Below are positions 1 through 64,000 of a DNA stretch of 64,000 nucleotides, piece by piece. Positions within the stretch are counted from its first letter, which is position 1; each line of letters starts with the position of its first letter. Made by a program: the position numbers and the translations under genes. Under the pieces are notes generated by a model, which worked only from the letters and a program-made list of their open reading frames with translations, was not told where the DNA came from and made no database searches. The stretch spans positions 1 through 64,000 of the forward strand of contig JAGXLV010000005.1 of NCBI GenBank assembly GCA_018334495.1, written 5' to 3'. The DNA is from Oleiphilaceae bacterium. GTDB taxonomy: Bacteria > Pseudomonadota > Gammaproteobacteria > Pseudomonadales > Oleiphilaceae.

Positions 1-294
1 CGTGGGGCTCAAGATGGTGAGCGTATCTTCGGGGGCCGGGGCCTCGGAACCGTCCTCGAATTCTGCCGTTGTAAAGAAAACACCCGGATCAATAAAGTCT
101 ATAATGTTTGCCTCGGTAACTTCATCAGTCGGTTCTTCGGAAGTAGACTCTTCGGGAGTTGGCTCTTCGGAAGTAGACTCTTCGGGAGTTGGCTCTTCGG
201 GAGTTGGCTCGTCCGAACTGCCACCGCCACATCCTGTAAGGATGAATGCTGATGCTACCAGGAAGCTGAATATCAATTTTTTGTTAAAGTCCAT
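1..294 (-). CDS. Putative lipoprotein, C-terminally truncated by window edge
   Basis: Reverse strand from ATG at 294 reads MDFNKKLIFSFLVASAFILTGCGGGSSDEPTPEEPTPEESTSEEPTPEESTSEEPTDEV..., a signal peptide with lipobox LTGC followed by a Glu/Pro/Ser/Thr repeat. The listed + ORF 2..319 is its antisense. Confidence 0.8.
   Translation of the reverse strand, partial: MDFNKKLIFSFLVASAFILTGCGGGSSDEPTPEEPTPEESTSEEPTPEESTSEEPTDEVTEANIIDFIDPGVFFTTAEFEDGSEAPAPEDTLTILSPT
131..212. repeat. 15-bp-unit tandem repeat encoding PTPEE/STSEE
   Basis: Alternating ggctcttcgggagtt / gactcttcggaagta units seen directly, inside the lipoprotein CDS. Confidence 0.85.
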
Positions 295-495
295 GTTAGT
301 CCCTTTGTATTTCCAGTAGTTCAGGTGACCTGGTCAAGCCCAAGACTTGGGCTTTTCAGTATTTATTAGCTTTCATCGCCTCGAAGGTTTAACTCGAATT
401 ATGCGCTTCGAGCAGCCCTTTCAATGATCCCGGGAGAGTGCCTGTGCAAGACCACGTCAGGTAAAACCCGCGGACGTAAACGATGGTAGGGCTTC

Positions 496-533
496 AACCA
501 AAAAACCGAGGGATTGCCCCTCGGTTTTTGGTT
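496..533 (-). terminator. Rho-independent terminator downstream of the PEP-CTERM gene
   Basis: AACCAAAAAACCGAGGG-attg-CCCCTCGGTTTTTGGTT; strong GC stem flanked by A/T tracts. Confidence 0.85.
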
Positions 534-551
534 ACGGACACATTTTAAGCT

Positions 552-1259
552 TTAAGCCTTACGGCGACGGGCAGCAACGACGCCTATAAGGCCGAGACCC
601 AGTAGACCCAGAGTGCCGGGCTCCGGTACCGAAACAGCAGAACGGAAGTTGTCAAAACCAAGGCCTACGCCTTCCATTTTGCTGCCTGCAAAGCGAAAGT
701 TGATTTGATCGAATGCACCGATATCGCCAACAGTGAAGGCCCAGGGAAGTCCATCGAGAGACCCGGGGCCATTACTATCGCCTAGGGGGCTAAGCTGCTG
801 GTTTAAAATGTTTCCGCCATTTAACGCAACGACGTTCCACTGCTCGGTTCCCTGAGCGTCATTGCCGTCAATGTCCCAAATCTGACCGGACGCAAAAGTA
901 ACGGCCTCGTCAAAAAGGATGGAAAGAAAAATATCCTGTCCGCCCCTGGAGCCAATCTCGCCTTCAGTGCGGAGAAACCAGTCGCCCAACCCAGGTGAAG
1001 CACTGAACTGGTCATCGTAGATACCGTTCTGATCATTCAGAAAACCTTGCGGATCGCCATCAGCGTCTCCGCTTGCCTCCAAATAGCCACCGACAAACGT
1101 GACGTTGTCAGTCAGACTGTATTCGGTGGTGACACTATCGTTATCACTGAGGCCACGCGAGGGGGCGTCTTCAAAATCAATTAACCCAGCAGCAGCGGGG
1201 CCAGAAGCCAAAAGTGCAATCGCTGCAGCAAGTGCTGATGTTTTCATCTTGTAGTTCAT
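552..1259 (-). CDS. PEP-CTERM sorting domain-containing protein
   Basis: N-terminal signal peptide; C-terminus VPEPGTLGLLGLGLIGVVAARRRKA is a classic PEP-CTERM motif + TM helix + basic tail. Confidence 0.93.
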   Translation of the reverse strand: MNYKMKTSALAAAIALLASGPAAAGLIDFEDAPSRGLSDNDSVTTEYSLTDNVTFVGGYLEASGDADGDPQGFLNDQNGIYDDQFSASPGLGDWFLRTEGEIGSRGGQDIFLSILFDEAVTFASGQIWDIDGNDAQGTEQWNVVALNGGNILNQQLSPLGDSNGPGSLDGLPWAFTVGDIGAFDQINFRFAGSKMEGVGLGFDNFRSAVSVPEPGTLGLLGLGLIGVVAARRRKA

Positions 1260-1307
1260 AATTTCAAATCCTTATGATTGTGACTAACTCTCTATACACA
1301 CGACATG

Positions 1308-1324
1308 AAGCAAAAAGCAGGCCA
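1308..1324 (-). promoter_or_regulatory. Candidate sigma-54 (-24/-12) promoter of the PEP-CTERM gene
   Basis: Reverse strand TGGCCTGCTTTTTGCTT: GG-N10-GC spacing and close match to TGGCACG-N4-TTGCW, about 50 bp upstream of the start codon. Confidence 0.7.
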
Positions 1325-1565
1325 TAAATATATAATCGATATATAACAATGATTTACGTATAATTTCAGGGTTTTATTTTTTGGATGTGTAAATTAACTC
1401 GACATCTGCGGGTCAACACATCTATGCCGTTTTTTAGCGCCACTCGCGACAACCGCCGGCTTCAAAGCTTCGCTGCTTTACGCACTCAAAAGCAGGGCGC
1501 ATGAGTGGCGTAAATAAACCTGACACTGTTGTCTTCCCTGTTGTGGTCCAATGAAACCCAGACAC

Positions 1566-1591
1566 AAAAAAAGCCAGCTTAAGCTGGCTTT
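1566..1591 (-). terminator. Rho-independent terminator downstream of prsT
   Basis: Reverse strand AAAGCCAGCTTAAGCTGGCTTTTTTT: perfect palindrome followed by a T tract. Confidence 0.85.
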
Positions 1592-1612
1592 GATAAAGCG
1601 AAGCGGTCGGTT

Positions 1613-4294
1613 TTAACCTTTAGTTTTCTCCAGGACCGCGTCAGCTTTGGCAGTCTCGCCTATTGCCCGGTAGGCCTCCACCAAGTGCATAGCGATCTCC
1701 TTCGATTGGGGCTGCAGCTCGTGGGCTTTCTCCAGTATGGATACGCTTTCAGCCTGTCTGTCTGACTTGAGGAGCACCCAGCCATAGGTATCCGCAATAG
1801 CAGCGGAATCCGGGCTTAGGTTGTAAGCTTTTTCGGCGGTTTTCAGGGCTTTGGGGTCGTTAACCTCCTGATAGGTCCAGGCCAGGTTGTTCAATGCTAC
1901 GACGTTGGTGGGCTGGATCGCTAACAGGTTTTCATAGGCATTTATGGCCTTGTCGTGTTCGCCCGCGCCCTGATAAGCCGTCGCCAGGGCAAGGTCGATT
2001 TGTGGCTCGTCCGGAAAGGCTTGCTCTGCGGATTCCAGGGATTCAATGGCTTCGCGGTTCTGTCCGGCGCGTTGGAGGGCAGAAGCATAACGTAACTCGG
2101 TTGAGGCAGTTCGCTGTTTTGTCAGAGCCAGCTCATAGAGTTTTACCGCTTCGTCGTGGCGGTTTTGGTCGGTCAGATAACTGGCCTCCAGCAGCAATGG
2201 CCGTGCGGAATCAGGGTGATTGCGCTTGGCTTCCTGTAACAGGTCCAGAGCGGTGGAGGCCTTGTCGGTGCGGAATGCCAGGGAGGCGGATTGCAGTGTG
2301 ACGTCTTCGTTTTCAGGGAAAAGCGCAAGCGCCCGGTTAAGAATTTCCCAGGCCCGATCGAGTTCTTCCGCTTCCGCTTTCTGGGCTGCTACGCGGGTGT
2401 AGAGCCTGGCAGCCAGGGAAGCCATCGGAGAGGTTTGATCTGCTCCTTCCACTTCAAGCAGATCGGCCGTGTGGGTGTCCATGGCCTGGGCGTCATCCTG
2501 CACCAGGGCGTATTCCAGCAGCATGGCTTTTGGAGCCCTGGCCTCCGGGTTGTCTTGCCAGACGGTTTCCAGGAATTCGACGGTTTCTTCCGGCGTCAGA
2601 ACACGGGCCAGGCCCTGCAGCGCTTCACGGTTGTTGGGCGCTTGCGAAACAGCGGCCCGGAAATAGTCGGCGGCCTTTGCTTCATCGCCCTGTGACAGGT
2701 TAAGCCGGCCAAGCGCGAGCGCCGGTGTCGGGTCTGACGGCGCCATCTCGGCAGCTTGCTCATAGTGCCGCTGCGCTTGTTCAAGTTTGTCCTGGTTGGC
2801 GGCGAGCTGGCCCAGGGCCATTCTGGCGGCCAGATTTTGGGGCTGATCGCCGGCCCAGGCATTCGCCTCCTCAACGGCTGCGGGCAGATCTTCCCCGGCG
2901 ACTCTGGCCTGGATAATCAGAATCCTGGCAGCGTCGGATTCGGCGTCTCTTTGCAGAATTTCCCGTGCCTGGGCAACGGCCAGCTCCGTTTCCCCTTCCT
3001 GCAAAAGGTGGCGGCCATACCGAAGCCTGAGGCTTGTATTATCGGGATTGAGACTCAGCGATTTTTGAATCAGCTCTTCTCCGGCGGCCTTGTCACCGCC
3101 CGCCAGTGTTGCGATACCTATCAGGGCGAGAACGCCCGGGTCGGTATCTTTGCCTTCGAGATTTTCAAGGATTTTTCGTGCTTCGGCCGGATTTTGCAGT
3201 TGAATCTTGGTGGCGGCGAGCAGTTTGGCCGCTTCTTCGGAGTTTTCCCCCTCCGCCAGGGGCGCCAACAGGCGCTCGGCGTCCTCTGCGCGGCCTTGAC
3301 GGAAACGAACCAGGCCCAGCATCATGGCGCTTTGTTGATGGCCCGGTGCCTGCGCCAGTACCTCTTCCAGGTAGTTTGCTGCGCTTTCCAGGTCGCCGTC
3401 CTGGTAGGCGGACTGGGCCGCCGTGAGATTGCTTTTAATAGTGCCGGGGGCGGATTTGGCCAGAATTTCCTCGTAGACGAAGGCTTCCGCGGATTTGCTT
3501 TGTTCTCTGAGTACCCGCACCAGGGCAGAGATGGTCTCGTACTTGCGGTAGGTCATCACATCGTATTGGCCGATGTCTTCAAGCGCGCGGACATAGGCCT
3601 CTTCGGCGTCTTGCCAGTTTTTGTTGGCGTCGGCGAGCTGTGCGCGCCAGAGCCAGAGTTCTGAATCTGAATCGTCGATTTCGCCGGCCTTCGCGATCAG
3701 GTTGCGGGCCTTCTCCTGATCGTTGCGGCCATAGGCCACTTTGGATAGCCCGATTAGCGGGTCAACGGAGGCCTCATCCAGGTCGCGGGCTTTTTCAAAA
3801 GCAAGTTCCGCATCGTCCAGGCGACCCGCTGCCAGCAAAACCTGGCCTTTCACTACGGTCGCGTCAAGTTCTATGGCAGGCTCCGCGTCTGTGATTTTGT
3901 CGAGATGGGCGAGAGCTTCGTCTGTGCGGCCCTGTAAACGGCTGGCTTTGGCTCGAATCAGGTTGGCCCGGTTATTCACGGCGGCGCGAGACTCATCGTC
4001 CATGCTTTCGATCAGGCGGTCCAGTTGCCGCTTGGCGTTCAGCGCGTCACCGGCGGTCAGCAGATTGCTGATAATGATAAAGTAGGGTTCGGGGTTTTGG
4101 GGCTGCAGTTCAATGGCGTTGCGGGCTTCCCGCGTGCTGGGGGCGAGCTCGCCCTGTTTCTGAAAAAAATTGGCCTGGTCCAGACGGCTAAGGTACTGGA
4201 TTTCCTCTTCGCTCATCTGTTCACTGCTGCCGCAACCGGCCAAGCCCAGCGCAGCCGCGAAAATAATAGAGTGGGTGAGCAAAAACGATCTCAT
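1613..4294 (-). CDS. prsT: XrtA/PEP-CTERM system TPR-repeat lipoprotein PrsT
   Basis: MRSFLLTHSIIFAAALGLAGCGSSEQ lipobox, ~870 aa of TPR repeats, adjacent to prsR/prsK. The ORF track start at 4354 is probably too early. Confidence 0.88.
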   Translation of the reverse strand: MRSFLLTHSIIFAAALGLAGCGSSEQMSEEEIQYLSRLDQANFFQKQGELAPSTREARNAIELQPQNPEPYFIIISNLLTAGDALNAKRQLDRLIESMDDESRAAVNNRANLIRAKASRLQGRTDEALAHLDKITDAEPAIELDATVVKGQVLLAAGRLDDAELAFEKARDLDEASVDPLIGLSKVAYGRNDQEKARNLIAKAGEIDDSDSELWLWRAQLADANKNWQDAEEAYVRALEDIGQYDVMTYRKYETISALVRVLREQSKSAEAFVYEEILAKSAPGTIKSNLTAAQSAYQDGDLESAANYLEEVLAQAPGHQQSAMMLGLVRFRQGRAEDAERLLAPLAEGENSEEAAKLLAATKIQLQNPAEARKILENLEGKDTDPGVLALIGIATLAGGDKAAGEELIQKSLSLNPDNTSLRLRYGRHLLQEGETELAVAQAREILQRDAESDAARILIIQARVAGEDLPAAVEEANAWAGDQPQNLAARMALGQLAANQDKLEQAQRHYEQAAEMAPSDPTPALALGRLNLSQGDEAKAADYFRAAVSQAPNNREALQGLARVLTPEETVEFLETVWQDNPEARAPKAMLLEYALVQDDAQAMDTHTADLLEVEGADQTSPMASLAARLYTRVAAQKAEAEELDRAWEILNRALALFPENEDVTLQSASLAFRTDKASTALDLLQEAKRNHPDSARPLLLEASYLTDQNRHDEAVKLYELALTKQRTASTELRYASALQRAGQNREAIESLESAEQAFPDEPQIDLALATAYQGAGEHDKAINAYENLLAIQPTNVVALNNLAWTYQEVNDPKALKTAEKAYNLSPDSAAIADTYGWVLLKSDRQAESVSILEKAHELQPQSKEIAMHLVEAYRAIGETAKADAVLEKTKG

Positions 4295-4350
4295 TAAGCA
4301 GTTCCTTTTTAATAGGTTCGTGTCCGTTGCAGAACGACCGGCTCGTGATT

Positions 4351-5733
4351 TCAATTATTCTGGGCGGTTAACATCTCGGAAGAGGTTTCCATATGGTACT
4401 TCTCGGTCAGGTTATAAAGTGTCGGACGGGTTATTCCCAGCAACCGTGCCGCTTGTGCCATGTTGAACTCAGTGGTGTGCAGGGCTTGCTGGATAGCTTG
4501 TCGTTCGGCAGTTTCCCGGACCTGTCTGAGGTTGAGCGGGCTCTCCGTTACCGCGGCATGGTGGTCAAGGTCCAGGTCATCGGCAGTGATGCGCTTGGCT
4601 TCGGACATGATAATGGCCCGTTTAACCTTGTTGATCATCTCCCGCACGTTACCAGGCCAGCTATACTGATTTATGCCAGCGACAGCGTCGTCACTGAAGC
4701 TCAGTTGTGACCGATCCATCTGCTTGCCCAGGCTGCTCAGCAGCGAGCGGGCGATAACCAGGGCATCACCGTTGCGGTCTCGCAGGGCCGGAATATCCAG
4801 GGTAATCTCACTGATGCGGTAGTACAGGTCCTCACGGAAATCCCCCGCTTCGATCAGTTTTGTGACATCCCGGTGGGTCGCGCAAACCACACGCACGTCG
4901 ACCGGGATGGATTGCACGCTGCCAACCCGGTCAATGACCCTCTCCTGCAGGAAACGGAGCAGTTTGGCTTGCAATGCCATGGGCATGTCGCCAATTTCAT
5001 CCAGAAAAAGAGTGCCGCCATTGGCCGTTTCAATTTTGCCTTTTTTGTTCTGGGTGGCGCCGGTGAAAGCGCCTTTCTCATAACCGAAAAGCTCACTTTC
5101 CAGCAGATTCTCCGGAATGGCCGCGCAGTTGATGGTGGCAAAAGGGTTTTTGGCGCGCCCGCTCAGATCGTGCAGCGCCCTGGCCAGAAGTTCCTTGCCC
5201 GTACCGGTCTCGCCGGTAATGAGCGTGGTAATGTCCGCCGGCGCGACTTTTTCGACTGTGCGGCATACTTTGAGCATTTCCGGGCTGGCCGCGACTATGC
5301 CTTTGATTGAGGTTCCATTGGCTGTGCGGGAAAGCTCGGAGTTTTGCTGCTCCAGCTCCGAGAGCCTCAGGGCGCGATTGACCACAAAGGTGAGGATGTC
5401 GGCATCCACCGGTTTTTGATAGAAATCACTGGCGCCCATACCAATGGCCTTGACGGCGTTTTCCTTGTCGTCCCGACCGGTTACCACAATGACTTTGGTT
5501 TGCGGCGCCAGACGCAGGATCTGCTCCAGTAATACAAAACCCTGGCTGGCGCCGCCCGGGTCGGGGGGCAGGCCGAGGTCGAGCGTGACGACATGAGGTT
5601 CAAACCGGCGCAAGGCTGTGAGCGCGGTTTCCCGATCGTTGGCGAGGTTGATTTCCAGGTCCGAACTGAAACACCATCGCATCTGGCTTTGAAGGCCCGG
5701 GTCATCTTCGATAATCAATAGTCGTTTGTTCAC
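4351..5733 (-). CDS. prsR: PEP-CTERM-box sigma-54-dependent response regulator PrsR
   Basis: Receiver (LLIIEDDPGLQ, VTLDLGLPPDPGG), AAA+ with GETGTGKE and GAFTGA motifs, C-terminal Fis-type HTH; GTG start at 5733. Confidence 0.9.
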   Translation of the reverse strand: MNKRLLIIEDDPGLQSQMRWCFSSDLEINLANDRETALTALRRFEPHVVTLDLGLPPDPGGASQGFVLLEQILRLAPQTKVIVVTGRDDKENAVKAIGMGASDFYQKPVDADILTFVVNRALRLSELEQQNSELSRTANGTSIKGIVAASPEMLKVCRTVEKVAPADITTLITGETGTGKELLARALHDLSGRAKNPFATINCAAIPENLLESELFGYEKGAFTGATQNKKGKIETANGGTLFLDEIGDMPMALQAKLLRFLQERVIDRVGSVQSIPVDVRVVCATHRDVTKLIEAGDFREDLYYRISEITLDIPALRDRNGDALVIARSLLSSLGKQMDRSQLSFSDDAVAGINQYSWPGNVREMINKVKRAIIMSEAKRITADDLDLDHHAAVTESPLNLRQVRETAERQAIQQALHTTEFNMAQAARLLGITRPTLYNLTEKYHMETSSEMLTAQNN

Positions 5734-5877
5734 TGAAATTAAAGTCCTTTTCGCTGGTGAACGGCGAATAGCTTCGGAACCACTCTGTCCCGAACATGTC
5801 CATATTTTACTTATATTTGACGCTTTGCAATCCCAATCCAAGCTTAAAGCAAAAATCGCCAGAAATCTGTCACCCTG

Positions 5878-8013
5878 TCAGGCGTTGTCAGCGCGCACAG
5901 AAGCCATTAATTTCCGCGTGCCCGTTTCCTCCGTTTGCGGGCTTTGTCGAGTCTCGGCCCGGGCGAGCGGCAGTCGCACGGACAGGCAGGACCCGAGGCC
6001 TGGTTCACTGGTGACGTCAATGGCGCCGCCTATGCCTCGCAGGTATTCACGCGCCTGGTAAGCGCCGATGCCCATTCCTGTCAGCCCCTTAGTGCTTTCA
6101 AACGGTTTGAACAGGCGCGTTTTGATAAATTCTTCAGTCATGCCGGAGCCGGAGTCCTGGATGAACAGCACGACATTATCGCTGGCTTTTTTCAGGGTGA
6201 GACTCACTTCACCTTCCGGACGTGTGGCATCTTGCGCGTTCTGGATCAAATGACCGAGAACACTGCGCAGTTGATCAGGATCTGCCGACACCAAAATTTT
6301 TTCGTCGGGTTTTGGAAAGCTCGGCGCGGGGCTGCTACGCCCGTGGTGGTTAGCAAGTTCGTCAACCAGTGTGCATAGGTCAATTGCCTGAGTGACGTCG
6401 TTGTCATCCAGCGGCCGGCGGATGTGATCAACCAGATTCGTCATTTTCTGCACGGCATGATCCGTGGTGTGAATCATGTCATTAATAAACTCGGGGTTGT
6501 CACGATGTTTGGGGGCGTTGGTCACCAGCAAGGATAGCTGTGCAATCAACGTCTTGAGGTCGTGAACCATGAAAGAGGAGGCTTTGCTGACCGCCTCAAA
6601 CTGCATTGCCCGGGCTAATCGGCTCTGGGCATCGGCCTGGGCCAGAAGGTTCGATGTCTGGCGGGCGACCACGCGCACCAGGTCGAAATTTTCCCAGTTG
6701 AGCGCTATTTTCGCGTAGGAATTTCGCACCAGTGTAATGCCGTATAACTCTTCGCCAAGGTACATGGGGATGATCAGCCAGCCATCGGAGAGCCCCAGTA
6801 TGGCGTCCGGGATTTCCAGCAGGTTGTAGCTGAGCGGGTCAGCCTCGTATTCATGGAGGTCAACGATCCATTCGCGTTCATTGAAGAATCGGACCAGTTC
6901 CGATTGCCCGTCGATGGCGGAGTATTTCGGCGACACCAGGTTAACGGCGGTGTTCAGGGTGTAATTGCCATCCTCGTCCCGTATCCAGATAACACCGGAA
7001 TTGCTTTCCACCAGGTTGGCCAGGATGCGCACCACGCGCTCGGGCAGCGGCGGGTCGTCACTGAGGTGGGCGAACGCCTTGGTCATTTTTAGCCATTCGT
7101 CCCGATAGTCGTACTTGTAATCGAAGAAATTCTGGCTGATAAACATCATCAGCCGCGCCCTGAAACGTGTGGACATGAGTAGGGCGGTCAGGAACGTGAG
7201 CATTATGGACAGAAAAAGAATTTGAAGGGCATCGCCCCAGTTGCCGCCCAGCGCCCGCACGTAATAACCGCCGGCAGAGGCGAGAAGCAGATAAACCGCA
7301 GCGAACATCAGGGCGCCGACATGGAACACGGCGTTTCTGGAGAGTTGGAATTCTACCGGCTGCCGTCGCGTGTTGATCATGTTGACCGCGAATAGCGGCA
7401 CCACAAGGGCGTTCAGGGCACCCCGGGCGCTCCAGAATGAATCGGATATCTGGCCGAACAGCAGCGCGTCGGCATACATCACGAAATCGAACGCCAGTAT
7501 CGTGCCAATGCCAATGCAGGTGTATTTAACACTGGAGCGGCCGAAGGACAGGGAGTTTCGCCATATCTGCTCAATCAGGGAAAGGCCCAGTAATATCAGA
7601 GCGATCTGGCCGACCAGTTTGGCTTTGTCGCCGATCAGTTGCCAGTTGGTGAAATATTCAAGTAAGACGCAGACGACGAGCAGAGCAACCAGTGCCTGCG
7701 TCGACCGGCCCAGAAAGCGGCGCACCTGGACGGCCGGCCGGGCGTTCCGGGCGCCATCGCGAATGAGGGCAAACAGAACAAGAATCCAGAGGGCGTCGCG
7801 CAGCAATTCAATCAGGTAACGAGCGAAAAACGGTGGTTGGCCCCAGATATTCTGGGCCACCAGTGACGCGGCCCAGAGTGCGGAAACCAGCGCGGCTGCG
7901 AACAGAGCCCGGTCGGAATCACGGCGCAGGTATTTGGTCGCGATGAGGATCGCCAATAAAAAAAACGTCAGCGCTGCCGCTAGATGGCTGATCAGGCTAA
8001 AGTCTGTAAGCAT
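5878..8013 (-). CDS. prsK: XrtA/PEP-CTERM system histidine kinase PrsK
   Basis: Multi-TM N-terminus, GAF-like region, HisKA (FMVHDLKTLIAQLSLL) and HATPase motifs (GTGIGAYQARE-like end region), next to prsR. Confidence 0.88.
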   Translation of the reverse strand: MLTDFSLISHLAAALTFFLLAILIATKYLRRDSDRALFAAALVSALWAASLVAQNIWGQPPFFARYLIELLRDALWILVLFALIRDGARNARPAVQVRRFLGRSTQALVALLVVCVLLEYFTNWQLIGDKAKLVGQIALILLGLSLIEQIWRNSLSFGRSSVKYTCIGIGTILAFDFVMYADALLFGQISDSFWSARGALNALVVPLFAVNMINTRRQPVEFQLSRNAVFHVGALMFAAVYLLLASAGGYYVRALGGNWGDALQILFLSIMLTFLTALLMSTRFRARLMMFISQNFFDYKYDYRDEWLKMTKAFAHLSDDPPLPERVVRILANLVESNSGVIWIRDEDGNYTLNTAVNLVSPKYSAIDGQSELVRFFNEREWIVDLHEYEADPLSYNLLEIPDAILGLSDGWLIIPMYLGEELYGITLVRNSYAKIALNWENFDLVRVVARQTSNLLAQADAQSRLARAMQFEAVSKASSFMVHDLKTLIAQLSLLVTNAPKHRDNPEFINDMIHTTDHAVQKMTNLVDHIRRPLDDNDVTQAIDLCTLVDELANHHGRSSPAPSFPKPDEKILVSADPDQLRSVLGHLIQNAQDATRPEGEVSLTLKKASDNVVLFIQDSGSGMTEEFIKTRLFKPFESTKGLTGMGIGAYQAREYLRGIGGAIDVTSEPGLGSCLSVRLPLARAETRQSPQTEETGTRKLMASVRADNA

Positions 8014-8061
8014 GAGATTTCACTTCCTGTGAATTTCCTGCTGGATATTCGCGAATGCCGG

Positions 8062-9009
8062 TTAAATTGGCCTTTTGTTCTCCCGATAAAATCGCAGTAT
8101 TTCTTTCAAGGACCTTTTGGGCTTGAAGTCAAATGTTTGCGCGAATAAACGACCATCGATAATAACCGGATATTTGAAAAAACTCATCAAATAAGGCGGA
8201 AAGCTCTTGAGGCGCAGAGCTTTCAAAATCAGTTTTGGCACGACAGGCGGTATCGACAGAATAGGCATTCGTTTGCAGCCGCAGAGTTCCAGGGCATGTT
8301 GGTATGCCACCCAATCGTCCGGGGCTACATTAAAGATGCCTTTCTGTTTTTTATGATAAGCCAGCACGATGGCATCCGCCATATCGTCGATGTGAATGAA
8401 TTGCATCATCGGCGAGAAACCCGCCAATACAGGCGCCCGATTGCTTGCCAGCAGTCTGCTGATGCTGTTGCGGACACCGGGGCCGACGATGTTGCAGGGG
8501 CGGAGTATGGTGATATTCAGGTCGGGGAAGCGCCAGAGATAGATGTTTGCGAGGTTTTCCAGTTCCACCGAGTCGATCAGGTCCATGCTCAGGCCCACGG
8601 CCTTCAGCGGGGCGTCCTCGTCGATCAGGGCAGGGTTGTAGGCGACCGCGCCATAGACATGATAGGTCGACAGAATAACCACACGGCTGATGCCGTATTT
8701 GTGACAAAGGTCCAGCATGCGCTGGGAGCCGAGCACGTTGGCGTTATACCGCCGCATCCGGGTTTCCTGGCTCGACATGATGCGGCCCAGGTGGATAACG
8801 CCGTCAAAGTCGTAGCGACGGTAAAGGTCTTCAAACCCGCGCTTGTTAAAGTCAATGCAGTAGGTGGGGACGTCGTCGCCCAGGTAAACCTGCTCCCGGA
8901 AATCCACCGCAACCAGGTCACAGGTTTCTTTAAGACGGTTGATCACCCGCTGAGCCAGGGCGCCGGCGGCCCCGGTGACCAGTATTTGGGGTCTGCGTGG
9001 CTGGTTCAT
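8062..9009 (-). CDS. NAD-dependent epimerase/dehydratase (extended SDR)
   Basis: N-terminal QILVTGAAGALAQRVINRL glycine-rich Rossmann motif; STYHVYGA region. Confidence 0.85.
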   Translation of the reverse strand: MNQPRRPQILVTGAAGALAQRVINRLKETCDLVAVDFREQVYLGDDVPTYCIDFNKRGFEDLYRRYDFDGVIHLGRIMSSQETRMRRYNANVLGSQRMLDLCHKYGISRVVILSTYHVYGAVAYNPALIDEDAPLKAVGLSMDLIDSVELENLANIYLWRFPDLNITILRPCNIVGPGVRNSISRLLASNRAPVLAGFSPMMQFIHIDDMADAIVLAYHKKQKGIFNVAPDDWVAYQHALELCGCKRMPILSIPPVVPKLILKALRLKSFPPYLMSFFKYPVIIDGRLFAQTFDFKPKRSLKEILRFYRENKRPI

Positions 9010-9824
9010 TAAAACAACCTCTTTCTGTCGTGGAGGCCTTTGTCGATCAGCTCGCTGATAGCGGCCTTGACCCTTTCAACCCGTTCCGCCACCAGTTCCT
9101 CCGGGATGTCGTCGTTATCGAAAATGAGCGGGTCGCCGAAGTTGAGGTGAACCTTGGCTGGAAAAACCACCGGAAGCGCCACCGGCGCATAGGGAAGCCC
9201 CAGCATCCTGGCCAGGGGTTTTATGTTGGTAATGGCGGGGATGGTCTCTTCGCAACCCACCACGCCGACTGGCACGATCGGTGCGTTGTATTTCATCGCC
9301 AGGTGCATGAAGCCGTTACCGAACCGTTTGAGTTGGTAGCGATCCGCATAGGGCTTGCCGGAGCCCCGGATACCCTCCGGGAAAACCACCACGGCCTCGT
9401 TATTGGCCAGCATTTTGGCGCAGTTGGTGGGGTCGCCGAGGACTGCGCCCATTTCATTCAGAAGGTTGCCCAGATAGGGCACGGTGGGGAAAAACCGTTC
9501 AATCATCGCTCTGGGCATGCGCGGCCTGTGTTCCCGGGCGGCCAGGGCATAGCCGATCAGAAGGCCGTCCAGGGGCAATTGTCCGCTGTGGTTGGCGACA
9601 ATCAGCACCGGGCCTTCCGCGGGCACCTTTTCCACGCCTTCCGTATGCACGCGGAAATATTTTTCGTACAGCTGGCGCGTAATGCCAAAGCCAACCTTGG
9701 TGACTTCGGAGTTATAGCCCCAGGGGTCGTATCCGAGACTGCCAATGGGCTTGCGGATTCGGTCAATTTGCTCGTCCAGGGAGGCGGGGACAAGTTTCGA
9801 CTTAATAAACGACCCTAAACTCAT
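9009..9824 (-). CDS. Lysophospholipid acyltransferase family protein (PlsC-like)
   Basis: VLIVANHSGQLPLDG (HX4D) and VVFPEGIRGSGKPY motifs. Start taken at MSLGSF (9824). Confidence 0.85.
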   Translation of the reverse strand: MSLGSFIKSKLVPASLDEQIDRIRKPIGSLGYDPWGYNSEVTKVGFGITRQLYEKYFRVHTEGVEKVPAEGPVLIVANHSGQLPLDGLLIGYALAAREHRPRMPRAMIERFFPTVPYLGNLLNEMGAVLGDPTNCAKMLANNEAVVVFPEGIRGSGKPYADRYQLKRFGNGFMHLAMKYNAPIVPVGVVGCEETIPAITNIKPLARMLGLPYAPVALPVVFPAKVHLNFGDPLIFDNDDIPEELVAERVERVKAAISELIDKGLHDRKRLF

Positions 9825-9915
9825 TCCTTTTCCTTGTCTGCCAATGGTGGTTCTGAGGCGTCCGCGCTTTTTACCCATTGTGTCAGAGGTATATTACACA
9901 ACATAGCCGCGGCGA

Positions 9916-10827
9916 TCAGCCATGGCGCAACATCATTGCCAGGGTGTGACTCTGCCCCGTGTCCAGCACCTGATAATCGTTGCCGGCATTGGCCGTCTCA
10001 ACGCAAAACATCTCACGCCAGGCGGCGTCCGGAAAATCCGATAATGTTTTCGCTTTTGCCGGCCCCGGATTCCAGATCACCGTGGAATCGCTGCCGGAAC
10101 AACTCAAGCTGCGCGCGCTCGATCGGGCACGACTCGATTGTGCGTTAATAGCAAGAAGCGGTTGGCCAGCTTCGTAGATTCGGTCTGTTTCTCCGAAAAA
10201 CCTGACCGGTCCTTTCTGGAGCTTGGGGCGCCAGTCATCCAGTGTGTCGAGGAAGGAAATGCCCTCCAGGCCCTGAATTTCCGTGGTCGTTATGTCTTGG
10301 GTCGGGAAGTAACTGTGAAGTGCTTGTGTAAAGGCGAGTATATCCGGGCCGGCATTGACGGTGGTCAGGGCCAGTTGGCAGCCCAGGCTTGAGAAGCGAA
10401 AGGTGAGAAGTGCCCGGGCATGGCCTTGCCAGACTTCGTTAAAGTCTTGGTTGGCATCGAGTGACAGGTTGATTTCGACGTCATGGGCGGATTCGCGCAC
10501 ATCCTCCAGTTGCCAGACCGCGGTGCGGGCAAAGCCGTGGGCGGTCTCTGTTCTGATGCGGCGCCGAACCTCGGGCGGGTTTCGTGTCGGCTCGCCGAAC
10601 CAGGGCCAGCACACAGGTATCCCGCCCCTGATGGCGCGGCCTGTTTCATAATGTGCGGCATCGCTTACCCAAAGCCAGTTGGCCTCGCCGTTCGGGGCGA
10701 ATCGGGTCAAATGCGCGCCTTGCAGAAACAGGCGAGCGCGAAATAGCGGGTGGTGCACTTCGATCGCTTCAAGCTGGCCGACCGTTGTCCAGCGAGTGAA
10801 GGACCAATGCCCAGGGGTGGTTGTCAA
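9916..10827 (-). CDS. D-hexose-6-phosphate mutarotase (YeaD-like)
   Basis: RGGIPVCWPWFGEP and ALHSYFPTQDI, characteristic of this family. Confidence 0.88.
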   Translation of the reverse strand: MTTTPGHWSFTRWTTVGQLEAIEVHHPLFRARLFLQGAHLTRFAPNGEANWLWVSDAAHYETGRAIRGGIPVCWPWFGEPTRNPPEVRRRIRTETAHGFARTAVWQLEDVRESAHDVEINLSLDANQDFNEVWQGHARALLTFRFSSLGCQLALTTVNAGPDILAFTQALHSYFPTQDITTTEIQGLEGISFLDTLDDWRPKLQKGPVRFFGETDRIYEAGQPLLAINAQSSRARSSARSLSCSGSDSTVIWNPGPAKAKTLSDFPDAAWREMFCVETANAGNDYQVLDTGQSHTLAMMLRHG

Positions 10828-10944
10828 AGAAACACCTCGCGCGAATCAGGATTAAGGATATGTCCGTATCTTTAGCGCACAATCAGGCAGTACGTCCACC
10901 GCTAAAGCGGGTTAACATGGAAGCAATTATTCGGAGGTTTTTTA

Positions 10945-11667
10945 TTGGACGTCTATGGCTTGAATGATGCGTTGCCGTTCGTTGAACCCGCTCTGTCGCC
11001 CGGTGCTTATGACCCGATTGCGGAACCGCTGTCTGGTTCGGATTTTCTGGATTCCCTGGCTTCCTGTCTCGCGGGGGGTGGTTGGGCTTCCATTGACGCC
11101 TTTGAATTTCTGACTCCGCCGTTGGTGACAGAGTTGGCTCGGGAAGTCACTCTCTGGCATCGCGGCGATCGCTTGAGGGCCGCCGGAGTGGGGCGTGGCC
11201 TCACACTTCAGCAGGACCGCTCGGTGCGTTGCGACAAGGTCGCCTGGTTGAACGGTCAGACCCCGCCTCAGGCAAGACTTTTCGACCGTATTGAAGACAT
11301 TCGCCAGGGCCTTAATGAACGACTTTTTCTGGGGTTGCGTCGATTCGAGGCCCATTATGCCATTTACGAGCCGGGGGACTTCTACCGACGCCACATGGAC
11401 AGCTTTGCCGGTCGCGCCTCCAGAATCGTTAGCCTGGTGCTCTACCTCAATGAGAACTGGCAGCCGGAAGATGGCGGAAAGCTCCAGTTGTTCAATCGTG
11501 ACTTGCCGGGCAGTGTCGGGGCCACCGTAGCGCCCGAAGCGGGGCGGCTGGTCGTCTTCATGAGCGAAGAAATACCCCACGAAGTCCTCATCGCCAACCG
11601 CACCCGTTACAGCCTGGCCTGCTGGTTTCGCTGTGACGATGAAATGCCCCTGGCTCTGAACGACTAA
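10945..11667 (+). CDS. 2OG-Fe(II) oxygenase / prolyl 4-hydroxylase-like
   Basis: HMDSFAGRASRIVSLVLYLNENWQPEDGGKLQLF... and IPHEVLIANRTRYSLACWFR (HxD...H, Fe/2OG ligands). TTG start preceded by GGAGG at 7-nt spacing. Confidence 0.85.
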   Translation: MDVYGLNDALPFVEPALSPGAYDPIAEPLSGSDFLDSLASCLAGGGWASIDAFEFLTPPLVTELAREVTLWHRGDRLRAAGVGRGLTLQQDRSVRCDKVAWLNGQTPPQARLFDRIEDIRQGLNERLFLGLRRFEAHYAIYEPGDFYRRHMDSFAGRASRIVSLVLYLNENWQPEDGGKLQLFNRDLPGSVGATVAPEAGRLVVFMSEEIPHEVLIANRTRYSLACWFRCDDEMPLALND

Positions 11668-11690
11668 TGGGTGTTTTCTGGTGGCAGGGA

Positions 11691-11719
11691 TTGATGGGGG
11701 CCATGGCCCCTGCTATTAT
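11691..11719 (+). promoter_or_regulatory. Candidate sigma-70 promoter for ffs
   Basis: TTGATG-N17-TATTAT with a GGGGCCATGGCCCC palindrome in the spacer. Confidence 0.6.
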
Positions 11720-11756
11720 GCGCGCCGCATCCGGGCAAATTTGGCCGGATCGTTAT

Positions 11757-11869
11757 GGTGGCTCCATTGGTGCCTCCGCAACGATAAACCGTGAACCCGG
11801 TCAGGCCCGGAAGGGAGCAGCCGCAGCGGTGGATTCGTGTGCCGGAGTGTCGCTGATGGAGTCACCCCC
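11757..11869 (+). ncRNA. ffs: Bacterial small signal recognition particle RNA (4.5S)
   Basis: Conserved core GTCAGGCCCGGAAGGGAGCAGCCGCAGCGG; terminal pairing GGTGGCTCCAT / ATGGAGTCACC; located upstream of dnaX. Confidence 0.95.
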
Positions 11870-12017
11870 ATCATTATATTTTCCCCGAAACCCTTTCATT
11901 GACACCGGCTCTAACGCAGCGGCTTGACCGCGTTCTTGGGCGTCACTGTCCCGGCTTCTCCCCCGTCCCCGTCCGTGCTAAAGTTAATTTTATTTACAGT
12001 CGCAGTTGATCCCAACC

Positions 12018-13898
12018 ATGAGCTATCAGGTACTCGCCCGAAAGTGGCGGCCGCAAACCTTCCAGGATATGGTCGGGCAGGAGCATGTGCTTCAGGCTCT
12101 GATCCACGCCCTTGATCACCAACGTTTGCATCATGCCTATCTGTTTACCGGCACTCGCGGTGTGGGCAAGACCACCATCGGGCGCTTGCTGGCGCGCTGC
12201 CTTAATTGTGAGACCGGGATCACCGCCACCCCTTGTGGCGAATGCTCGAGCTGCCGGGAAATAAAGGAAGGGCGATTTCCCGATCTGATCGAGATCGACG
12301 CCGCTTCCCGGACCGGCGTGGACGACATGCGCGAGCTCACCGATAACGTCCAGTATTCGCCGACTCGCGGCCGGTTCAAGGTGTACCTCATCGACGAGGT
12401 GCACATGCTGTCAACGCCGTCTTTTAACGCGTTTCTCAAAACCCTGGAAGAGCCCCCGGAACACGTCAAGTTTCTGCTGGCGACGACTGACCCGCAGAAG
12501 CTTCCGGTCACCGTTCTTTCGCGCTGCCTGCAGTTCAACCTCAAACGCATGACGCCGGAGCACATTGCCGGGCACCTGCGCCATGTTCTGACTGAAGAGC
12601 AGATCCCCTTTGAGGAGCCGGGTTTGTGGCAACTGGCCCGCGCCGCCGATGGCAGTATGCGGGATGCCCTCAGTCTGACCGATCAGGCCATTGCTTTTGG
12701 CAATGAGAGGCTGGCGGCCAGCGATATCAGTACCATGCTGGGTACTATCGACCAGCGGGATATCGAGCAACTGGTGCTGGCACTGGCCCGTAACGACGGT
12801 CCCGCTTTGCTGGCGGAAATTGCCCGGATTGCCGACTTCGCGCCGGATTACAGTGCCATTCTGGCGGACCTTTTATCCCTGTTTCACCGGGTCACCATGG
12901 AGCAGGTGGTGCCGGGGACCGCGGACAACGCTCTGGGCGATGCGGATCAGGTGCAGTCGCTGGCCCGGCAGCTGAGCGCCGAAGACGCGCAGTTGTTTTA
13001 TCAGGCCGCCTTGATAGGGCGAAAGGACCTGGCCATTACGCCGGATGCCCGCATGGGTTTTGAGATGGCGCTGCTGCGCATGCTGGCGTTCCGGCCCGGC
13101 TCGGATCGGCGTGAACCGCCGTCGGCGCCCGCGCCCAAAGCGGCCCAAACAAAAGACGAACCCGACCCGGCGCCCGTGTCAGAGACTTTGGCCGAACCCG
13201 AACCCGAAGCCGAACCTGAGCCGACGCCGGTTGCCAGGCCCGAAACAGAATCTGCCCCTGAACAGGTTGAACAAGCCCCGGCTGCCGCTCCGGTGATGTC
13301 TGAGCCTGAGCCGGTTGGGGAACCGCCGTTCAGCGATCAGGACGGCTACATGGATAGCCTGGCGGACTCCTCCGGTGGGGTGGTTTTGCCGGAACCTGAG
13401 CTGAGTCAGGCGTCGAAACCAGAGCCCGAGCCCGAGCCCGAGACTCATCCGGCGCCAGAACCCGAGCCTGCACCAGAGCCGGCTGTGCCTGATGCCAGTG
13501 TCCGTCCGCCCCCGGCAGCGGACGAGTTCGTCTGGACCCGCGATTTTCGCCATTTGGGGATCGTGGGTATGCCTGGCAACTTGGCCAGTAACGCGGCTTT
13601 CCATAAAGAGGGCAGCGCAGTGACCCTGACGCTCAATCAGGGCCACGCGCGTCTGCTGAACGAACGCCATCGCGATAAGATCCAGCAGGCGTTGAGTGCG
13701 TATTTCTGTGACGACATTCAACTTGACGCTGTTGCAGGTGACCCGGGCCGGGAGACCCCCGCGATCTGGCAGGAACAGGCCCGCCAGGCCCGCCAGTCCG
13801 AGGCCGAGGCGGCTATCCGCTCCGATCCGCTGGTGCAGTCGATCGTTGAACGTTTTGAAGGCAGGGTAGTCGAAGACAGTATCAGGCCCCTTGATTAA
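12018..13898 (+). CDS. dnaX: DNA polymerase III subunit gamma/tau
   Basis: MSYQVLARKWRPQTFQDMVGQEHVLQAL, Walker A GTRGVGKTTIGR; Glu/Pro-rich linker; ffs-dnaX-ybaB-recR synteny. Confidence 0.96.
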   Translation: MSYQVLARKWRPQTFQDMVGQEHVLQALIHALDHQRLHHAYLFTGTRGVGKTTIGRLLARCLNCETGITATPCGECSSCREIKEGRFPDLIEIDAASRTGVDDMRELTDNVQYSPTRGRFKVYLIDEVHMLSTPSFNAFLKTLEEPPEHVKFLLATTDPQKLPVTVLSRCLQFNLKRMTPEHIAGHLRHVLTEEQIPFEEPGLWQLARAADGSMRDALSLTDQAIAFGNERLAASDISTMLGTIDQRDIEQLVLALARNDGPALLAEIARIADFAPDYSAILADLLSLFHRVTMEQVVPGTADNALGDADQVQSLARQLSAEDAQLFYQAALIGRKDLAITPDARMGFEMALLRMLAFRPGSDRREPPSAPAPKAAQTKDEPDPAPVSETLAEPEPEAEPEPTPVARPETESAPEQVEQAPAAAPVMSEPEPVGEPPFSDQDGYMDSLADSSGGVVLPEPELSQASKPEPEPEPETHPAPEPEPAPEPAVPDASVRPPPAADEFVWTRDFRHLGIVGMPGNLASNAAFHKEGSAVTLTLNQGHARLLNERHRDKIQQALSAYFCDDIQLDAVAGDPGRETPAIWQEQARQARQSEAEAAIRSDPLVQSIVERFEGRVVEDSIRPLD

Positions 13899-13925
13899 CG
13901 GTAGGTTCCGCCGCAATTCGGCGCA

Positions 13926-14279
13926 ATGACAGATTCACTTGATGAGGATGACAACATGATGGATGGCATGGGCGATATGATGAAAAAAGCCCAGAAAATG
14001 CAGGAAGAAATGCAAAAGGCCCAGGAAGAAATCGCAAAAGCCGAAGTCGTCGGCGAAGCGGGTGCCGGGCTGGTGAAAGTCGTCATGACTGGGCGTCACG
14101 ACGTTCGCAACGTCGAGATTGACCCTTCCCTGCTCAGTGAAGACAAGGACATCCTGGAAGATCTTCTGGCGGCCGCCGTAAACGATGCCGTGCGACGGGT
14201 CGAAGAAAACCAAAAAGAGAGGATGTCGGGTATGGCTTCCCAGATGGGGCTTCCGCCCGGCTTCAAGATGCCCTTCTGA
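13926..14279 (+). CDS. ybaB: YbaB/EbfC family nucleoid-associated protein
   Basis: [44 protein letters not shown]-like C-terminus. Confidence 0.93.
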
Positions 14280-14322
14280 AGAAATCAGCCTGTTGTTTCT
14301 GATCTGTATTTGAGGAGTCCGA

Positions 14323-14925
14323 ATGGCTTTTAGCCCTCTGGTTGATGAGCTGGTCGAGTCATTGCGGTGTTTGCCGGGCGTTGGCCAGAAAACGGCGCAA
14401 CGTATGGCCTTTTATTTGCTCGAAAAAGGTCGCAACGGCGGTGAACAGCTGGCCGAGGCGCTGTCCAGTGCAATGACAGGTGTTCGCCGTTGCGAAACCT
14501 GCCAGAACTTCTCTGACACGCCTACTTGCGGCCTTTGCCAGAACCCTGAGCGCAATACCGGCACGGTTTGTGTCGTGGAAAGCCCCTCGGACCTGCTGGC
14601 CATCGAGCAGGCGGGCGACTACCGCGGCGGTTATTTTGTCCTGATGGGGCATTTGTCGCCTATCGACGGCGTCGGGCCGGCGGATATCGGCATTGACCTG
14701 CTGCTCAGGCGCGTGCGCGACGAGAATGTCAGTGAGTTGATCCTGGCCACCAATCCCACCGTGGAAGGTGAAGCCACGGCCCATTACATTGCCGACCGGC
14801 TTGACGGCCGCGGCGTGCTGATTACCCGTCTGGCCCACGGCATCCCGGTGGGTGGCGAACTCGGTTATGTTGACGGTTTCACCCTTACCCACGCCTTTCG
14901 CGGCCGCAAACCGCTGTCCGAATGA
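14323..14925 (+). CDS. recR: Recombination protein RecR
   Basis: [16 protein letters not shown] zinc finger, Toprim; downstream of ybaB. Confidence 0.96.
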
Positions 14926-16100
14926 CCCCACCCCGAGATCCCTTTATGGTTGCTATACCGGAGTCCGCTCCAGCCCGCTGGATTCACGAACCTGCCGAAC
15001 TTGACGACTGGCTTAATGCCGGCGACGGTGAATGGTTGGCGCTGGATACCGAATTTGAGCGCGTCTCCACGTTTTTTCCGATTCCGGGGCTGGTGCAGCT
15101 GGGCCTGGGGCAGCAATTTTGCCTGGTGGATCCATCGGTCGCGGAGCGCTCGCCCGTTTTCCGGGAGATTCTGGCCGATCCCGACCGGCCCAAGCTCCTG
15201 TACGCCATGAGCGAAGATCTGGAGCTTTTCCGGCACTGGCTGGGTTTGGAGCCGGCAGGCCTGCTTGATCTCCAGATTGGCGCGGCGCTCGCGGGGGCCG
15301 GTTTCTCGGTGGGTTACGCCCGATTGGTGGAGACCTTGTTCGGCCATACCCTGGACAAATCCGCCACCCGTTCGGACTGGCTGTCACGCCCCCTGACCGA
15401 GGCCCAGGAGCGTTACGCCCTGGATGACGTGCGTTTTCTCAAGCCGTTGTATCGTTGGGTGATGGACAAACTGCAGGTGCGAGGCCTGGCTGATGCGCTG
15501 AAAGAAGAGTCCAACCGCTTTGCCGACGATCTGAACTCGCAGGTCGAGTCGGATCAGTATTACTTGAAAATTCGGGGTGGCTGGCGTCTGAGTCCCACCA
15601 GACAGGGCGTTTTGAAAGCGCTGGCCGATTGGCGGGAGCTGGAGTGCCGGCGCCGTGACCGCCCACGTAGCCGGGTATTGTCGGATAATGCCCTGATCAA
15701 TATTGCGGACCGGGCGCCCGCGTCCACAGGCGCGCTTGCCAGCGCACCGGACGTGCCGCCGGTCGTGGTGCGGCGTTACGGTGATTTGCTGCTGGAAACC
15801 GTGCGTCAGGCTCTGGTCGAGCCGGCGCTGAACATTGAAGTCATCGTGCCACCTTTGACCCGGGATGAGCAGGGAATTTACAAGCAGATCAAACGCCTGC
15901 TGGCTGATGCCGCTCAGCAGCATCAGGTGCCGGTTGAGCTGGTGGCACCGCGGCGGCGCATCGAAGCCCTGGTGCAGGCCGGTGGGGGGGAGCAAGAGTT
16001 GGCTGACAGCCTGCTTTTCCAGGGCTGGCGTCAGGCTTTGACGGAGCCGGTAAAAGACGAAATTCGGGCCTTGCTAGTCAGAGGCTCCCAAAGTTACTAA
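14922..16100 (+). CDS. rnd: Ribonuclease D
   Basis: [16 protein letters not shown]...LVQLG DEDD exonuclease motif and HRDC region; overlaps recR stop. Confidence 0.92.
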
Positions 16101-16112
16101 AAGATCAAACCT

Positions 16113-16406
16113 ATGACAGAAAAACACTTTATTTCCGTGTTCCGCAGTAGCAAAAGCAGTGAAACTTATGTGTACGTTCGCCGCGGCCAGGTCTGGACCG
16201 AACTGCCTGAAACCCTGAGAACGGTCTTTGGCAAGCCGGTGCATGCCATGGACCTGATCATGACGACAGAGCGCAAACTCGCCAGGCTGACGGGCCAGCA
16301 GGTGCTGGAGGCCATCGCCGACAAAGGCTTTTTCCTGCAAATGCCTGATAAACTCGATGGCCACCTGGTGGAGTTCGGGCAAAAATTACGGGCGCAGTCC
16401 GAGTGA
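16113..16406 (+). CDS. YcgL domain-containing protein
   Basis: VFRSSKSSETYVYVRRG...LPETLRTVFGKPVHAMDL; followed by YcgN. Confidence 0.88.
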   Translation: MTEKHFISVFRSSKSSETYVYVRRGQVWTELPETLRTVFGKPVHAMDLIMTTERKLARLTGQQVLEAIADKGFFLQMPDKLDGHLVEFGQKLRAQSE

Positions 16407-16849
16407 TTGCACAGATTCCTTTCTGGCAGCGTAAGCGGCTGCACGAAATGACAGCTCAGGAATGGGAATCACTCTGTGATGGCTGCGGCAAATGCTGCCT
16501 GGCCAAACTGGAAGATGAAGAGTCGGGCGAGGTGTACTATACCGATCTTGTTTGCCGATACATGGATCAGGGCACCTGCGGCTGCACCGTGTATGAGACG
16601 CGTCTGGAAAAAGTACCAGCCTGCACGGTGCTGACACCCGACAGGGTTAACGATTACTATTGGCTGCCTTTCTCCTGCGCCTACCGCACCCTGGCCGATG
16701 GCCGGCCCCTGGCGGATTGGCATCCGTTGCGCTCGGGCAATCCCGACAGCGTTCACGAGGCGGGGGTATCGGTGAGGCACAAAGTAACCTCCGAGGGCGA
16801 GGTTGCAGAACAGGACTGGGAAGAGCACATCATTCATTGGGTACTTTAG
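16403..16849 (+). CDS. YcgN family cysteine cluster protein
   Basis: WESLCDGCGKCCLAKLEDEESGEVYYTDLVCRYMD cysteine cluster. Confidence 0.9.
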   Translation: MIAQIPFWQRKRLHEMTAQEWESLCDGCGKCCLAKLEDEESGEVYYTDLVCRYMDQGTCGCTVYETRLEKVPACTVLTPDRVNDYYWLPFSCAYRTLADGRPLADWHPLRSGNPDSVHEAGVSVRHKVTSEGEVAEQDWEEHIIHWVL

Positions 16850-16865
16850 TCAGGGTAAACGGGTA

Positions 16866-17207
16866 ATGGACGCAGATACGCAGCTTGCTTACGGGATTTT
16901 CTGGTCACTCTACGCCGTCGCGTTCGTGATTTTTTTCATTATGGTATCCAAGTTATTCCGGGTGCTGCCGCTATATGGTTTAAGAACCCTGCTGCAGGCT
17001 GCATTGGTTGTGATCCTGCTGACGCCGGTACAGTCGACCGAGGCGGTGAACTGGTGGATTCCGGCCTGGTTGCATGGCGGCTATGAGTTCATTCTGGGCG
17101 AAGCCGACGAGGCGGGCAGGGCGTTCTTTAATCTTGGCCTGGCGTCACTGGTCATGCTGCTGGTCTGGGTTCTTGACCTGGTTCGGTACCGGCTGGCCAA
17201 GCGCTGA
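16866..17207 (+). CDS. Conserved hypothetical small membrane protein (about 3 TM)
   Basis: MDADTQLAYGIFWSLYAVAFVIFFIMV... hydrophobic segments; directly upstream of the VWA gene. Confidence 0.75.
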   Translation: MDADTQLAYGIFWSLYAVAFVIFFIMVSKLFRVLPLYGLRTLLQAALVVILLTPVQSTEAVNWWIPAWLHGGYEFILGEADEAGRAFFNLGLASLVMLLVWVLDLVRYRLAKR

Positions 17208-17250
17208 TTTCAACCCGTTTTTAGGGGTTTACGGCACCCGTGGAGTTGTA

Positions 17251-19386
<2,136 letters not shown>

Positions 19387-19476
19387 ACATCAGGCGCTGC
19401 GCCGGCCGAAAAAATGGTCATCGGCCGTTGGCACAACAGGCACCTGTTTCCGCTTTTTGTACTGAAAGGGTTTGTC

Positions 19477-20319
19477 ATGAAATTTACGGGTACCGATAAA
19501 TACGTCGCCACGGAAGATTTGCAGATGGCGGTAAACGCAGCCATTACGCTGCAGCGCCCGCTTTTGATAAAAGGCGAGCCTGGCACCGGTAAAACGCTGC
19601 TGGCGGAAGAAATAGCCGCGGCACTTGGCTTGCGATTGATTCCCTGGCACGTTAAATCCACCACCAAGGCCCAGCAGGGGCTGTACGAATACGATGCGGT
19701 GTCCCGCCTGCGTGACTCCCAGCTTGGCGACGACAAGGTTCACGATATTGGCAACTACATTGTCAAAGGCAAGCTTTGGGAGGCGTTCGAGTCCGACGAG
19801 CAGGTGGTGTTGCTCATCGACGAAGTCGACAAGGCGGACATTGAGTTTCCCAACGACCTGTTGCTCGAACTCGACCGCATGGAATTTTTCGTTTACGAGA
19901 CCAAGCAGCTGATCAAGGCGAATAAACGCCCCATTGTGGTGATTACCAGCAATAACGAGAAAGAGCTGCCGGATGCCTTTCTGCGCCGCTGTTTTTTCCA
20001 TTACATCAGCTTTCCGGACAACCCGACCATGAACAGCATTGTCGATGTCCATTTCCCCGATCTTCAGAGAGACATGGTGCGAAACGCGCTTGATGTGTTT
20101 TTTGATGTGCGCAAAGTGCCGGGCCTGAAAAAACGGCCCTCGACATCGGAGTTGATCGACTGGCTCAAATTGCTGATGGCGGATGAGCTCTCGTCGAAAC
20201 TGCTGCAGGACCGCGACCCACACTCGGCGTTGCCGCCGCTTTACGGGGCCCTGGTTAAAAACGAGCAGGATGTGCATTTGTTGCAGAAGCTTGCTTTCAT
20301 GGCCAGGCGTCGCAGCTGA
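19477..20319 (+). CDS. MoxR family AAA+ ATPase
   Basis: Walker A IKGEPGTGKTLLAEEIAAALG, Walker B VLLIDEVDKAD. Start at MKFTGTDKYVA (19477). Confidence 0.92.
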   Translation: MKFTGTDKYVATEDLQMAVNAAITLQRPLLIKGEPGTGKTLLAEEIAAALGLRLIPWHVKSTTKAQQGLYEYDAVSRLRDSQLGDDKVHDIGNYIVKGKLWEAFESDEQVVLLIDEVDKADIEFPNDLLLELDRMEFFVYETKQLIKANKRPIVVITSNNEKELPDAFLRRCFFHYISFPDNPTMNSIVDVHFPDLQRDMVRNALDVFFDVRKVPGLKKRPSTSELIDWLKLLMADELSSKLLQDRDPHSALPPLYGALVKNEQDVHLLQKLAFMARRRS

Positions 20320-20343
20320 TCGGGCCCTTGCCGGGAGTCGCCT

Positions 20344-21522
20344 ATGTTGATTGATTTTTTTATGGAGGTCCGCCGAGCCAGGGTTCCTGCCAGCCTGCGT
20401 GAGTTTCTGGATCTTCTTGAGGCCCTCAAAAATCACCTGGCCTTTGCTGACATGGAAGAGTTCTATTATCTGGCGCGCCTGTGCCTGGTCAAGGATGAGC
20501 GCCATTACGACAAATTCGACCGGGCCTTCGATGCCTATTTCAAGGGCATCGAACATCTCGATGAATTGATCAAGGACATGATTCCCGACGACTGGCTTCG
20601 GGCGGAATTTGAAAAACAGTTGTCTCCGGAAGAAAAAGCCAAAATCGAGTCACTGGGTGGCCTTGACGAGCTGATCGAAACCTTTAAAAAGCGCATGGAC
20701 GAGCAGAAAGAGCGCCATGCCGGGGGCAACAAGTGGATTGGTACCGGCGGCACCTCTCCTTTCGGCGCCAATGGCTACAACCCCGAGGGTTTTCGTATCG
20801 GCCAGAAAGAGGGGCGTCACGGCCGTGCGGTGAAAGTCTGGGAGAAACGGGATTTTCGTGATCTCGACGACAGTATCACCCTTGGGATTCGCAACATAAA
20901 AGTGGCGCTGCGGCGTTTGCGCCAGTTTGCCCGCCAGGGCACGCCGGATCAGCTCGACCTGGACGATACCATCCGCTCCACCGCCCGTAACGCCGGCTAT
21001 CTGGATTTGAAAATGGTGCCGGAACGTCACAATGCGGCCAAAGTGCTGATCTTTTTCGATGTGGGCGGGTCCATGGACCCCCATGTTCGGGTCTGCGAGG
21101 AGTTGTTTTCCGCCTCGCGTATCGAATTCAAGCACATGGAATATTTTTACTTCCATAATTTTATTTATGAAAGTGTCTGGACCGACAACATCCGGCGGAT
21201 GAATGAGACCACCAATACCTGGGATATCCTTCATAAATACACGCCGGATTACAAAGTGATCTTCGTTGGTGATGCCAGCATGGCGCCCTATGAAATTTCT
21301 CACCCGGGCGGTTCCATCGAGCATTGGAACGAGGAAGCCGGCGCGACCTGGTTCCAGCGCATCAGTGAGCATTTCCGCAAGGTGGTCTGGCTCAACCCCC
21401 TGCCGGAAGACTATTGGTCCACGGGTGGCTCGACGGCAATGACCCGCCAGTTAGTGAATAACCACATGTACCCCCTGAGCCTGGAAGGCCTCGAAGCGGC
21501 GATGCGGTATTTGAGCAAGTAG
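20344..21522 (+). CDS. VWA domain-containing CoxE family protein
   Basis: KVLIFFDVGGSMDPHVRVCEELFSASRIEFKHMEYFYFHN; directly after MoxR. Confidence 0.88.
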   Translation: MLIDFFMEVRRARVPASLREFLDLLEALKNHLAFADMEEFYYLARLCLVKDERHYDKFDRAFDAYFKGIEHLDELIKDMIPDDWLRAEFEKQLSPEEKAKIESLGGLDELIETFKKRMDEQKERHAGGNKWIGTGGTSPFGANGYNPEGFRIGQKEGRHGRAVKVWEKRDFRDLDDSITLGIRNIKVALRRLRQFARQGTPDQLDLDDTIRSTARNAGYLDLKMVPERHNAAKVLIFFDVGGSMDPHVRVCEELFSASRIEFKHMEYFYFHNFIYESVWTDNIRRMNETTNTWDILHKYTPDYKVIFVGDASMAPYEISHPGGSIEHWNEEAGATWFQRISEHFRKVVWLNPLPEDYWSTGGSTAMTRQLVNNHMYPLSLEGLEAAMRYLSK

Positions 21523-21545
21523 CAAATCCGGCTCTGAATTCGCCC

Positions 21546-21753
21546 GTAGGAGCGGTTTCAACCGCGATCAGGGTCCTTGTGGGGCTTTTCGCGACTGAAG
21601 TCGCTCCTACGATTGCGCCCTTCGGTAGGAGCGGTTTCAACCGCGATCAGAACCGGAGGCGGGCACCCGTGCCGCGGTTCATGTTTGGTTGTCATTTGGC
21701 GTGCCGCCCCGGATGTCCACCGGGCCTGGTAGGAGCGGTTTCAACCGCGATCA
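21546..21753. repeat. REP-like palindrome cluster (3 direct copies, 1 inverted related copy)
   Basis: gtaggagcggtttcaaccgcgatca at 21546, 21625 and 21729; inverted variant tcgcgactgaagtcgctcctac at 21589-21610. Confidence 0.9.
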
Positions 21754-22229
21754 ATGGTTATTTTGGGCAGCCGGGGCTTTTCCAGGACCTGTTTTTCACT
21801 GGGCGCGATGACTTTGGCTTCGCCGGTAACGACCATTTTGCCGTCCTGGTTGTGTACTTCGCATTTGAGCAAAACGCGGTCCTTTGGATCCTTGCGCAGG
21901 ACGGTGAGGGTCACGGTCAGGGTGTCGTTGAGTTTGACCGGCCGCCGGAAGTTCAGGCTTTGTTCCAGATACACTGAGCCCGGTCCTGGCATAACCGTTG
22001 CCAGGGCCGCGGAAATAAGGGAGCCGCTCCACATGCCATGGGCTATCCTTTCCTTGAAAGGCGTTCCGGCGGCAAATTCCGGGTCCAGGTGAACAGGGTT
22101 CACGTCCCCGGAAACAGCGGCGAAAAGAACCAGTTCGTCCTCGGTCAGCGTTCGGCCAAAACTGGCGGTGTCACCTTCCTGGAGTTCATTGTAGGTAATG
22201 TTTTCAAAAGTCTCGACGGTCTTACCCAT
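21741..22229 (-). CDS. MaoC family dehydratase ((R)-specific enoyl-CoA hydratase-like)
   Basis: GDVNPVHLDPEFAAGTPFKERIAHGMWSGSLISAAL hydratase 2 motif. Confidence 0.9.
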   Translation of the reverse strand: MGKTVETFENITYNELQEGDTASFGRTLTEDELVLFAAVSGDVNPVHLDPEFAAGTPFKERIAHGMWSGSLISAALATVMPGPGSVYLEQSLNFRRPVKLNDTLTVTLTVLRKDPKDRVLLKCEVHNQDGKMVVTGEAKVIAPSEKQVLEKPRLPKITIDRG

Positions 22230-22530
22230 AATGTCCTTTCCTGTTTTTTAGCGTCAGTTTGTTCGTGAAACCTACCTCATCAGTAACAAAACTGCTATTC
22301 TCACGATTCGACGAATTGTCAGACTTTTGTCGTCTTGTAATCTTCAGATGCGATGATCAAGCGTTTAAGAAGGGCATACTTGGCAACAAGTACGACCAAC
22401 AAGGCTTATGACCTTATCAGAACAGCAGATGAGAAAGCCAAGCGAGCAGTACGGACTCCCTCAGGGAGCTTGAGAGCCGATCAAAACCTGTCGAAGACAA
22501 TAATCACAAATGATTTACAGGAGATGAATA

Positions 22531-24210
22531 ATGGATTTCGAGCAATTCTACAAGGACAAATATCCGCCAGGTGTGCCCACCAGGATTGACCTGGACCAAT
22601 ACGAGAGCATGGTTGATGTCTTTGAAAAATCGGTAAAAAAGTTCGCCGACCGGCCCGCTTTTAGCGCGGTTGGTGTAACGCTGACCTATCGCGACCTTGA
22701 TAGGTTGAGCCGCCATTTTGCCTCCTGGTTGCAAAACAAAACCGAACTCAAGCCTGGCGACCGTATCGCGGTTCAGATGCCGAACCTGTCGCAATATCCT
22801 GTGGTCGTTTTCGGCGCCATGCGCGCGGGCCTGATTGTGGTCAACACCAACCCCCTGTACACCACCCGTGAAATGGAGCACCAGTTTAACGACTCGGGGG
22901 CCAAGGCTCTGGTGGTGCTTGCCAATATGGCGGACAACGTGGAAAAAGTGTTGCCGCGAACCGGTCTTGAGTACGTCATTGTCACCGAAATCGCCGACAT
23001 GCATCCGCCGGTCAAGCGCACCCTGATGAATGCGGTGGTCAAGCACGTCAAAAAGATGGTGCCCAAGTACAACCTGCCCCAGGCGTTCCGCCTGCCAGCG
23101 GTCTTGAGCGAAGGCGCGAAACAGAAGTTCACACCGGTGCCGGCCAAGGCTGACGATATCGCGGTACTGCAGTACACCGGCGGCACCACCGGTGTAGCCA
23201 AGGGCGCGATGCTCTCCCACGCTAACCTCGTTGCCAACTTGCTGCAGACCCGGCCGATGATGGGCGGCGTGATTGAGGAAGGTAAAGAGGTGGTGATCGC
23301 GCCTCTGCCGTTGTACCACATTTATTCGTTCACGCTGAACTGCGGCATTATGCTGGAGGAGGGCGCCCATAATGTGCTTATCCCCAACCCCCGCGATATC
23401 CCGGGTTTCGTAAAAGAGCTTAAGAATCACCGATTCACGGCTTTTCTGGGGTTGAATACCTTGTTTGTGGCGCTTTGCAATAATGATGAATTTCGCGCTC
23501 TCGATTTCAGTGCCCTGAAGCTGACGTCCTCGGGCGGCATGGCTTTGACGAATGCTACGGCCAAGCGATGGGAAGAGGTAACCGGCTGCGAAATCAGCGA
23601 AGGTTACGGCATGACCGAAACCTCACCGGTGGTGACTTTTAATCCGCCTAACGCGATTCAGTTGGGCACCATCGGTCTGCCGGTCTGCAACACCGAGATT
23701 CAGACCCTGGATGACGATAACAAGCAAACACCCCTCGGCGAGCCGGGCGAACTCTGCGTCAAAGGCCCCCAGGTGATGGTGGGTTACTGGCAGCGCCCGG
23801 AGGAAACCAAAAAATCCTTTACCGAGGATGGCTATTTGCGCACCGGTGACATTGCCGTGATCCAGGAGGACGGCTACGTTCGCATTGTCGACCGCAAGAA
23901 AGACATGATCATTGTGTCCGGCTTCAATGTCTTTCCCAACGAGATTGAAGACATTGTGAGCGAACACCCGAAAGTCCTGGAATGCGCGGCGGTAGGCGTG
24001 GAGGATGAAAAGAGTGGTGAAGCGGTCAAGGTGTTTGTGGTCGCGACCTCTCCTGGCCTCACCAAGGAAGAACTCAAGGAATTTTGCCGGGAGCGGCTAA
24101 CGGCCTACAAAGTGCCCAAGACATTTGAATTCCGGGACGAGCTGCCTAAAACCAACGTAGGTAAAATCCTGCGCCGGCAGTTGCGCGACGAAGATGTGAA
24201 AAAAGCGTAA
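22531..24210 (+). CDS. fadD: Long-chain-fatty-acid--CoA ligase
   Basis: AMP-binding motif YTGGTTGVAKGAMLSH, GYGMTETSP, VDRKKDMIIVSGFNVFPNEIE. Confidence 0.9.
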   Translation: MDFEQFYKDKYPPGVPTRIDLDQYESMVDVFEKSVKKFADRPAFSAVGVTLTYRDLDRLSRHFASWLQNKTELKPGDRIAVQMPNLSQYPVVVFGAMRAGLIVVNTNPLYTTREMEHQFNDSGAKALVVLANMADNVEKVLPRTGLEYVIVTEIADMHPPVKRTLMNAVVKHVKKMVPKYNLPQAFRLPAVLSEGAKQKFTPVPAKADDIAVLQYTGGTTGVAKGAMLSHANLVANLLQTRPMMGGVIEEGKEVVIAPLPLYHIYSFTLNCGIMLEEGAHNVLIPNPRDIPGFVKELKNHRFTAFLGLNTLFVALCNNDEFRALDFSALKLTSSGGMALTNATAKRWEEVTGCEISEGYGMTETSPVVTFNPPNAIQLGTIGLPVCNTEIQTLDDDNKQTPLGEPGELCVKGPQVMVGYWQRPEETKKSFTEDGYLRTGDIAVIQEDGYVRIVDRKKDMIIVSGFNVFPNEIEDIVSEHPKVLECAAVGVEDEKSGEAVKVFVVATSPGLTKEELKEFCRERLTAYKVPKTFEFRDELPKTNVGKILRRQLRDEDVKKA

Positions 24211-24253
24211 ACTACGGCCACAACAGGGCGCCCCGGTGTCCTGGCGTCTCTGT

Positions 24254-24277
24254 AAGACCCTGCCTCGGCAGGGTCTT
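24254..24277 (+). terminator. Rho-independent terminator after fadD
   Basis: AAGACCCTGCC-TC-GGCAGGGTCTTT stem-loop. Confidence 0.75.
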
Positions 24278-24399
24278 TGCGTTAGACGATTGCCTTCGTT
24301 GGCCGGCACTACTTGAGGTAAGGCTTGAGATTCAAAGCGCCGGCACCATCAAGAAGGCACTGAGTCATCCATTCGAATTAAACGGCGTACGACAGTTCC

Positions 24400-27300
24400 A
24401 TGACCAGGGCTTCCCCCCATAACCAAAATCACGCATCCGTCGAACCAGACGCTGTCAAAGCGGTTATGGCGCAGCTCCATGCCTGCAATCAGCAGGAAGC
24501 GGCGCGTATCCGCAAGCTGGTGGCTCGCCAGAAGGGCCGCCCGGGTCAAAAGGATCTGGAGAAAATCGGCCAGTGGCTGAAAAAGGGGCTGGCGCGTGTC
24601 CAGGAACGCCAGGCCCGGCACAAACCCGTCGGTTACCCGGCCGGTCTGCCGGTATCCGATCGTGCCGACGACATTCTTCGCGCACTCGACGAGCACCAGG
24701 TGGTGGTCGTGGCGGGTGAGACCGGCTCAGGCAAAACCACCCAGATTCCCAAGATGTGCATGAACGCCGGGCGCGGCATTCGCGGTCTGATTGGCCACAC
24801 CCAGCCCCGGCGGATCGCGGCCCGCAGCGTGGCCGCTCGCATTTCCGAGGAGCTGGGCGAGGCGCCGGGCGAGCAGGTGGGCTATCAGATCCGGTTTACC
24901 GACACCACCTCGGAGCAGTCACGGGTCAAGGTCATGACCGACGGCATCCTGCTGGCCGAAGTCCAGCACGACCGCTTTCTGGATCGCTATGACACGTTGA
25001 TTATCGACGAAGCCCACGAGCGCAGTCTCAACATCGATTTTCTGCTGGGCTATATCCGCCAGCTGCTGCCCAAGCGGCCGGATCTCAAGGTCATCATTAC
25101 CTCCGCCACCATCGAGGTTGAGAGGTTCAGCGAGTTCTTCAACGGCGCGCCCGTGATCGAGGTGTCCGGACGGACCTTTCCGGTGGACATGTGCTACCGG
25201 CCGTTAACCGGTGATGAGGATGACCGGGATCAGAGCTGGAGTGAGGGCGTGTTGAGTGCTCTGGATGAAATCGAGGATCACGAACGCAGTGCAGGCCAGC
25301 CGCCGGGGGACGTTCTCGTCTTCCTGCCCGGAGAGCGTGAGATTCGGGCCCTCAGCAAGAACCTGCGCCACGCCGAGCTGCGTCACACCGAAGTGCTGCC
25401 CCTGTATTCCCGGCTCAGCAATCAGGAGCAAAACCGGGTATTCCAGCCTCATAAGGGCCGCCGTATCGTGCTGTCCACCAACGTGGCGGAAACCTCGCTG
25501 ACCGTGCCGGGTATCCGCTACGTGATTGATACCGGCGTGGCGCGCCTCAGCCGTTACAGTGTGCGCTCCAAGATCCAGCGCCTGCCCATAGAACCCATTT
25601 CCCAGGCCAGTGCCAACCAGCGAGCGGGTCGTTGTGGCCGGGTGGCGCCGGGTATCTGTTTCCGGCTCTACGATGAAACCGACTTCATCAACCGGCCCGA
25701 GTATACCGACCCGGAAATCCTGCGCACCAACCTGGCGTCGGTCATCCTGCAGATGGCCAGTTCCGGGTTGGGCGAGATTCGCCATTTTCCCTTTCTGGAA
25801 CCGCCGGATAACCGTCTGATCAACGACGGCTACAAATTACTGGAGGAGCTGGGCGCGGTGGACGGCGCCCGCAAGCTTACCCTGATGGGGCGGACCATGG
25901 CGCGCCTGCCGGTGGACCCCCGCCTGGCCCGCATGCTGGTGACCAGCGCGGACCAGGGCAGTCTGGCGGAAACTCTGGTCGTCATCGCCGGGCTCAGCAT
26001 CCAGGACCCCAGAGAAAGGCCCCAGGATAAACAGCAGGCCGCCGACCAGGCTCACGCGCCCTTCAATGACAAGGATTCCGATTTCGCGACCCTGCTGAAC
26101 ATCTGGACTTTCTACGAGGAGCAGCGCCAGCTGATGTCCCAGAACCAGCTCAAGCGCGTGTGCCAGAAGAGCTTCCTGTCCTGGATGCGGATGCGGGAAT
26201 GGCGCGATGTGCATCGGCAACTGACGCTGATTTGCCGGGAGCAGAAATTGGTTCTCAATAAACAAGCGGCCACCTATGACAGCCTCCACAAGTCGATACT
26301 GGCCGGTCTGCTGGGCCAGGTCGCCACCAAGCTGGAAAAGCGTGAATATCTCGCCACCCGCAACCGCAAGATTCTGATTTTTCCCGGCTCCAAAGTGGCC
26401 AAAACCTCACCCAAGTGGATCGTGGCGGCGGAAATCGTCGAGACCAGCCGCGTGTTCGCCCGCATGGTTGCGCGGATAGAACCGGAATGGATCGAGCCAC
26501 TGGCCTCCCATGTGGTGAAGCATCATTATTTCGAGCCCCATTGGGAGCGCAAGCGGGCCCAGGTCATGGGCTATGAGAAGGTTACCCTCTACGGCCTGGA
26601 CGTGATTCCCAGGCGCCGGATCCCGTACAGCAAGGTGGACCCGGTGGAATCGCGCGCCCTGTTTATCCGGCGGGCGCTGGTGGAAGGCGATTACGATACC
26701 AGGGCGCCTTTTATTGCCAATAACCAGGGCCTGCTGGACACAGTGGAGAACCTGGAGCGCAAGACCCGCCGGCGGGATCTGCTGGTGGATGAGCAGGTTC
26801 TGGTGGATTTCTACGACGAACGAGTGCCTGCTACGGTGGTCAGCGGCCGGCATTTCGAGCGTTGGTGGAAATCCCTGGACGAGGCCGGACTGCAGGCGCT
26901 GGAATTGTCCGAATCCGATGTCCTGCAGCGGCCCCTGGATGCGACCACCGGCGAACAGTTTCCCGACCATCTGGAATGGGAGGGCGTCCGCTATCCGCTC
27001 AGCTACCAGTTCGAGCCTGCCAGGGAGGACGATGGCGTTACGCTGCAGGTGCCGCTGATGGCGCTGAAGCAGTTGCCGGGTTATCGGCTGGAGTGGCTGG
27101 TGCCCGGCCTGCTCAGGGAAAAGTGCATTGCTTTGGTGAAAAGCCTGCCCAAGAACCTGAGGCGCAATTTTGTGCCGGTGCCGGACTTTGTTGATGCCGC
27201 TTTGCAGAACCTCAGCCCCTGCAATGAGCCCCTGACGCTGAAGCTGGGCGAGGAACTGCGCCGCATGACCGGGGCCCGTATTGATCCGGAGGCCTGGCAG

Positions 27301-28323
27301 CCGGAAGAGCTGCCCCGTCACCTTCGGATGAATCTCAAGGTGGTGGATGACAGAGGCAATGTGATTGCCGAAGGCCGGGATATACAGGACGTACAAAAGC
27401 GCCTTGATCGGCAGGCAGAGGCGGCGCTCAACACGACCGGCCCGGAGGAAGCCGCGGAAAAAGCAGTGGAGTCGCGACACTGGCAGTTCGGGCGCCTTCC
27501 GGAAGCGGTACAAACCGAAAAAGCGGGCATGCAGGTGACGTTTTACCCCGCCCTGGAAGACCGGGGCGACACCGTGCGCCAGACCCGTTTTCTGGACCCT
27601 CTGACCGCTGAGGATTCCACCCGCCGAGGGGTTGCCAGGCTGATTCTGCAACGCCTTGGCAATACCCTGGATGACATCGACAGGCGTTTGCCCCGTTTCA
27701 AGTCATCTGCGCTTCTGTTCGCGCCCGTGGGTAAGGCCAGCGCTCTGCTGGATGACCTGCTGCTGGCCACCGCCATGGATCATTTTCTGCCGGACACGCC
27801 GCCCCGGTCGGAAGCGGCCCTGACAGAAGCCTACGAGGCAAGGCGGGGCGACTTTCTGCCCGCCCTGGAAGTGGCGGACCGGCAGCTGTTCGATGCCCTG
27901 CAGGGCTACCACAGGGTGATGAAGCAGCTGAAGGGCAAGATTTCCCTGGCCCAGGCCAACAGCATGGCCGATCTGAAGTTCCAGCTGCACAACCTTGTAT
28001 ACCCGGGTTTTCTGGTTAATACGCCCTCGGAATGGCTGAACCATTTTCCACGCTATTTCGAGGCGGCGGATGTGCGGCTGGAGAAAATGTCCCGTGAAAT
28101 GGGCCGTGAGCGCGAGTTTCTCCATATCATTGAGCCTCTATGGACTCGCTACGCCAAAAAACGGGATGAACAGCAGCGCCAGGGAATACGGGATCCGGAG
28201 CTGACGCTCTATCGCTGGATGATTGAGGAGTTCCGCGTATCGTTTTTCGCCCAGCAACTGGGCACGGCTCTGCCTGTGTCTCTCAAGCGACTGGACAAGC
28301 AGTGGCAGAGTGTTCGAGTCTGA
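24400..28323 (+). CDS. hrpA: ATP-dependent RNA helicase HrpA
   Basis: 1307 aa; GETGSGKTTQIPK, IIDEAHERSLNIDFLLGY, DEAH helicase with long C-terminal region. Confidence 0.95.
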   Translation: MTRASPHNQNHASVEPDAVKAVMAQLHACNQQEAARIRKLVARQKGRPGQKDLEKIGQWLKKGLARVQERQARHKPVGYPAGLPVSDRADDILRALDEHQVVVVAGETGSGKTTQIPKMCMNAGRGIRGLIGHTQPRRIAARSVAARISEELGEAPGEQVGYQIRFTDTTSEQSRVKVMTDGILLAEVQHDRFLDRYDTLIIDEAHERSLNIDFLLGYIRQLLPKRPDLKVIITSATIEVERFSEFFNGAPVIEVSGRTFPVDMCYRPLTGDEDDRDQSWSEGVLSALDEIEDHERSAGQPPGDVLVFLPGEREIRALSKNLRHAELRHTEVLPLYSRLSNQEQNRVFQPHKGRRIVLSTNVAETSLTVPGIRYVIDTGVARLSRYSVRSKIQRLPIEPISQASANQRAGRCGRVAPGICFRLYDETDFINRPEYTDPEILRTNLASVILQMASSGLGEIRHFPFLEPPDNRLINDGYKLLEELGAVDGARKLTLMGRTMARLPVDPRLARMLVTSADQGSLAETLVVIAGLSIQDPRERPQDKQQAADQAHAPFNDKDSDFATLLNIWTFYEEQRQLMSQNQLKRVCQKSFLSWMRMREWRDVHRQLTLICREQKLVLNKQAATYDSLHKSILAGLLGQVATKLEKREYLATRNRKILIFPGSKVAKTSPKWIVAAEIVETSRVFARMVARIEPEWIEPLASHVVKHHYFEPHWERKRAQVMGYEKVTLYGLDVIPRRRIPYSKVDPVESRALFIRRALVEGDYDTRAPFIANNQGLLDTVENLERKTRRRDLLVDEQVLVDFYDERVPATVVSGRHFERWWKSLDEAGLQALELSESDVLQRPLDATTGEQFPDHLEWEGVRYPLSYQFEPAREDDGVTLQVPLMALKQLPGYRLEWLVPGLLREKCIALVKSLPKNLRRNFVPVPDFVDAALQNLSPCNEPLTLKLGEELRRMTGARIDPEAWQPEELPRHLRMNLKVVDDRGNVIAEGRDIQDVQKRLDRQAEAALNTTGPEEAAEKAVESRHWQFGRLPEAVQTEKAGMQVTFYPALEDRGDTVRQTRFLDPLTAEDSTRRGVARLILQRLGNTLDDIDRRLPRFKSSALLFAPVGKASALLDDLLLATAMDHFLPDTPPRSEAALTEAYEARRGDFLPALEVADRQLFDALQGYHRVMKQLKGKISLAQANSMADLKFQLHNLVYPGFLVNTPSEWLNHFPRYFEAADVRLEKMSREMGREREFLHIIEPLWTRYAKKRDEQQRQGIRDPELTLYRWMIEEFRVSFFAQQLGTALPVSLKRLDKQWQSVRV

Positions 28324-28338
28324 TTTTCAAACAGGCCA

Positions 28339-28746
28339 CTAAGGCGAAGCCAGAGCGCGAAGCTGCTCAGGCAGCGGCGACGATTTGCGGGTCCGGCGGT
28401 CAAACCAGACCAGCTTGGCATCGCCTTCGGCATAAAGCGTTCCGGTTTGTGTATCGGTTATGGTGTACCGGTGCTCCAGACTGGTATTTCCGGCTTTGCC
28501 GATAAAGAGGTCAACCTGCACTGTGACCGGGTAGGCCATTTCCTTTAGAAAAGTGGCACTTGTCTTTATAATGACGGGTCCGGTCGAATCGTCCTGACCG
28601 CCCAACTCGAGAGAGGCGAACCAGGTTATCCGGGCTTCCTCGAAGAAGCGGAAATAGACCGTATTGTTCGCATGGCCAAACGCATCCATATCGCCCCAGC
28701 GTAGTGGCATCGTTTGTGTGTGAACGCGTTGTCCCAGGCTGGACAT
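28339..28746 (-). CDS. Acyl-CoA thioesterase (hotdog, 4-hydroxybenzoyl-CoA thioesterase-like)
   Basis: LRWGDMDAFGHANNTVYFRFFEEARITWF hotdog motif. Start at MSSLGQ (28746). Confidence 0.88.
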   Translation of the reverse strand: MSSLGQRVHTQTMPLRWGDMDAFGHANNTVYFRFFEEARITWFASLELGGQDDSTGPVIIKTSATFLKEMAYPVTVQVDLFIGKAGNTSLEHRYTITDTQTGTLYAEGDAKLVWFDRRTRKSSPLPEQLRALASP

Positions 28747-28851
28747 GGCAACTCCTTTGGCTGGTGGATTATCCGAAATCAGGAAAAATCGGTAACACAA
28801 TCCGGCATTATCACTCAAAAAAGTACTCCATTAAAATTTCGGATCCTAACT

Positions 28852-29649
28852 ATGCGTGCAAAAGGTTCATCGGCAGTTTTTACAAAGCTCTTTCTCATCA
28901 TGATCCTGGCCTCGCCGGGGCCGGCCTGGGCCGTGTATACCGGGGAGGATGGCGAGAGCTTCGAGGACGTTGAAATGGACGACGAGGCCGGCTCTGAAGC
29001 GGATCCTCTGGAGGCCTGGAACCGCAGGGTTTTCAGTTTTAACCAGTTTGTGGATGACTGGTTTTTGCGTCCCGTGGCCAGCACTTATCGCAGGGTGTTG
29101 CCGGAGTTTGCGGATAAGGCGGTCACCAATTTCTTCAATAATCTGGGTGAAGTGCCCAATTTCTTTAACAGTGTTTTTCAGCTCAAACCCGAGTCCGCTG
29201 TCGTGGCGGCGAGCCGGTTCACCTTCAATACGGTGTTTGGTCTGGGCGGTTTGATTGACGTAAGCACACCCAATGACCTGCCGGAACGTGACGAAGATTT
29301 TGGTCAGACCCTGGGCTATTGGGGCGTCAATCCAGGCGCCTATCTGATGCTTCCGCTGCTGGGCCCCTCGACTGTCCGGGACCTGGGGGGTACGGGTGTG
29401 GATGTGTTCGCCCTGCCGTCGCTTTGGGACCTCGCGGACACGCCGGAGGAGTACTATGCCCGTGCGCTTGATATTGTCGACACGCGAGCGGATCTCATTC
29501 CCGCCGAGGATTTCATCTACGGAGACAGCTACACGTTCGTACGGAATGCTTATTTGCAGCGCCGTGAATACGCCATTAATGACGGTAAAACAGAGGAAGA
29601 TCCGTTTGCCTCCGATGACGACGAAGATCTGATGCTTGAGGATTTCTGA
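28852..29649 (+). CDS. mlaA: MlaA family protein (outer-membrane lipid asymmetry, VacJ)
   Basis: DPLEAWNRRVFSFNQFVDDWFLRPVA...VPNFFNSVFQ...LGYWGVNPGAYLMLPLLGPSTVRD. Confidence 0.92.
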   Translation: MRAKGSSAVFTKLFLIMILASPGPAWAVYTGEDGESFEDVEMDDEAGSEADPLEAWNRRVFSFNQFVDDWFLRPVASTYRRVLPEFADKAVTNFFNNLGEVPNFFNSVFQLKPESAVVAASRFTFNTVFGLGGLIDVSTPNDLPERDEDFGQTLGYWGVNPGAYLMLPLLGPSTVRDLGGTGVDVFALPSLWDLADTPEEYYARALDIVDTRADLIPAEDFIYGDSYTFVRNAYLQRREYAINDGKTEEDPFASDDDEDLMLEDF

Positions 29650-29680
29650 GGCGAAAAGATCACAATAGCTGCAAATACAC

Positions 29681-31180
29681 GTGGGGGAGTGGTGGCAGAT
29701 GAAAGACAGCAAAATCCGTAAATTGCGCAAAATGCTGGCAGAAGCTCCCAACTATGAGGCGTGGAAAGAAGCAGCTCTGGAGTTGGATTTCCTGGAAGGC
29801 AATGTGGAGTGGCGGGAAGATTTCGTCTCCGACCTTTATCACTATGAACTTATTTATGAACGCCTGGACAATTTACGGTTCTACCATGAAAAACACGATT
29901 ACCACCGGTTGATCCGGGCCCTGCGTGAAGGTTTGCATCACGACCTTGGCAATATGGCAAATCCCGCACTTTATACGCGGTCCCGGGTTGGCACCAAGCA
30001 CCTGATTGAGGAATACATCACTCAGGTTTGCGAATCGCTCAATTTTCTCTGCGATACCCCCATTCGCGGTTTTGAGCGGCCCGACAAGCTGAAGTTCTTT
30101 CGCGAAATTCTGACCAGTTACGGTCGCCCCAGTCTTCTGCTCAGCGGCGGGGCCACGCTTGGTATATTCCATCTGGGCGTAATCAAAGCGCTCTGGGAAA
30201 AAGGACTGCTTCCGCAAGTCATTGCCGGCTCCAGCGTTGGCGCTGTCATCGCTGGCCTGCTCGGCGTCCACACCGACGATGAAATTCCTGCCATGCTCGA
30301 CCCCGATGCGCATTACCTGGACGCCTGGAAGTGGAAGGGCATCTACAGTGCGCTGCGCGGTGAGGGTTTGATGGACCAGAAACAGTTGCAGGCCTGCCTT
30401 CGAGCCAATATCGGCGAGTACACCTTTGAAGAAGCGTTCGAAAGAACCGGCCGCTCCATTAATGTCAGTGCTTCGCCGGTTCAGGTGCACCAGAAAGCAC
30501 GCCTGCTTTGCGGCTACACCTCGCCGTATCTGTTGGTCTGGAGCGGTGTGCTGGCCAGCGCCGCCGTGCCGGGTATCTACCCGCCGGTGATCCTGATGAA
30601 GAAAGATATCCATGGCAATGTCGTGCCTTATACCACGCGCCTGCGTTTCGTTGATGGCTCGGTTGTGAGCGACCTGCCGGTGGAACGTCTGCGTCATCTA
30701 TACGATGTCAATTTTACCATTGTCAGCCAGACCAATCCCCATGTGGTGCCTTTTCTCAGCGGCCGGGGCGAGGATGAGAAACTCAACCTGGCGAAACTGC
30801 CCATGCACTTGCTGAAAGCGGAAATCCAGTTTCACGGCCAGGGCCTGTTCGACTTCATGAGAAAGCGCATGCGCCCGGAATTGCTGCGGCAGGTTTCCGG
30901 CCAGCTTTACACCATCATGGCGCAGCGGTATTCCGGCGACGTCACCATCGCCCCCCACTATCAGTTCAGGCACTACCGGAAGATGCTGTCCAATCCGGAC
31001 CCGGCCTTTGTCCGGCAGATGATCCTGGAAGGGGAGCGCGCGACCTGGCCGAAGATGGCCATGATTCGTTCCCATGCCCATATAGCCAATACCCTTGAAC
31101 GCTGTATACGGCGTCTGCGTGACCGCAAAACCGCGGCATCGGGGGATTTACGCGTGGTTCCCGCTACCGACACGGTGTGA
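29681..31180 (+). CDS. DUF3336 / patatin-like phospholipase
   Basis: LLLSGGATLGIFHLGVIKALWEKGLLPQVIAGSSVGAVIAGLLG (oxyanion GGA.. and GSSVG), N-terminal DUF3336-like region. Confidence 0.9.
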   Translation: MGEWWQMKDSKIRKLRKMLAEAPNYEAWKEAALELDFLEGNVEWREDFVSDLYHYELIYERLDNLRFYHEKHDYHRLIRALREGLHHDLGNMANPALYTRSRVGTKHLIEEYITQVCESLNFLCDTPIRGFERPDKLKFFREILTSYGRPSLLLSGGATLGIFHLGVIKALWEKGLLPQVIAGSSVGAVIAGLLGVHTDDEIPAMLDPDAHYLDAWKWKGIYSALRGEGLMDQKQLQACLRANIGEYTFEEAFERTGRSINVSASPVQVHQKARLLCGYTSPYLLVWSGVLASAAVPGIYPPVILMKKDIHGNVVPYTTRLRFVDGSVVSDLPVERLRHLYDVNFTIVSQTNPHVVPFLSGRGEDEKLNLAKLPMHLLKAEIQFHGQGLFDFMRKRMRPELLRQVSGQLYTIMAQRYSGDVTIAPHYQFRHYRKMLSNPDPAFVRQMILEGERATWPKMAMIRSHAHIANTLERCIRRLRDRKTAASGDLRVVPATDTV

Positions 31181-31260
31181 ACGTGAGGACGGCTGGAGTA
31201 GCCGCCGGCAGACCGTGAAGGTATGATTGAACACCCCCGCTGGCACCAGACTGGACTTTC

Positions 31261-32949
31261 ATGTATTACGATTTTTTCGGCTTTCGGGAACCGCCTTTTT
31301 CGATAGCCCCCGACCCGCGTTATCTGTACCTCAGTGAGCGCCATAAAGAAGCTCTGGCCCATCTGATGTATGGCGTTCAGGGCCAGGGCGGTTTTATTGT
31401 TATTACCGGGGAAGTTGGCACCGGCAAGACCACTGTCAGCCGTTGTTTTATCAGCAATGCGCCGGATTACGTCGATATTGCCCTGGTGCTGAATCCCAAG
31501 CTGTCCGCGCGCGAATTACTTTCCAGCATTTGCGATGAGCTGGGTATTGTTCATCCAGTGGGCTTGAGCATTAAAATACTCATCGACCTGATTAACAAGG
31601 ACCTGTTGGCCGCCTACGGAGCCGGACGGCATAAGGTGCTGATCATTGATGAGGCACAGAACCTGTCGGCAGAGGTGCTTGAGCAACTGCGCCTGCTGAC
31701 CAACCTTGAAACAGCGGAAAAAAAGCTTCTGCAGATTGTATTGCTGGGCCAGCCGGAGTTGCAGGAAATGCTGTCCCGCCCGTCTCTTCGCCAGTTGTCA
31801 CAGCGCATCACTGCGCGCTATCACCTGGACGCCATTCATCGCCGCGAATTGCCTGCTTACTTGCGTTATCGGCTCAGTGTGGCAGGCCAGGGAGCGGAGT
31901 TGTTCACGCCCGCGGCGATCAGGCGGCTGTACCGTCTCAGCGGCGGCGTACCCCGGCTGATTAACCTGATCAGTGACCGCGCCTTGCTGGGCGCCTACAG
32001 CGCTGACGAGCACAAGGTCACCGGCGGTCACATACGCCGCGCCGGCGGGGAAGTTTTCGGGAGCGCCAGTTCAGAGAAGCTGTGGCCGGTCATGCGCTAC
32101 GCCACCCTGGCGGTAGCCTTGAGCATTGTCGTGGTTCTGGCGCTCACGGTCCCGGATCGGGATGAGTCAAGCCTCCGTGCCGACATTGAATTGCCCAACA
32201 CATCCGGCGCGGTTGAGCGCGAGGATGCCGGGCAGAAGGACGCGCCTGGTGCAAGCGAAGACGACGCAGCGGAGGGACAAAAATCGGCTGCCACAACGAC
32301 GAGTGTCCCGGCCCAGCCTGAGCCGGCCTGGGATATTACCCGTGACGCGATGAGCCTGGATGCCGCATTCGAAACACTTTTCAGCCGCTGGGGCGTCAAC
32401 TACCTTCCCGAAACGACGACAACGGCCTGCGATCATGCTGAGAGTCTTGAGCTCAGGTGTTTGTATCGTCGTGGCAACTGGCGAAGTCTGGAGCGAATCG
32501 ATCGTCCGGTCATTCTCGATCTTGAGGAGTTGCCCGGTGATGATCGTTTCGTCACCCTGGTGTCATTGGACGGTGACCGGGCGACTATTGCCACGGCTAG
32601 CGGCGAAGAGCGGCTTCCAATTGCAACCATCAAGCGCTATTGGCTGGGTCAATACAGATTGCTTTGGCGGGTTCCGCCCTTTCTGTCCGCCACGACACAA
32701 GTCGTGCCGAAAGACCGTAAAGCCCTGTGGCTCACGGCGCGATTAATGCGGCTGATTGAACTTCATGCCGCCGATGGCAGAGAGCGGGAAGAGATCGAAT
32801 CGATGAACCTGTCTGATCAGCTGCGCTGGTATCAGGAGCGCAAGGGCCTGAAAGTCGATGGTATTGCAGGGCCCATGACGCTGATCCAGATGAGCGGAGA
32901 CCTTGAAGAAGACCGGCCACGGTTGTTCTCAGGGGAGGGTCAGGGCTGA
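31261..32949 (+). CDS. gspA: General secretion pathway protein A (ExeA-like ATPase with peptidoglycan-binding domain)
   Basis: MYYDFFGFREPPFSIAPDPRYLYLS, Walker A GEVGTGKTT, C-terminal QLRWYQERKGLKVDGIAGPMTL. Confidence 0.9.
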   Translation: MYYDFFGFREPPFSIAPDPRYLYLSERHKEALAHLMYGVQGQGGFIVITGEVGTGKTTVSRCFISNAPDYVDIALVLNPKLSARELLSSICDELGIVHPVGLSIKILIDLINKDLLAAYGAGRHKVLIIDEAQNLSAEVLEQLRLLTNLETAEKKLLQIVLLGQPELQEMLSRPSLRQLSQRITARYHLDAIHRRELPAYLRYRLSVAGQGAELFTPAAIRRLYRLSGGVPRLINLISDRALLGAYSADEHKVTGGHIRRAGGEVFGSASSEKLWPVMRYATLAVALSIVVVLALTVPDRDESSLRADIELPNTSGAVEREDAGQKDAPGASEDDAAEGQKSAATTTSVPAQPEPAWDITRDAMSLDAAFETLFSRWGVNYLPETTTTACDHAESLELRCLYRRGNWRSLERIDRPVILDLEELPGDDRFVTLVSLDGDRATIATASGEERLPIATIKRYWLGQYRLLWRVPPFLSATTQVVPKDRKALWLTARLMRLIELHAADGREREEIESMNLSDQLRWYQERKGLKVDGIAGPMTLIQMSGDLEEDRPRLFSGEGQG

Positions 32950-33695
32950 TGTCCTATATCCTGGACGCTTTGCGAAAGTCCGAAAGCGATCGCCAACAGG
33001 GCCGTGTTCCGGACCTGGGCCGTCAGCTCCAGCTGATCCATCAGCCCCGGCGCCGGAAATGGCCGGCATTGATCTGGGTCAGCCTGGGTTTGACGCTGAA
33101 TGCCATGGTTCTGGCGGTCCTGTTTTGGCCGTCGCTGACCGCTTTTATCTCGGACCCGTCGTCTGGCGCGACCACCAAGAGCGTCGCCTCATCGCCCCTT
33201 GTAAAAGCTGAGCCCGAGCCTCCACCTGAGGCGGAAACCGAAGAGCCGACCGTAACCGGGACGGTGGCGCCGGAACTGGAGCCGGAGCTTGCGCCGGAGA
33301 CCGAACCGGCGGCGATTCCTGATCCGGAAGCTGCCGTTCTGACGAACAATCCCGCCCAGCCCATGGTTATCGTGCCATCCTGGCAGGTGTCGCCGGACAC
33401 GCGGCTCCAGAATACGACGGCCCCGGATGCACCGGAAAACGCCGGGCGTGTGCTTCATCTGATGGAATTGCCAAGGTCCTTCCAGCGTGACATTCCAACC
33501 CTGATCTTTAACAGCCACCTTTACGCTTCAAACCCGGCCGCGCGCCGGGTGATGATTAATGACAACTACCTGCGCCCGGGTGACCGTTTTTCCGGCATCC
33601 TGGTCGAGCAGATCACAGTCGACGGCGTGGTTCTGAGCTTTAATGGCCAGCGCTTCCGTGTCGGCGTGGTTCGAAACTGGATAAGCCCCAACTGA
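32949..33695 (+). CDS. gspB: General secretion pathway protein B
   Basis: MSYILDALRKSESDRQQG start, TM, Pro/Glu-rich periplasmic linker, C-terminal GspB domain; overlaps gspA. Confidence 0.9.
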   Translation: MSYILDALRKSESDRQQGRVPDLGRQLQLIHQPRRRKWPALIWVSLGLTLNAMVLAVLFWPSLTAFISDPSSGATTKSVASSPLVKAEPEPPPEAETEEPTVTGTVAPELEPELAPETEPAAIPDPEAAVLTNNPAQPMVIVPSWQVSPDTRLQNTTAPDAPENAGRVLHLMELPRSFQRDIPTLIFNSHLYASNPAARRVMINDNYLRPGDRFSGILVEQITVDGVVLSFNGQRFRVGVVRNWISPN

Positions 33696-35860
33696 TGCCG
33701 CTCTCCGATTCCGTAAAAACCGAAATCCAGCAAACCTATCGCGATGTCCTCAGCGGTAAGGGCATCAGGGCGCGGTATGGCCAACGCCTGATGATCGCGG
33801 AAATTGCGCGCTATATGGGCGGTATCACCGCCAATGACGGTGAGCGCACATCGCCCCCGGCCAGTTGTGTCGTGGAAGCCGGTACCGGTACCGGCAAAAC
33901 ATTGGCCTACCTGATTGCGGCCATACCGGTGGCCAGGGCGCTCGGTAAAAAACTGGTGATCTCCACGGCTACCGTGGCGCTGCAGGACCAGATTGTTCAC
34001 AAGGATCTGCCGGACCTGAAGCACCACAGTTCCCTGGACTTTTCCTGGACTCTGGCCAAGGGACGCGGCCGTTATCTCTGCCTGTCCCGGCTCGAAGGCC
34101 GTCTGCACGAGGAAGGCATTGGCGACAGTGAAAGCATGCCCCTGTTTCTGGTGGACACAGCCAGGGATGATGAGCCTGGCACCCGGCAGTTTTTCGAGGA
34201 TATGCTGGCACGGTATGGTAGCCAGGAATGGGATGGCGACCGTGATCACTGGCCCAGCCAGATTCCCGATGACACCTGGCGCCAGGTGACCACTGACCAT
34301 CGTCAGTGCACCAACCGCCATTGCAGTTATTTCGACAGCTGCGCCTTTTTCGAGGCCCGCAAGGGCCTTGAGGATGCGGATATCATCGTGGCCAATCACG
34401 ATCTGGTGCTGGCGGACCTGGCGCTTGGCGGTGGTGCAATTCTGCCTGAGCCGGAAAATGCCCTGTTTATTTTCGACGAGGCGCATCATCTGCCGGACAA
34501 GGCGCTCAACCACTTTGCCGCGTCCGTGCCTCTCAACAGTACCCGCCAGTGGCTCAAACAGCTTAGCCAGGCCCTGAGCAAAATTCCGCCTTTCCTGACG
34601 CCCGGCACCCAGGCCGCCAAGACGGTGGATAAAATCAGCGCCGCGGCCCGTGAGGTGGACGGGATATTGACCCAACTCTACGACGAGGCCGAGCAGAACA
34701 CGGACTGGGCTTTCAGTGAGGAGCGCAAATCGGCCCAGTGGCGTTATCCGGACGGGGAGTTACCCGACGCCCTGGCCGAGCTGGCCAAATCCGCACAACT
34801 GGCAACCGCGGCCCTGGTTCGCCAACTGGGCGTATTGGTGGATGAACTCCAGAAAGCCTTTGACGACAAGCGCGAGCATGATGTGGACCGGCAGACAGCG
34901 GAGGCCTGGTTTCCGCTGATGGGCGGGTTTCACAGCCGTTCGGAAGACCAGCTCCGTTTGTGGGTGGCCTGGTGTGAAAAGCAGGGCGGTGATAACGATG
35001 ATAAAAGCCGTAAACGCCGGGGTCCGCCGTCGGCGCGATGGTCGGTCCGACAGCGCTGGGAACACGCCGAGGAGATCACCCTCTACAGCAGCCCCGTGCT
35101 GGCGGACAGCCTGCTTTACACACGGCTGTGGTCCCGTGTCTTCGGCGCCATCCTGACCAGTGCCACGCTGACCGCTCTGGGCAGTTTTGATCGCCTCCAG
35201 TCCAGGGCCGGGCTGCCGGAGGCCAGCCGTTTTCTGGTGGTGCCCAGTTCGTTCCGGTACGGCGAAATGGCGACGGTTGAGGTGCCTGAGATGCCGGCCC
35301 TGCCGACCGACGTGGAAGCGTTCACCGAAGCACTGGTGGCGCGTCTTCCTGATTTGTGGTCAGGTGTGAAGGCGACACTCGTGCTGTTTACTTCGCGCCG
35401 GATGATGAGTACCGTGCGCGACCGCCTGGCGCCGGAATACCCGGAGCTGATTACCACCCAGGACGACATGGCCAAGGGCGAGGTGCTCAAGCGCCATTGC
35501 CAGCGCGTCGACGAGGGACGCGCCAGTGTGCTCTTTGGCGTTGCCAGTTTTGCCGAGGGGATCGACTTGCCGGGGCGCTATCTCGATCACGTCGTGATTA
35601 CCCGGCTACCGTTTTCGGTGCCGGACGACCCTATTGATGCGAGCCTGGCGGAGTGGGTGACCAGCCGTGGCGGCAACCCGTTTATGGAAATAACGGTGCC
35701 GGATGCATCCATCAAACTGGTGCAGGCGGTGGGCCGCTTGCTGCGGACGGAATCCGATACCGGCCGCGTCACCATTCTTGATCGACGTATTGTAAGCCGT
35801 CGTTATGGTCAGTTGTTGCTGGATGCTTTGCCGCCGTTTCGCAGAGTGATTCAACGCTAG
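33695..35860 (+). CDS. dinG: ATP-dependent DNA helicase DinG
   Basis: VEAGTGTGKTLAYL, Fe-S cysteines (CLSRL, CTNRHCSYFDSC), FDEAHHL. Confidence 0.94.
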   Translation: MPLSDSVKTEIQQTYRDVLSGKGIRARYGQRLMIAEIARYMGGITANDGERTSPPASCVVEAGTGTGKTLAYLIAAIPVARALGKKLVISTATVALQDQIVHKDLPDLKHHSSLDFSWTLAKGRGRYLCLSRLEGRLHEEGIGDSESMPLFLVDTARDDEPGTRQFFEDMLARYGSQEWDGDRDHWPSQIPDDTWRQVTTDHRQCTNRHCSYFDSCAFFEARKGLEDADIIVANHDLVLADLALGGGAILPEPENALFIFDEAHHLPDKALNHFAASVPLNSTRQWLKQLSQALSKIPPFLTPGTQAAKTVDKISAAAREVDGILTQLYDEAEQNTDWAFSEERKSAQWRYPDGELPDALAELAKSAQLATAALVRQLGVLVDELQKAFDDKREHDVDRQTAEAWFPLMGGFHSRSEDQLRLWVAWCEKQGGDNDDKSRKRRGPPSARWSVRQRWEHAEEITLYSSPVLADSLLYTRLWSRVFGAILTSATLTALGSFDRLQSRAGLPEASRFLVVPSSFRYGEMATVEVPEMPALPTDVEAFTEALVARLPDLWSGVKATLVLFTSRRMMSTVRDRLAPEYPELITTQDDMAKGEVLKRHCQRVDEGRASVLFGVASFAEGIDLPGRYLDHVVITRLPFSVPDDPIDASLAEWVTSRGGNPFMEITVPDASIKLVQAVGRLLRTESDTGRVTILDRRIVSRRYGQLLLDALPPFRRVIQR

Positions 35861-36000
35861 GGGTTTACCGCCTTGTGGTTAACCCGGTGGAATTTGGTCT
35901 ACACTTGGCCTGTCGGGGCCGTTTGTTGGGCAACCAAAGTGCCGGATAACGGCGCAGAGATATCAGCCGGAGAGTCTCTGATAATAAAAAGGGAGTGTAA

Positions 36001-36984
<984 letters not shown>

Positions 36985-36990
36985 TCTGGC

Positions 36991-37713
36991 TCAGACCCTG
37001 GCGATCACATTGCTGGCGTGCAGGCCGCATTCTTTTTTGGTGGACTCTTCCCACCACCAGCGACCCTCGCGCTCGTGTTGTCCCGGCAGGACAGGGCGGG
37101 TGCAAGGCTGGCAGCCAATACTCACGAAGCCTTTTTCGTGCAGTTCGTTGTAGGGTGCTTCGGTCATACGGATGTAATCCCAGACGTCTTTCGATGTCCA
37201 GTTCGACAGAGGGTTAAACTTGACCAAGGGCTTTTCCTCGGTGGAAAAGGCATCGTCAAACTGCACCACCGGGACATCCAGGCGGGTATCCGGGCTCTGG
37301 TCTTTGCGCTGGCCGGTCACCCAGGCGTCTACTTCGTGCAGTTTGCGCCGCAGGGGATTGACCTTGCGGATGCCGCAACACTCGGAATGGCCATCCTCAT
37401 AAAAGCTGAACAGACCCTTGGTGCTGGTCAACGCCTGCAGTTCTTCGGCATCCGGGGACATGATCTGGATTTTGATGCCGTAATGCTTGCGGACCCTCTC
37501 GATGAATTCGTAGGTCTCCGCGTGCAGACGACCGGTATCCAGCGTAAAAACCTGGAGGTTGTCGGTCATTTTATGAGCCAGCTCAATCAATGCCACGTCT
37601 TCAGCGCCGCTAAAGGAAATCGCGATATTGTCGTACCTTGCCAGCGCAGCTTTGAGAATGGCGCGCGGGGACTGGCCGCTCAGGCTCTCGTTCAGTTTCT
37701 GTATTTCATTCAT
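36991..37713 (-). CDS. cysH: Phosphoadenylyl-/adenylyl-sulfate reductase
   Basis: [39 protein letters not shown] (CC + CxxC). Start at MNEIQK (37713). Confidence 0.92.
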
Positions 37714-37822
37714 AAAAATGGGTCGTTCAAATGGGGTGTGTGGCATATCCACGGTGCATTTCGCAGCGATTTTTTTTATTATACCGATCTTTAAACAATA
37801 ACCCCATCAACAGGAGACATTC

Positions 37823-38431
37823 GTGGAACTTGCCTGCCTCGACCTCGAAGGAGTATTGATCCCGGAAATCTGGATCGCGTTTGCGGAAAAAACCGGTATC
37901 GAGGCATTGAAAGCCACAACCCGCGATATTCCCGACTATGACGTTCTGATGCAGCAACGTCTGCGCCTGCTGGACGAGCATGGCTACGGCCTGGCGGCCA
38001 TCCAGGACGTGATCAGCGAGCTTGATCCGCTGCCGGGCGCGTCCGAGTTTCTGGACTGGCTGCGCGAGAGGTTTCAGGTGGTGATCCTGTCGGATACCTT
38101 CTACGAATTTGCCATGCCGCTGATGGCGAAACTGGGCCATCCCGCCTTGCTCTGTCACAAGCTGCAAGTGAGTGATGACGGCCGGATTGCCCATTACCTG
38201 CTGCGCCAGCGTGACCCCAAGCGCCAGGCAGTCCGGGCCTTTCAGCTGCTCAATTATCGGGTGATCGCGGCGGGGGATTCCTACAACGATACCACCATGC
38301 TCAAGCAGGCCGAGGCGGGCATTCTGTTCCACGCGCCGCAAAACGTTATTGAGGAGTTCCCCGAGTTCCCGGCTGTGCAGACATTTGATGACCTCAAGAT
38401 CAAATTCCTGGAGCTCAGCGAGCGTTTCTGA
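37823..38431 (+). CDS. thrH: Bifunctional phosphoserine phosphatase/homoserine phosphotransferase ThrH
   Basis: LACLDLEGVLIPEIWIAFAEKTGI, HAD motifs VVILSDTFYEF, AAGDSYNDTTML; GTG start. Confidence 0.93.
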   Translation: MELACLDLEGVLIPEIWIAFAEKTGIEALKATTRDIPDYDVLMQQRLRLLDEHGYGLAAIQDVISELDPLPGASEFLDWLRERFQVVILSDTFYEFAMPLMAKLGHPALLCHKLQVSDDGRIAHYLLRQRDPKRQAVRAFQLLNYRVIAAGDSYNDTTMLKQAEAGILFHAPQNVIEEFPEFPAVQTFDDLKIKFLELSERF

Positions 38432-38455
38432 GGCTTCAGTTTCAAGTCCCGCCTG

Positions 38456-39763
38456 TCACCCAAGGGCTTCAAGCGTGTCCATCAGCCGGCGAACCTTGGT
38501 GATGGACTCTTCGTACTCTTCCGCGGGGCTTGAATCCGCCACAATGCCGCAGCCAGCCCAACAATGAATCCTGCCCGATGATTCGGTCATCAGGGTGCGG
38601 ATGGCGATATTGCTTTCCAGGCGGTCGTGATAGTCCCACCAGAACAGGCTGCCGCAATAAGGACCGCGATCGTGGGCTTCAAGTTCTTCTATGATCTCCA
38701 TGGACCGTCGCTTGGGCGCCCCTGTAATGGAGCCTCCGGGGAACGCCGAAATCAGTGCCTGCAAGGCGGAAACGCCAGGCCTGAGCCGACCGGTCACGGT
38801 GCTGACCAACTGGTGAACGTTACGGTAGCTTTCTATTCTGAACAGCTCGGGCACTTTCACTGAAAAGGGGGTGCAGAAATGCGAAAGGTCATTGCGGATC
38901 AAATCCACGATCATCAGATTTTCGGCGCGGTCTTTGGGGTTGGTACGTAAAGATTCTGCCAGCTGCCGGTCTTCCTCAGGCTCGCTATGTCGGGGTCGGG
39001 TGCCCTTGATGGGCTTGCTGGTGACTTCCCCGGACTCAATCTTTAAAAACATTTCTGGTGAAATGCTGAGCACCTGGTAGTCGCCCGCGTCCAGGTAGGC
39101 GCTATGGGGCACGGGGATGGATTCAGTCAAGGCAAGAAAGGCCACGTAAGGCTGGCCGGTGAATCGGCTGGTGAATTTTTGCGACAGGTTGACCTGATAA
39201 CAATCACCGGCGTGGATTAACTGCAGTATGCGTTCGACCCCCTGGCGGTAATGGCCGGCGCTGGTGTCGGGTTTGAATTCGGAGACAAGGCGGAAGTCCG
39301 GGTCGGGACAGCGGGTGCGCATGACGAGCGCGCGCACTTGGGCCCGGTCCGCCTCAGGGCAGGCAGGATGAAATTCCAGGATGGCGGGCTGGTCATTGCC
39401 GGGATCTTTGACCGTCAGTTGCCAAAGGTATTGACCGACATAGCCCAGGGACCCGGTGCTTCCGGCGCCCCGGCTGACAAAACCGGGTTGCGTGTGCCGG
39501 CCGGCCTCATAAAAACACACGCCGGCGATCGCGCCGGCACCGCGTGCCATCTTGTGGTGGGCCGCGTCGATGTTCTTGAGGCAGGCTGCAAACGCCTCCG
39601 GTTCCGCCGGTAATGCCCAGGTCCGGGCTGGCCAGGCGGAAAATCTCTGTTCCGGTCCACCACGATTGGTAAACTGGACAAAGCCCCGCTGCCGACTAAG
39701 GTGCAGGAGGAAATCGGTTAGCGTGTCAGCAGGGAGACTCAGCTGCTCGTTTTTTTGCACCAC
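38456..39763 (-). CDS. pabB: Aminodeoxychorismate synthase component I
   Basis: Chorismate-binding fold: GDCYQVNLSQKF, SPEMFLKIESGEVTSKPIKGTRPR, AFPGGSITGAPKRRSMEII. Confidence 0.93.
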   Translation of the reverse strand: MVQKNEQLSLPADTLTDFLLHLSRQRGFVQFTNRGGPEQRFSAWPARTWALPAEPEAFAACLKNIDAAHHKMARGAGAIAGVCFYEAGRHTQPGFVSRGAGSTGSLGYVGQYLWQLTVKDPGNDQPAILEFHPACPEADRAQVRALVMRTRCPDPDFRLVSEFKPDTSAGHYRQGVERILQLIHAGDCYQVNLSQKFTSRFTGQPYVAFLALTESIPVPHSAYLDAGDYQVLSISPEMFLKIESGEVTSKPIKGTRPRHSEPEEDRQLAESLRTNPKDRAENLMIVDLIRNDLSHFCTPFSVKVPELFRIESYRNVHQLVSTVTGRLRPGVSALQALISAFPGGSITGAPKRRSMEIIEELEAHDRGPYCGSLFWWDYHDRLESNIAIRTLMTESSGRIHCWAGCGIVADSSPAEEYEESITKVRRLMDTLEALG

Positions 39764-39937
39764 GGAACATCCAATACCAGAAAGCGGTTAATTGAAAACG
39801 TGATAATACCGCACCGAAAGCCGGAACAGGCAAAATTGAACTGAATGTTTTAACCATGAATTGATTGAGCCATTGACCTGTGTGTTCGTAAACTCTCCGG
39901 AGCAGTATCTCGGGGCCAACTGATTTGAGAGCAATGC

Positions 39938-40966
39938 ATGATTGCAGTTGCAAAACGACAATGGCGGGCATGGTTGAACCGGCGGATTCCACGGGCCGAT
40001 TCGCTGCAGTTCAAACAGAGCAATATTTTCATTCTGCCCACCGGCGCCGGGCTCATGTTTGGCTTGCTGCTGCTGATCATGCTTCTGACAGGCATTAATT
40101 ATCAGAACAGCCTGATTTATCTTCTTACCTTTGTGTTGGGTTCCGTTTTCGTGGCGGCTATGCACCAAACCCATCGTAATCTCGCGGACCTAGAAGTGAC
40201 TCTGGTCAAAGCCGGAGAGGGCTTTGCTGGCCAGAGCATCCCTTTCCGGTTTCGGGTGGCGAGCAAAAAGCACGATTCCATTGCCATCGCCTTTACCCTG
40301 CCCGGTGTTGTGATCGACCCGCTGTCGGTGCTTGCCGGCGAGGCTCAAGACCTCAATGTGATGGTTCCGGCGCGCAAGCGCGGATTTCTGGAAATTGATC
40401 GGCTCCGGGTAGAAACCCGTTTTCCTTTTGGTCTGCTGAGCGCATGGTCCTGGATGCGCCCGAGCGGAAAGGCTCTGGTATACCCGCGGCCATTAATGCC
40501 GCCTCAACCCAGTACGCCGCCCGCCGCAGATGACGAGTCCGCGGAGGCCAGAACGATGGCTGGTCACGATCATGTTGAAATAAGGCCCTGGCGTGAAGGG
40601 GATCCGGTTCAGCGGGTTTTATGGAAACGTTACGCCCGCACGGGTGAGATGGTCATAGGCGACTGGCAAGGAGATCAGGGCAGTCCGCACTGGCTTGATT
40701 ATGACGCTTTTAGCGGTGTTGATCAGGAATTGCGGCTGAGCTACCTGGCGGCCCAGGTGATTGAGAGGGATAGCGCCGGGCAGCTTTTCGGTTTGCGTCT
40801 GCCCGGCGAGGTTATTGAGCCGGACCGTGGCGCAGGCCATCGGCGCCTTTGTCTCAGTAGCCTCGCGGTGTTTGGTTTGCCCGACACCGACGTTTACGGG
40901 CATTCAGAGGCAACCCGCGTTCGTCCTTTCAAATCTGGCCCCAAACCGGCCAGGGCGTTCACATGA
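39938..40966 (+). CDS. DUF58 domain-containing protein
   Basis: Two TM segments, RVETRFPFGLLSAWSWM, GHDHVEIRPWREGDPVQRVLWKRYARTGEM; overlaps tgpA. Confidence 0.88.
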   Translation: MIAVAKRQWRAWLNRRIPRADSLQFKQSNIFILPTGAGLMFGLLLLIMLLTGINYQNSLIYLLTFVLGSVFVAAMHQTHRNLADLEVTLVKAGEGFAGQSIPFRFRVASKKHDSIAIAFTLPGVVIDPLSVLAGEAQDLNVMVPARKRGFLEIDRLRVETRFPFGLLSAWSWMRPSGKALVYPRPLMPPQPSTPPAADDESAEARTMAGHDHVEIRPWREGDPVQRVLWKRYARTGEMVIGDWQGDQGSPHWLDYDAFSGVDQELRLSYLAAQVIERDSAGQLFGLRLPGEVIEPDRGAGHRRLCLSSLAVFGLPDTDVYGHSEATRVRPFKSGPKPARAFT

Positions 40967-43014
40967 GCCATCATGAACAGCCTTTGCCAAGCCGGGCGCT
41001 GTTGTGGCTGATTGTCGGGTTTGTGATATTGGTAGCGCCGCAATGGGACCGGTTGCCGCTCTGGTTGATTGGTGTCTGCATCCTGCTCGCGACCTGGCGC
41101 GCCCTTGCCCAGAAGGGACGATTGCGGCTGCCCGGGAAGTTGCTGCGTATCGGCATAATGCTGGCGATGACTGCGCTTTACCTGTTTACGGTGAGCGGAC
41201 GTTTTTCGGTGGAAACCGCTTCATCATTCTTTGTGCTGGCGGTCGGTTTAAAATGGCTTGAAACCCGGTACTCCCGTGATTTCTATGTGTTGTTTTTCAT
41301 TCTTGTCTATCTCGCCGCGGTCAACTTTCTGTTCCGGCAAGGCATCGGCTGGACCTTGTTGAATCTGGTCGGTGTCGTCTCGTTGTTTATCGGTTTGCAG
41401 GTGCTGAATGCGCCACAACTTAAAGGCGCGAGCCTGGCAGGCTGGCGCCGGATCGGCACCATGTTGATCAAGACTTTGCCCATTGTGGTTCTGCTGTTTG
41501 TGTTTTTCCCCCGCATGGGGCCCCTTTGGAGTGTGCCCATGGTGTCGAACCAGGGTAAAACCGGGATAAGCGATACTATGGCGCCGGGCTCTATCTCCAG
41601 TCTCGCCCAGAGTGGGGATCGCGCCTTCCGTGCCACCTTTGGCGGCGAGGTTCCGCCACATCGCGAGCGCTACTGGCGTGGCCTGATTCTGGACCAGTTT
41701 GATGGCACAACCTGGCAACAAAGCCAACCGCTGCCCTTTGAGCGTCCCGGCCGCGTGAATCTGGATGGCGGCATTGGCGCTCTGGCCGCTGACGAGTACG
41801 AAATTCTTCTGGACGCCACCAATCAGCGCTGGGCGTTTGCGCTGGGCAACTCAAACGCCGTGTCCGACAACCTCAAACCCATGGCCGGCGAGCTGTTTCG
41901 ATTCCGCAGGCCGGCGGACACGACTTTGCGCTATCGGCTTGCGCTCGGATCAGAGCCGACGCAAGCGGTCGAGGCACTGTCGACGGAGGCGCGCCGCCGT
42001 TATCTACAATTGCCAGGCCAGGGCAACCCGCGCGCACGGGCTTTGGCCGAGCGCCTGAAACAGAGTTCGAGCAACGACCGCGAGTTCATAAACAGTTTTC
42101 TTAACAAGTTGAGAACAGAAGCCTATTTCTACACCCTCAGACCGCCAACCATGCCCGGCGACGGTATCGACAGCCTTCTGTTTGACGACAAGCGCGGCTT
42201 TTGCGCGCACTACGCCGGTGCCATGACCTTTCTGTTGCGCGCTGCGGATATTCCGGCGCGGGTGGTTGTCGGTTATCAGGGTGGGGCGATCGGAGCCGAT
42301 GAAGAATACCTGATCATTCGCCAGTACGACGCCCATGCCTGGGTAGAGGCCTGGCTGCCGGATGCCGGCTGGGTGCGGGTTGACCCCACCGCCGCCATCG
42401 CTCCGCAAAGAGTGGAGTCCGGGTTGCGCGACGCTGTAGCGGAGGAGGGGTCTTTTCTGGAAAACGATTGGACCTCGCCCCAGCGCTACGGCGATATGGC
42501 GGCCCTGCAGTGGGTTTCCCTCAAGCTGGATAAGCTGAATTACCAGTGGACCCGCTGGGTGGTGGGTTACCAGGGCCAGTCCCAGATGGATTTGATGTCG
42601 CGGTTGCCGGGTAACCTGAGCCTTCGCGAGCTGGGTTATGTCACTGCCGGACTGATGTCACTGGCTCTTCTGCTCGCCGGTTTGATCACCCTGACGCGAC
42701 AGTATCGTGAGCGCTCAAGCGACCCGGTCCAGCGCCTGGTGGCGCACTGGCATGGTTTATTGCAGCGCCGGGGTCTTCAGGTCGCACCGGACGAGACACC
42801 GGATCGGTTAGCACGACGGGCGGCTGACGTTTATCCGAACGCGAAAAAGCCTCTGCGTGCCTTTGCCGCCATGGTGAACAACCATTACTATAAGCCGTCG
42901 CGGGCAGGCGAGCCGACTGATCTGAATTATATGAAGAGACTGTTGCGGATCATTGCGCAGGACATGCAGAAGGGGACGCGGCGGCAGTCGTCGTCGGAAC
43001 GCAAAGCGGAGTAA
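40963..43014 (+). CDS. tgpA: DUF3488 and transglutaminase-like domain protein (TgpA family)
   Basis: Multi-TM N-terminus, KRGFCAHYAGAMTFLLRAADIPARVVVGYQGG, YDAHAWVEAWLPDAGWVRVDPTAA. Confidence 0.92.
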   Translation: MSHHEQPLPSRALLWLIVGFVILVAPQWDRLPLWLIGVCILLATWRALAQKGRLRLPGKLLRIGIMLAMTALYLFTVSGRFSVETASSFFVLAVGLKWLETRYSRDFYVLFFILVYLAAVNFLFRQGIGWTLLNLVGVVSLFIGLQVLNAPQLKGASLAGWRRIGTMLIKTLPIVVLLFVFFPRMGPLWSVPMVSNQGKTGISDTMAPGSISSLAQSGDRAFRATFGGEVPPHRERYWRGLILDQFDGTTWQQSQPLPFERPGRVNLDGGIGALAADEYEILLDATNQRWAFALGNSNAVSDNLKPMAGELFRFRRPADTTLRYRLALGSEPTQAVEALSTEARRRYLQLPGQGNPRARALAERLKQSSSNDREFINSFLNKLRTEAYFYTLRPPTMPGDGIDSLLFDDKRGFCAHYAGAMTFLLRAADIPARVVVGYQGGAIGADEEYLIIRQYDAHAWVEAWLPDAGWVRVDPTAAIAPQRVESGLRDAVAEEGSFLENDWTSPQRYGDMAALQWVSLKLDKLNYQWTRWVVGYQGQSQMDLMSRLPGNLSLRELGYVTAGLMSLALLLAGLITLTRQYRERSSDPVQRLVAHWHGLLQRRGLQVAPDETPDRLARRAADVYPNAKKPLRAFAAMVNNHYYKPSRAGEPTDLNYMKRLLRIIAQDMQKGTRRQSSSERKAE

Positions 43015-43021
43015 TTGAAGC

Positions 43022-44041
43022 GTGCAGCAACACAAGCAACAACCCATGAGCTGGCATTCCGGGGCCTGGTCCTATGTGGCCGGCCGCTTGCGGGCGGGAC
43101 ATTTGCCCCATGCTTTGTTGATTACCGGCGAGCAGGGTGTCGGTAAGCGCGCCTTTGCGGACGCACTGGCGCATCGACTCGTGTGTGAACAGGCCAATGA
43201 GCAGGATCAGCCTTGTGGTCATTGCAAACAGTGTGAGCTGGTGGCGGCTGATTCGCACCCCGATATTCGCCGCTACGCGCCTGAAAAATCCCGCATCATC
43301 AAAATCGCCCAGGTCCGGGCCCTGTCCGAGTTCGCGGTGGTGTCGCCGCAAGTGGCCAGACGTAAAATCGTCGTTATTGACCGGGCAGACCAGCTCAACA
43401 TTAATGCGGGTAACGCTTTGCTTAAAACCCTGGAGGAGCCCAGCGCCGATCTGGTTCTCCTGCTTTTGCAGGAAAGCGGCCGGCCACTCCTGCCGACCCT
43501 GAAATCCCGTTGCCAAAGCCTGATGATTGCTACACCGGGCGCCGAGGTGGCCGCCCACTGGCTGAATGGGCAGCTTGCAGGCGAAGGCCTTACGGCGACG
43601 GGTGATCAACAAAAGCAGGCCTTGGCGATGGCGCGGTTTGCTCCCAGGCTGGCGCTGGAATATCTGTCCGGGGATTATCTGAAGCTCAGGGCGGACGCCT
43701 TTTCGCTGTTTCGGCGTTTCATGAAATCGGAGGCATCGCTTGCGGAAGCCGCCAAGGCTTTCAAGGCGCTGGGTTCCGAAGAGACACTGGCGTTGATGGA
43801 AATCTGGGCGTCGGATCTGGCGCGACTTGCCGCAGGCGGCGAGAGCCGGGATCAGGAAGCAGCCGAGATGTTGGGCTTTCTCGCCCGTATAAACCCGGGC
43901 TGGCGTGCCCACGAGTTGATGGATCATCTGCACGAGGCTCGGGCCGCCCTGGTTTATAATGCCAGTCCGGAGCTTGAGGCCCAGCGCCTGTTAATCCAGT
44001 GGCAGGCTTTGATGCCAGACCGCCGGCGCCGAGCCGGCTAA
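43022..44041 (+). CDS. holB: DNA polymerase III subunit delta'
   Basis: HALLITGEQGVGKRAFADALAHRL, CGHCKQCELVAADSHPDI, ALLKTLEEPSADLVLLLL; followed by pilZ. Confidence 0.93.
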   Translation: MQQHKQQPMSWHSGAWSYVAGRLRAGHLPHALLITGEQGVGKRAFADALAHRLVCEQANEQDQPCGHCKQCELVAADSHPDIRRYAPEKSRIIKIAQVRALSEFAVVSPQVARRKIVVIDRADQLNINAGNALLKTLEEPSADLVLLLLQESGRPLLPTLKSRCQSLMIATPGAEVAAHWLNGQLAGEGLTATGDQQKQALAMARFAPRLALEYLSGDYLKLRADAFSLFRRFMKSEASLAEAAKAFKALGSEETLALMEIWASDLARLAAGGESRDQEAAEMLGFLARINPGWRAHELMDHLHEARAALVYNASPELEAQRLLIQWQALMPDRRRRAG

Positions 44042-44111
44042 AGCAATTGGGTGAATTTCCGTCCTGGCTGCTATGCTGGGAACTTATTAGTCGTTTTTTG
44101 AAGGATAGGTT

Positions 44112-44462
44112 ATGGGGCCTGGTTTTGGCGCACGCAGTGGTATTCTGACATTGACGATCAAGGATAAAGCGGTGCTCTATGCCGCTTATATGCCCTACAT
44201 CCGGCAGGGCGGACTGTTTATCCCGACCCAGAAGCAATATCAGCTGGGCGATGAGGTATTCCTTTTGCTCAACCTGATGGATGAACCCGAGAAAATCCCG
44301 GTTGCCGGTAAAGTGGTGTGGATCACCCCCAGAGGCGCACAAGGTAACAGGGCGGCCGGTATTGGCGTTCAGTTCGCGGGTGACGATGAATCCGCCCGCA
44401 CCAAAATCGAGTCCTATCTTGCGGGCGCCCTGAGTTCTGATCGATCCACTCACACCATGTAA
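44112..44462 (+). CDS. pilZ: PilZ domain protein
   Basis: GILTLTIKDKAVLYAAYMPYIRQGGLFIPT...AGKVVWITPRGAQGNRAAGIGVQF; holB-pilZ synteny. Confidence 0.93.
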   Translation: MGPGFGARSGILTLTIKDKAVLYAAYMPYIRQGGLFIPTQKQYQLGDEVFLLLNLMDEPEKIPVAGKVVWITPRGAQGNRAAGIGVQFAGDDESARTKIESYLAGALSSDRSTHTM

Positions 44463-44476
44463 GGCCTGCCTGCCAG

Positions 44477-45388
44477 ATGAACGATTTCCAGGTTCGCGCG
44501 GAGCCGACGACCAGTGACAAGGCCTATCAGGAAATGCGCTGGCCGCTCCGTCATCTCACGCTTGCCGGCTTGCATTGGCCGGCCCGAAACACTACCACTG
44601 AACAGCCGCCGGTGATCATGTTGCACGGCTGGCTTGATAATTGTCTGTCCTTTACCGAGCTGGCGCCTGACATAAGCGCTGAAACGGACGTTTATGCCAT
44701 CGATATGTCAGGGCATGGCTATTCCGGGCACCGTCCGCCGGGGCAGGGCTACTTGCTGGCCGACTATGTTGCTGAATTGGCGGAGCTACTGGATACCGCC
44801 TTCAACCAGCCGGTGGATCTGGTGGGCCATTCACTGGGTGGAATCGTGGCCCTGATGTACGCCGCGATTTTCCCGGAGAAGGTTCGCAAGCTGGTGACCA
44901 TTGATAGCCTTGGTCCCATGACCAAGGCCCCGGACGATGCTCCCGCTCAGTTACGGCGGGGTATTGCCAAGCGCCTGTCCGGATCTGTTGGTCACACGGT
45001 CTATCCCTCCATTGAGGAGGCCGCGAGGGCTCGGGCCGGCGGCATGATTCCCTTGTCGGCCGGCGTGGCCCGACAATTGGTGGGGAGAAACCTGAAGTCT
45101 GTCGAGCGGGGCTTTCAGTGGCGAACGGACCCGAAACTGCGCCATCCGTCACTGATGACCTATACCGAGTCCCAAGCGATTGCGTTTTTGCAGTCGGTCA
45201 AAACCGAGACATTGCTTGTCCGGGCCGAAGACGGCCTGCTTAGCAAGAGCGAGAAGTGGCCCCGGCGCCTGGCGGCAATGACCGCTTGCACCCATGTGGT
45301 GGTACCGGGAGCCCACCACTGTCATCTTGATGGCAATACACGGCCAACGGCCAATTCAGTCAGAGGCTTTTTAACGAATGATGGGTAA
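44477..45388 (+). CDS. Alpha/beta hydrolase
   Basis: VIMLHGWLDNCLSFTELAP, VDLVGHSLGGIVALMYA. Confidence 0.9.
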   Translation: MNDFQVRAEPTTSDKAYQEMRWPLRHLTLAGLHWPARNTTTEQPPVIMLHGWLDNCLSFTELAPDISAETDVYAIDMSGHGYSGHRPPGQGYLLADYVAELAELLDTAFNQPVDLVGHSLGGIVALMYAAIFPEKVRKLVTIDSLGPMTKAPDDAPAQLRRGIAKRLSGSVGHTVYPSIEEAARARAGGMIPLSAGVARQLVGRNLKSVERGFQWRTDPKLRHPSLMTYTESQAIAFLQSVKTETLLVRAEDGLLSKSEKWPRRLAAMTACTHVVVPGAHHCHLDGNTRPTANSVRGFLTNDG

Positions 45389-46286
45389 TTCAACTGCACT
45401 CCGTTCTTACATCAGCGCATGTGTGCTTCTTGTGGCCTGGTGCCTGGCCCCGTCAGCATTTGCTGCCGATATAACGCCTTTCCCCAAGGCAAGTCTTGAA
45501 AGAGAAATCCCAATTGTATCCTCAGGGCATCGGGTATTGCTGAGCCCGGTTCGGGAAATCAGTAATCGGATTCGCTCCGACACCATGGTTCGGCTGGCGG
45601 TGGACGGCATCGGTCAGCTGATGCAGGTGAATGCCGATTCCAGTCGCGCTGAGGCCCGTGAATACTACCTGAGTGAACTCAAAGCCCGGGACGCGACCAT
45701 TCTTTACCGCTGTGAGGGCAGAAGTTGTGGCCGCAGTAACGTCTGGGCCAACCAGATTTTTGAGCAGGCGACGCTTTATGGCCGGGATACCGATCAGGAT
45801 TACCTGGTCGCCGCCTACCAGGGCGCCAATGACAAAACCCGGTTGGTTTTGGTGTATACCGTGACACGCGGGAATAATCGTGAGCATGTCTGGGTAGAAC
45901 AACTCAACGTTGCTGATGCCAGCAAACTGCCGGGTTTTTCCGGTGGCTCCTCACGGATTCGTGGGCCGATCATCGTGCCCTGGACCGGTGGAGTCACTTT
46001 CCAGTTTGACTACAATGCCAATGACCGAGGTCGTTTGCAGGAATGGATGTCCGAGCCCGGCAGCGAGTTGGTGTTGAACAGTTTTAGCACTCTGGGAGAC
46101 GACCAGTCCCTTGAAAGTGCCCTGGAGCAGGCGCGCCAGGCCGCCGATTCCTTGACGGACCTGCTCGCACAGAGTGTCGTCAGCGAAGACCGTGTCACAA
46201 AGATTGTGATCGGACCTGTGATTACCTTTGAAAATCCGGCCCGGCAGGGTAACCGTGTAGAAATCAAGGTTGTTTCCCAACCCTGA
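45378..46286 (+). CDS. DUF4892 domain-containing secreted protein
   Basis: Signal peptide ...APSAFAADITPFPKASL; EAREYYLSELKARDATILYRCEGRSCGRSN pattern. Confidence 0.75.
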   Translation: MMGNSTALRSYISACVLLVAWCLAPSAFAADITPFPKASLEREIPIVSSGHRVLLSPVREISNRIRSDTMVRLAVDGIGQLMQVNADSSRAEAREYYLSELKARDATILYRCEGRSCGRSNVWANQIFEQATLYGRDTDQDYLVAAYQGANDKTRLVLVYTVTRGNNREHVWVEQLNVADASKLPGFSGGSSRIRGPIIVPWTGGVTFQFDYNANDRGRLQEWMSEPGSELVLNSFSTLGDDQSLESALEQARQAADSLTDLLAQSVVSEDRVTKIVIGPVITFENPARQGNRVEIKVVSQP

Positions 46287-46320
46287 ACCAGAATCCTGCC
46301 GGAAAGGGGGCGCAGGCGAC

Positions 46321-47550
46321 ATGAGCAAGAAGGAGCAAAAAGCAAAGGATGATGCGCTTAAGAGTGCGTCGGGTTCTGAGCCTTACAAAGCCATCGACGA
46401 TAAAACCGGGGAGTCGGTCGAAAGCTTCGGGCGGTCTTTGTTGTCGAACCGGGCCGCCCGAAAAACGCCTGTCAGGCGCCCGACGGTCGCGTTAACGCTG
46501 GGCAGTGGTGGCGCCAGAGGTTATGCCCACATTGGTGCCATTGAGGTGCTGGTGGAGCGCGGCTATGACATTATCGCGATTTCCGGTTGCTCAATGGGCG
46601 CCTTGATTGGCGGTGTTTTTGCTGCCGGCAAGATGCAGGACTACAAGGATTGGGTCACTGGCCTGGGCCAGTTCGATGTGCTCAAGTTACTGGACGTTTC
46701 CCTGTCCTCGCCAGGCGCTATCCGGGGCGATAAAATTTTCTCCGTGGTCCGGGAAATGCTTGGCGACACCCGCATTGAAGATCTGCCTCTGTTTTATACG
46801 GCGGTTGCCACCGACCTGCTGTCCCATAAGGAGATCTGGTTCCAGGAAGGGTCTTTGCATCAGGCCATAAGGGCCTCTGTGTCGATTCCCGGTGTGATCA
46901 CCCCGGTTATTCTCAATGGCCGGGTGCTGGTTGACGGCGCCCTTCTGAACCCCTTGCCAATCGTGCCCACCATCTCGTCCCATGCCGACCTCGTGTTTGC
47001 CATTAACCTGAGCGGCGAAGACGACCGTCGCTCGCGTTTTCCGGAACCGGCCCCGATCACGGATGACGACAGTGAGTTGGAGGAAGGCATCGAGAAAATT
47101 CGGGGCAAGGCGTCGCGTTGGCTGGATTGGGATATGCTCACCTCGTTTGTTAATCGCCGGGATGCTGATTCGCTGTCCGAGGGCGCCGGGGATGCTGAAG
47201 AAAAAATTGCGCGCATGGCCCGGAAAAAACAGAGCGAGAAAACCAGGCGCCCGGAAGACGAGCCCAGGGAAAGCGAATCCGAAGAACCGGAGACCATGGC
47301 CTGGGAAAGTCTTGGTATCGGCAAGTTCGACGTTATGAACCTGGCCATTGAGACCATGCAGAGCGCTTTGGTGCAATACAAGATTGCCGGATACCCCCCT
47401 GATTTGCTGGTGAATGTACCGAAAACCGCTTCGCGAACCTATGATTATCACAAGGCGCCGGAGCTTATCCAGCTTGGTCGGGAAAGGATGACCGAGGCTT
47501 TGAACCGGTTTGAACATCACGAAACCAGCTCAGGCCCCATGGCGACTTGA
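46321..47550 (+). CDS. Patatin-like phospholipase (RssA-like)
   Basis: VALTLGSGGARGYAHIGAIEVL, ISGCSMGALIGG (GxSxG), LVDGALLNPLPI. Start at MSKKEQ. Confidence 0.88.
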   Translation: MSKKEQKAKDDALKSASGSEPYKAIDDKTGESVESFGRSLLSNRAARKTPVRRPTVALTLGSGGARGYAHIGAIEVLVERGYDIIAISGCSMGALIGGVFAAGKMQDYKDWVTGLGQFDVLKLLDVSLSSPGAIRGDKIFSVVREMLGDTRIEDLPLFYTAVATDLLSHKEIWFQEGSLHQAIRASVSIPGVITPVILNGRVLVDGALLNPLPIVPTISSHADLVFAINLSGEDDRRSRFPEPAPITDDDSELEEGIEKIRGKASRWLDWDMLTSFVNRRDADSLSEGAGDAEEKIARMARKKQSEKTRRPEDEPRESESEEPETMAWESLGIGKFDVMNLAIETMQSALVQYKIAGYPPDLLVNVPKTASRTYDYHKAPELIQLGRERMTEALNRFEHHETSSGPMAT

Positions 47551-47647
47551 TCGGTTCACTGTGTTTCCCGGCAACCGATGGCTGAGAATGGCCTGAAAAA
47601 CCCGTATAGTCCCTGCTTCCGGATATGATAAGAGGATTTAAACGCTT

Positions 47648-48553
47648 GTGACCCAGCCCATTGACGACCTGCTCAGCATTCGGGACCTGTTGCGTTATGC
47701 CGCTTCACAATTTGCCGGCTCTGATCTGTTTTATGGTCACGGCACGGATAACGTCTGGGACGAGGCGGTTCAGCTCGTGATGCGAAGCCTGAATCTGCCA
47801 CTGGACAATAATACGGTATTCCTCGATGCCCGGCTTGTCCGTGACGAACGGGAACTGATCCTGAACCGGATCCAGCGTCGTATTGAAAGCCGGGTTCCGC
47901 TGGCTTATCTGTTAGGGGAAGCCTGGTTCATGGGTTTGCCGTTCAAAGTCGATGAACGGGTTCTGGTGCCGCGTTCACCTCTGGCCGAACTGCTTGAGTC
48001 GGGCCTGCAACCCTGGTTGGGTGAGCAGCCGGTGGGCCGCATCCTGGATCTTTGTACCGGCAGCGGCTGCATTGGCATCGCCGCTGCCACCGTCTTCGAC
48101 AACGCGGAAGTCGATCTGGCGGACATTTCGCCGGACGCTCTGGAAGTAGCCAGCGACAATATAGCGCTCCATGGCCTGGAGGACCGGGTCCGGACGGTAT
48201 GTGCCGATGTCTTTGAAGGGATTGAAGGCCGCTACGATGTGATTCTCAGCAATCCGCCCTATGTTGATGCGGAGGATCTCGCGGATATGCCGGAGGAGTT
48301 CCGGCATGAACCGGCACTGGGTCTGGCTGCCGGCGAAGATGGATTGGAGATCGCGCATCGCATTCTGGCCGGTGCCGCCGCACATTTGACGCCGGACGGG
48401 CTGTTGATCGTGGAGGTGGGCAATAGCTGGCCGGCACTGGAGGCGGCTTATCCGGATTTGCCATTTGTCTGGCTGGAATTTGAGCGGGGCGGTGAGGGTG
48501 TGTTTTTGCTGAGCGCGCGGGATTTGGCTCAGCGCGCCAGAGTCTCGATTTAA
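47648..48553 (+). CDS. prmB: 50S ribosomal protein L3 N(5)-glutamine methyltransferase
   Basis: [29 protein letters not shown]; upstream of aroC. Confidence 0.93.
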
Positions 48554-48587
48554 AACACTTTAATTAACTTACACAAGATATTGATTT

Positions 48588-49691
48588 ATGTCTGGAAACA
48601 GCTTTGGAAAACTGTTCACGGTAACCACGTTCGGGGAGAGCCACGGACCTGCACTGGGGTGCGTCATTGATGGCTGCCCTCCGGGACTGGTCTTGTCGGA
48701 AGCGGATATGCAGCTGGATCTGGACCGCCGCAAGCCTGGCACTTCCCGCCATACCACCCAGCGCCGAGAGGCCGACGAAGTGCGCATTCTGTCGGGCGTT
48801 TTTGAGGGCAAGACAACCGGTACGCCGATTGGCCTGATTATCGAGAATACCGACCAGCGCTCCAAGGACTACTCAAAGATTGCGGATCAGTTCCGTCCGG
48901 CCCATGCCGATTACACGTATATGCACAAATACGGTGTCCGCGATTATCGTGGTGGTGGTCGTTCCTCCGCTCGTGAAACCGCCGTGCGCGTAGCGGCGGG
49001 TGCTGTGGCCCGCAAGTTTCTCGCTGACCGCCTCGGCATCCGCATCCGTGGCTATCTGGCCCAGCTTGGCCCTATTGTCATTGAGAAGCTGGATTGGGAT
49101 CAGGTTCATCAGAACCCTTTCTTTTGCCCGGACGCCGCGAGGGTGCCAGAACTGGAAGCCTACATGGATGCTCTGCGCAAGGAAGGCAACTCGGTTGGCG
49201 CTCGAATCAACGTGGTGGCCGAGCATGTCCCGCCCGGACTGGGCGAGCCCGTGTTTGACCGCCTTGACGCCGATCTGGCCCATGCCTTGATGAGCATTAA
49301 TGCGGTCAAGGGCGTAGAAATAGGGGCCGGTTTCGGTTGTATCGATCAAAAGGGCACCGAGCACCGAGACGAACTGACCCCGGAAGGGTTTCTGTCCAAT
49401 CACGCCGGCGGCGTGTTGGGGGGCATCTCCTCCGGCCAGCCCTTGCTGGCCAGCATCGCACTCAAGGCCACATCCAGCCTTCGACTTCCCGGGCGCAGTA
49501 TCGATTCCACCGGTGCTCCGGTGGAAGTGGTAACGACCGGTCGCCACGACCCCTGTGTGGGCATCAGGGCGACGCCGATTGCCGAGGCCATGACGGCGCT
49601 GGTGCTGATGGATCATTACCTGCGTCATCGCGGCCAGAATGCCGATGTCAGTGTCGCCACGCCGGATATTGAAGCATACCGCAACCGATAA
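48588..49691 (+). CDS. aroC: Chorismate synthase
   Basis: [54 protein letters not shown]. Confidence 0.97.
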
Positions 49692-49712
49692 TCCGGCTGA
49701 CAGGACACTGGT

Positions 49713-50861
49713 ATCTACTGGCGACTTTCGAATCTCTATTTCTGGTTTTTCGCGCTGCTGGGCGCGCTCTTGCCTTACTGGTCTCTTTACCTGGAGGCAA
49801 GGGGTTTCAGCTACCTGCAAATCGCCACCCTGATGGCCACGATTCAGATCACGAAGGTGATCGCGCCCAATCTCTGGGGCTGGATTGGCGATCGCACCGG
49901 GCGCCGGGTTCAGCTTGTTCGCCTGGGTTCCGTCCTGGGCGCCCTGTGTTTTCTGGGCGTTTTCCTGGAGACCGGGTTTTACGGCCTGATGCTGGTCATG
50001 CTGACGTTCACTTTCTTCTGGAATGCAATTCTCCCGCTCTATGAAGTGATTACCCTGCAGGGGCTGGGGCGGGACCGTGAGCGATACGGGCGTGTGCGGT
50101 TATGGGGCTCGGTGGGTTTTATCGTTGCGGTGGCACTCATTGGCTGGTTGCTTGACAGGTTGCCACTGACAATTCTGCCCTGGTTATTGTTGCCGCTTTT
50201 CGCCGGCATAGTCGTGGCCTCACTGCTGGTGCCCGCGGAAACCGCCGTTATCAAGCCGAACCGGGTGAAAGGCAGCCTCAAGGCAATACTCAAGCACCCG
50301 GCAGTGCTGGCTTTTTTTGGGATGAATCTTCTTCTGCAGGTTTCTCACGGCGCTTACTACACCTTTTTCAGCATTCATCTCGAACAGATCGGTTACGACA
50401 AATTGGCTATTGGCCTCTTGTGGTCACTGGGTGTCGTTGCCGAGATCGTGCTGTTCGTGTTCATGCATCACCTTTTTCGTCGTTTCAGCATCCGGCAAAT
50501 CGCACTGACCGCCGTTCTGCTTACCATGGTGCGCTGGGTCATGATCGCGGAAGTGTCCTCCGTCCTGAGCCTGCTGGTTATCGCCCAGTGCCTGCATGCA
50601 GCCTCCTATGGGGCTCTGCACGCTATTTCCGTGCACTACATCCAGGGCTATTTCGGCGCTGAGCATCATGGTCAGGGCCAGGCCTTGTACAGTGGTTTGA
50701 CGTTCGGGGCAGGCGGGGCGGTCGGCGCCTGGATGTCCGGCTTTATCGTGGATGCTTACGGTACGCCGCCGGCTTTCTGGGCGGGTGCCGGAGCCATGGC
50801 CATCGCTTTTGTGGTGGCATGGTTATGGTTGCGCCCGCCGCCCGAGCCGGACAATCTTTAG
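49713..50861 (+). CDS. MFS transporter (HcaT/3-phenylpropionate-like), probable non-canonical ATC start
   Basis: MFS fold WGWIGDRTGRRVQLVRLG. In-frame coding from ATC 49713 (IYWRLSNLYFWFFALLGALLPYW) completes TM1; no ATG/GTG/TTG lies between the upstream TGA (49698) and TTG 49770. Confidence 0.8.
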   Translation: MYWRLSNLYFWFFALLGALLPYWSLYLEARGFSYLQIATLMATIQITKVIAPNLWGWIGDRTGRRVQLVRLGSVLGALCFLGVFLETGFYGLMLVMLTFTFFWNAILPLYEVITLQGLGRDRERYGRVRLWGSVGFIVAVALIGWLLDRLPLTILPWLLLPLFAGIVVASLLVPAETAVIKPNRVKGSLKAILKHPAVLAFFGMNLLLQVSHGAYYTFFSIHLEQIGYDKLAIGLLWSLGVVAEIVLFVFMHHLFRRFSIRQIALTAVLLTMVRWVMIAEVSSVLSLLVIAQCLHAASYGALHAISVHYIQGYFGAEHHGQGQALYSGLTFGAGGAVGAWMSGFIVDAYGTPPAFWAGAGAMAIAFVVAWLWLRPPPEPDNL

Positions 50862-50899
50862 AAACTCTCTGCTGTTGCGAATTGCGTCGCTGCGCCGGT

Positions 50900-51766
50900 T
50901 CAACGCAATGCGTCGACAATGCCGAGCAGTGTCCGTGCCCCTGGCGATAGCTGGCGCCCTCTGAGACCTACGGCGCCCAGGACCCGGGATACCGGGTGGG
51001 GTGTGGCCAGTTTGGTGAGGGAGGCGTCCAGCATGCTTCGGGGCAGAACGCTCCAGCCCAGGCCCACACTGGTCATCATTTTGATGGTTTCCAGGTAATT
51101 TGTCGGCATTTCCGGCCTTAGTGTCAGGTCCGCGTCCATGAACAGGCGGCTGATGGCCCGATAGGTGGCGGTCCCGGGATCGGGCAACAGGGCGTTATAA
51201 TCCGCCAGATCCGACAGTTCGGGCGCAGCCAGGCGAGTGAGCGGGTGGTCATTGCCGACCACGAAGGCCATGGGGTCGTCCCAGCGTGCATGCACTTCAA
51301 AGCTATGTTCCATGGCATCGTTCAGGGTCACAAAGGCCAGTTCGGCACTGCGCTTACGCATGTGATCAAAGGCGCTCTCCGAATCCATGAACTGCAGGCT
51401 CAGGCTGACGTCCGGGTAGTCGCGATTCAAGCGCCGCAGCCACGCGGGCAGGTGATGCAGTCCGATGTGATGGCTGGCAATCAGTGTCAGGCGACCTCTT
51501 ATTTCGCCATCATGGGCTGACAGTGACAGGCGGGCATTGTGGAGTTCATCAAGGATACGGCGCGCAAAGGGTATCAGGCGTTCGCCAGTGTCAGTCAGGG
51601 CCAGTTTGCGTTGGGAGCGATCGATGACGGGGGCGCCCAGTTGCTGTTCCAGCGTGGCAATGCGTTTGCTGATGGCAGGCTGGGTCAGGTTCAGTGTTTC
51701 CGCCGCTCCGGAAAACGAATGTTCATCCACGACAGCGACGAACGCGGCCAGTGCCTGTGTGTCCAT
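50900..51766 (-). CDS. LysR family transcriptional regulator
   Basis: MDTQALAAFVAVVDEHSFSGAAETLNLTQPAISKRIATLEQQLG HTH; divergent from leuC. Confidence 0.92.
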   Translation of the reverse strand: MDTQALAAFVAVVDEHSFSGAAETLNLTQPAISKRIATLEQQLGAPVIDRSQRKLALTDTGERLIPFARRILDELHNARLSLSAHDGEIRGRLTLIASHHIGLHHLPAWLRRLNRDYPDVSLSLQFMDSESAFDHMRKRSAELAFVTLNDAMEHSFEVHARWDDPMAFVVGNDHPLTRLAAPELSDLADYNALLPDPGTATYRAISRLFMDADLTLRPEMPTNYLETIKMMTSVGLGWSVLPRSMLDASLTKLATPHPVSRVLGAVGLRGRQLSPGARTLLGIVDALR

Positions 51767-51906
51767 GGTTGCTCCTTAAAATACGCCTTACGCATTCTAT
51801 AATGGAATGGGCTTTATAATAAACATGAATTGCGGTTATGCTATCGAGGGCGTTATCATTACGTCAACAGAGTAATTTGGAACAACGGGTCACCGGAGAC
51901 TGTGTT

Positions 51907-53325
51907 ATGGCGGGTAAAACCTTATACGATAAATTGTGGGACGATCATCTCGTCAAACAGCGGGACGACGGCTCGGCACTGATTTATATTGATCGACACC
52001 TGTTGCACGAAGTGACGTCACCCCAGGCATTTGAAGGGCTGCGTCTGGCCGGCCGGAAGCCCTGGCGCCTCGACGCCAATCTGGCAACACCCGATCACAA
52101 CGTACCGACCACCGACCGTGAACGCGGCATCGAAGGCATCTCGGACCCCGTGTCCCGAATTCAGGTCCAAACCCTTGACAACAACTGTGACGAGTTCGGC
52201 ATTCTCGAATTCAAGATCAAGGATCAGCGTCAGGGCATCGTGCATGTCATCGGTCCCGAGCAGGGCGCTACATTGCCGGGCATGACCATTGTCTGCGGCG
52301 ATTCTCACACCTCCACTCACGGCGCTTTTGGCACTCTGGCCCATGGTATCGGCACCTCTGAAGTGGAGCATGTGCTGGCGACCCAGTGCCTGGTGCAGCA
52401 GAAGATGAAAAACATGCTGGTGCAGGTCAACGGCAAGCTGTCTCCGGGCATCACCGGCAAGGACATTGTGCTGGCGGTGATTGGCCGGATCGGAACCGCC
52501 GGCGGCAACGGCCACGCCATCGAATTCGGCGGTGAGGCGATACGGGATCTGTCGATGGAGGCGCGCATGACCATCTGCAACATGTCGATCGAGGCTGGTG
52601 CCCGGGTTGGTATGGTTGCTGTTGACGACACCACCATCGAGTACGTCAACGGCCGTCCGTTTGCACCCAAGGGTGAGCAATGGGACCAGGCGGTTGAATA
52701 CTGGCGCAGTCTGCACAGTGATCCGGATGCGGTTTTCGATAAGGTGGTTGAGTTCGAGGCCGAAGACATCAAGCCACAGGTCACCTGGGGCACCTCACCG
52801 GAAATGGTCACGGGCGTGACCGGCATGGTGCCGGACCCGAGTCAGGAGCCGGACCCGATCAAGCGCGAGGGCATTGAGCGTGCGCTGAAATACATGGGGC
52901 TTGCGCCGAATACGCCGATTTCCCAAATCAAACTGGATCGGATTTTCATTGGCTCCTGCACCAATTCCCGTATTGAGGATTTACGCCTGGCAGCGGCGAT
53001 GGTGAAAGGCAAGACAGTGTCGCCGACGCTGAAGCAGGCGATGGTGGTGCCCGGCTCCGGTCTGGTCAAGATTCAGGCGGAGCAGGAGGGTCTGGACAAG
53101 ATTTTTCTCGAGGCTGGTCTGGAATGGCGTGACCCGGGTTGTTCCATGTGTCTGGCGATGAATGCCGACAAACTGGGGCAGGGTGAGCATTGCGCGTCCA
53201 CCTCCAACCGCAACTTTGAAGGTCGGCAGGGTTTTGGCGGTCGCACCCATCTGGTCAGTCCGGCGATGGCGGCGGCCGCGGCAATTGCGGGGCATTTCAC
53301 AGACATCAGTGAAATGAACCACTGA
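51907..53325 (+). CDS. leuC: 3-isopropylmalate dehydratase large subunit
   Basis: [53 protein letters not shown]. Confidence 0.97.
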
Positions 53326-53335
53326 GGAGCATGAG

Positions 53336-53983
53336 ATGAAAGCGTTACAGCAGCACAAGGGCATTGTTGCGCCCCTGGACCGGTCCAATGTGGATACGGA
53401 TATGATTATTCCCAAGCAGTTTCTGAAGTCGATCAAGCGCAGCGGTTTTGGTCCGAATCTGTTTGATGAGCTGCGCTACCTGGATGAAGGTAAGCCGGAT
53501 CAGGATTCTTCCCAGCGTCCGGTCAATCCGGATTTCATGCTCAATCAGGAGCGCTATCGCAACGCCAGCGTGCTCCTGGCCCGACGCAACTTCGGTTGCG
53601 GCTCAAGCCGCGAGCATGCGCCCTGGGCGCTGGAAGATTTTGGTTTTCGGGTGATCGTTGCGCCGAGTTTTGCGGATATTTTCTATAATAATTGCTTTAA
53701 GAATGGCGTGTTACCGGTTGTTCTTGATGAGAAAATTGTTGATCAGTTGTTTGCTGAGGCTGAGGCGAATGAGGGCTATGAGCTCGCTATTGATCTGGAG
53801 GCCAATACCGTCACGACGCCCTCCGGTGAGTCGTTTACGTTTGCGGTCGATGATTTCCGTCGGGAGTGCCTGTTAAAAGGCCTTGATGATATTGGGGTGA
53901 CTCTTGAGGATGCTGGTGTAATCAAGTCATTTGAGGACAAGCGGCGGGTGACTGCGCCCTGGTTGTTTGATGCGGGCGCCTGA
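53336..53983 (+). CDS. leuD: 3-isopropylmalate dehydratase small subunit
   Basis: [40 protein letters not shown]. Confidence 0.97.
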
Positions 53984-54234
53984 TTCATTGATTAGTCAGA
54001 GATTCTCTAAAGAAAAGCCGGCGTTTTGTGATTGGGTGGCACCCCCGCTGCGCCCCGTCGGACTTGAGGGTGCACCCGGCTTAGGGATCGCGTTCAGTGG
54101 ATATTTTGGAACTGAGTGCGGAATATTTCGAGTGGTGCATGAGCATGTTGCCGTAAGCAGATGTTATTGCAGAGGGACAAACCCGATTGGCTTGTCACTT
54201 GTTTAAAAGCGAATAGCACAAAAATTGAAAGGGA

Positions 54235-54335
54235 AGGTCGGGGAGGTCTTTGGCAGACCGTGTGTTGCCAGGGATGGCAACACCGAGCCTACAGGGACGT
54301 ATTCACGGCGTGTCTGACAAAGACCTCGCCGACCT
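54235..54335. repeat. Large structured inverted-repeat element in leuD-leuB intergenic region
   Basis: Outer arms AGGTCGGGGAGGTCTTTG / CAAAGACCTCGCCGACCT (17/18 complementary); inner hairpin TGTTGCC-AGGGAT-GGCAACA. Confidence 0.8.
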
Positions 54336-54418
54336 GACCTCCGCACCCAAGCGATCAGTCTTACTTTTTATGCTTAGTTGGCATTCAACAAGCCAAAAAT
54401 ATCGAGGAAGAGCCAGAA

Positions 54419-55492
54419 ATGAGCAAGTCAGTTCTATTGTTGCCCGGCGACGGCATAGGCCCTGAAATTGTCAGCGAAGCCGAGAAAGTACTTCACAAGG
54501 TCAACGACGACTACAAACTGGGTCTGATGTTTTCCACGGATCTGGTGGGGGGTGCCGCCATCGATGCCACCGGCGACCCACTGCCGGCCAAGACCATGGC
54601 TCATGCCCAGAAATCCGATGCCATTTTGCTGGGTGCCGTCGGCGGCCCAAAGTGGGACGACCTGGACATGGCCAAACGCCCGGAGAAGGGCCTGCTTGGT
54701 TTGCGGTCCGGTCTGCAGCTGTTCGCCAATTTGCGGCCCGCCGTGCTTTATCCACAATTGGCCAGCGCCTCTTCCCTGAAGCCTGAAGTGGTGTCCGGTC
54801 TTGATATACTGATCGTCCGCGAGCTCACCGGCGGCATTTACTTCGGCCAACCCCGCGGTGTGCGCACGTCTGAGAACGGCGAAAGGCAGGGTTACAACAC
54901 TTACGTCTACAGCGAATCCGAGATCCGCCGGATTGGGCGGGTTGCCTTTGAATCGGCGCAGCAGCGGGGCGGCAAGCTGTGTTCTGTCGACAAAGCCAAC
55001 GTGCTGGAAGTGACGCGGCTTTGGCGTGAAGTAATGACTGATCTGGCGCAAGAGTATCCGGACGTGGAGCTCAGCCACATGTACGTGGACAACGCGGCCA
55101 TGCAGCTGGTCCGGGCGCCCAAGCAGTTCGATGTGATTGTGACCGGGAACATGTTTGGTGATATTCTGTCCGATCAGGCGGCGATGCTGACCGGTTCTAT
55201 TGGCATGCTGCCCTCGGCCTCGATGAACTCGGAAAAGCAGGGCATGTTTGAGCCGTGTCATGGTTCTGCACCGGATATTGCCGGGCAGGGTCTTGCCAAT
55301 CCGCTTGCCACGATTCTGTCAGCGGCGATGATGTTGCGCTATAGTCTCGGAGCGGAAAAGCCGGCGGCGGCTATCGAAAAAGCCGTCAGCAAGGTTCTCG
55401 ACCAGGGCTTGCGTACGGCCGATATCATGTCGCCTGACGGCCGCCAGGTCGGCACCCGGGAGATGGGTGACGCGGTTCTGGCAGCGCTTTAA
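54419..55492 (+). CDS. leuB: 3-isopropylmalate dehydrogenase
   Basis: [69 protein letters not shown]. Confidence 0.97.
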
Positions 55493-55613
55493 TCGCGCAG
55501 AAAATTCAAGACCCGACGTTGGCATGATGCGGCCATCGCGGGGCCATCCATCCTGCCCGGAACCAGCGAAACAGGTTCAGGGGCGGGCATAAAACGAGGT
55601 TCAAAGGTCGCAC

Positions 55614-56729
55614 ATGAAGCGAGTTGGACTAATAGGCTGGCGTGGCATGGTGGGCTCGGTCCTCATGCAGCGTATGCAGGAAGAAAATGATTTCGCTGAC
55701 ATCGATCCGGTGTTTTTCTCCACATCCCAGGCCGGGCAACCCGCCCCGGACGTTGGCAAGGCTGATGTTTCGCCGTTGAAAAATGCCTTCGATCTGGCCG
55801 ATCTGCAGGCAATGGATGTAATCGTGACCTGCCAGGGTGGCGACTACACCAGCGATGTTTACCCCAAACTGCGCGCTGCTGGCTGGCAGGGCTACTGGGT
55901 TGATGCCGCGTCCACCCTGCGCATGGCGGATCACTCCGTTATCGTGTTGGACCCGGTCAACCGTGATGTTATTGACAAGGCACTGACTGACGGCGTTAAA
56001 GATTTTGTCGGCGGTAACTGTACCGTGAGTCTGATGATGCTGGCGCTGGGCGGCTTGCTGGAGGAGGACCTGATCGAGTGGGTGGCCCCCATGACTTATC
56101 AGGCCGCTTCCGGGTCAGGTGCCCAGAACATGCGTGAGTTGCTGAACCAGATGGGATCTCTGCGGAACAGTGTGGCGCACCTGCTCGATGACCCAGCCTC
56201 GGCTATTCTTGAAATCGACCGCCTGGTCACCGAAAACATGCGTGACCATGGGTTTCCCACCGAGCACTTTGAAGTGCCGTTGGCCGGCAGCCTGATTCCG
56301 TTTATCGACAAACAGCTCGATAACGGCCAAAGCAAGGAAGAATGGAAAGCGCAATGCGAAACCAACAAGATTCTGGGACGCAGCGCTAACCCCATTCCTA
56401 TCGATGGCCTGTGTGTCCGGGTTGGCGCCATGAGAAGTCACAGCCAGGCGTTGACCATCAAGCTGCGCAAGGATTTACCGGTCAGTGAGATCGAGTCGAT
56501 CCTGGCCAAGGCCAATGACTGGGTGAAGGTCGTTCCCAACACCCGCGAAGAGTCATTGGCAGAATTGACGCCCGCGAAAGTCACCGGCACGCTCAATGTT
56601 CCCATTGGTCGCATCCGGAAGCTGGCCATGGGGCCTGAGTATATCTCGGCGTTCACGGTTGGTGATCAACTGCTGTGGGGCGCTGCCGAGCCTCTGCGGC
56701 GGATGCTGCGAATTCTGCGGGAGCAGTAA
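55614..56729 (+). CDS. asd: Aspartate-semialdehyde dehydrogenase
   Basis: [39 protein letters not shown]. Confidence 0.97.
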
Positions 56730-57076
56730 TTTCGGGCCGGTAATGCGAACCACGTCAGGTTTTCGCGCGCCGGTCAGGGGTGGAAGGCTGCAAATAGCCG
56801 CCGCCCCTGTTATTTTCAATATCGATTTATTCACCTTTTGCCGGAGAATGAACCAGGCGGGCCACTAGACTCCTGCCAGTTTGGGTCCGCCACCAGGGAT
56901 TCGATCTGATTCATTGATAAAAGTGAGTTTATCAACAATACTTTCTCACATTGAAATTCAAAAGCGCCGACAAAAACAAAAAGGTTCTGTCGCGGAACCA
57001 CGGCGGAAGTCATCCAACCCCGTGCGATTCTGTTTTTAAAACAGTAACGAATTACGGAGACTGGTAAGGAAAAAGC

Positions 57077-60000
57077 ATGAAAGTACGCAAACTTGCGGTT
57101 GCCCTAGCTCTTGCGGGAGGGCTCGGTTCCGGTGTTGTACAGGCATTGGGGTTGGGAGAAGTTGAACTTCAGTCCTTTCTGAACGAGACCCTGAATGCGG
57201 AAATATCCCTCTCCAGAACCGACGGGGTGGATCCGCAAAATATCACTGCTGAAATCGCGTCGCCTGAAGCCTTTGAGAGGCTTGGTTTAAGCAGGAACTT
57301 TTTCCTTAACAAACTAGAGTTCAATGTCGAGACAAAGCCCGGGGGCAACATGGTGGTCAACGTGACCTCCAGCGAACCGGTGCGTGAACCCTTTTTGAAT
57401 TTTCTCATCGAGGTGTCCTGGCCCAGTGGCCGTCTGCTGCGCGAATACTCTGTGCTCGTTGACCCGCCGGTATACGCCGAGCAGTCCGGCCTGAGGGATC
57501 AAGTTGAGGCGCCGCAGCAAACCCGGTCGCGAGAGCCTGAACCTGAGGCCGCTGAGCAATCACAAAGCGTTCAGCGATCGCAAAGACAGTCTGTGCGACA
57601 GAGCAGCGATAACGTTCAACAGCGCACCCTTGCGCCAACCAACGCTTCCGACACGCTTTGGGGCATAGCATCCAAGGCGCGCCCAAGTGATGCTGTCACC
57701 ATGCAACAGACGATGCTGGCCCTGCAGGACCTGAATCCTGACGCCTTCATGAACGGCAATATCAATCGTCTCAAGCGTGGCCAGGTTTTGCGTGTGCCCA
57801 CCCTGGCCCAAATTCGTCAGCGTAGTCGCGATGAGGCGATTCGCCAGGTCCAGACGCAAAATGATGCCCTGAATCGAGAGCCCGCCGTGGCGGCAAGAGA
57901 ACCAGCCGACGCCGCGGCCGGTGCGGGCTCAACAGCACCGGGCGGGGACGAATTGCGTCTTGTTGGCGCCGATGAAAACCGGAACGGCGGTGAGCGGGAG
58001 AGCGGGTCTGCCGGCAGTGCCGGAACGGGCACGGCGGATTCCGGCCAGGCTGTCGCTGTTGCTCGGGAAGAGTTGGATAGCGCGCGCCGGGAGAATAGTG
58101 AGTTGTCATCACGCCTTGAGGACATGGAGTCCCAGGTTGATACACTCCGACGGCTGCTGGAGCTTAAAAATACGCAGCTCGCCGAGATGCAGCAGACCGC
58201 CGCCAGCGAAGATGCGGATGGCACCACAGAAGGACAGGAAGCAACCACCGAGCAACCGGTTGCGGCAGATGCCAAGCCGGCGGACGATGCCGGCGCTGAC
58301 CAGAGCCAGGGCGCTGAAACGGCTACTAGCAATGCAGGGGATGGCACTCCGGCCGATGTGGAGCCGGCCGCTAGCGAGTCTCAGAGCCCGGAAGAAGTAC
58401 GGCAGGCATTGGAGCAACCCGAACCGGCAGAGCCAGAAGCCCAGGTTCAGACTGAAGAGCCGGCTGCAGAACCGGAGCCCCAGACCCAGAATGAAGCCAA
58501 AGATCTGGTTACCACTGTCTTTGATACAGTTGCCCGTAACCCAGGCTATCAGCTTGGTATCGGCGGCGGTATGGTGGCATTGCTGGCGCTGTTATTGTTG
58601 CTGGCCCGGCGCAAAGCCAGCCGCGACAAAGAAGAAATGTATGGCCAGATGGGGTTGGAAGCGGATGATGAGCAGGACCTTGATCTTGCGATAGGCGCCG
58701 CCAACGCTACCAGCGTCCCGGACGAAGCCACGGATGAGCCCTTGGCAGAAGCGGATGCGTACATTGCCTATGGCCGCTTTGATCAGGCCGCACAAGCGCT
58801 GGACGCTGCGATATCCCGTGAGCCTGGTCGCTCGGACCTGCGTTTGAAGTTACTTGGGGTTTACGCCGACAGCCAGGATCGTGATGCTTTTGAGAAACAG
58901 CTCAGAGAGCTGGAAGCACTGGAGGATTTCGGCGCCATAGCAGAGGCTCAGGCTTTATACGGGCGGCTGAAAGAGAGTGAGTCCATGCCCAGCATAGATG
59001 ACCTGGAATCGCAGCTTCGGACCGGCCAGTCCAGCGCGCAGGGCGCTCCTGTGGATGACAACGACGAAGAGGCATTTTCTTTCGGTACCGATTTTGACTC
59101 TGGTAATGAGTCCGAACAGGATTCAGATCGTGACGCCGGCACCGTGACCGAAACCTGGGATGAAATTGAACCTCCCCGCGACGAGGAAGACTTCGCGTCA
59201 GCCCTTGACGACCTTGAATTGGATGAAGAAGCGCTGTTGGGCGGCCCGGCCCGGGATTCGAAATCGGACGACCAACGCAACGAAGATGATTCACTTGAAG
59301 AAGCAACCATCGGCACTCCGGATGACCTGGATTCAGAGTCGGTGGAAACCGACCTCGAAAACCTGGGTCGGGAGCTTGAGGGCTCGTCTGAGTCGTCAGA
59401 CTTCAGTATCGATTTTGAATCGGCTACAACGCCGGAGGAGTCGGATACACTTTCAACTGCTGATGCATCCGCGGAAGCCGGCGAGCTAAGTGAAGACAAT
59501 GCGCCAGCAGCAAAGCCGCTGGAATTTGAAGACGAATTCGCCTCGCTTGACCTTGACGAAGTCGAGCTCGATAGCACTGAAAACGAGGACGAGGTTGGCG
59601 CGAAAATCCCGGCCGGTACAGAACAGCTAGAGCCGATGCCAACGGAAAATGGATCGCTTGACGAGTCCTTCCTGGACGAGCTTGACGCGGAACTGGAAAA
59701 ATTCTCAGGCGATTACGACAGCGAGGAAAAACCGGGCTCATCAGATGAGCCGATGGATGAGCTTGAGCTGGATGTGTCGGAGGAAGACCTTAATTTGATG
59801 GGAGAGGTCGCTGACAACGACACGGAAGATCGCGAAAGTGAACTGGAGCTTGATGAAGAGCTGGGTCTTGAAGATGCTCTGGCAGATCACGACGTGAATG
59901 AAAGCATTGAGTCTGCCGAAGAAGCAACGGGGCATGATCCCGAATTGAGCGAGGCTCCCGTCATCGAGCCGGCCCTGCCGGAGATGGACGAAGATGCCGG

Positions 60001-60241
60001 TGACAAGCCGTCGGCCAGGGCCACGGAAATTCCTGACATCGATGAGTCGGATTTGGGCGACGAAGACGACTTCGATTTCCTGGCAGGTACCGACGAAGTC
60101 GAAACCAAGCTTGATCTGGCGCGGGCCTACGTGGAAATGGGGGACGCTGATGGTGCCCGCAGTATTCTGGATGAAGTGACGGTTGAAGGCGATGACCCAC
60201 AGAGGGCGGAAGCGGCGAAAATGCTGACGAACCTGTCCTGA
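57077..60241 (+). CDS. fimV: FimV/HubP family polar landmark protein
   Basis: Signal peptide, ALGLGEVELQSFLNETLNAEISL, LysM-like TLWGIASKARPSDAVTMQQTMLALQDLNPDAF, TM, acidic tail, C-terminal TKLDLARAYVEMGDADGARSILDEV. Confidence 0.94.
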   Translation: MKVRKLAVALALAGGLGSGVVQALGLGEVELQSFLNETLNAEISLSRTDGVDPQNITAEIASPEAFERLGLSRNFFLNKLEFNVETKPGGNMVVNVTSSEPVREPFLNFLIEVSWPSGRLLREYSVLVDPPVYAEQSGLRDQVEAPQQTRSREPEPEAAEQSQSVQRSQRQSVRQSSDNVQQRTLAPTNASDTLWGIASKARPSDAVTMQQTMLALQDLNPDAFMNGNINRLKRGQVLRVPTLAQIRQRSRDEAIRQVQTQNDALNREPAVAAREPADAAAGAGSTAPGGDELRLVGADENRNGGERESGSAGSAGTGTADSGQAVAVAREELDSARRENSELSSRLEDMESQVDTLRRLLELKNTQLAEMQQTAASEDADGTTEGQEATTEQPVAADAKPADDAGADQSQGAETATSNAGDGTPADVEPAASESQSPEEVRQALEQPEPAEPEAQVQTEEPAAEPEPQTQNEAKDLVTTVFDTVARNPGYQLGIGGGMVALLALLLLLARRKASRDKEEMYGQMGLEADDEQDLDLAIGAANATSVPDEATDEPLAEADAYIAYGRFDQAAQALDAAISREPGRSDLRLKLLGVYADSQDRDAFEKQLRELEALEDFGAIAEAQALYGRLKESESMPSIDDLESQLRTGQSSAQGAPVDDNDEEAFSFGTDFDSGNESEQDSDRDAGTVTETWDEIEPPRDEEDFASALDDLELDEEALLGGPARDSKSDDQRNEDDSLEEATIGTPDDLDSESVETDLENLGRELEGSSESSDFSIDFESATTPEESDTLSTADASAEAGELSEDNAPAAKPLEFEDEFASLDLDEVELDSTENEDEVGAKIPAGTEQLEPMPTENGSLDESFLDELDAELEKFSGDYDSEEKPGSSDEPMDELELDVSEEDLNLMGEVADNDTEDRESELELDEELGLEDALADHDVNESIESAEEATGHDPELSEAPVIEPALPEMDEDAGDKPSARATEIPDIDESDLGDEDDFDFLAGTDEVETKLDLARAYVEMGDADGARSILDEVTVEGDDPQRAEAAKMLTNLS

Positions 60242-60268
60242 GTCTGAGCATACGCTGAGCCACGCTCG

Positions 60269-60312
60269 ACGTCGGCGGTCCCAGGGATCGCCGGCGTTCT
60301 GCTTTAGTACGA
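60269..60312 (+). terminator. Candidate Rho-independent terminator after fimV
   Basis: ACGTCGGCGGTC-CCAGG-GATCGCCGGCGT stem (two G-U wobbles) followed by TCTGCTTT. Confidence 0.5.
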
Positions 60313-60333
60313 CTCCACGATCCGGAACCTGCC

Positions 60334-61182
60334 GTGTTTGTTAACCAACCTGAATTAACCACTGACCTGGCCATAGGAAATGGTCGTGTTGCCATTGTTT
60401 TTGAATACGATGGCGCTTCCTTTCGTGGCTGGCAGTACCAGAAATCGGGGATAGCGACTGTAGAAAAGGCGTTGAATCTCGCCGTTGCCCGTGTCGCCAA
60501 CCATCCTGTTGAACTGGTCTGTGCTGGCCGGACAGACGCGGGTGTGCATGCCAGCTACCAGGTAGTCCATTTTGAGACCCCATCGGTGCGCAGCCTGCGG
60601 TCGTGGGTGATGGGGATTAACACTGCATTGCCCCGATCGGTTTGCGCCCATTGGGCCGGTAATGTGGACGAGGATTTCCACGCGCGTTTCTCGGCCGTTT
60701 TCCGACGTTATCGCTACCTGATTTATAACCATCCGGTCAGGCCGGGTATCATGCGTGCCCAGGTGTCCTGGCAGTTTCGGCCGCTTGATCACAGTATAAT
60801 GAACGACGCGGCCCAGGCCTTGATCGGGGAGCATGATTTCTCGGCCTTCCGTGCCGCAGGTTGTCAGGCCCGCACACCCAATCGAAAGCTCCAGGCGATT
60901 GCAGTGACGCGGCATGACGATTTTCTGGTCATTGATGTTCAGGCTAATGCTTTCCTGCACCACATGGTTCGTAACATTGCGGGTGCCTTGATGGCGGTGG
61001 GTACCGGCGAGCGACCGGCGCACTGGATTCATGAGATACTGCAGCAGCGTGACCGAAGGCTGGCAGGGGTAACGGCGCCGCCGGACGGCTTGTATCTGGT
61101 TGACGTGGGCTATCCCGCCAGCTTCGGGCTGCCCCTCAGCAGGCCGGGCCCCGGTTTTGCGCGGCCCTGGTTCGAAAATTGA
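60334..61182 (+). CDS. truA: tRNA pseudouridine(38-40) synthase
   Basis: FEYDGASFRGWQYQ, CAGRTDAGVHASYQVVHF; GTG start. Confidence 0.95.
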   Translation: MFVNQPELTTDLAIGNGRVAIVFEYDGASFRGWQYQKSGIATVEKALNLAVARVANHPVELVCAGRTDAGVHASYQVVHFETPSVRSLRSWVMGINTALPRSVCAHWAGNVDEDFHARFSAVFRRYRYLIYNHPVRPGIMRAQVSWQFRPLDHSIMNDAAQALIGEHDFSAFRAAGCQARTPNRKLQAIAVTRHDDFLVIDVQANAFLHHMVRNIAGALMAVGTGERPAHWIHEILQQRDRRLAGVTAPPDGLYLVDVGYPASFGLPLSRPGPGFARPWFEN

Positions 61183-61203
61183 AAGGCAGGTAGTCGAAAT
61201 TAA

Positions 61204-61848
61204 ATGAAAATCCGTGCAAAAATATGTGGAGTGACGACAAGGGACGATGCACTGGCTGCCGCGACAGCCGGCGCCGACGCGATCGGGCTCGTGTTCTATG
61301 AGCCCAGCCCCCGTGCGGTGGATGTCGCGCTGGCCGCTGACATAGCCCATGCCATGCCGGCGTTCGTGAGTGTGGTGGGACTGTTTGTAAACCCCACGGC
61401 CGAGCGCGTCAGGTCGATAACGGAGCGGGTCCCCCTGGACTTGTTGCAGTTCCACGGCGACGAGACCGCCGCGTTTTGCGCCGGTTTCCCCCAGCGCTGG
61501 ATCAAGGCATTACGGGTCAAAAGCCGCGAAGACATTGAAGAGGCCTTTCGTGCTTACCATAATGCATCCGGACTGCTGGTCGATGCGTATGATCCAGGGT
61601 TATACGGCGGCACCGGTCATGGGTTTGACTGGTCGCTGATACCCGCGCATCGGCCGTTGCCCCTTATATTGGCCGGCGGTTTGAACTCTGCTAATGTATC
61701 GGGCGCGATCGAGCAGGTTAGGCCATGGGCGGTTGATGTCAGCGGCGGTGTCGAGATGACGGGGCCTCACGCACGCAAAGGCGTCAAAGATGTGTCCCGA
61801 ATTAACAAATTCATGAAAGAGGTTCACCGTGTCAATGAAACTGACTGA
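61204..61848 (+). CDS. trpF: Phosphoribosylanthranilate isomerase
   Basis: [42 protein letters not shown]. Confidence 0.96.
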
Positions 61849-63049
61849 CGATATGCTTGCCATGCTTCCGGACACTCGCGGCCATTTCGGCGACTACGGT
61901 GGCCGCTTTGTCTCCGAGACGCTGATTGATTCCCTGATGACGCTGGAGCGCGAATATACGCGCCTTAAGAGCGACCCGGAATTCCAGGCCACTTTTGATA
62001 AAGACCTTGCCGATTACGTTGGCCGCCCCAGTCCGCTGTATTTTGCCGAGCGTCTGACCAAAGTGGCGGGTGGCGCCCAGATCTGGCTCAAGCGTGAAGA
62101 CCTGAACCACACAGGTGCCCACAAAATAAACAACACCATCGGCCAGGCATTGCTGGCGAACTTCCTGGGCAAGAAGCGTATCATCGCGGAAACAGGCGCC
62201 GGCCAGCATGGCGTCGCCACGGCGACCGTCTGTGCGCGACTGGGGCTTGAGTGCCATATTTTCATGGGCGCGGAGGACGTCAAACGCCAGTCCCTGAATG
62301 TATTCCGGATGAAATTGCTGGGCGCGGAAGTTCACGCCGTCACCAGCGGCACACGCACCCTGAAAGACGCCATGAACGATGCCATGCGGGACTGGGTCAG
62401 TAACGTTGACGATACTTTTTATATTATCGGCACCGTGGCAGGCCCCCATCCTTATCCCTTGCTGGTGCGCGACTTCCAGTCCGTGATCGGGCGCGAGACT
62501 CGGGAGCAGTCATTGCGCCAGGCCGGCAAGCTGCCGGACGCGCTGGTGGCTTGCGTTGGTGGCGGTTCCAATGCCATCGGCATGTTCTACCCCTTCCTGA
62601 CCGATGAAACTGTTGAGATGTACGGCGTTGAGGCTGGCGGTCTGGGCATTGAAACCGGCCGACATGCGGCGCCCTTGTCCGCTGGTCGGCCGGGCGTGCT
62701 GCATGGTAATCGCACCTATTTGATGGAAGACGACAACGGCCAGATTTCCGGAACGCATTCGATCAGCGCGGGCCTGGATTACCCGGGCGTCGGGCCTGAA
62801 CATAGCTGGCTGAAAGATTTGGGTCGTGCCCAGTACGTGTCGGTAACGGATGATGAAGCGATGGAAGGTTTCCGTCAGCTGACCCGCATTGAGGGCATTA
62901 TGCCTGCCCTGGAGACCGCGCATGCTGTGTCTTACGCCATGAAACTGGCCAAGACCATGGATAAAGACAAAATAATTGTGATCAATGTATCCGGTCGTGG
63001 CGACAAAGATATTCAGACGGTCGCTGAACTTGAAGGCATTGAACTTTAA
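61835..63049 (+). CDS. trpB: Tryptophan synthase subunit beta
   Basis: [42 protein letters not shown] 61829 or 61835. Confidence 0.97.
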
Positions 63050-63107
63050 CGAGTAGTCGACAGAATCCGGCCCCGGGGCCGGCCCGATTTTGGACAAAGG
63101 AGCGGTA

Positions 63108-63920
63108 ATGAGTCGTATCAGCGGTGTGTTCGAGGCGCTTAAAGGTCAGGGTCGCAAGGCGCTGATTCCCTACATCACAGCCGGTGACCCGGCACCGGAC
63201 CAGACCGTCGCCCTGATGCACACCCTGGTCGCCGCAGGGGCGGATATTATCGAGCTGGGCGTGCCGTTTTCGGATCCCATGGCCGACGGCCCGGTGATCC
63301 AGTTGGCCTGCGAAAGAGCGCTTGTGCACGGCACCTCGCTGCGGCAGGTTCTGAAAATGGTACAAACATTCCGCGAGACCGATGGCGATACGCCGGTTGT
63401 CTTGATGGGTTACCTTAATCCGATGATCGCCATGGGCTTCGAGGCTTTCGCCGACGCGGCCAAGAGTTCCGGCGTTGACGGTATCCTGACGGTCGACCTG
63501 CCTCCGGAGGAGGCGGATGAGGTGGCTCCAATGTTTACTGAGCGCGGTCTGGATGCCATATTTCTGCTGTCACCGACAACGACAGACGAGCGGATTCGCG
63601 CCATTAGTGGTCACTCGTCGGGTTATGTGTACTATGTTTCCTTCAAGGGTGTGACCGGCGCCAAAGGAATCGATGTTGACGAAGTGGCCCTCAAGGTCGA
63701 GCATATTCATGAATTGACCGCGCTGCCGGTAGCCGTTGGCTTCGGCATTCGCGACGCCGAGACGGCTGCGGAAGTCGGCAGGGTATCCGATGGTGTAATT
63801 GTTGGTAGCGTTCTGGTGGATACAATAGCAAATAACCAATCTGATCCGGAGCAACTCAAACGTGCTTTGACGGATCTGTTGCACCCCATGCGTCAGGCGC
63901 TGGACGGCCTTGCTTCCTGA
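63108..63920 (+). CDS. trpA: Tryptophan synthase subunit alpha
   Basis: [34 protein letters not shown]. Confidence 0.97.
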
Positions 63921-63978
63921 GTGAAGGCCCAAAAGCGCCGAGAGCAAGCGGCAAGCCTTTAAAGGACAGGATGACACC

Positions 63979-64000
63979 ATGAGCAACTGGCTGGATAAAA
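63979..64000 (+). CDS. accD: Acetyl-CoA carboxylase carboxyltransferase subunit beta (5' end only)
   Basis: ATGAGCAACTGGCTGGATAAA = MSNWLDK, AccD N-terminus, downstream of trpA as in Pseudomonas-type order. Confidence 0.75.

Follow-up and report, generated by a model that had tools for sequence, protein, structure and literature searches.

The promoters of PEP-CTERM genes that carry a PrsR-associated sigma-54 module keep the activator site at distances from the promoter that are quantised in steps of about 11 bp, and a sequence resembling an IHF site occupies a fixed place between the two. The quantisation is a statistical observation. We think it rather probable that these promoters constitute a natural helical ruler, in which the activator stands at whole 11.0-bp turns (six of them, 41-96 nt) and a pseudo-symmetric putative IHF site, which works in both orientations, provides a required bend at a constant distance of about 19-20 bp upstream of the -24 TGG. 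The starting point is a PEP-CTERM gene at positions 552-1259 of the window (the whole 64,000-nucleotide stretch of an Oleiphilaceae genome that was analysed), which very probably forms a single-gene unit under a PrsR-activated sigma-54 promoter. This instance, at 552-1404, is ordinary; the comparison around it provides natural data on a large scale about the limits that helix geometry sets to contact between bacterial enhancers and promoters, with hundreds of promoters, many families, one activator family and six permitted spacings.

A module of this kind was described by Haft et al. in 2006 (PMC1569441): a 17-nt motif 1 ending in TTTACA, a spacer of 62.8 ± 10.6 nt (range 32-92) and a -24/-12 motif 2, which stands on average 71 nt (range 23-221) before the start codon. 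Of 167 proteobacterial PEP-CTERM genes, 99 were preceded by it, and its occurrence tracks that of PrsR, PrsK and PrsT. The same arrangement is complete here (Table 1): the PEP-CTERM gene is preceded by a motif 1 with the TTTACA ending, a 63-nt spacer and a motif 2 located 48 nt before the ATG, and the genome encodes PrsK, PrsR and PrsT as well as RpoN, IHF-alpha and two exosortases. The completeness of the published module supports what the preliminary description of this DNA had proposed, namely that sigma-54 and PrsR control the gene at 552-1259.

Table 1. Features of the promoter and its neighbourhood (window positions; all on the minus strand)
Feature	Position	Strand	Details
PEP-CTERM protein gene	552..1259	-	235 aa; signal peptide; VPEPGTLGLLGLGLIGVVAARRRKA C-terminus
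Sigma-54 -24/-12 element (Haft motif 2)	1308..1324	-	TGGCCTGCTTTTTGCTT; GG-N10-GC; 48 nt before ATG
IHF-like core (candidate)	1344..1356	-	TAAATCATTGTTA; 1 mismatch to YAANNNNTTGATW; 19 nt upstream of -24 TGG
Activator site (Haft motif 1)	1388..1404	-	TGTCGAGTTAATTTACA; 17 nt; 63-nt spacer to motif 2; putative PrsR site
Second motif 1 copy	1509..1525	-	TGTCAGGTTTATTTACG; 121 bp upstream of first copy; no sigma-54 site of its own
Terminator-like hairpin, 3′ of prsT	1570..1591	-	
prsT, TPR lipoprotein	1613..4354	-	TIGR02917, 386 bits; between prsR and the PEP-CTERM gene
prsR, sigma-54 activator/response regulator	4351..5841	-	TIGR02915, 679 bits (cut-off 502.6)
prsK, histidine kinase	5878..8013	-	TIGR02916, 655 bits

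The -24/-12 element reads on the minus strand exactly as had been claimed, with the GG-N10-GC spacing, and deviates from the consensus at two positions (CT for AC in TGGCAC). The pattern proposed for a wider scan, TGGC-N8-TTGC, had the spacing wrong; the actual site fits TGGC-N7-TTGC. That pattern occurs nine times in the window against 4.5 expected, a count reached in 4 of 100 shuffles, and 100 times in the genome against 45 for the reversed pattern. The -24/-12 site alone thus proves little, and we dropped it as evidence by itself. The actual evidence for control by sigma-54 and PrsR is motif 1 at 1404-1388, which is absent from the preliminary description. It is the sole match in the window to GTCGAGTTAATTTACAC within three mismatches (0.04 expected), and its pairing with motif 2, spanning 1404-1308, scores 42.2. 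The next-best pair elsewhere in the window reaches 16.7, once pairs sharing these motifs are set aside, and the 99th percentile for shuffled upstream regions is 11.3. In combination with motif 1, the sigma-54 site is therefore far above chance. One could still suppose that the gene is driven by a sigma-70 promoter and matches the sigma-54 pattern by chance, given that the -24/-12 match on its own is hardly significant in the window. However, the three other elements, namely motif 1, the phased spacer and the IHF-like site, all fall in register, and the minus strand between 300 and 1700 showed nothing resembling a sigma-70 promoter, so that this explanation is very improbable. Judging from the position of the -24/-12 element, transcription would start near 1298, ahead of the ATG at 1259.

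Second copies of motif 1, such as the one at 1525-1509, are also enriched: a set of 97 related promoters contained 15 of them within 200 bp, against 0.8 expected. Since most of them come from one paralogous PEP-CTERM group (MNTALKRTLLST...), where they stand at 167-169 bp, we make no phase claim for them and did not retain the second copy as a general phased feature.

Profile searches place the product of the gene among PEP-CTERM proteins (PF07589, 36 bits, cut-off 20.7; TIGR02595, 27.8 bits, cut-off 16). Membership in the PepA flocculation protein family (NF033554) was considered and rejected, with a score of 22.9 bits against a cut-off of 80 and a match restricted to the C-terminus. The same strand carries prsT, prsR and prsK further upstream, all scoring above their curated cut-offs. 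PrsR matches the sigma-54 interaction domain PF00158 and retains an intact GAFTGA in its translation, which agrees with the earlier claim of such an activator nearby, with prsT intervening. The prsR open reading frame begins at a TTG about 40 codons ahead of the family match, and its true start is probably internal. With the hairpin at 1591-1570 following prsT, the gene at 552-1259 would form a separate transcription unit. An inverted repeat seen by eye at about 506-530 could terminate this gene.

The preliminary description had also emphasised that a target lies next to its regulators. The genes prsT, prsR and prsK do adjoin the PEP-CTERM gene, but the adjacency is not special. An acyltransferase-epimerase-prsK-prsR-prsT block is conserved genus-wide and the PEP-CTERM gene near it is variable, so the adjacency is local and no defining feature. 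When an ortholog of the 552-1259 protein was sought beside prsT in relatives, none was clear, the best candidate having about 29% identity over most of the length. Elsewhere in the window, positions 1-291 of the minus strand hold the 5′ part of a lipoprotein-like gene that runs off the contig end and whose product has a signal peptide, a lipobox and repeats rich in glutamate, threonine and serine. The gene at 31261-32949 (plus strand) has a strong yet sub-cut-off match to TIGR03015, the XrtA/PEP-CTERM-associated ATPase (258.7 versus 324.5 bits).

The PrsR profile has 28 matches in the genome, so many related activators exist, and another NtrC-type activator might act at the promoter instead of PrsR. 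However, among the matches listed only one protein exceeds the PrsR cut-off, motif 1 tracks PrsR phylogenetically (Haft 2006), and PrsR control of PEP-CTERM genes has been reported, at least in summary, for Zoogloea. We consider such a substitution improbable, and PrsR the expected activator.

The module is not confined to this gene. Five PEP-CTERM genes of the genome (G000) carry it, with spacers of 63 nt (contig C27), 52 nt (C15), 73 nt (C109), 75 nt (C59) and 65 nt (C49, read from coordinates); as the assembly is a draft in 162 contigs, any count of the regulon is a minimum. On contig C49 (23851-23921, plus strand, part of L037), one PEP-CTERM gene is preceded by a pair of sigma-54-like sites at 55 bp from each other, of which the second alone stands in register (65 nt) with the motif 1 at 23824-23840. 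On contig C44 (L034), a PEP-CTERM gene lacks the module and has a run of TTTA repeats ahead of it. Among the upstream regions of PEP-CTERM genes from this genome and its relatives, 97 of 105 score above the 99th percentile of shuffles, and the two-motif fit in these relatives puts the spacers solely at 50-54, 61-65, 73-77 and 85 nt.

We examined the spacing independently of gene context and genus, with a strict pattern (TGTC-N7-TTTACA, N38-98, TGGC-N8-TGCW) in 369 genomes drawn evenly from the class; a looser pattern, TTTACA-N50-80-TGG, gave an excess of chance matches and was replaced by the strict one. There were 203 matches, in 92 of the 369 genomes, compared with a single match for the reversed control. 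Their spacers fall into clusters at about 41, 52, 63, 74, 85 and 96 nt, and the gaps between the clusters are nearly empty. The best period is 11.05 bp (R 0.73); with one module per genome, R is 0.68 and the period 10.8-11.2 bp, whereas a null in which spacers were jittered by 8 reached a maximum R of 0.35. In a whole-phylum sample, the few matches outside the class lie mostly at 64-65 and 74 nt, with exceptions at 66 and 78. The 63-nt spacer of the window is in phase with the class clusters. Quantisation at about 11 bp means that the activator site stays on the same side of the helix as seen from the promoter. In the open-access literature that we searched, which leaves most subscription journals outside, we found neither this phasing nor a fixed IHF-like site described for the PrsR/PEP-CTERM system.

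Within the spacer, matches to the IHF consensus concentrate at a single place. The sequence YAANNNNTTGATW is enriched ending 17-21 nt before the TGG, and its reverse complement ending 4-8 nt before it. Allowing one mismatch at this fixed place, a core is present in 39 of the 99 promoters from the class and in 31 of the 97 from the order, where shuffling predicts about two; with two mismatches the figures are 74 of 99 and 71 of 97, against 16 and 14 expected, and about a quarter of related promoters have no recognisable core even then. At one mismatch the two orientations are mutually exclusive within a promoter. If the centre of the IHF site is placed by the geometry of the H′ site, both orientations put it mostly at -18.5 and -20.5 from the TGG, which is nearly the same point. 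The IHF-like core keeps its place whether the spacer is of class 52, 63 or 74, and the distance to motif 1 rises through about 21, 31-32 and 41-42 nt, so whole turns are added between the activator site and the putative bend. In the longest class (96) the core is mostly absent, being present in 2 of 8. The window has a candidate site between activator site and promoter, a one-mismatch core 19 nt from the TGG, which is the modal position in related promoters. This candidate, too, is absent from the preliminary description.

These promoters might instead operate without IHF, the conserved AT-rich stretch ahead of -24 being DNA with an intrinsic bend or serving the alpha subunit of RNA polymerase as an UP-element, and only PrsR and sigma-54 mattering. 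A and T peak every ~11 bp, at -31, -20 and -9 from the TGG, as in bent DNA; many promoters fit the IHF consensus solely at two mismatches; and the qrr sigma-54 loops show comparable AT periodicity. Plain A-tract bending would not, however, predict that WATCAA-N4-TTR cores exceed expectation about 18-fold at precisely two positions, each tied to one orientation, which share one IHF centre and never occur together at one mismatch. We therefore regard a promoter without IHF as a possible but rather unlikely alternative to the putative IHF site.

With PrsR and IHF, the promoter would most likely work as follows. Sigma-54 RNA polymerase would wait in a closed complex at 1324-1308. Upon some signal, PrsK would phosphorylate PrsR, which would occupy the 17-bp motif 1 (1404-1388), perhaps with assistance from the second copy (1525-1509). 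The short DNA segment would be bent by IHF sitting at about 1360-1326, and the bend would let the AAA+ ring of PrsR, through its GAFTGA loops, contact sigma-54 and open the promoter near 1298. The PEP-CTERM product would then be exported and processed by exosortase into the surface or exopolysaccharide layer. We infer the binding of PrsR and IHF at these sites, and the looping geometry, from the sequence elements, whereas dependence on RpoN and on PrsK/PrsR would be expected by analogy with other species.

In the class-wide search, the module precedes a PEP-CTERM gene in 54 of the 84 cases with a complete stretch, under a lenient pattern; this figure is rough, as ORF calling mis-frames some class loci. 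Some class matches have no demonstrated sorting-signal gene downstream, so the module may also serve genes of other kinds. In other families, the module is followed at some loci by genes without a recognised sorting signal; by eye they encode GGDEF-type proteins at L259 and at L261, which is probably related to it, and an ATPase resembling ExeA at L284. These loci suggest that the targets of PrsR extend beyond PEP-CTERM genes.

The set of modules yields an evolutionary estimate of the helical repeat in vivo, about 11.0 bp. Phase and IHF position together give a sharper rule for finding PrsR targets, and putative IHF would be an added player in the control of the PEP-CTERM surface proteins that hold flocs together.

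Sigma-54/PrsK-PrsR control of PEP-CTERM genes, which had been called established, is in fact older and better supported than was claimed, from the Proteobacteria-wide prediction of 2006 to RpoN1 in Aquincola and PrsK/PrsR in Zoogloea. The module of Haft et al. resembles the window in being a single-gene PEP-CTERM unit with PrsKRT in the genome, but the spacer was given there only as a mean and standard deviation, and the 11-bp quantisation and fixed IHF-like site found here were not mentioned. The pepA gene of Aquincola tertiaricarbonis RN12 depends on RpoN1 and has a mapped -24/-12 start (PMC9850573). As in the window, this PEP-CTERM gene adjoins prsT and has a -24/-12 promoter with a predicted enhancer upstream. 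In contrast, pepA lies upstream of prsT, whereas our gene lies downstream of prsT, past the terminator-like hairpin, and its product falls outside the NCBIfam PepA family. For Zoogloea resiniphila, control of PEP-CTERM genes by PrsK/PrsR is reported (Gao 2018, as summarised in PMC9012009). In the Vibrio qrr sigma-54/LuxO system, the lengths of 61 loops cluster about 11 bp apart (PMC4740811); that case concerns another activator and one genus, whereas the present one comprises 203 modules from 92 genomes, which fall into six spacing classes and have an IHF-like site at a fixed place. The window promoter is a further case of the published module, to which the comparison adds, for many families, the phasing and the constant position of an IHF-like site. 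IHF-assisted promoters of the NtrC family, for example those of nif type, have the order activator site, IHF site, sigma-54 site. With the candidate IHF site, the order of elements would be the same here, but the footprint of that site would lie directly against the -24 element, at a constant distance, and the activator site moves by whole turns.
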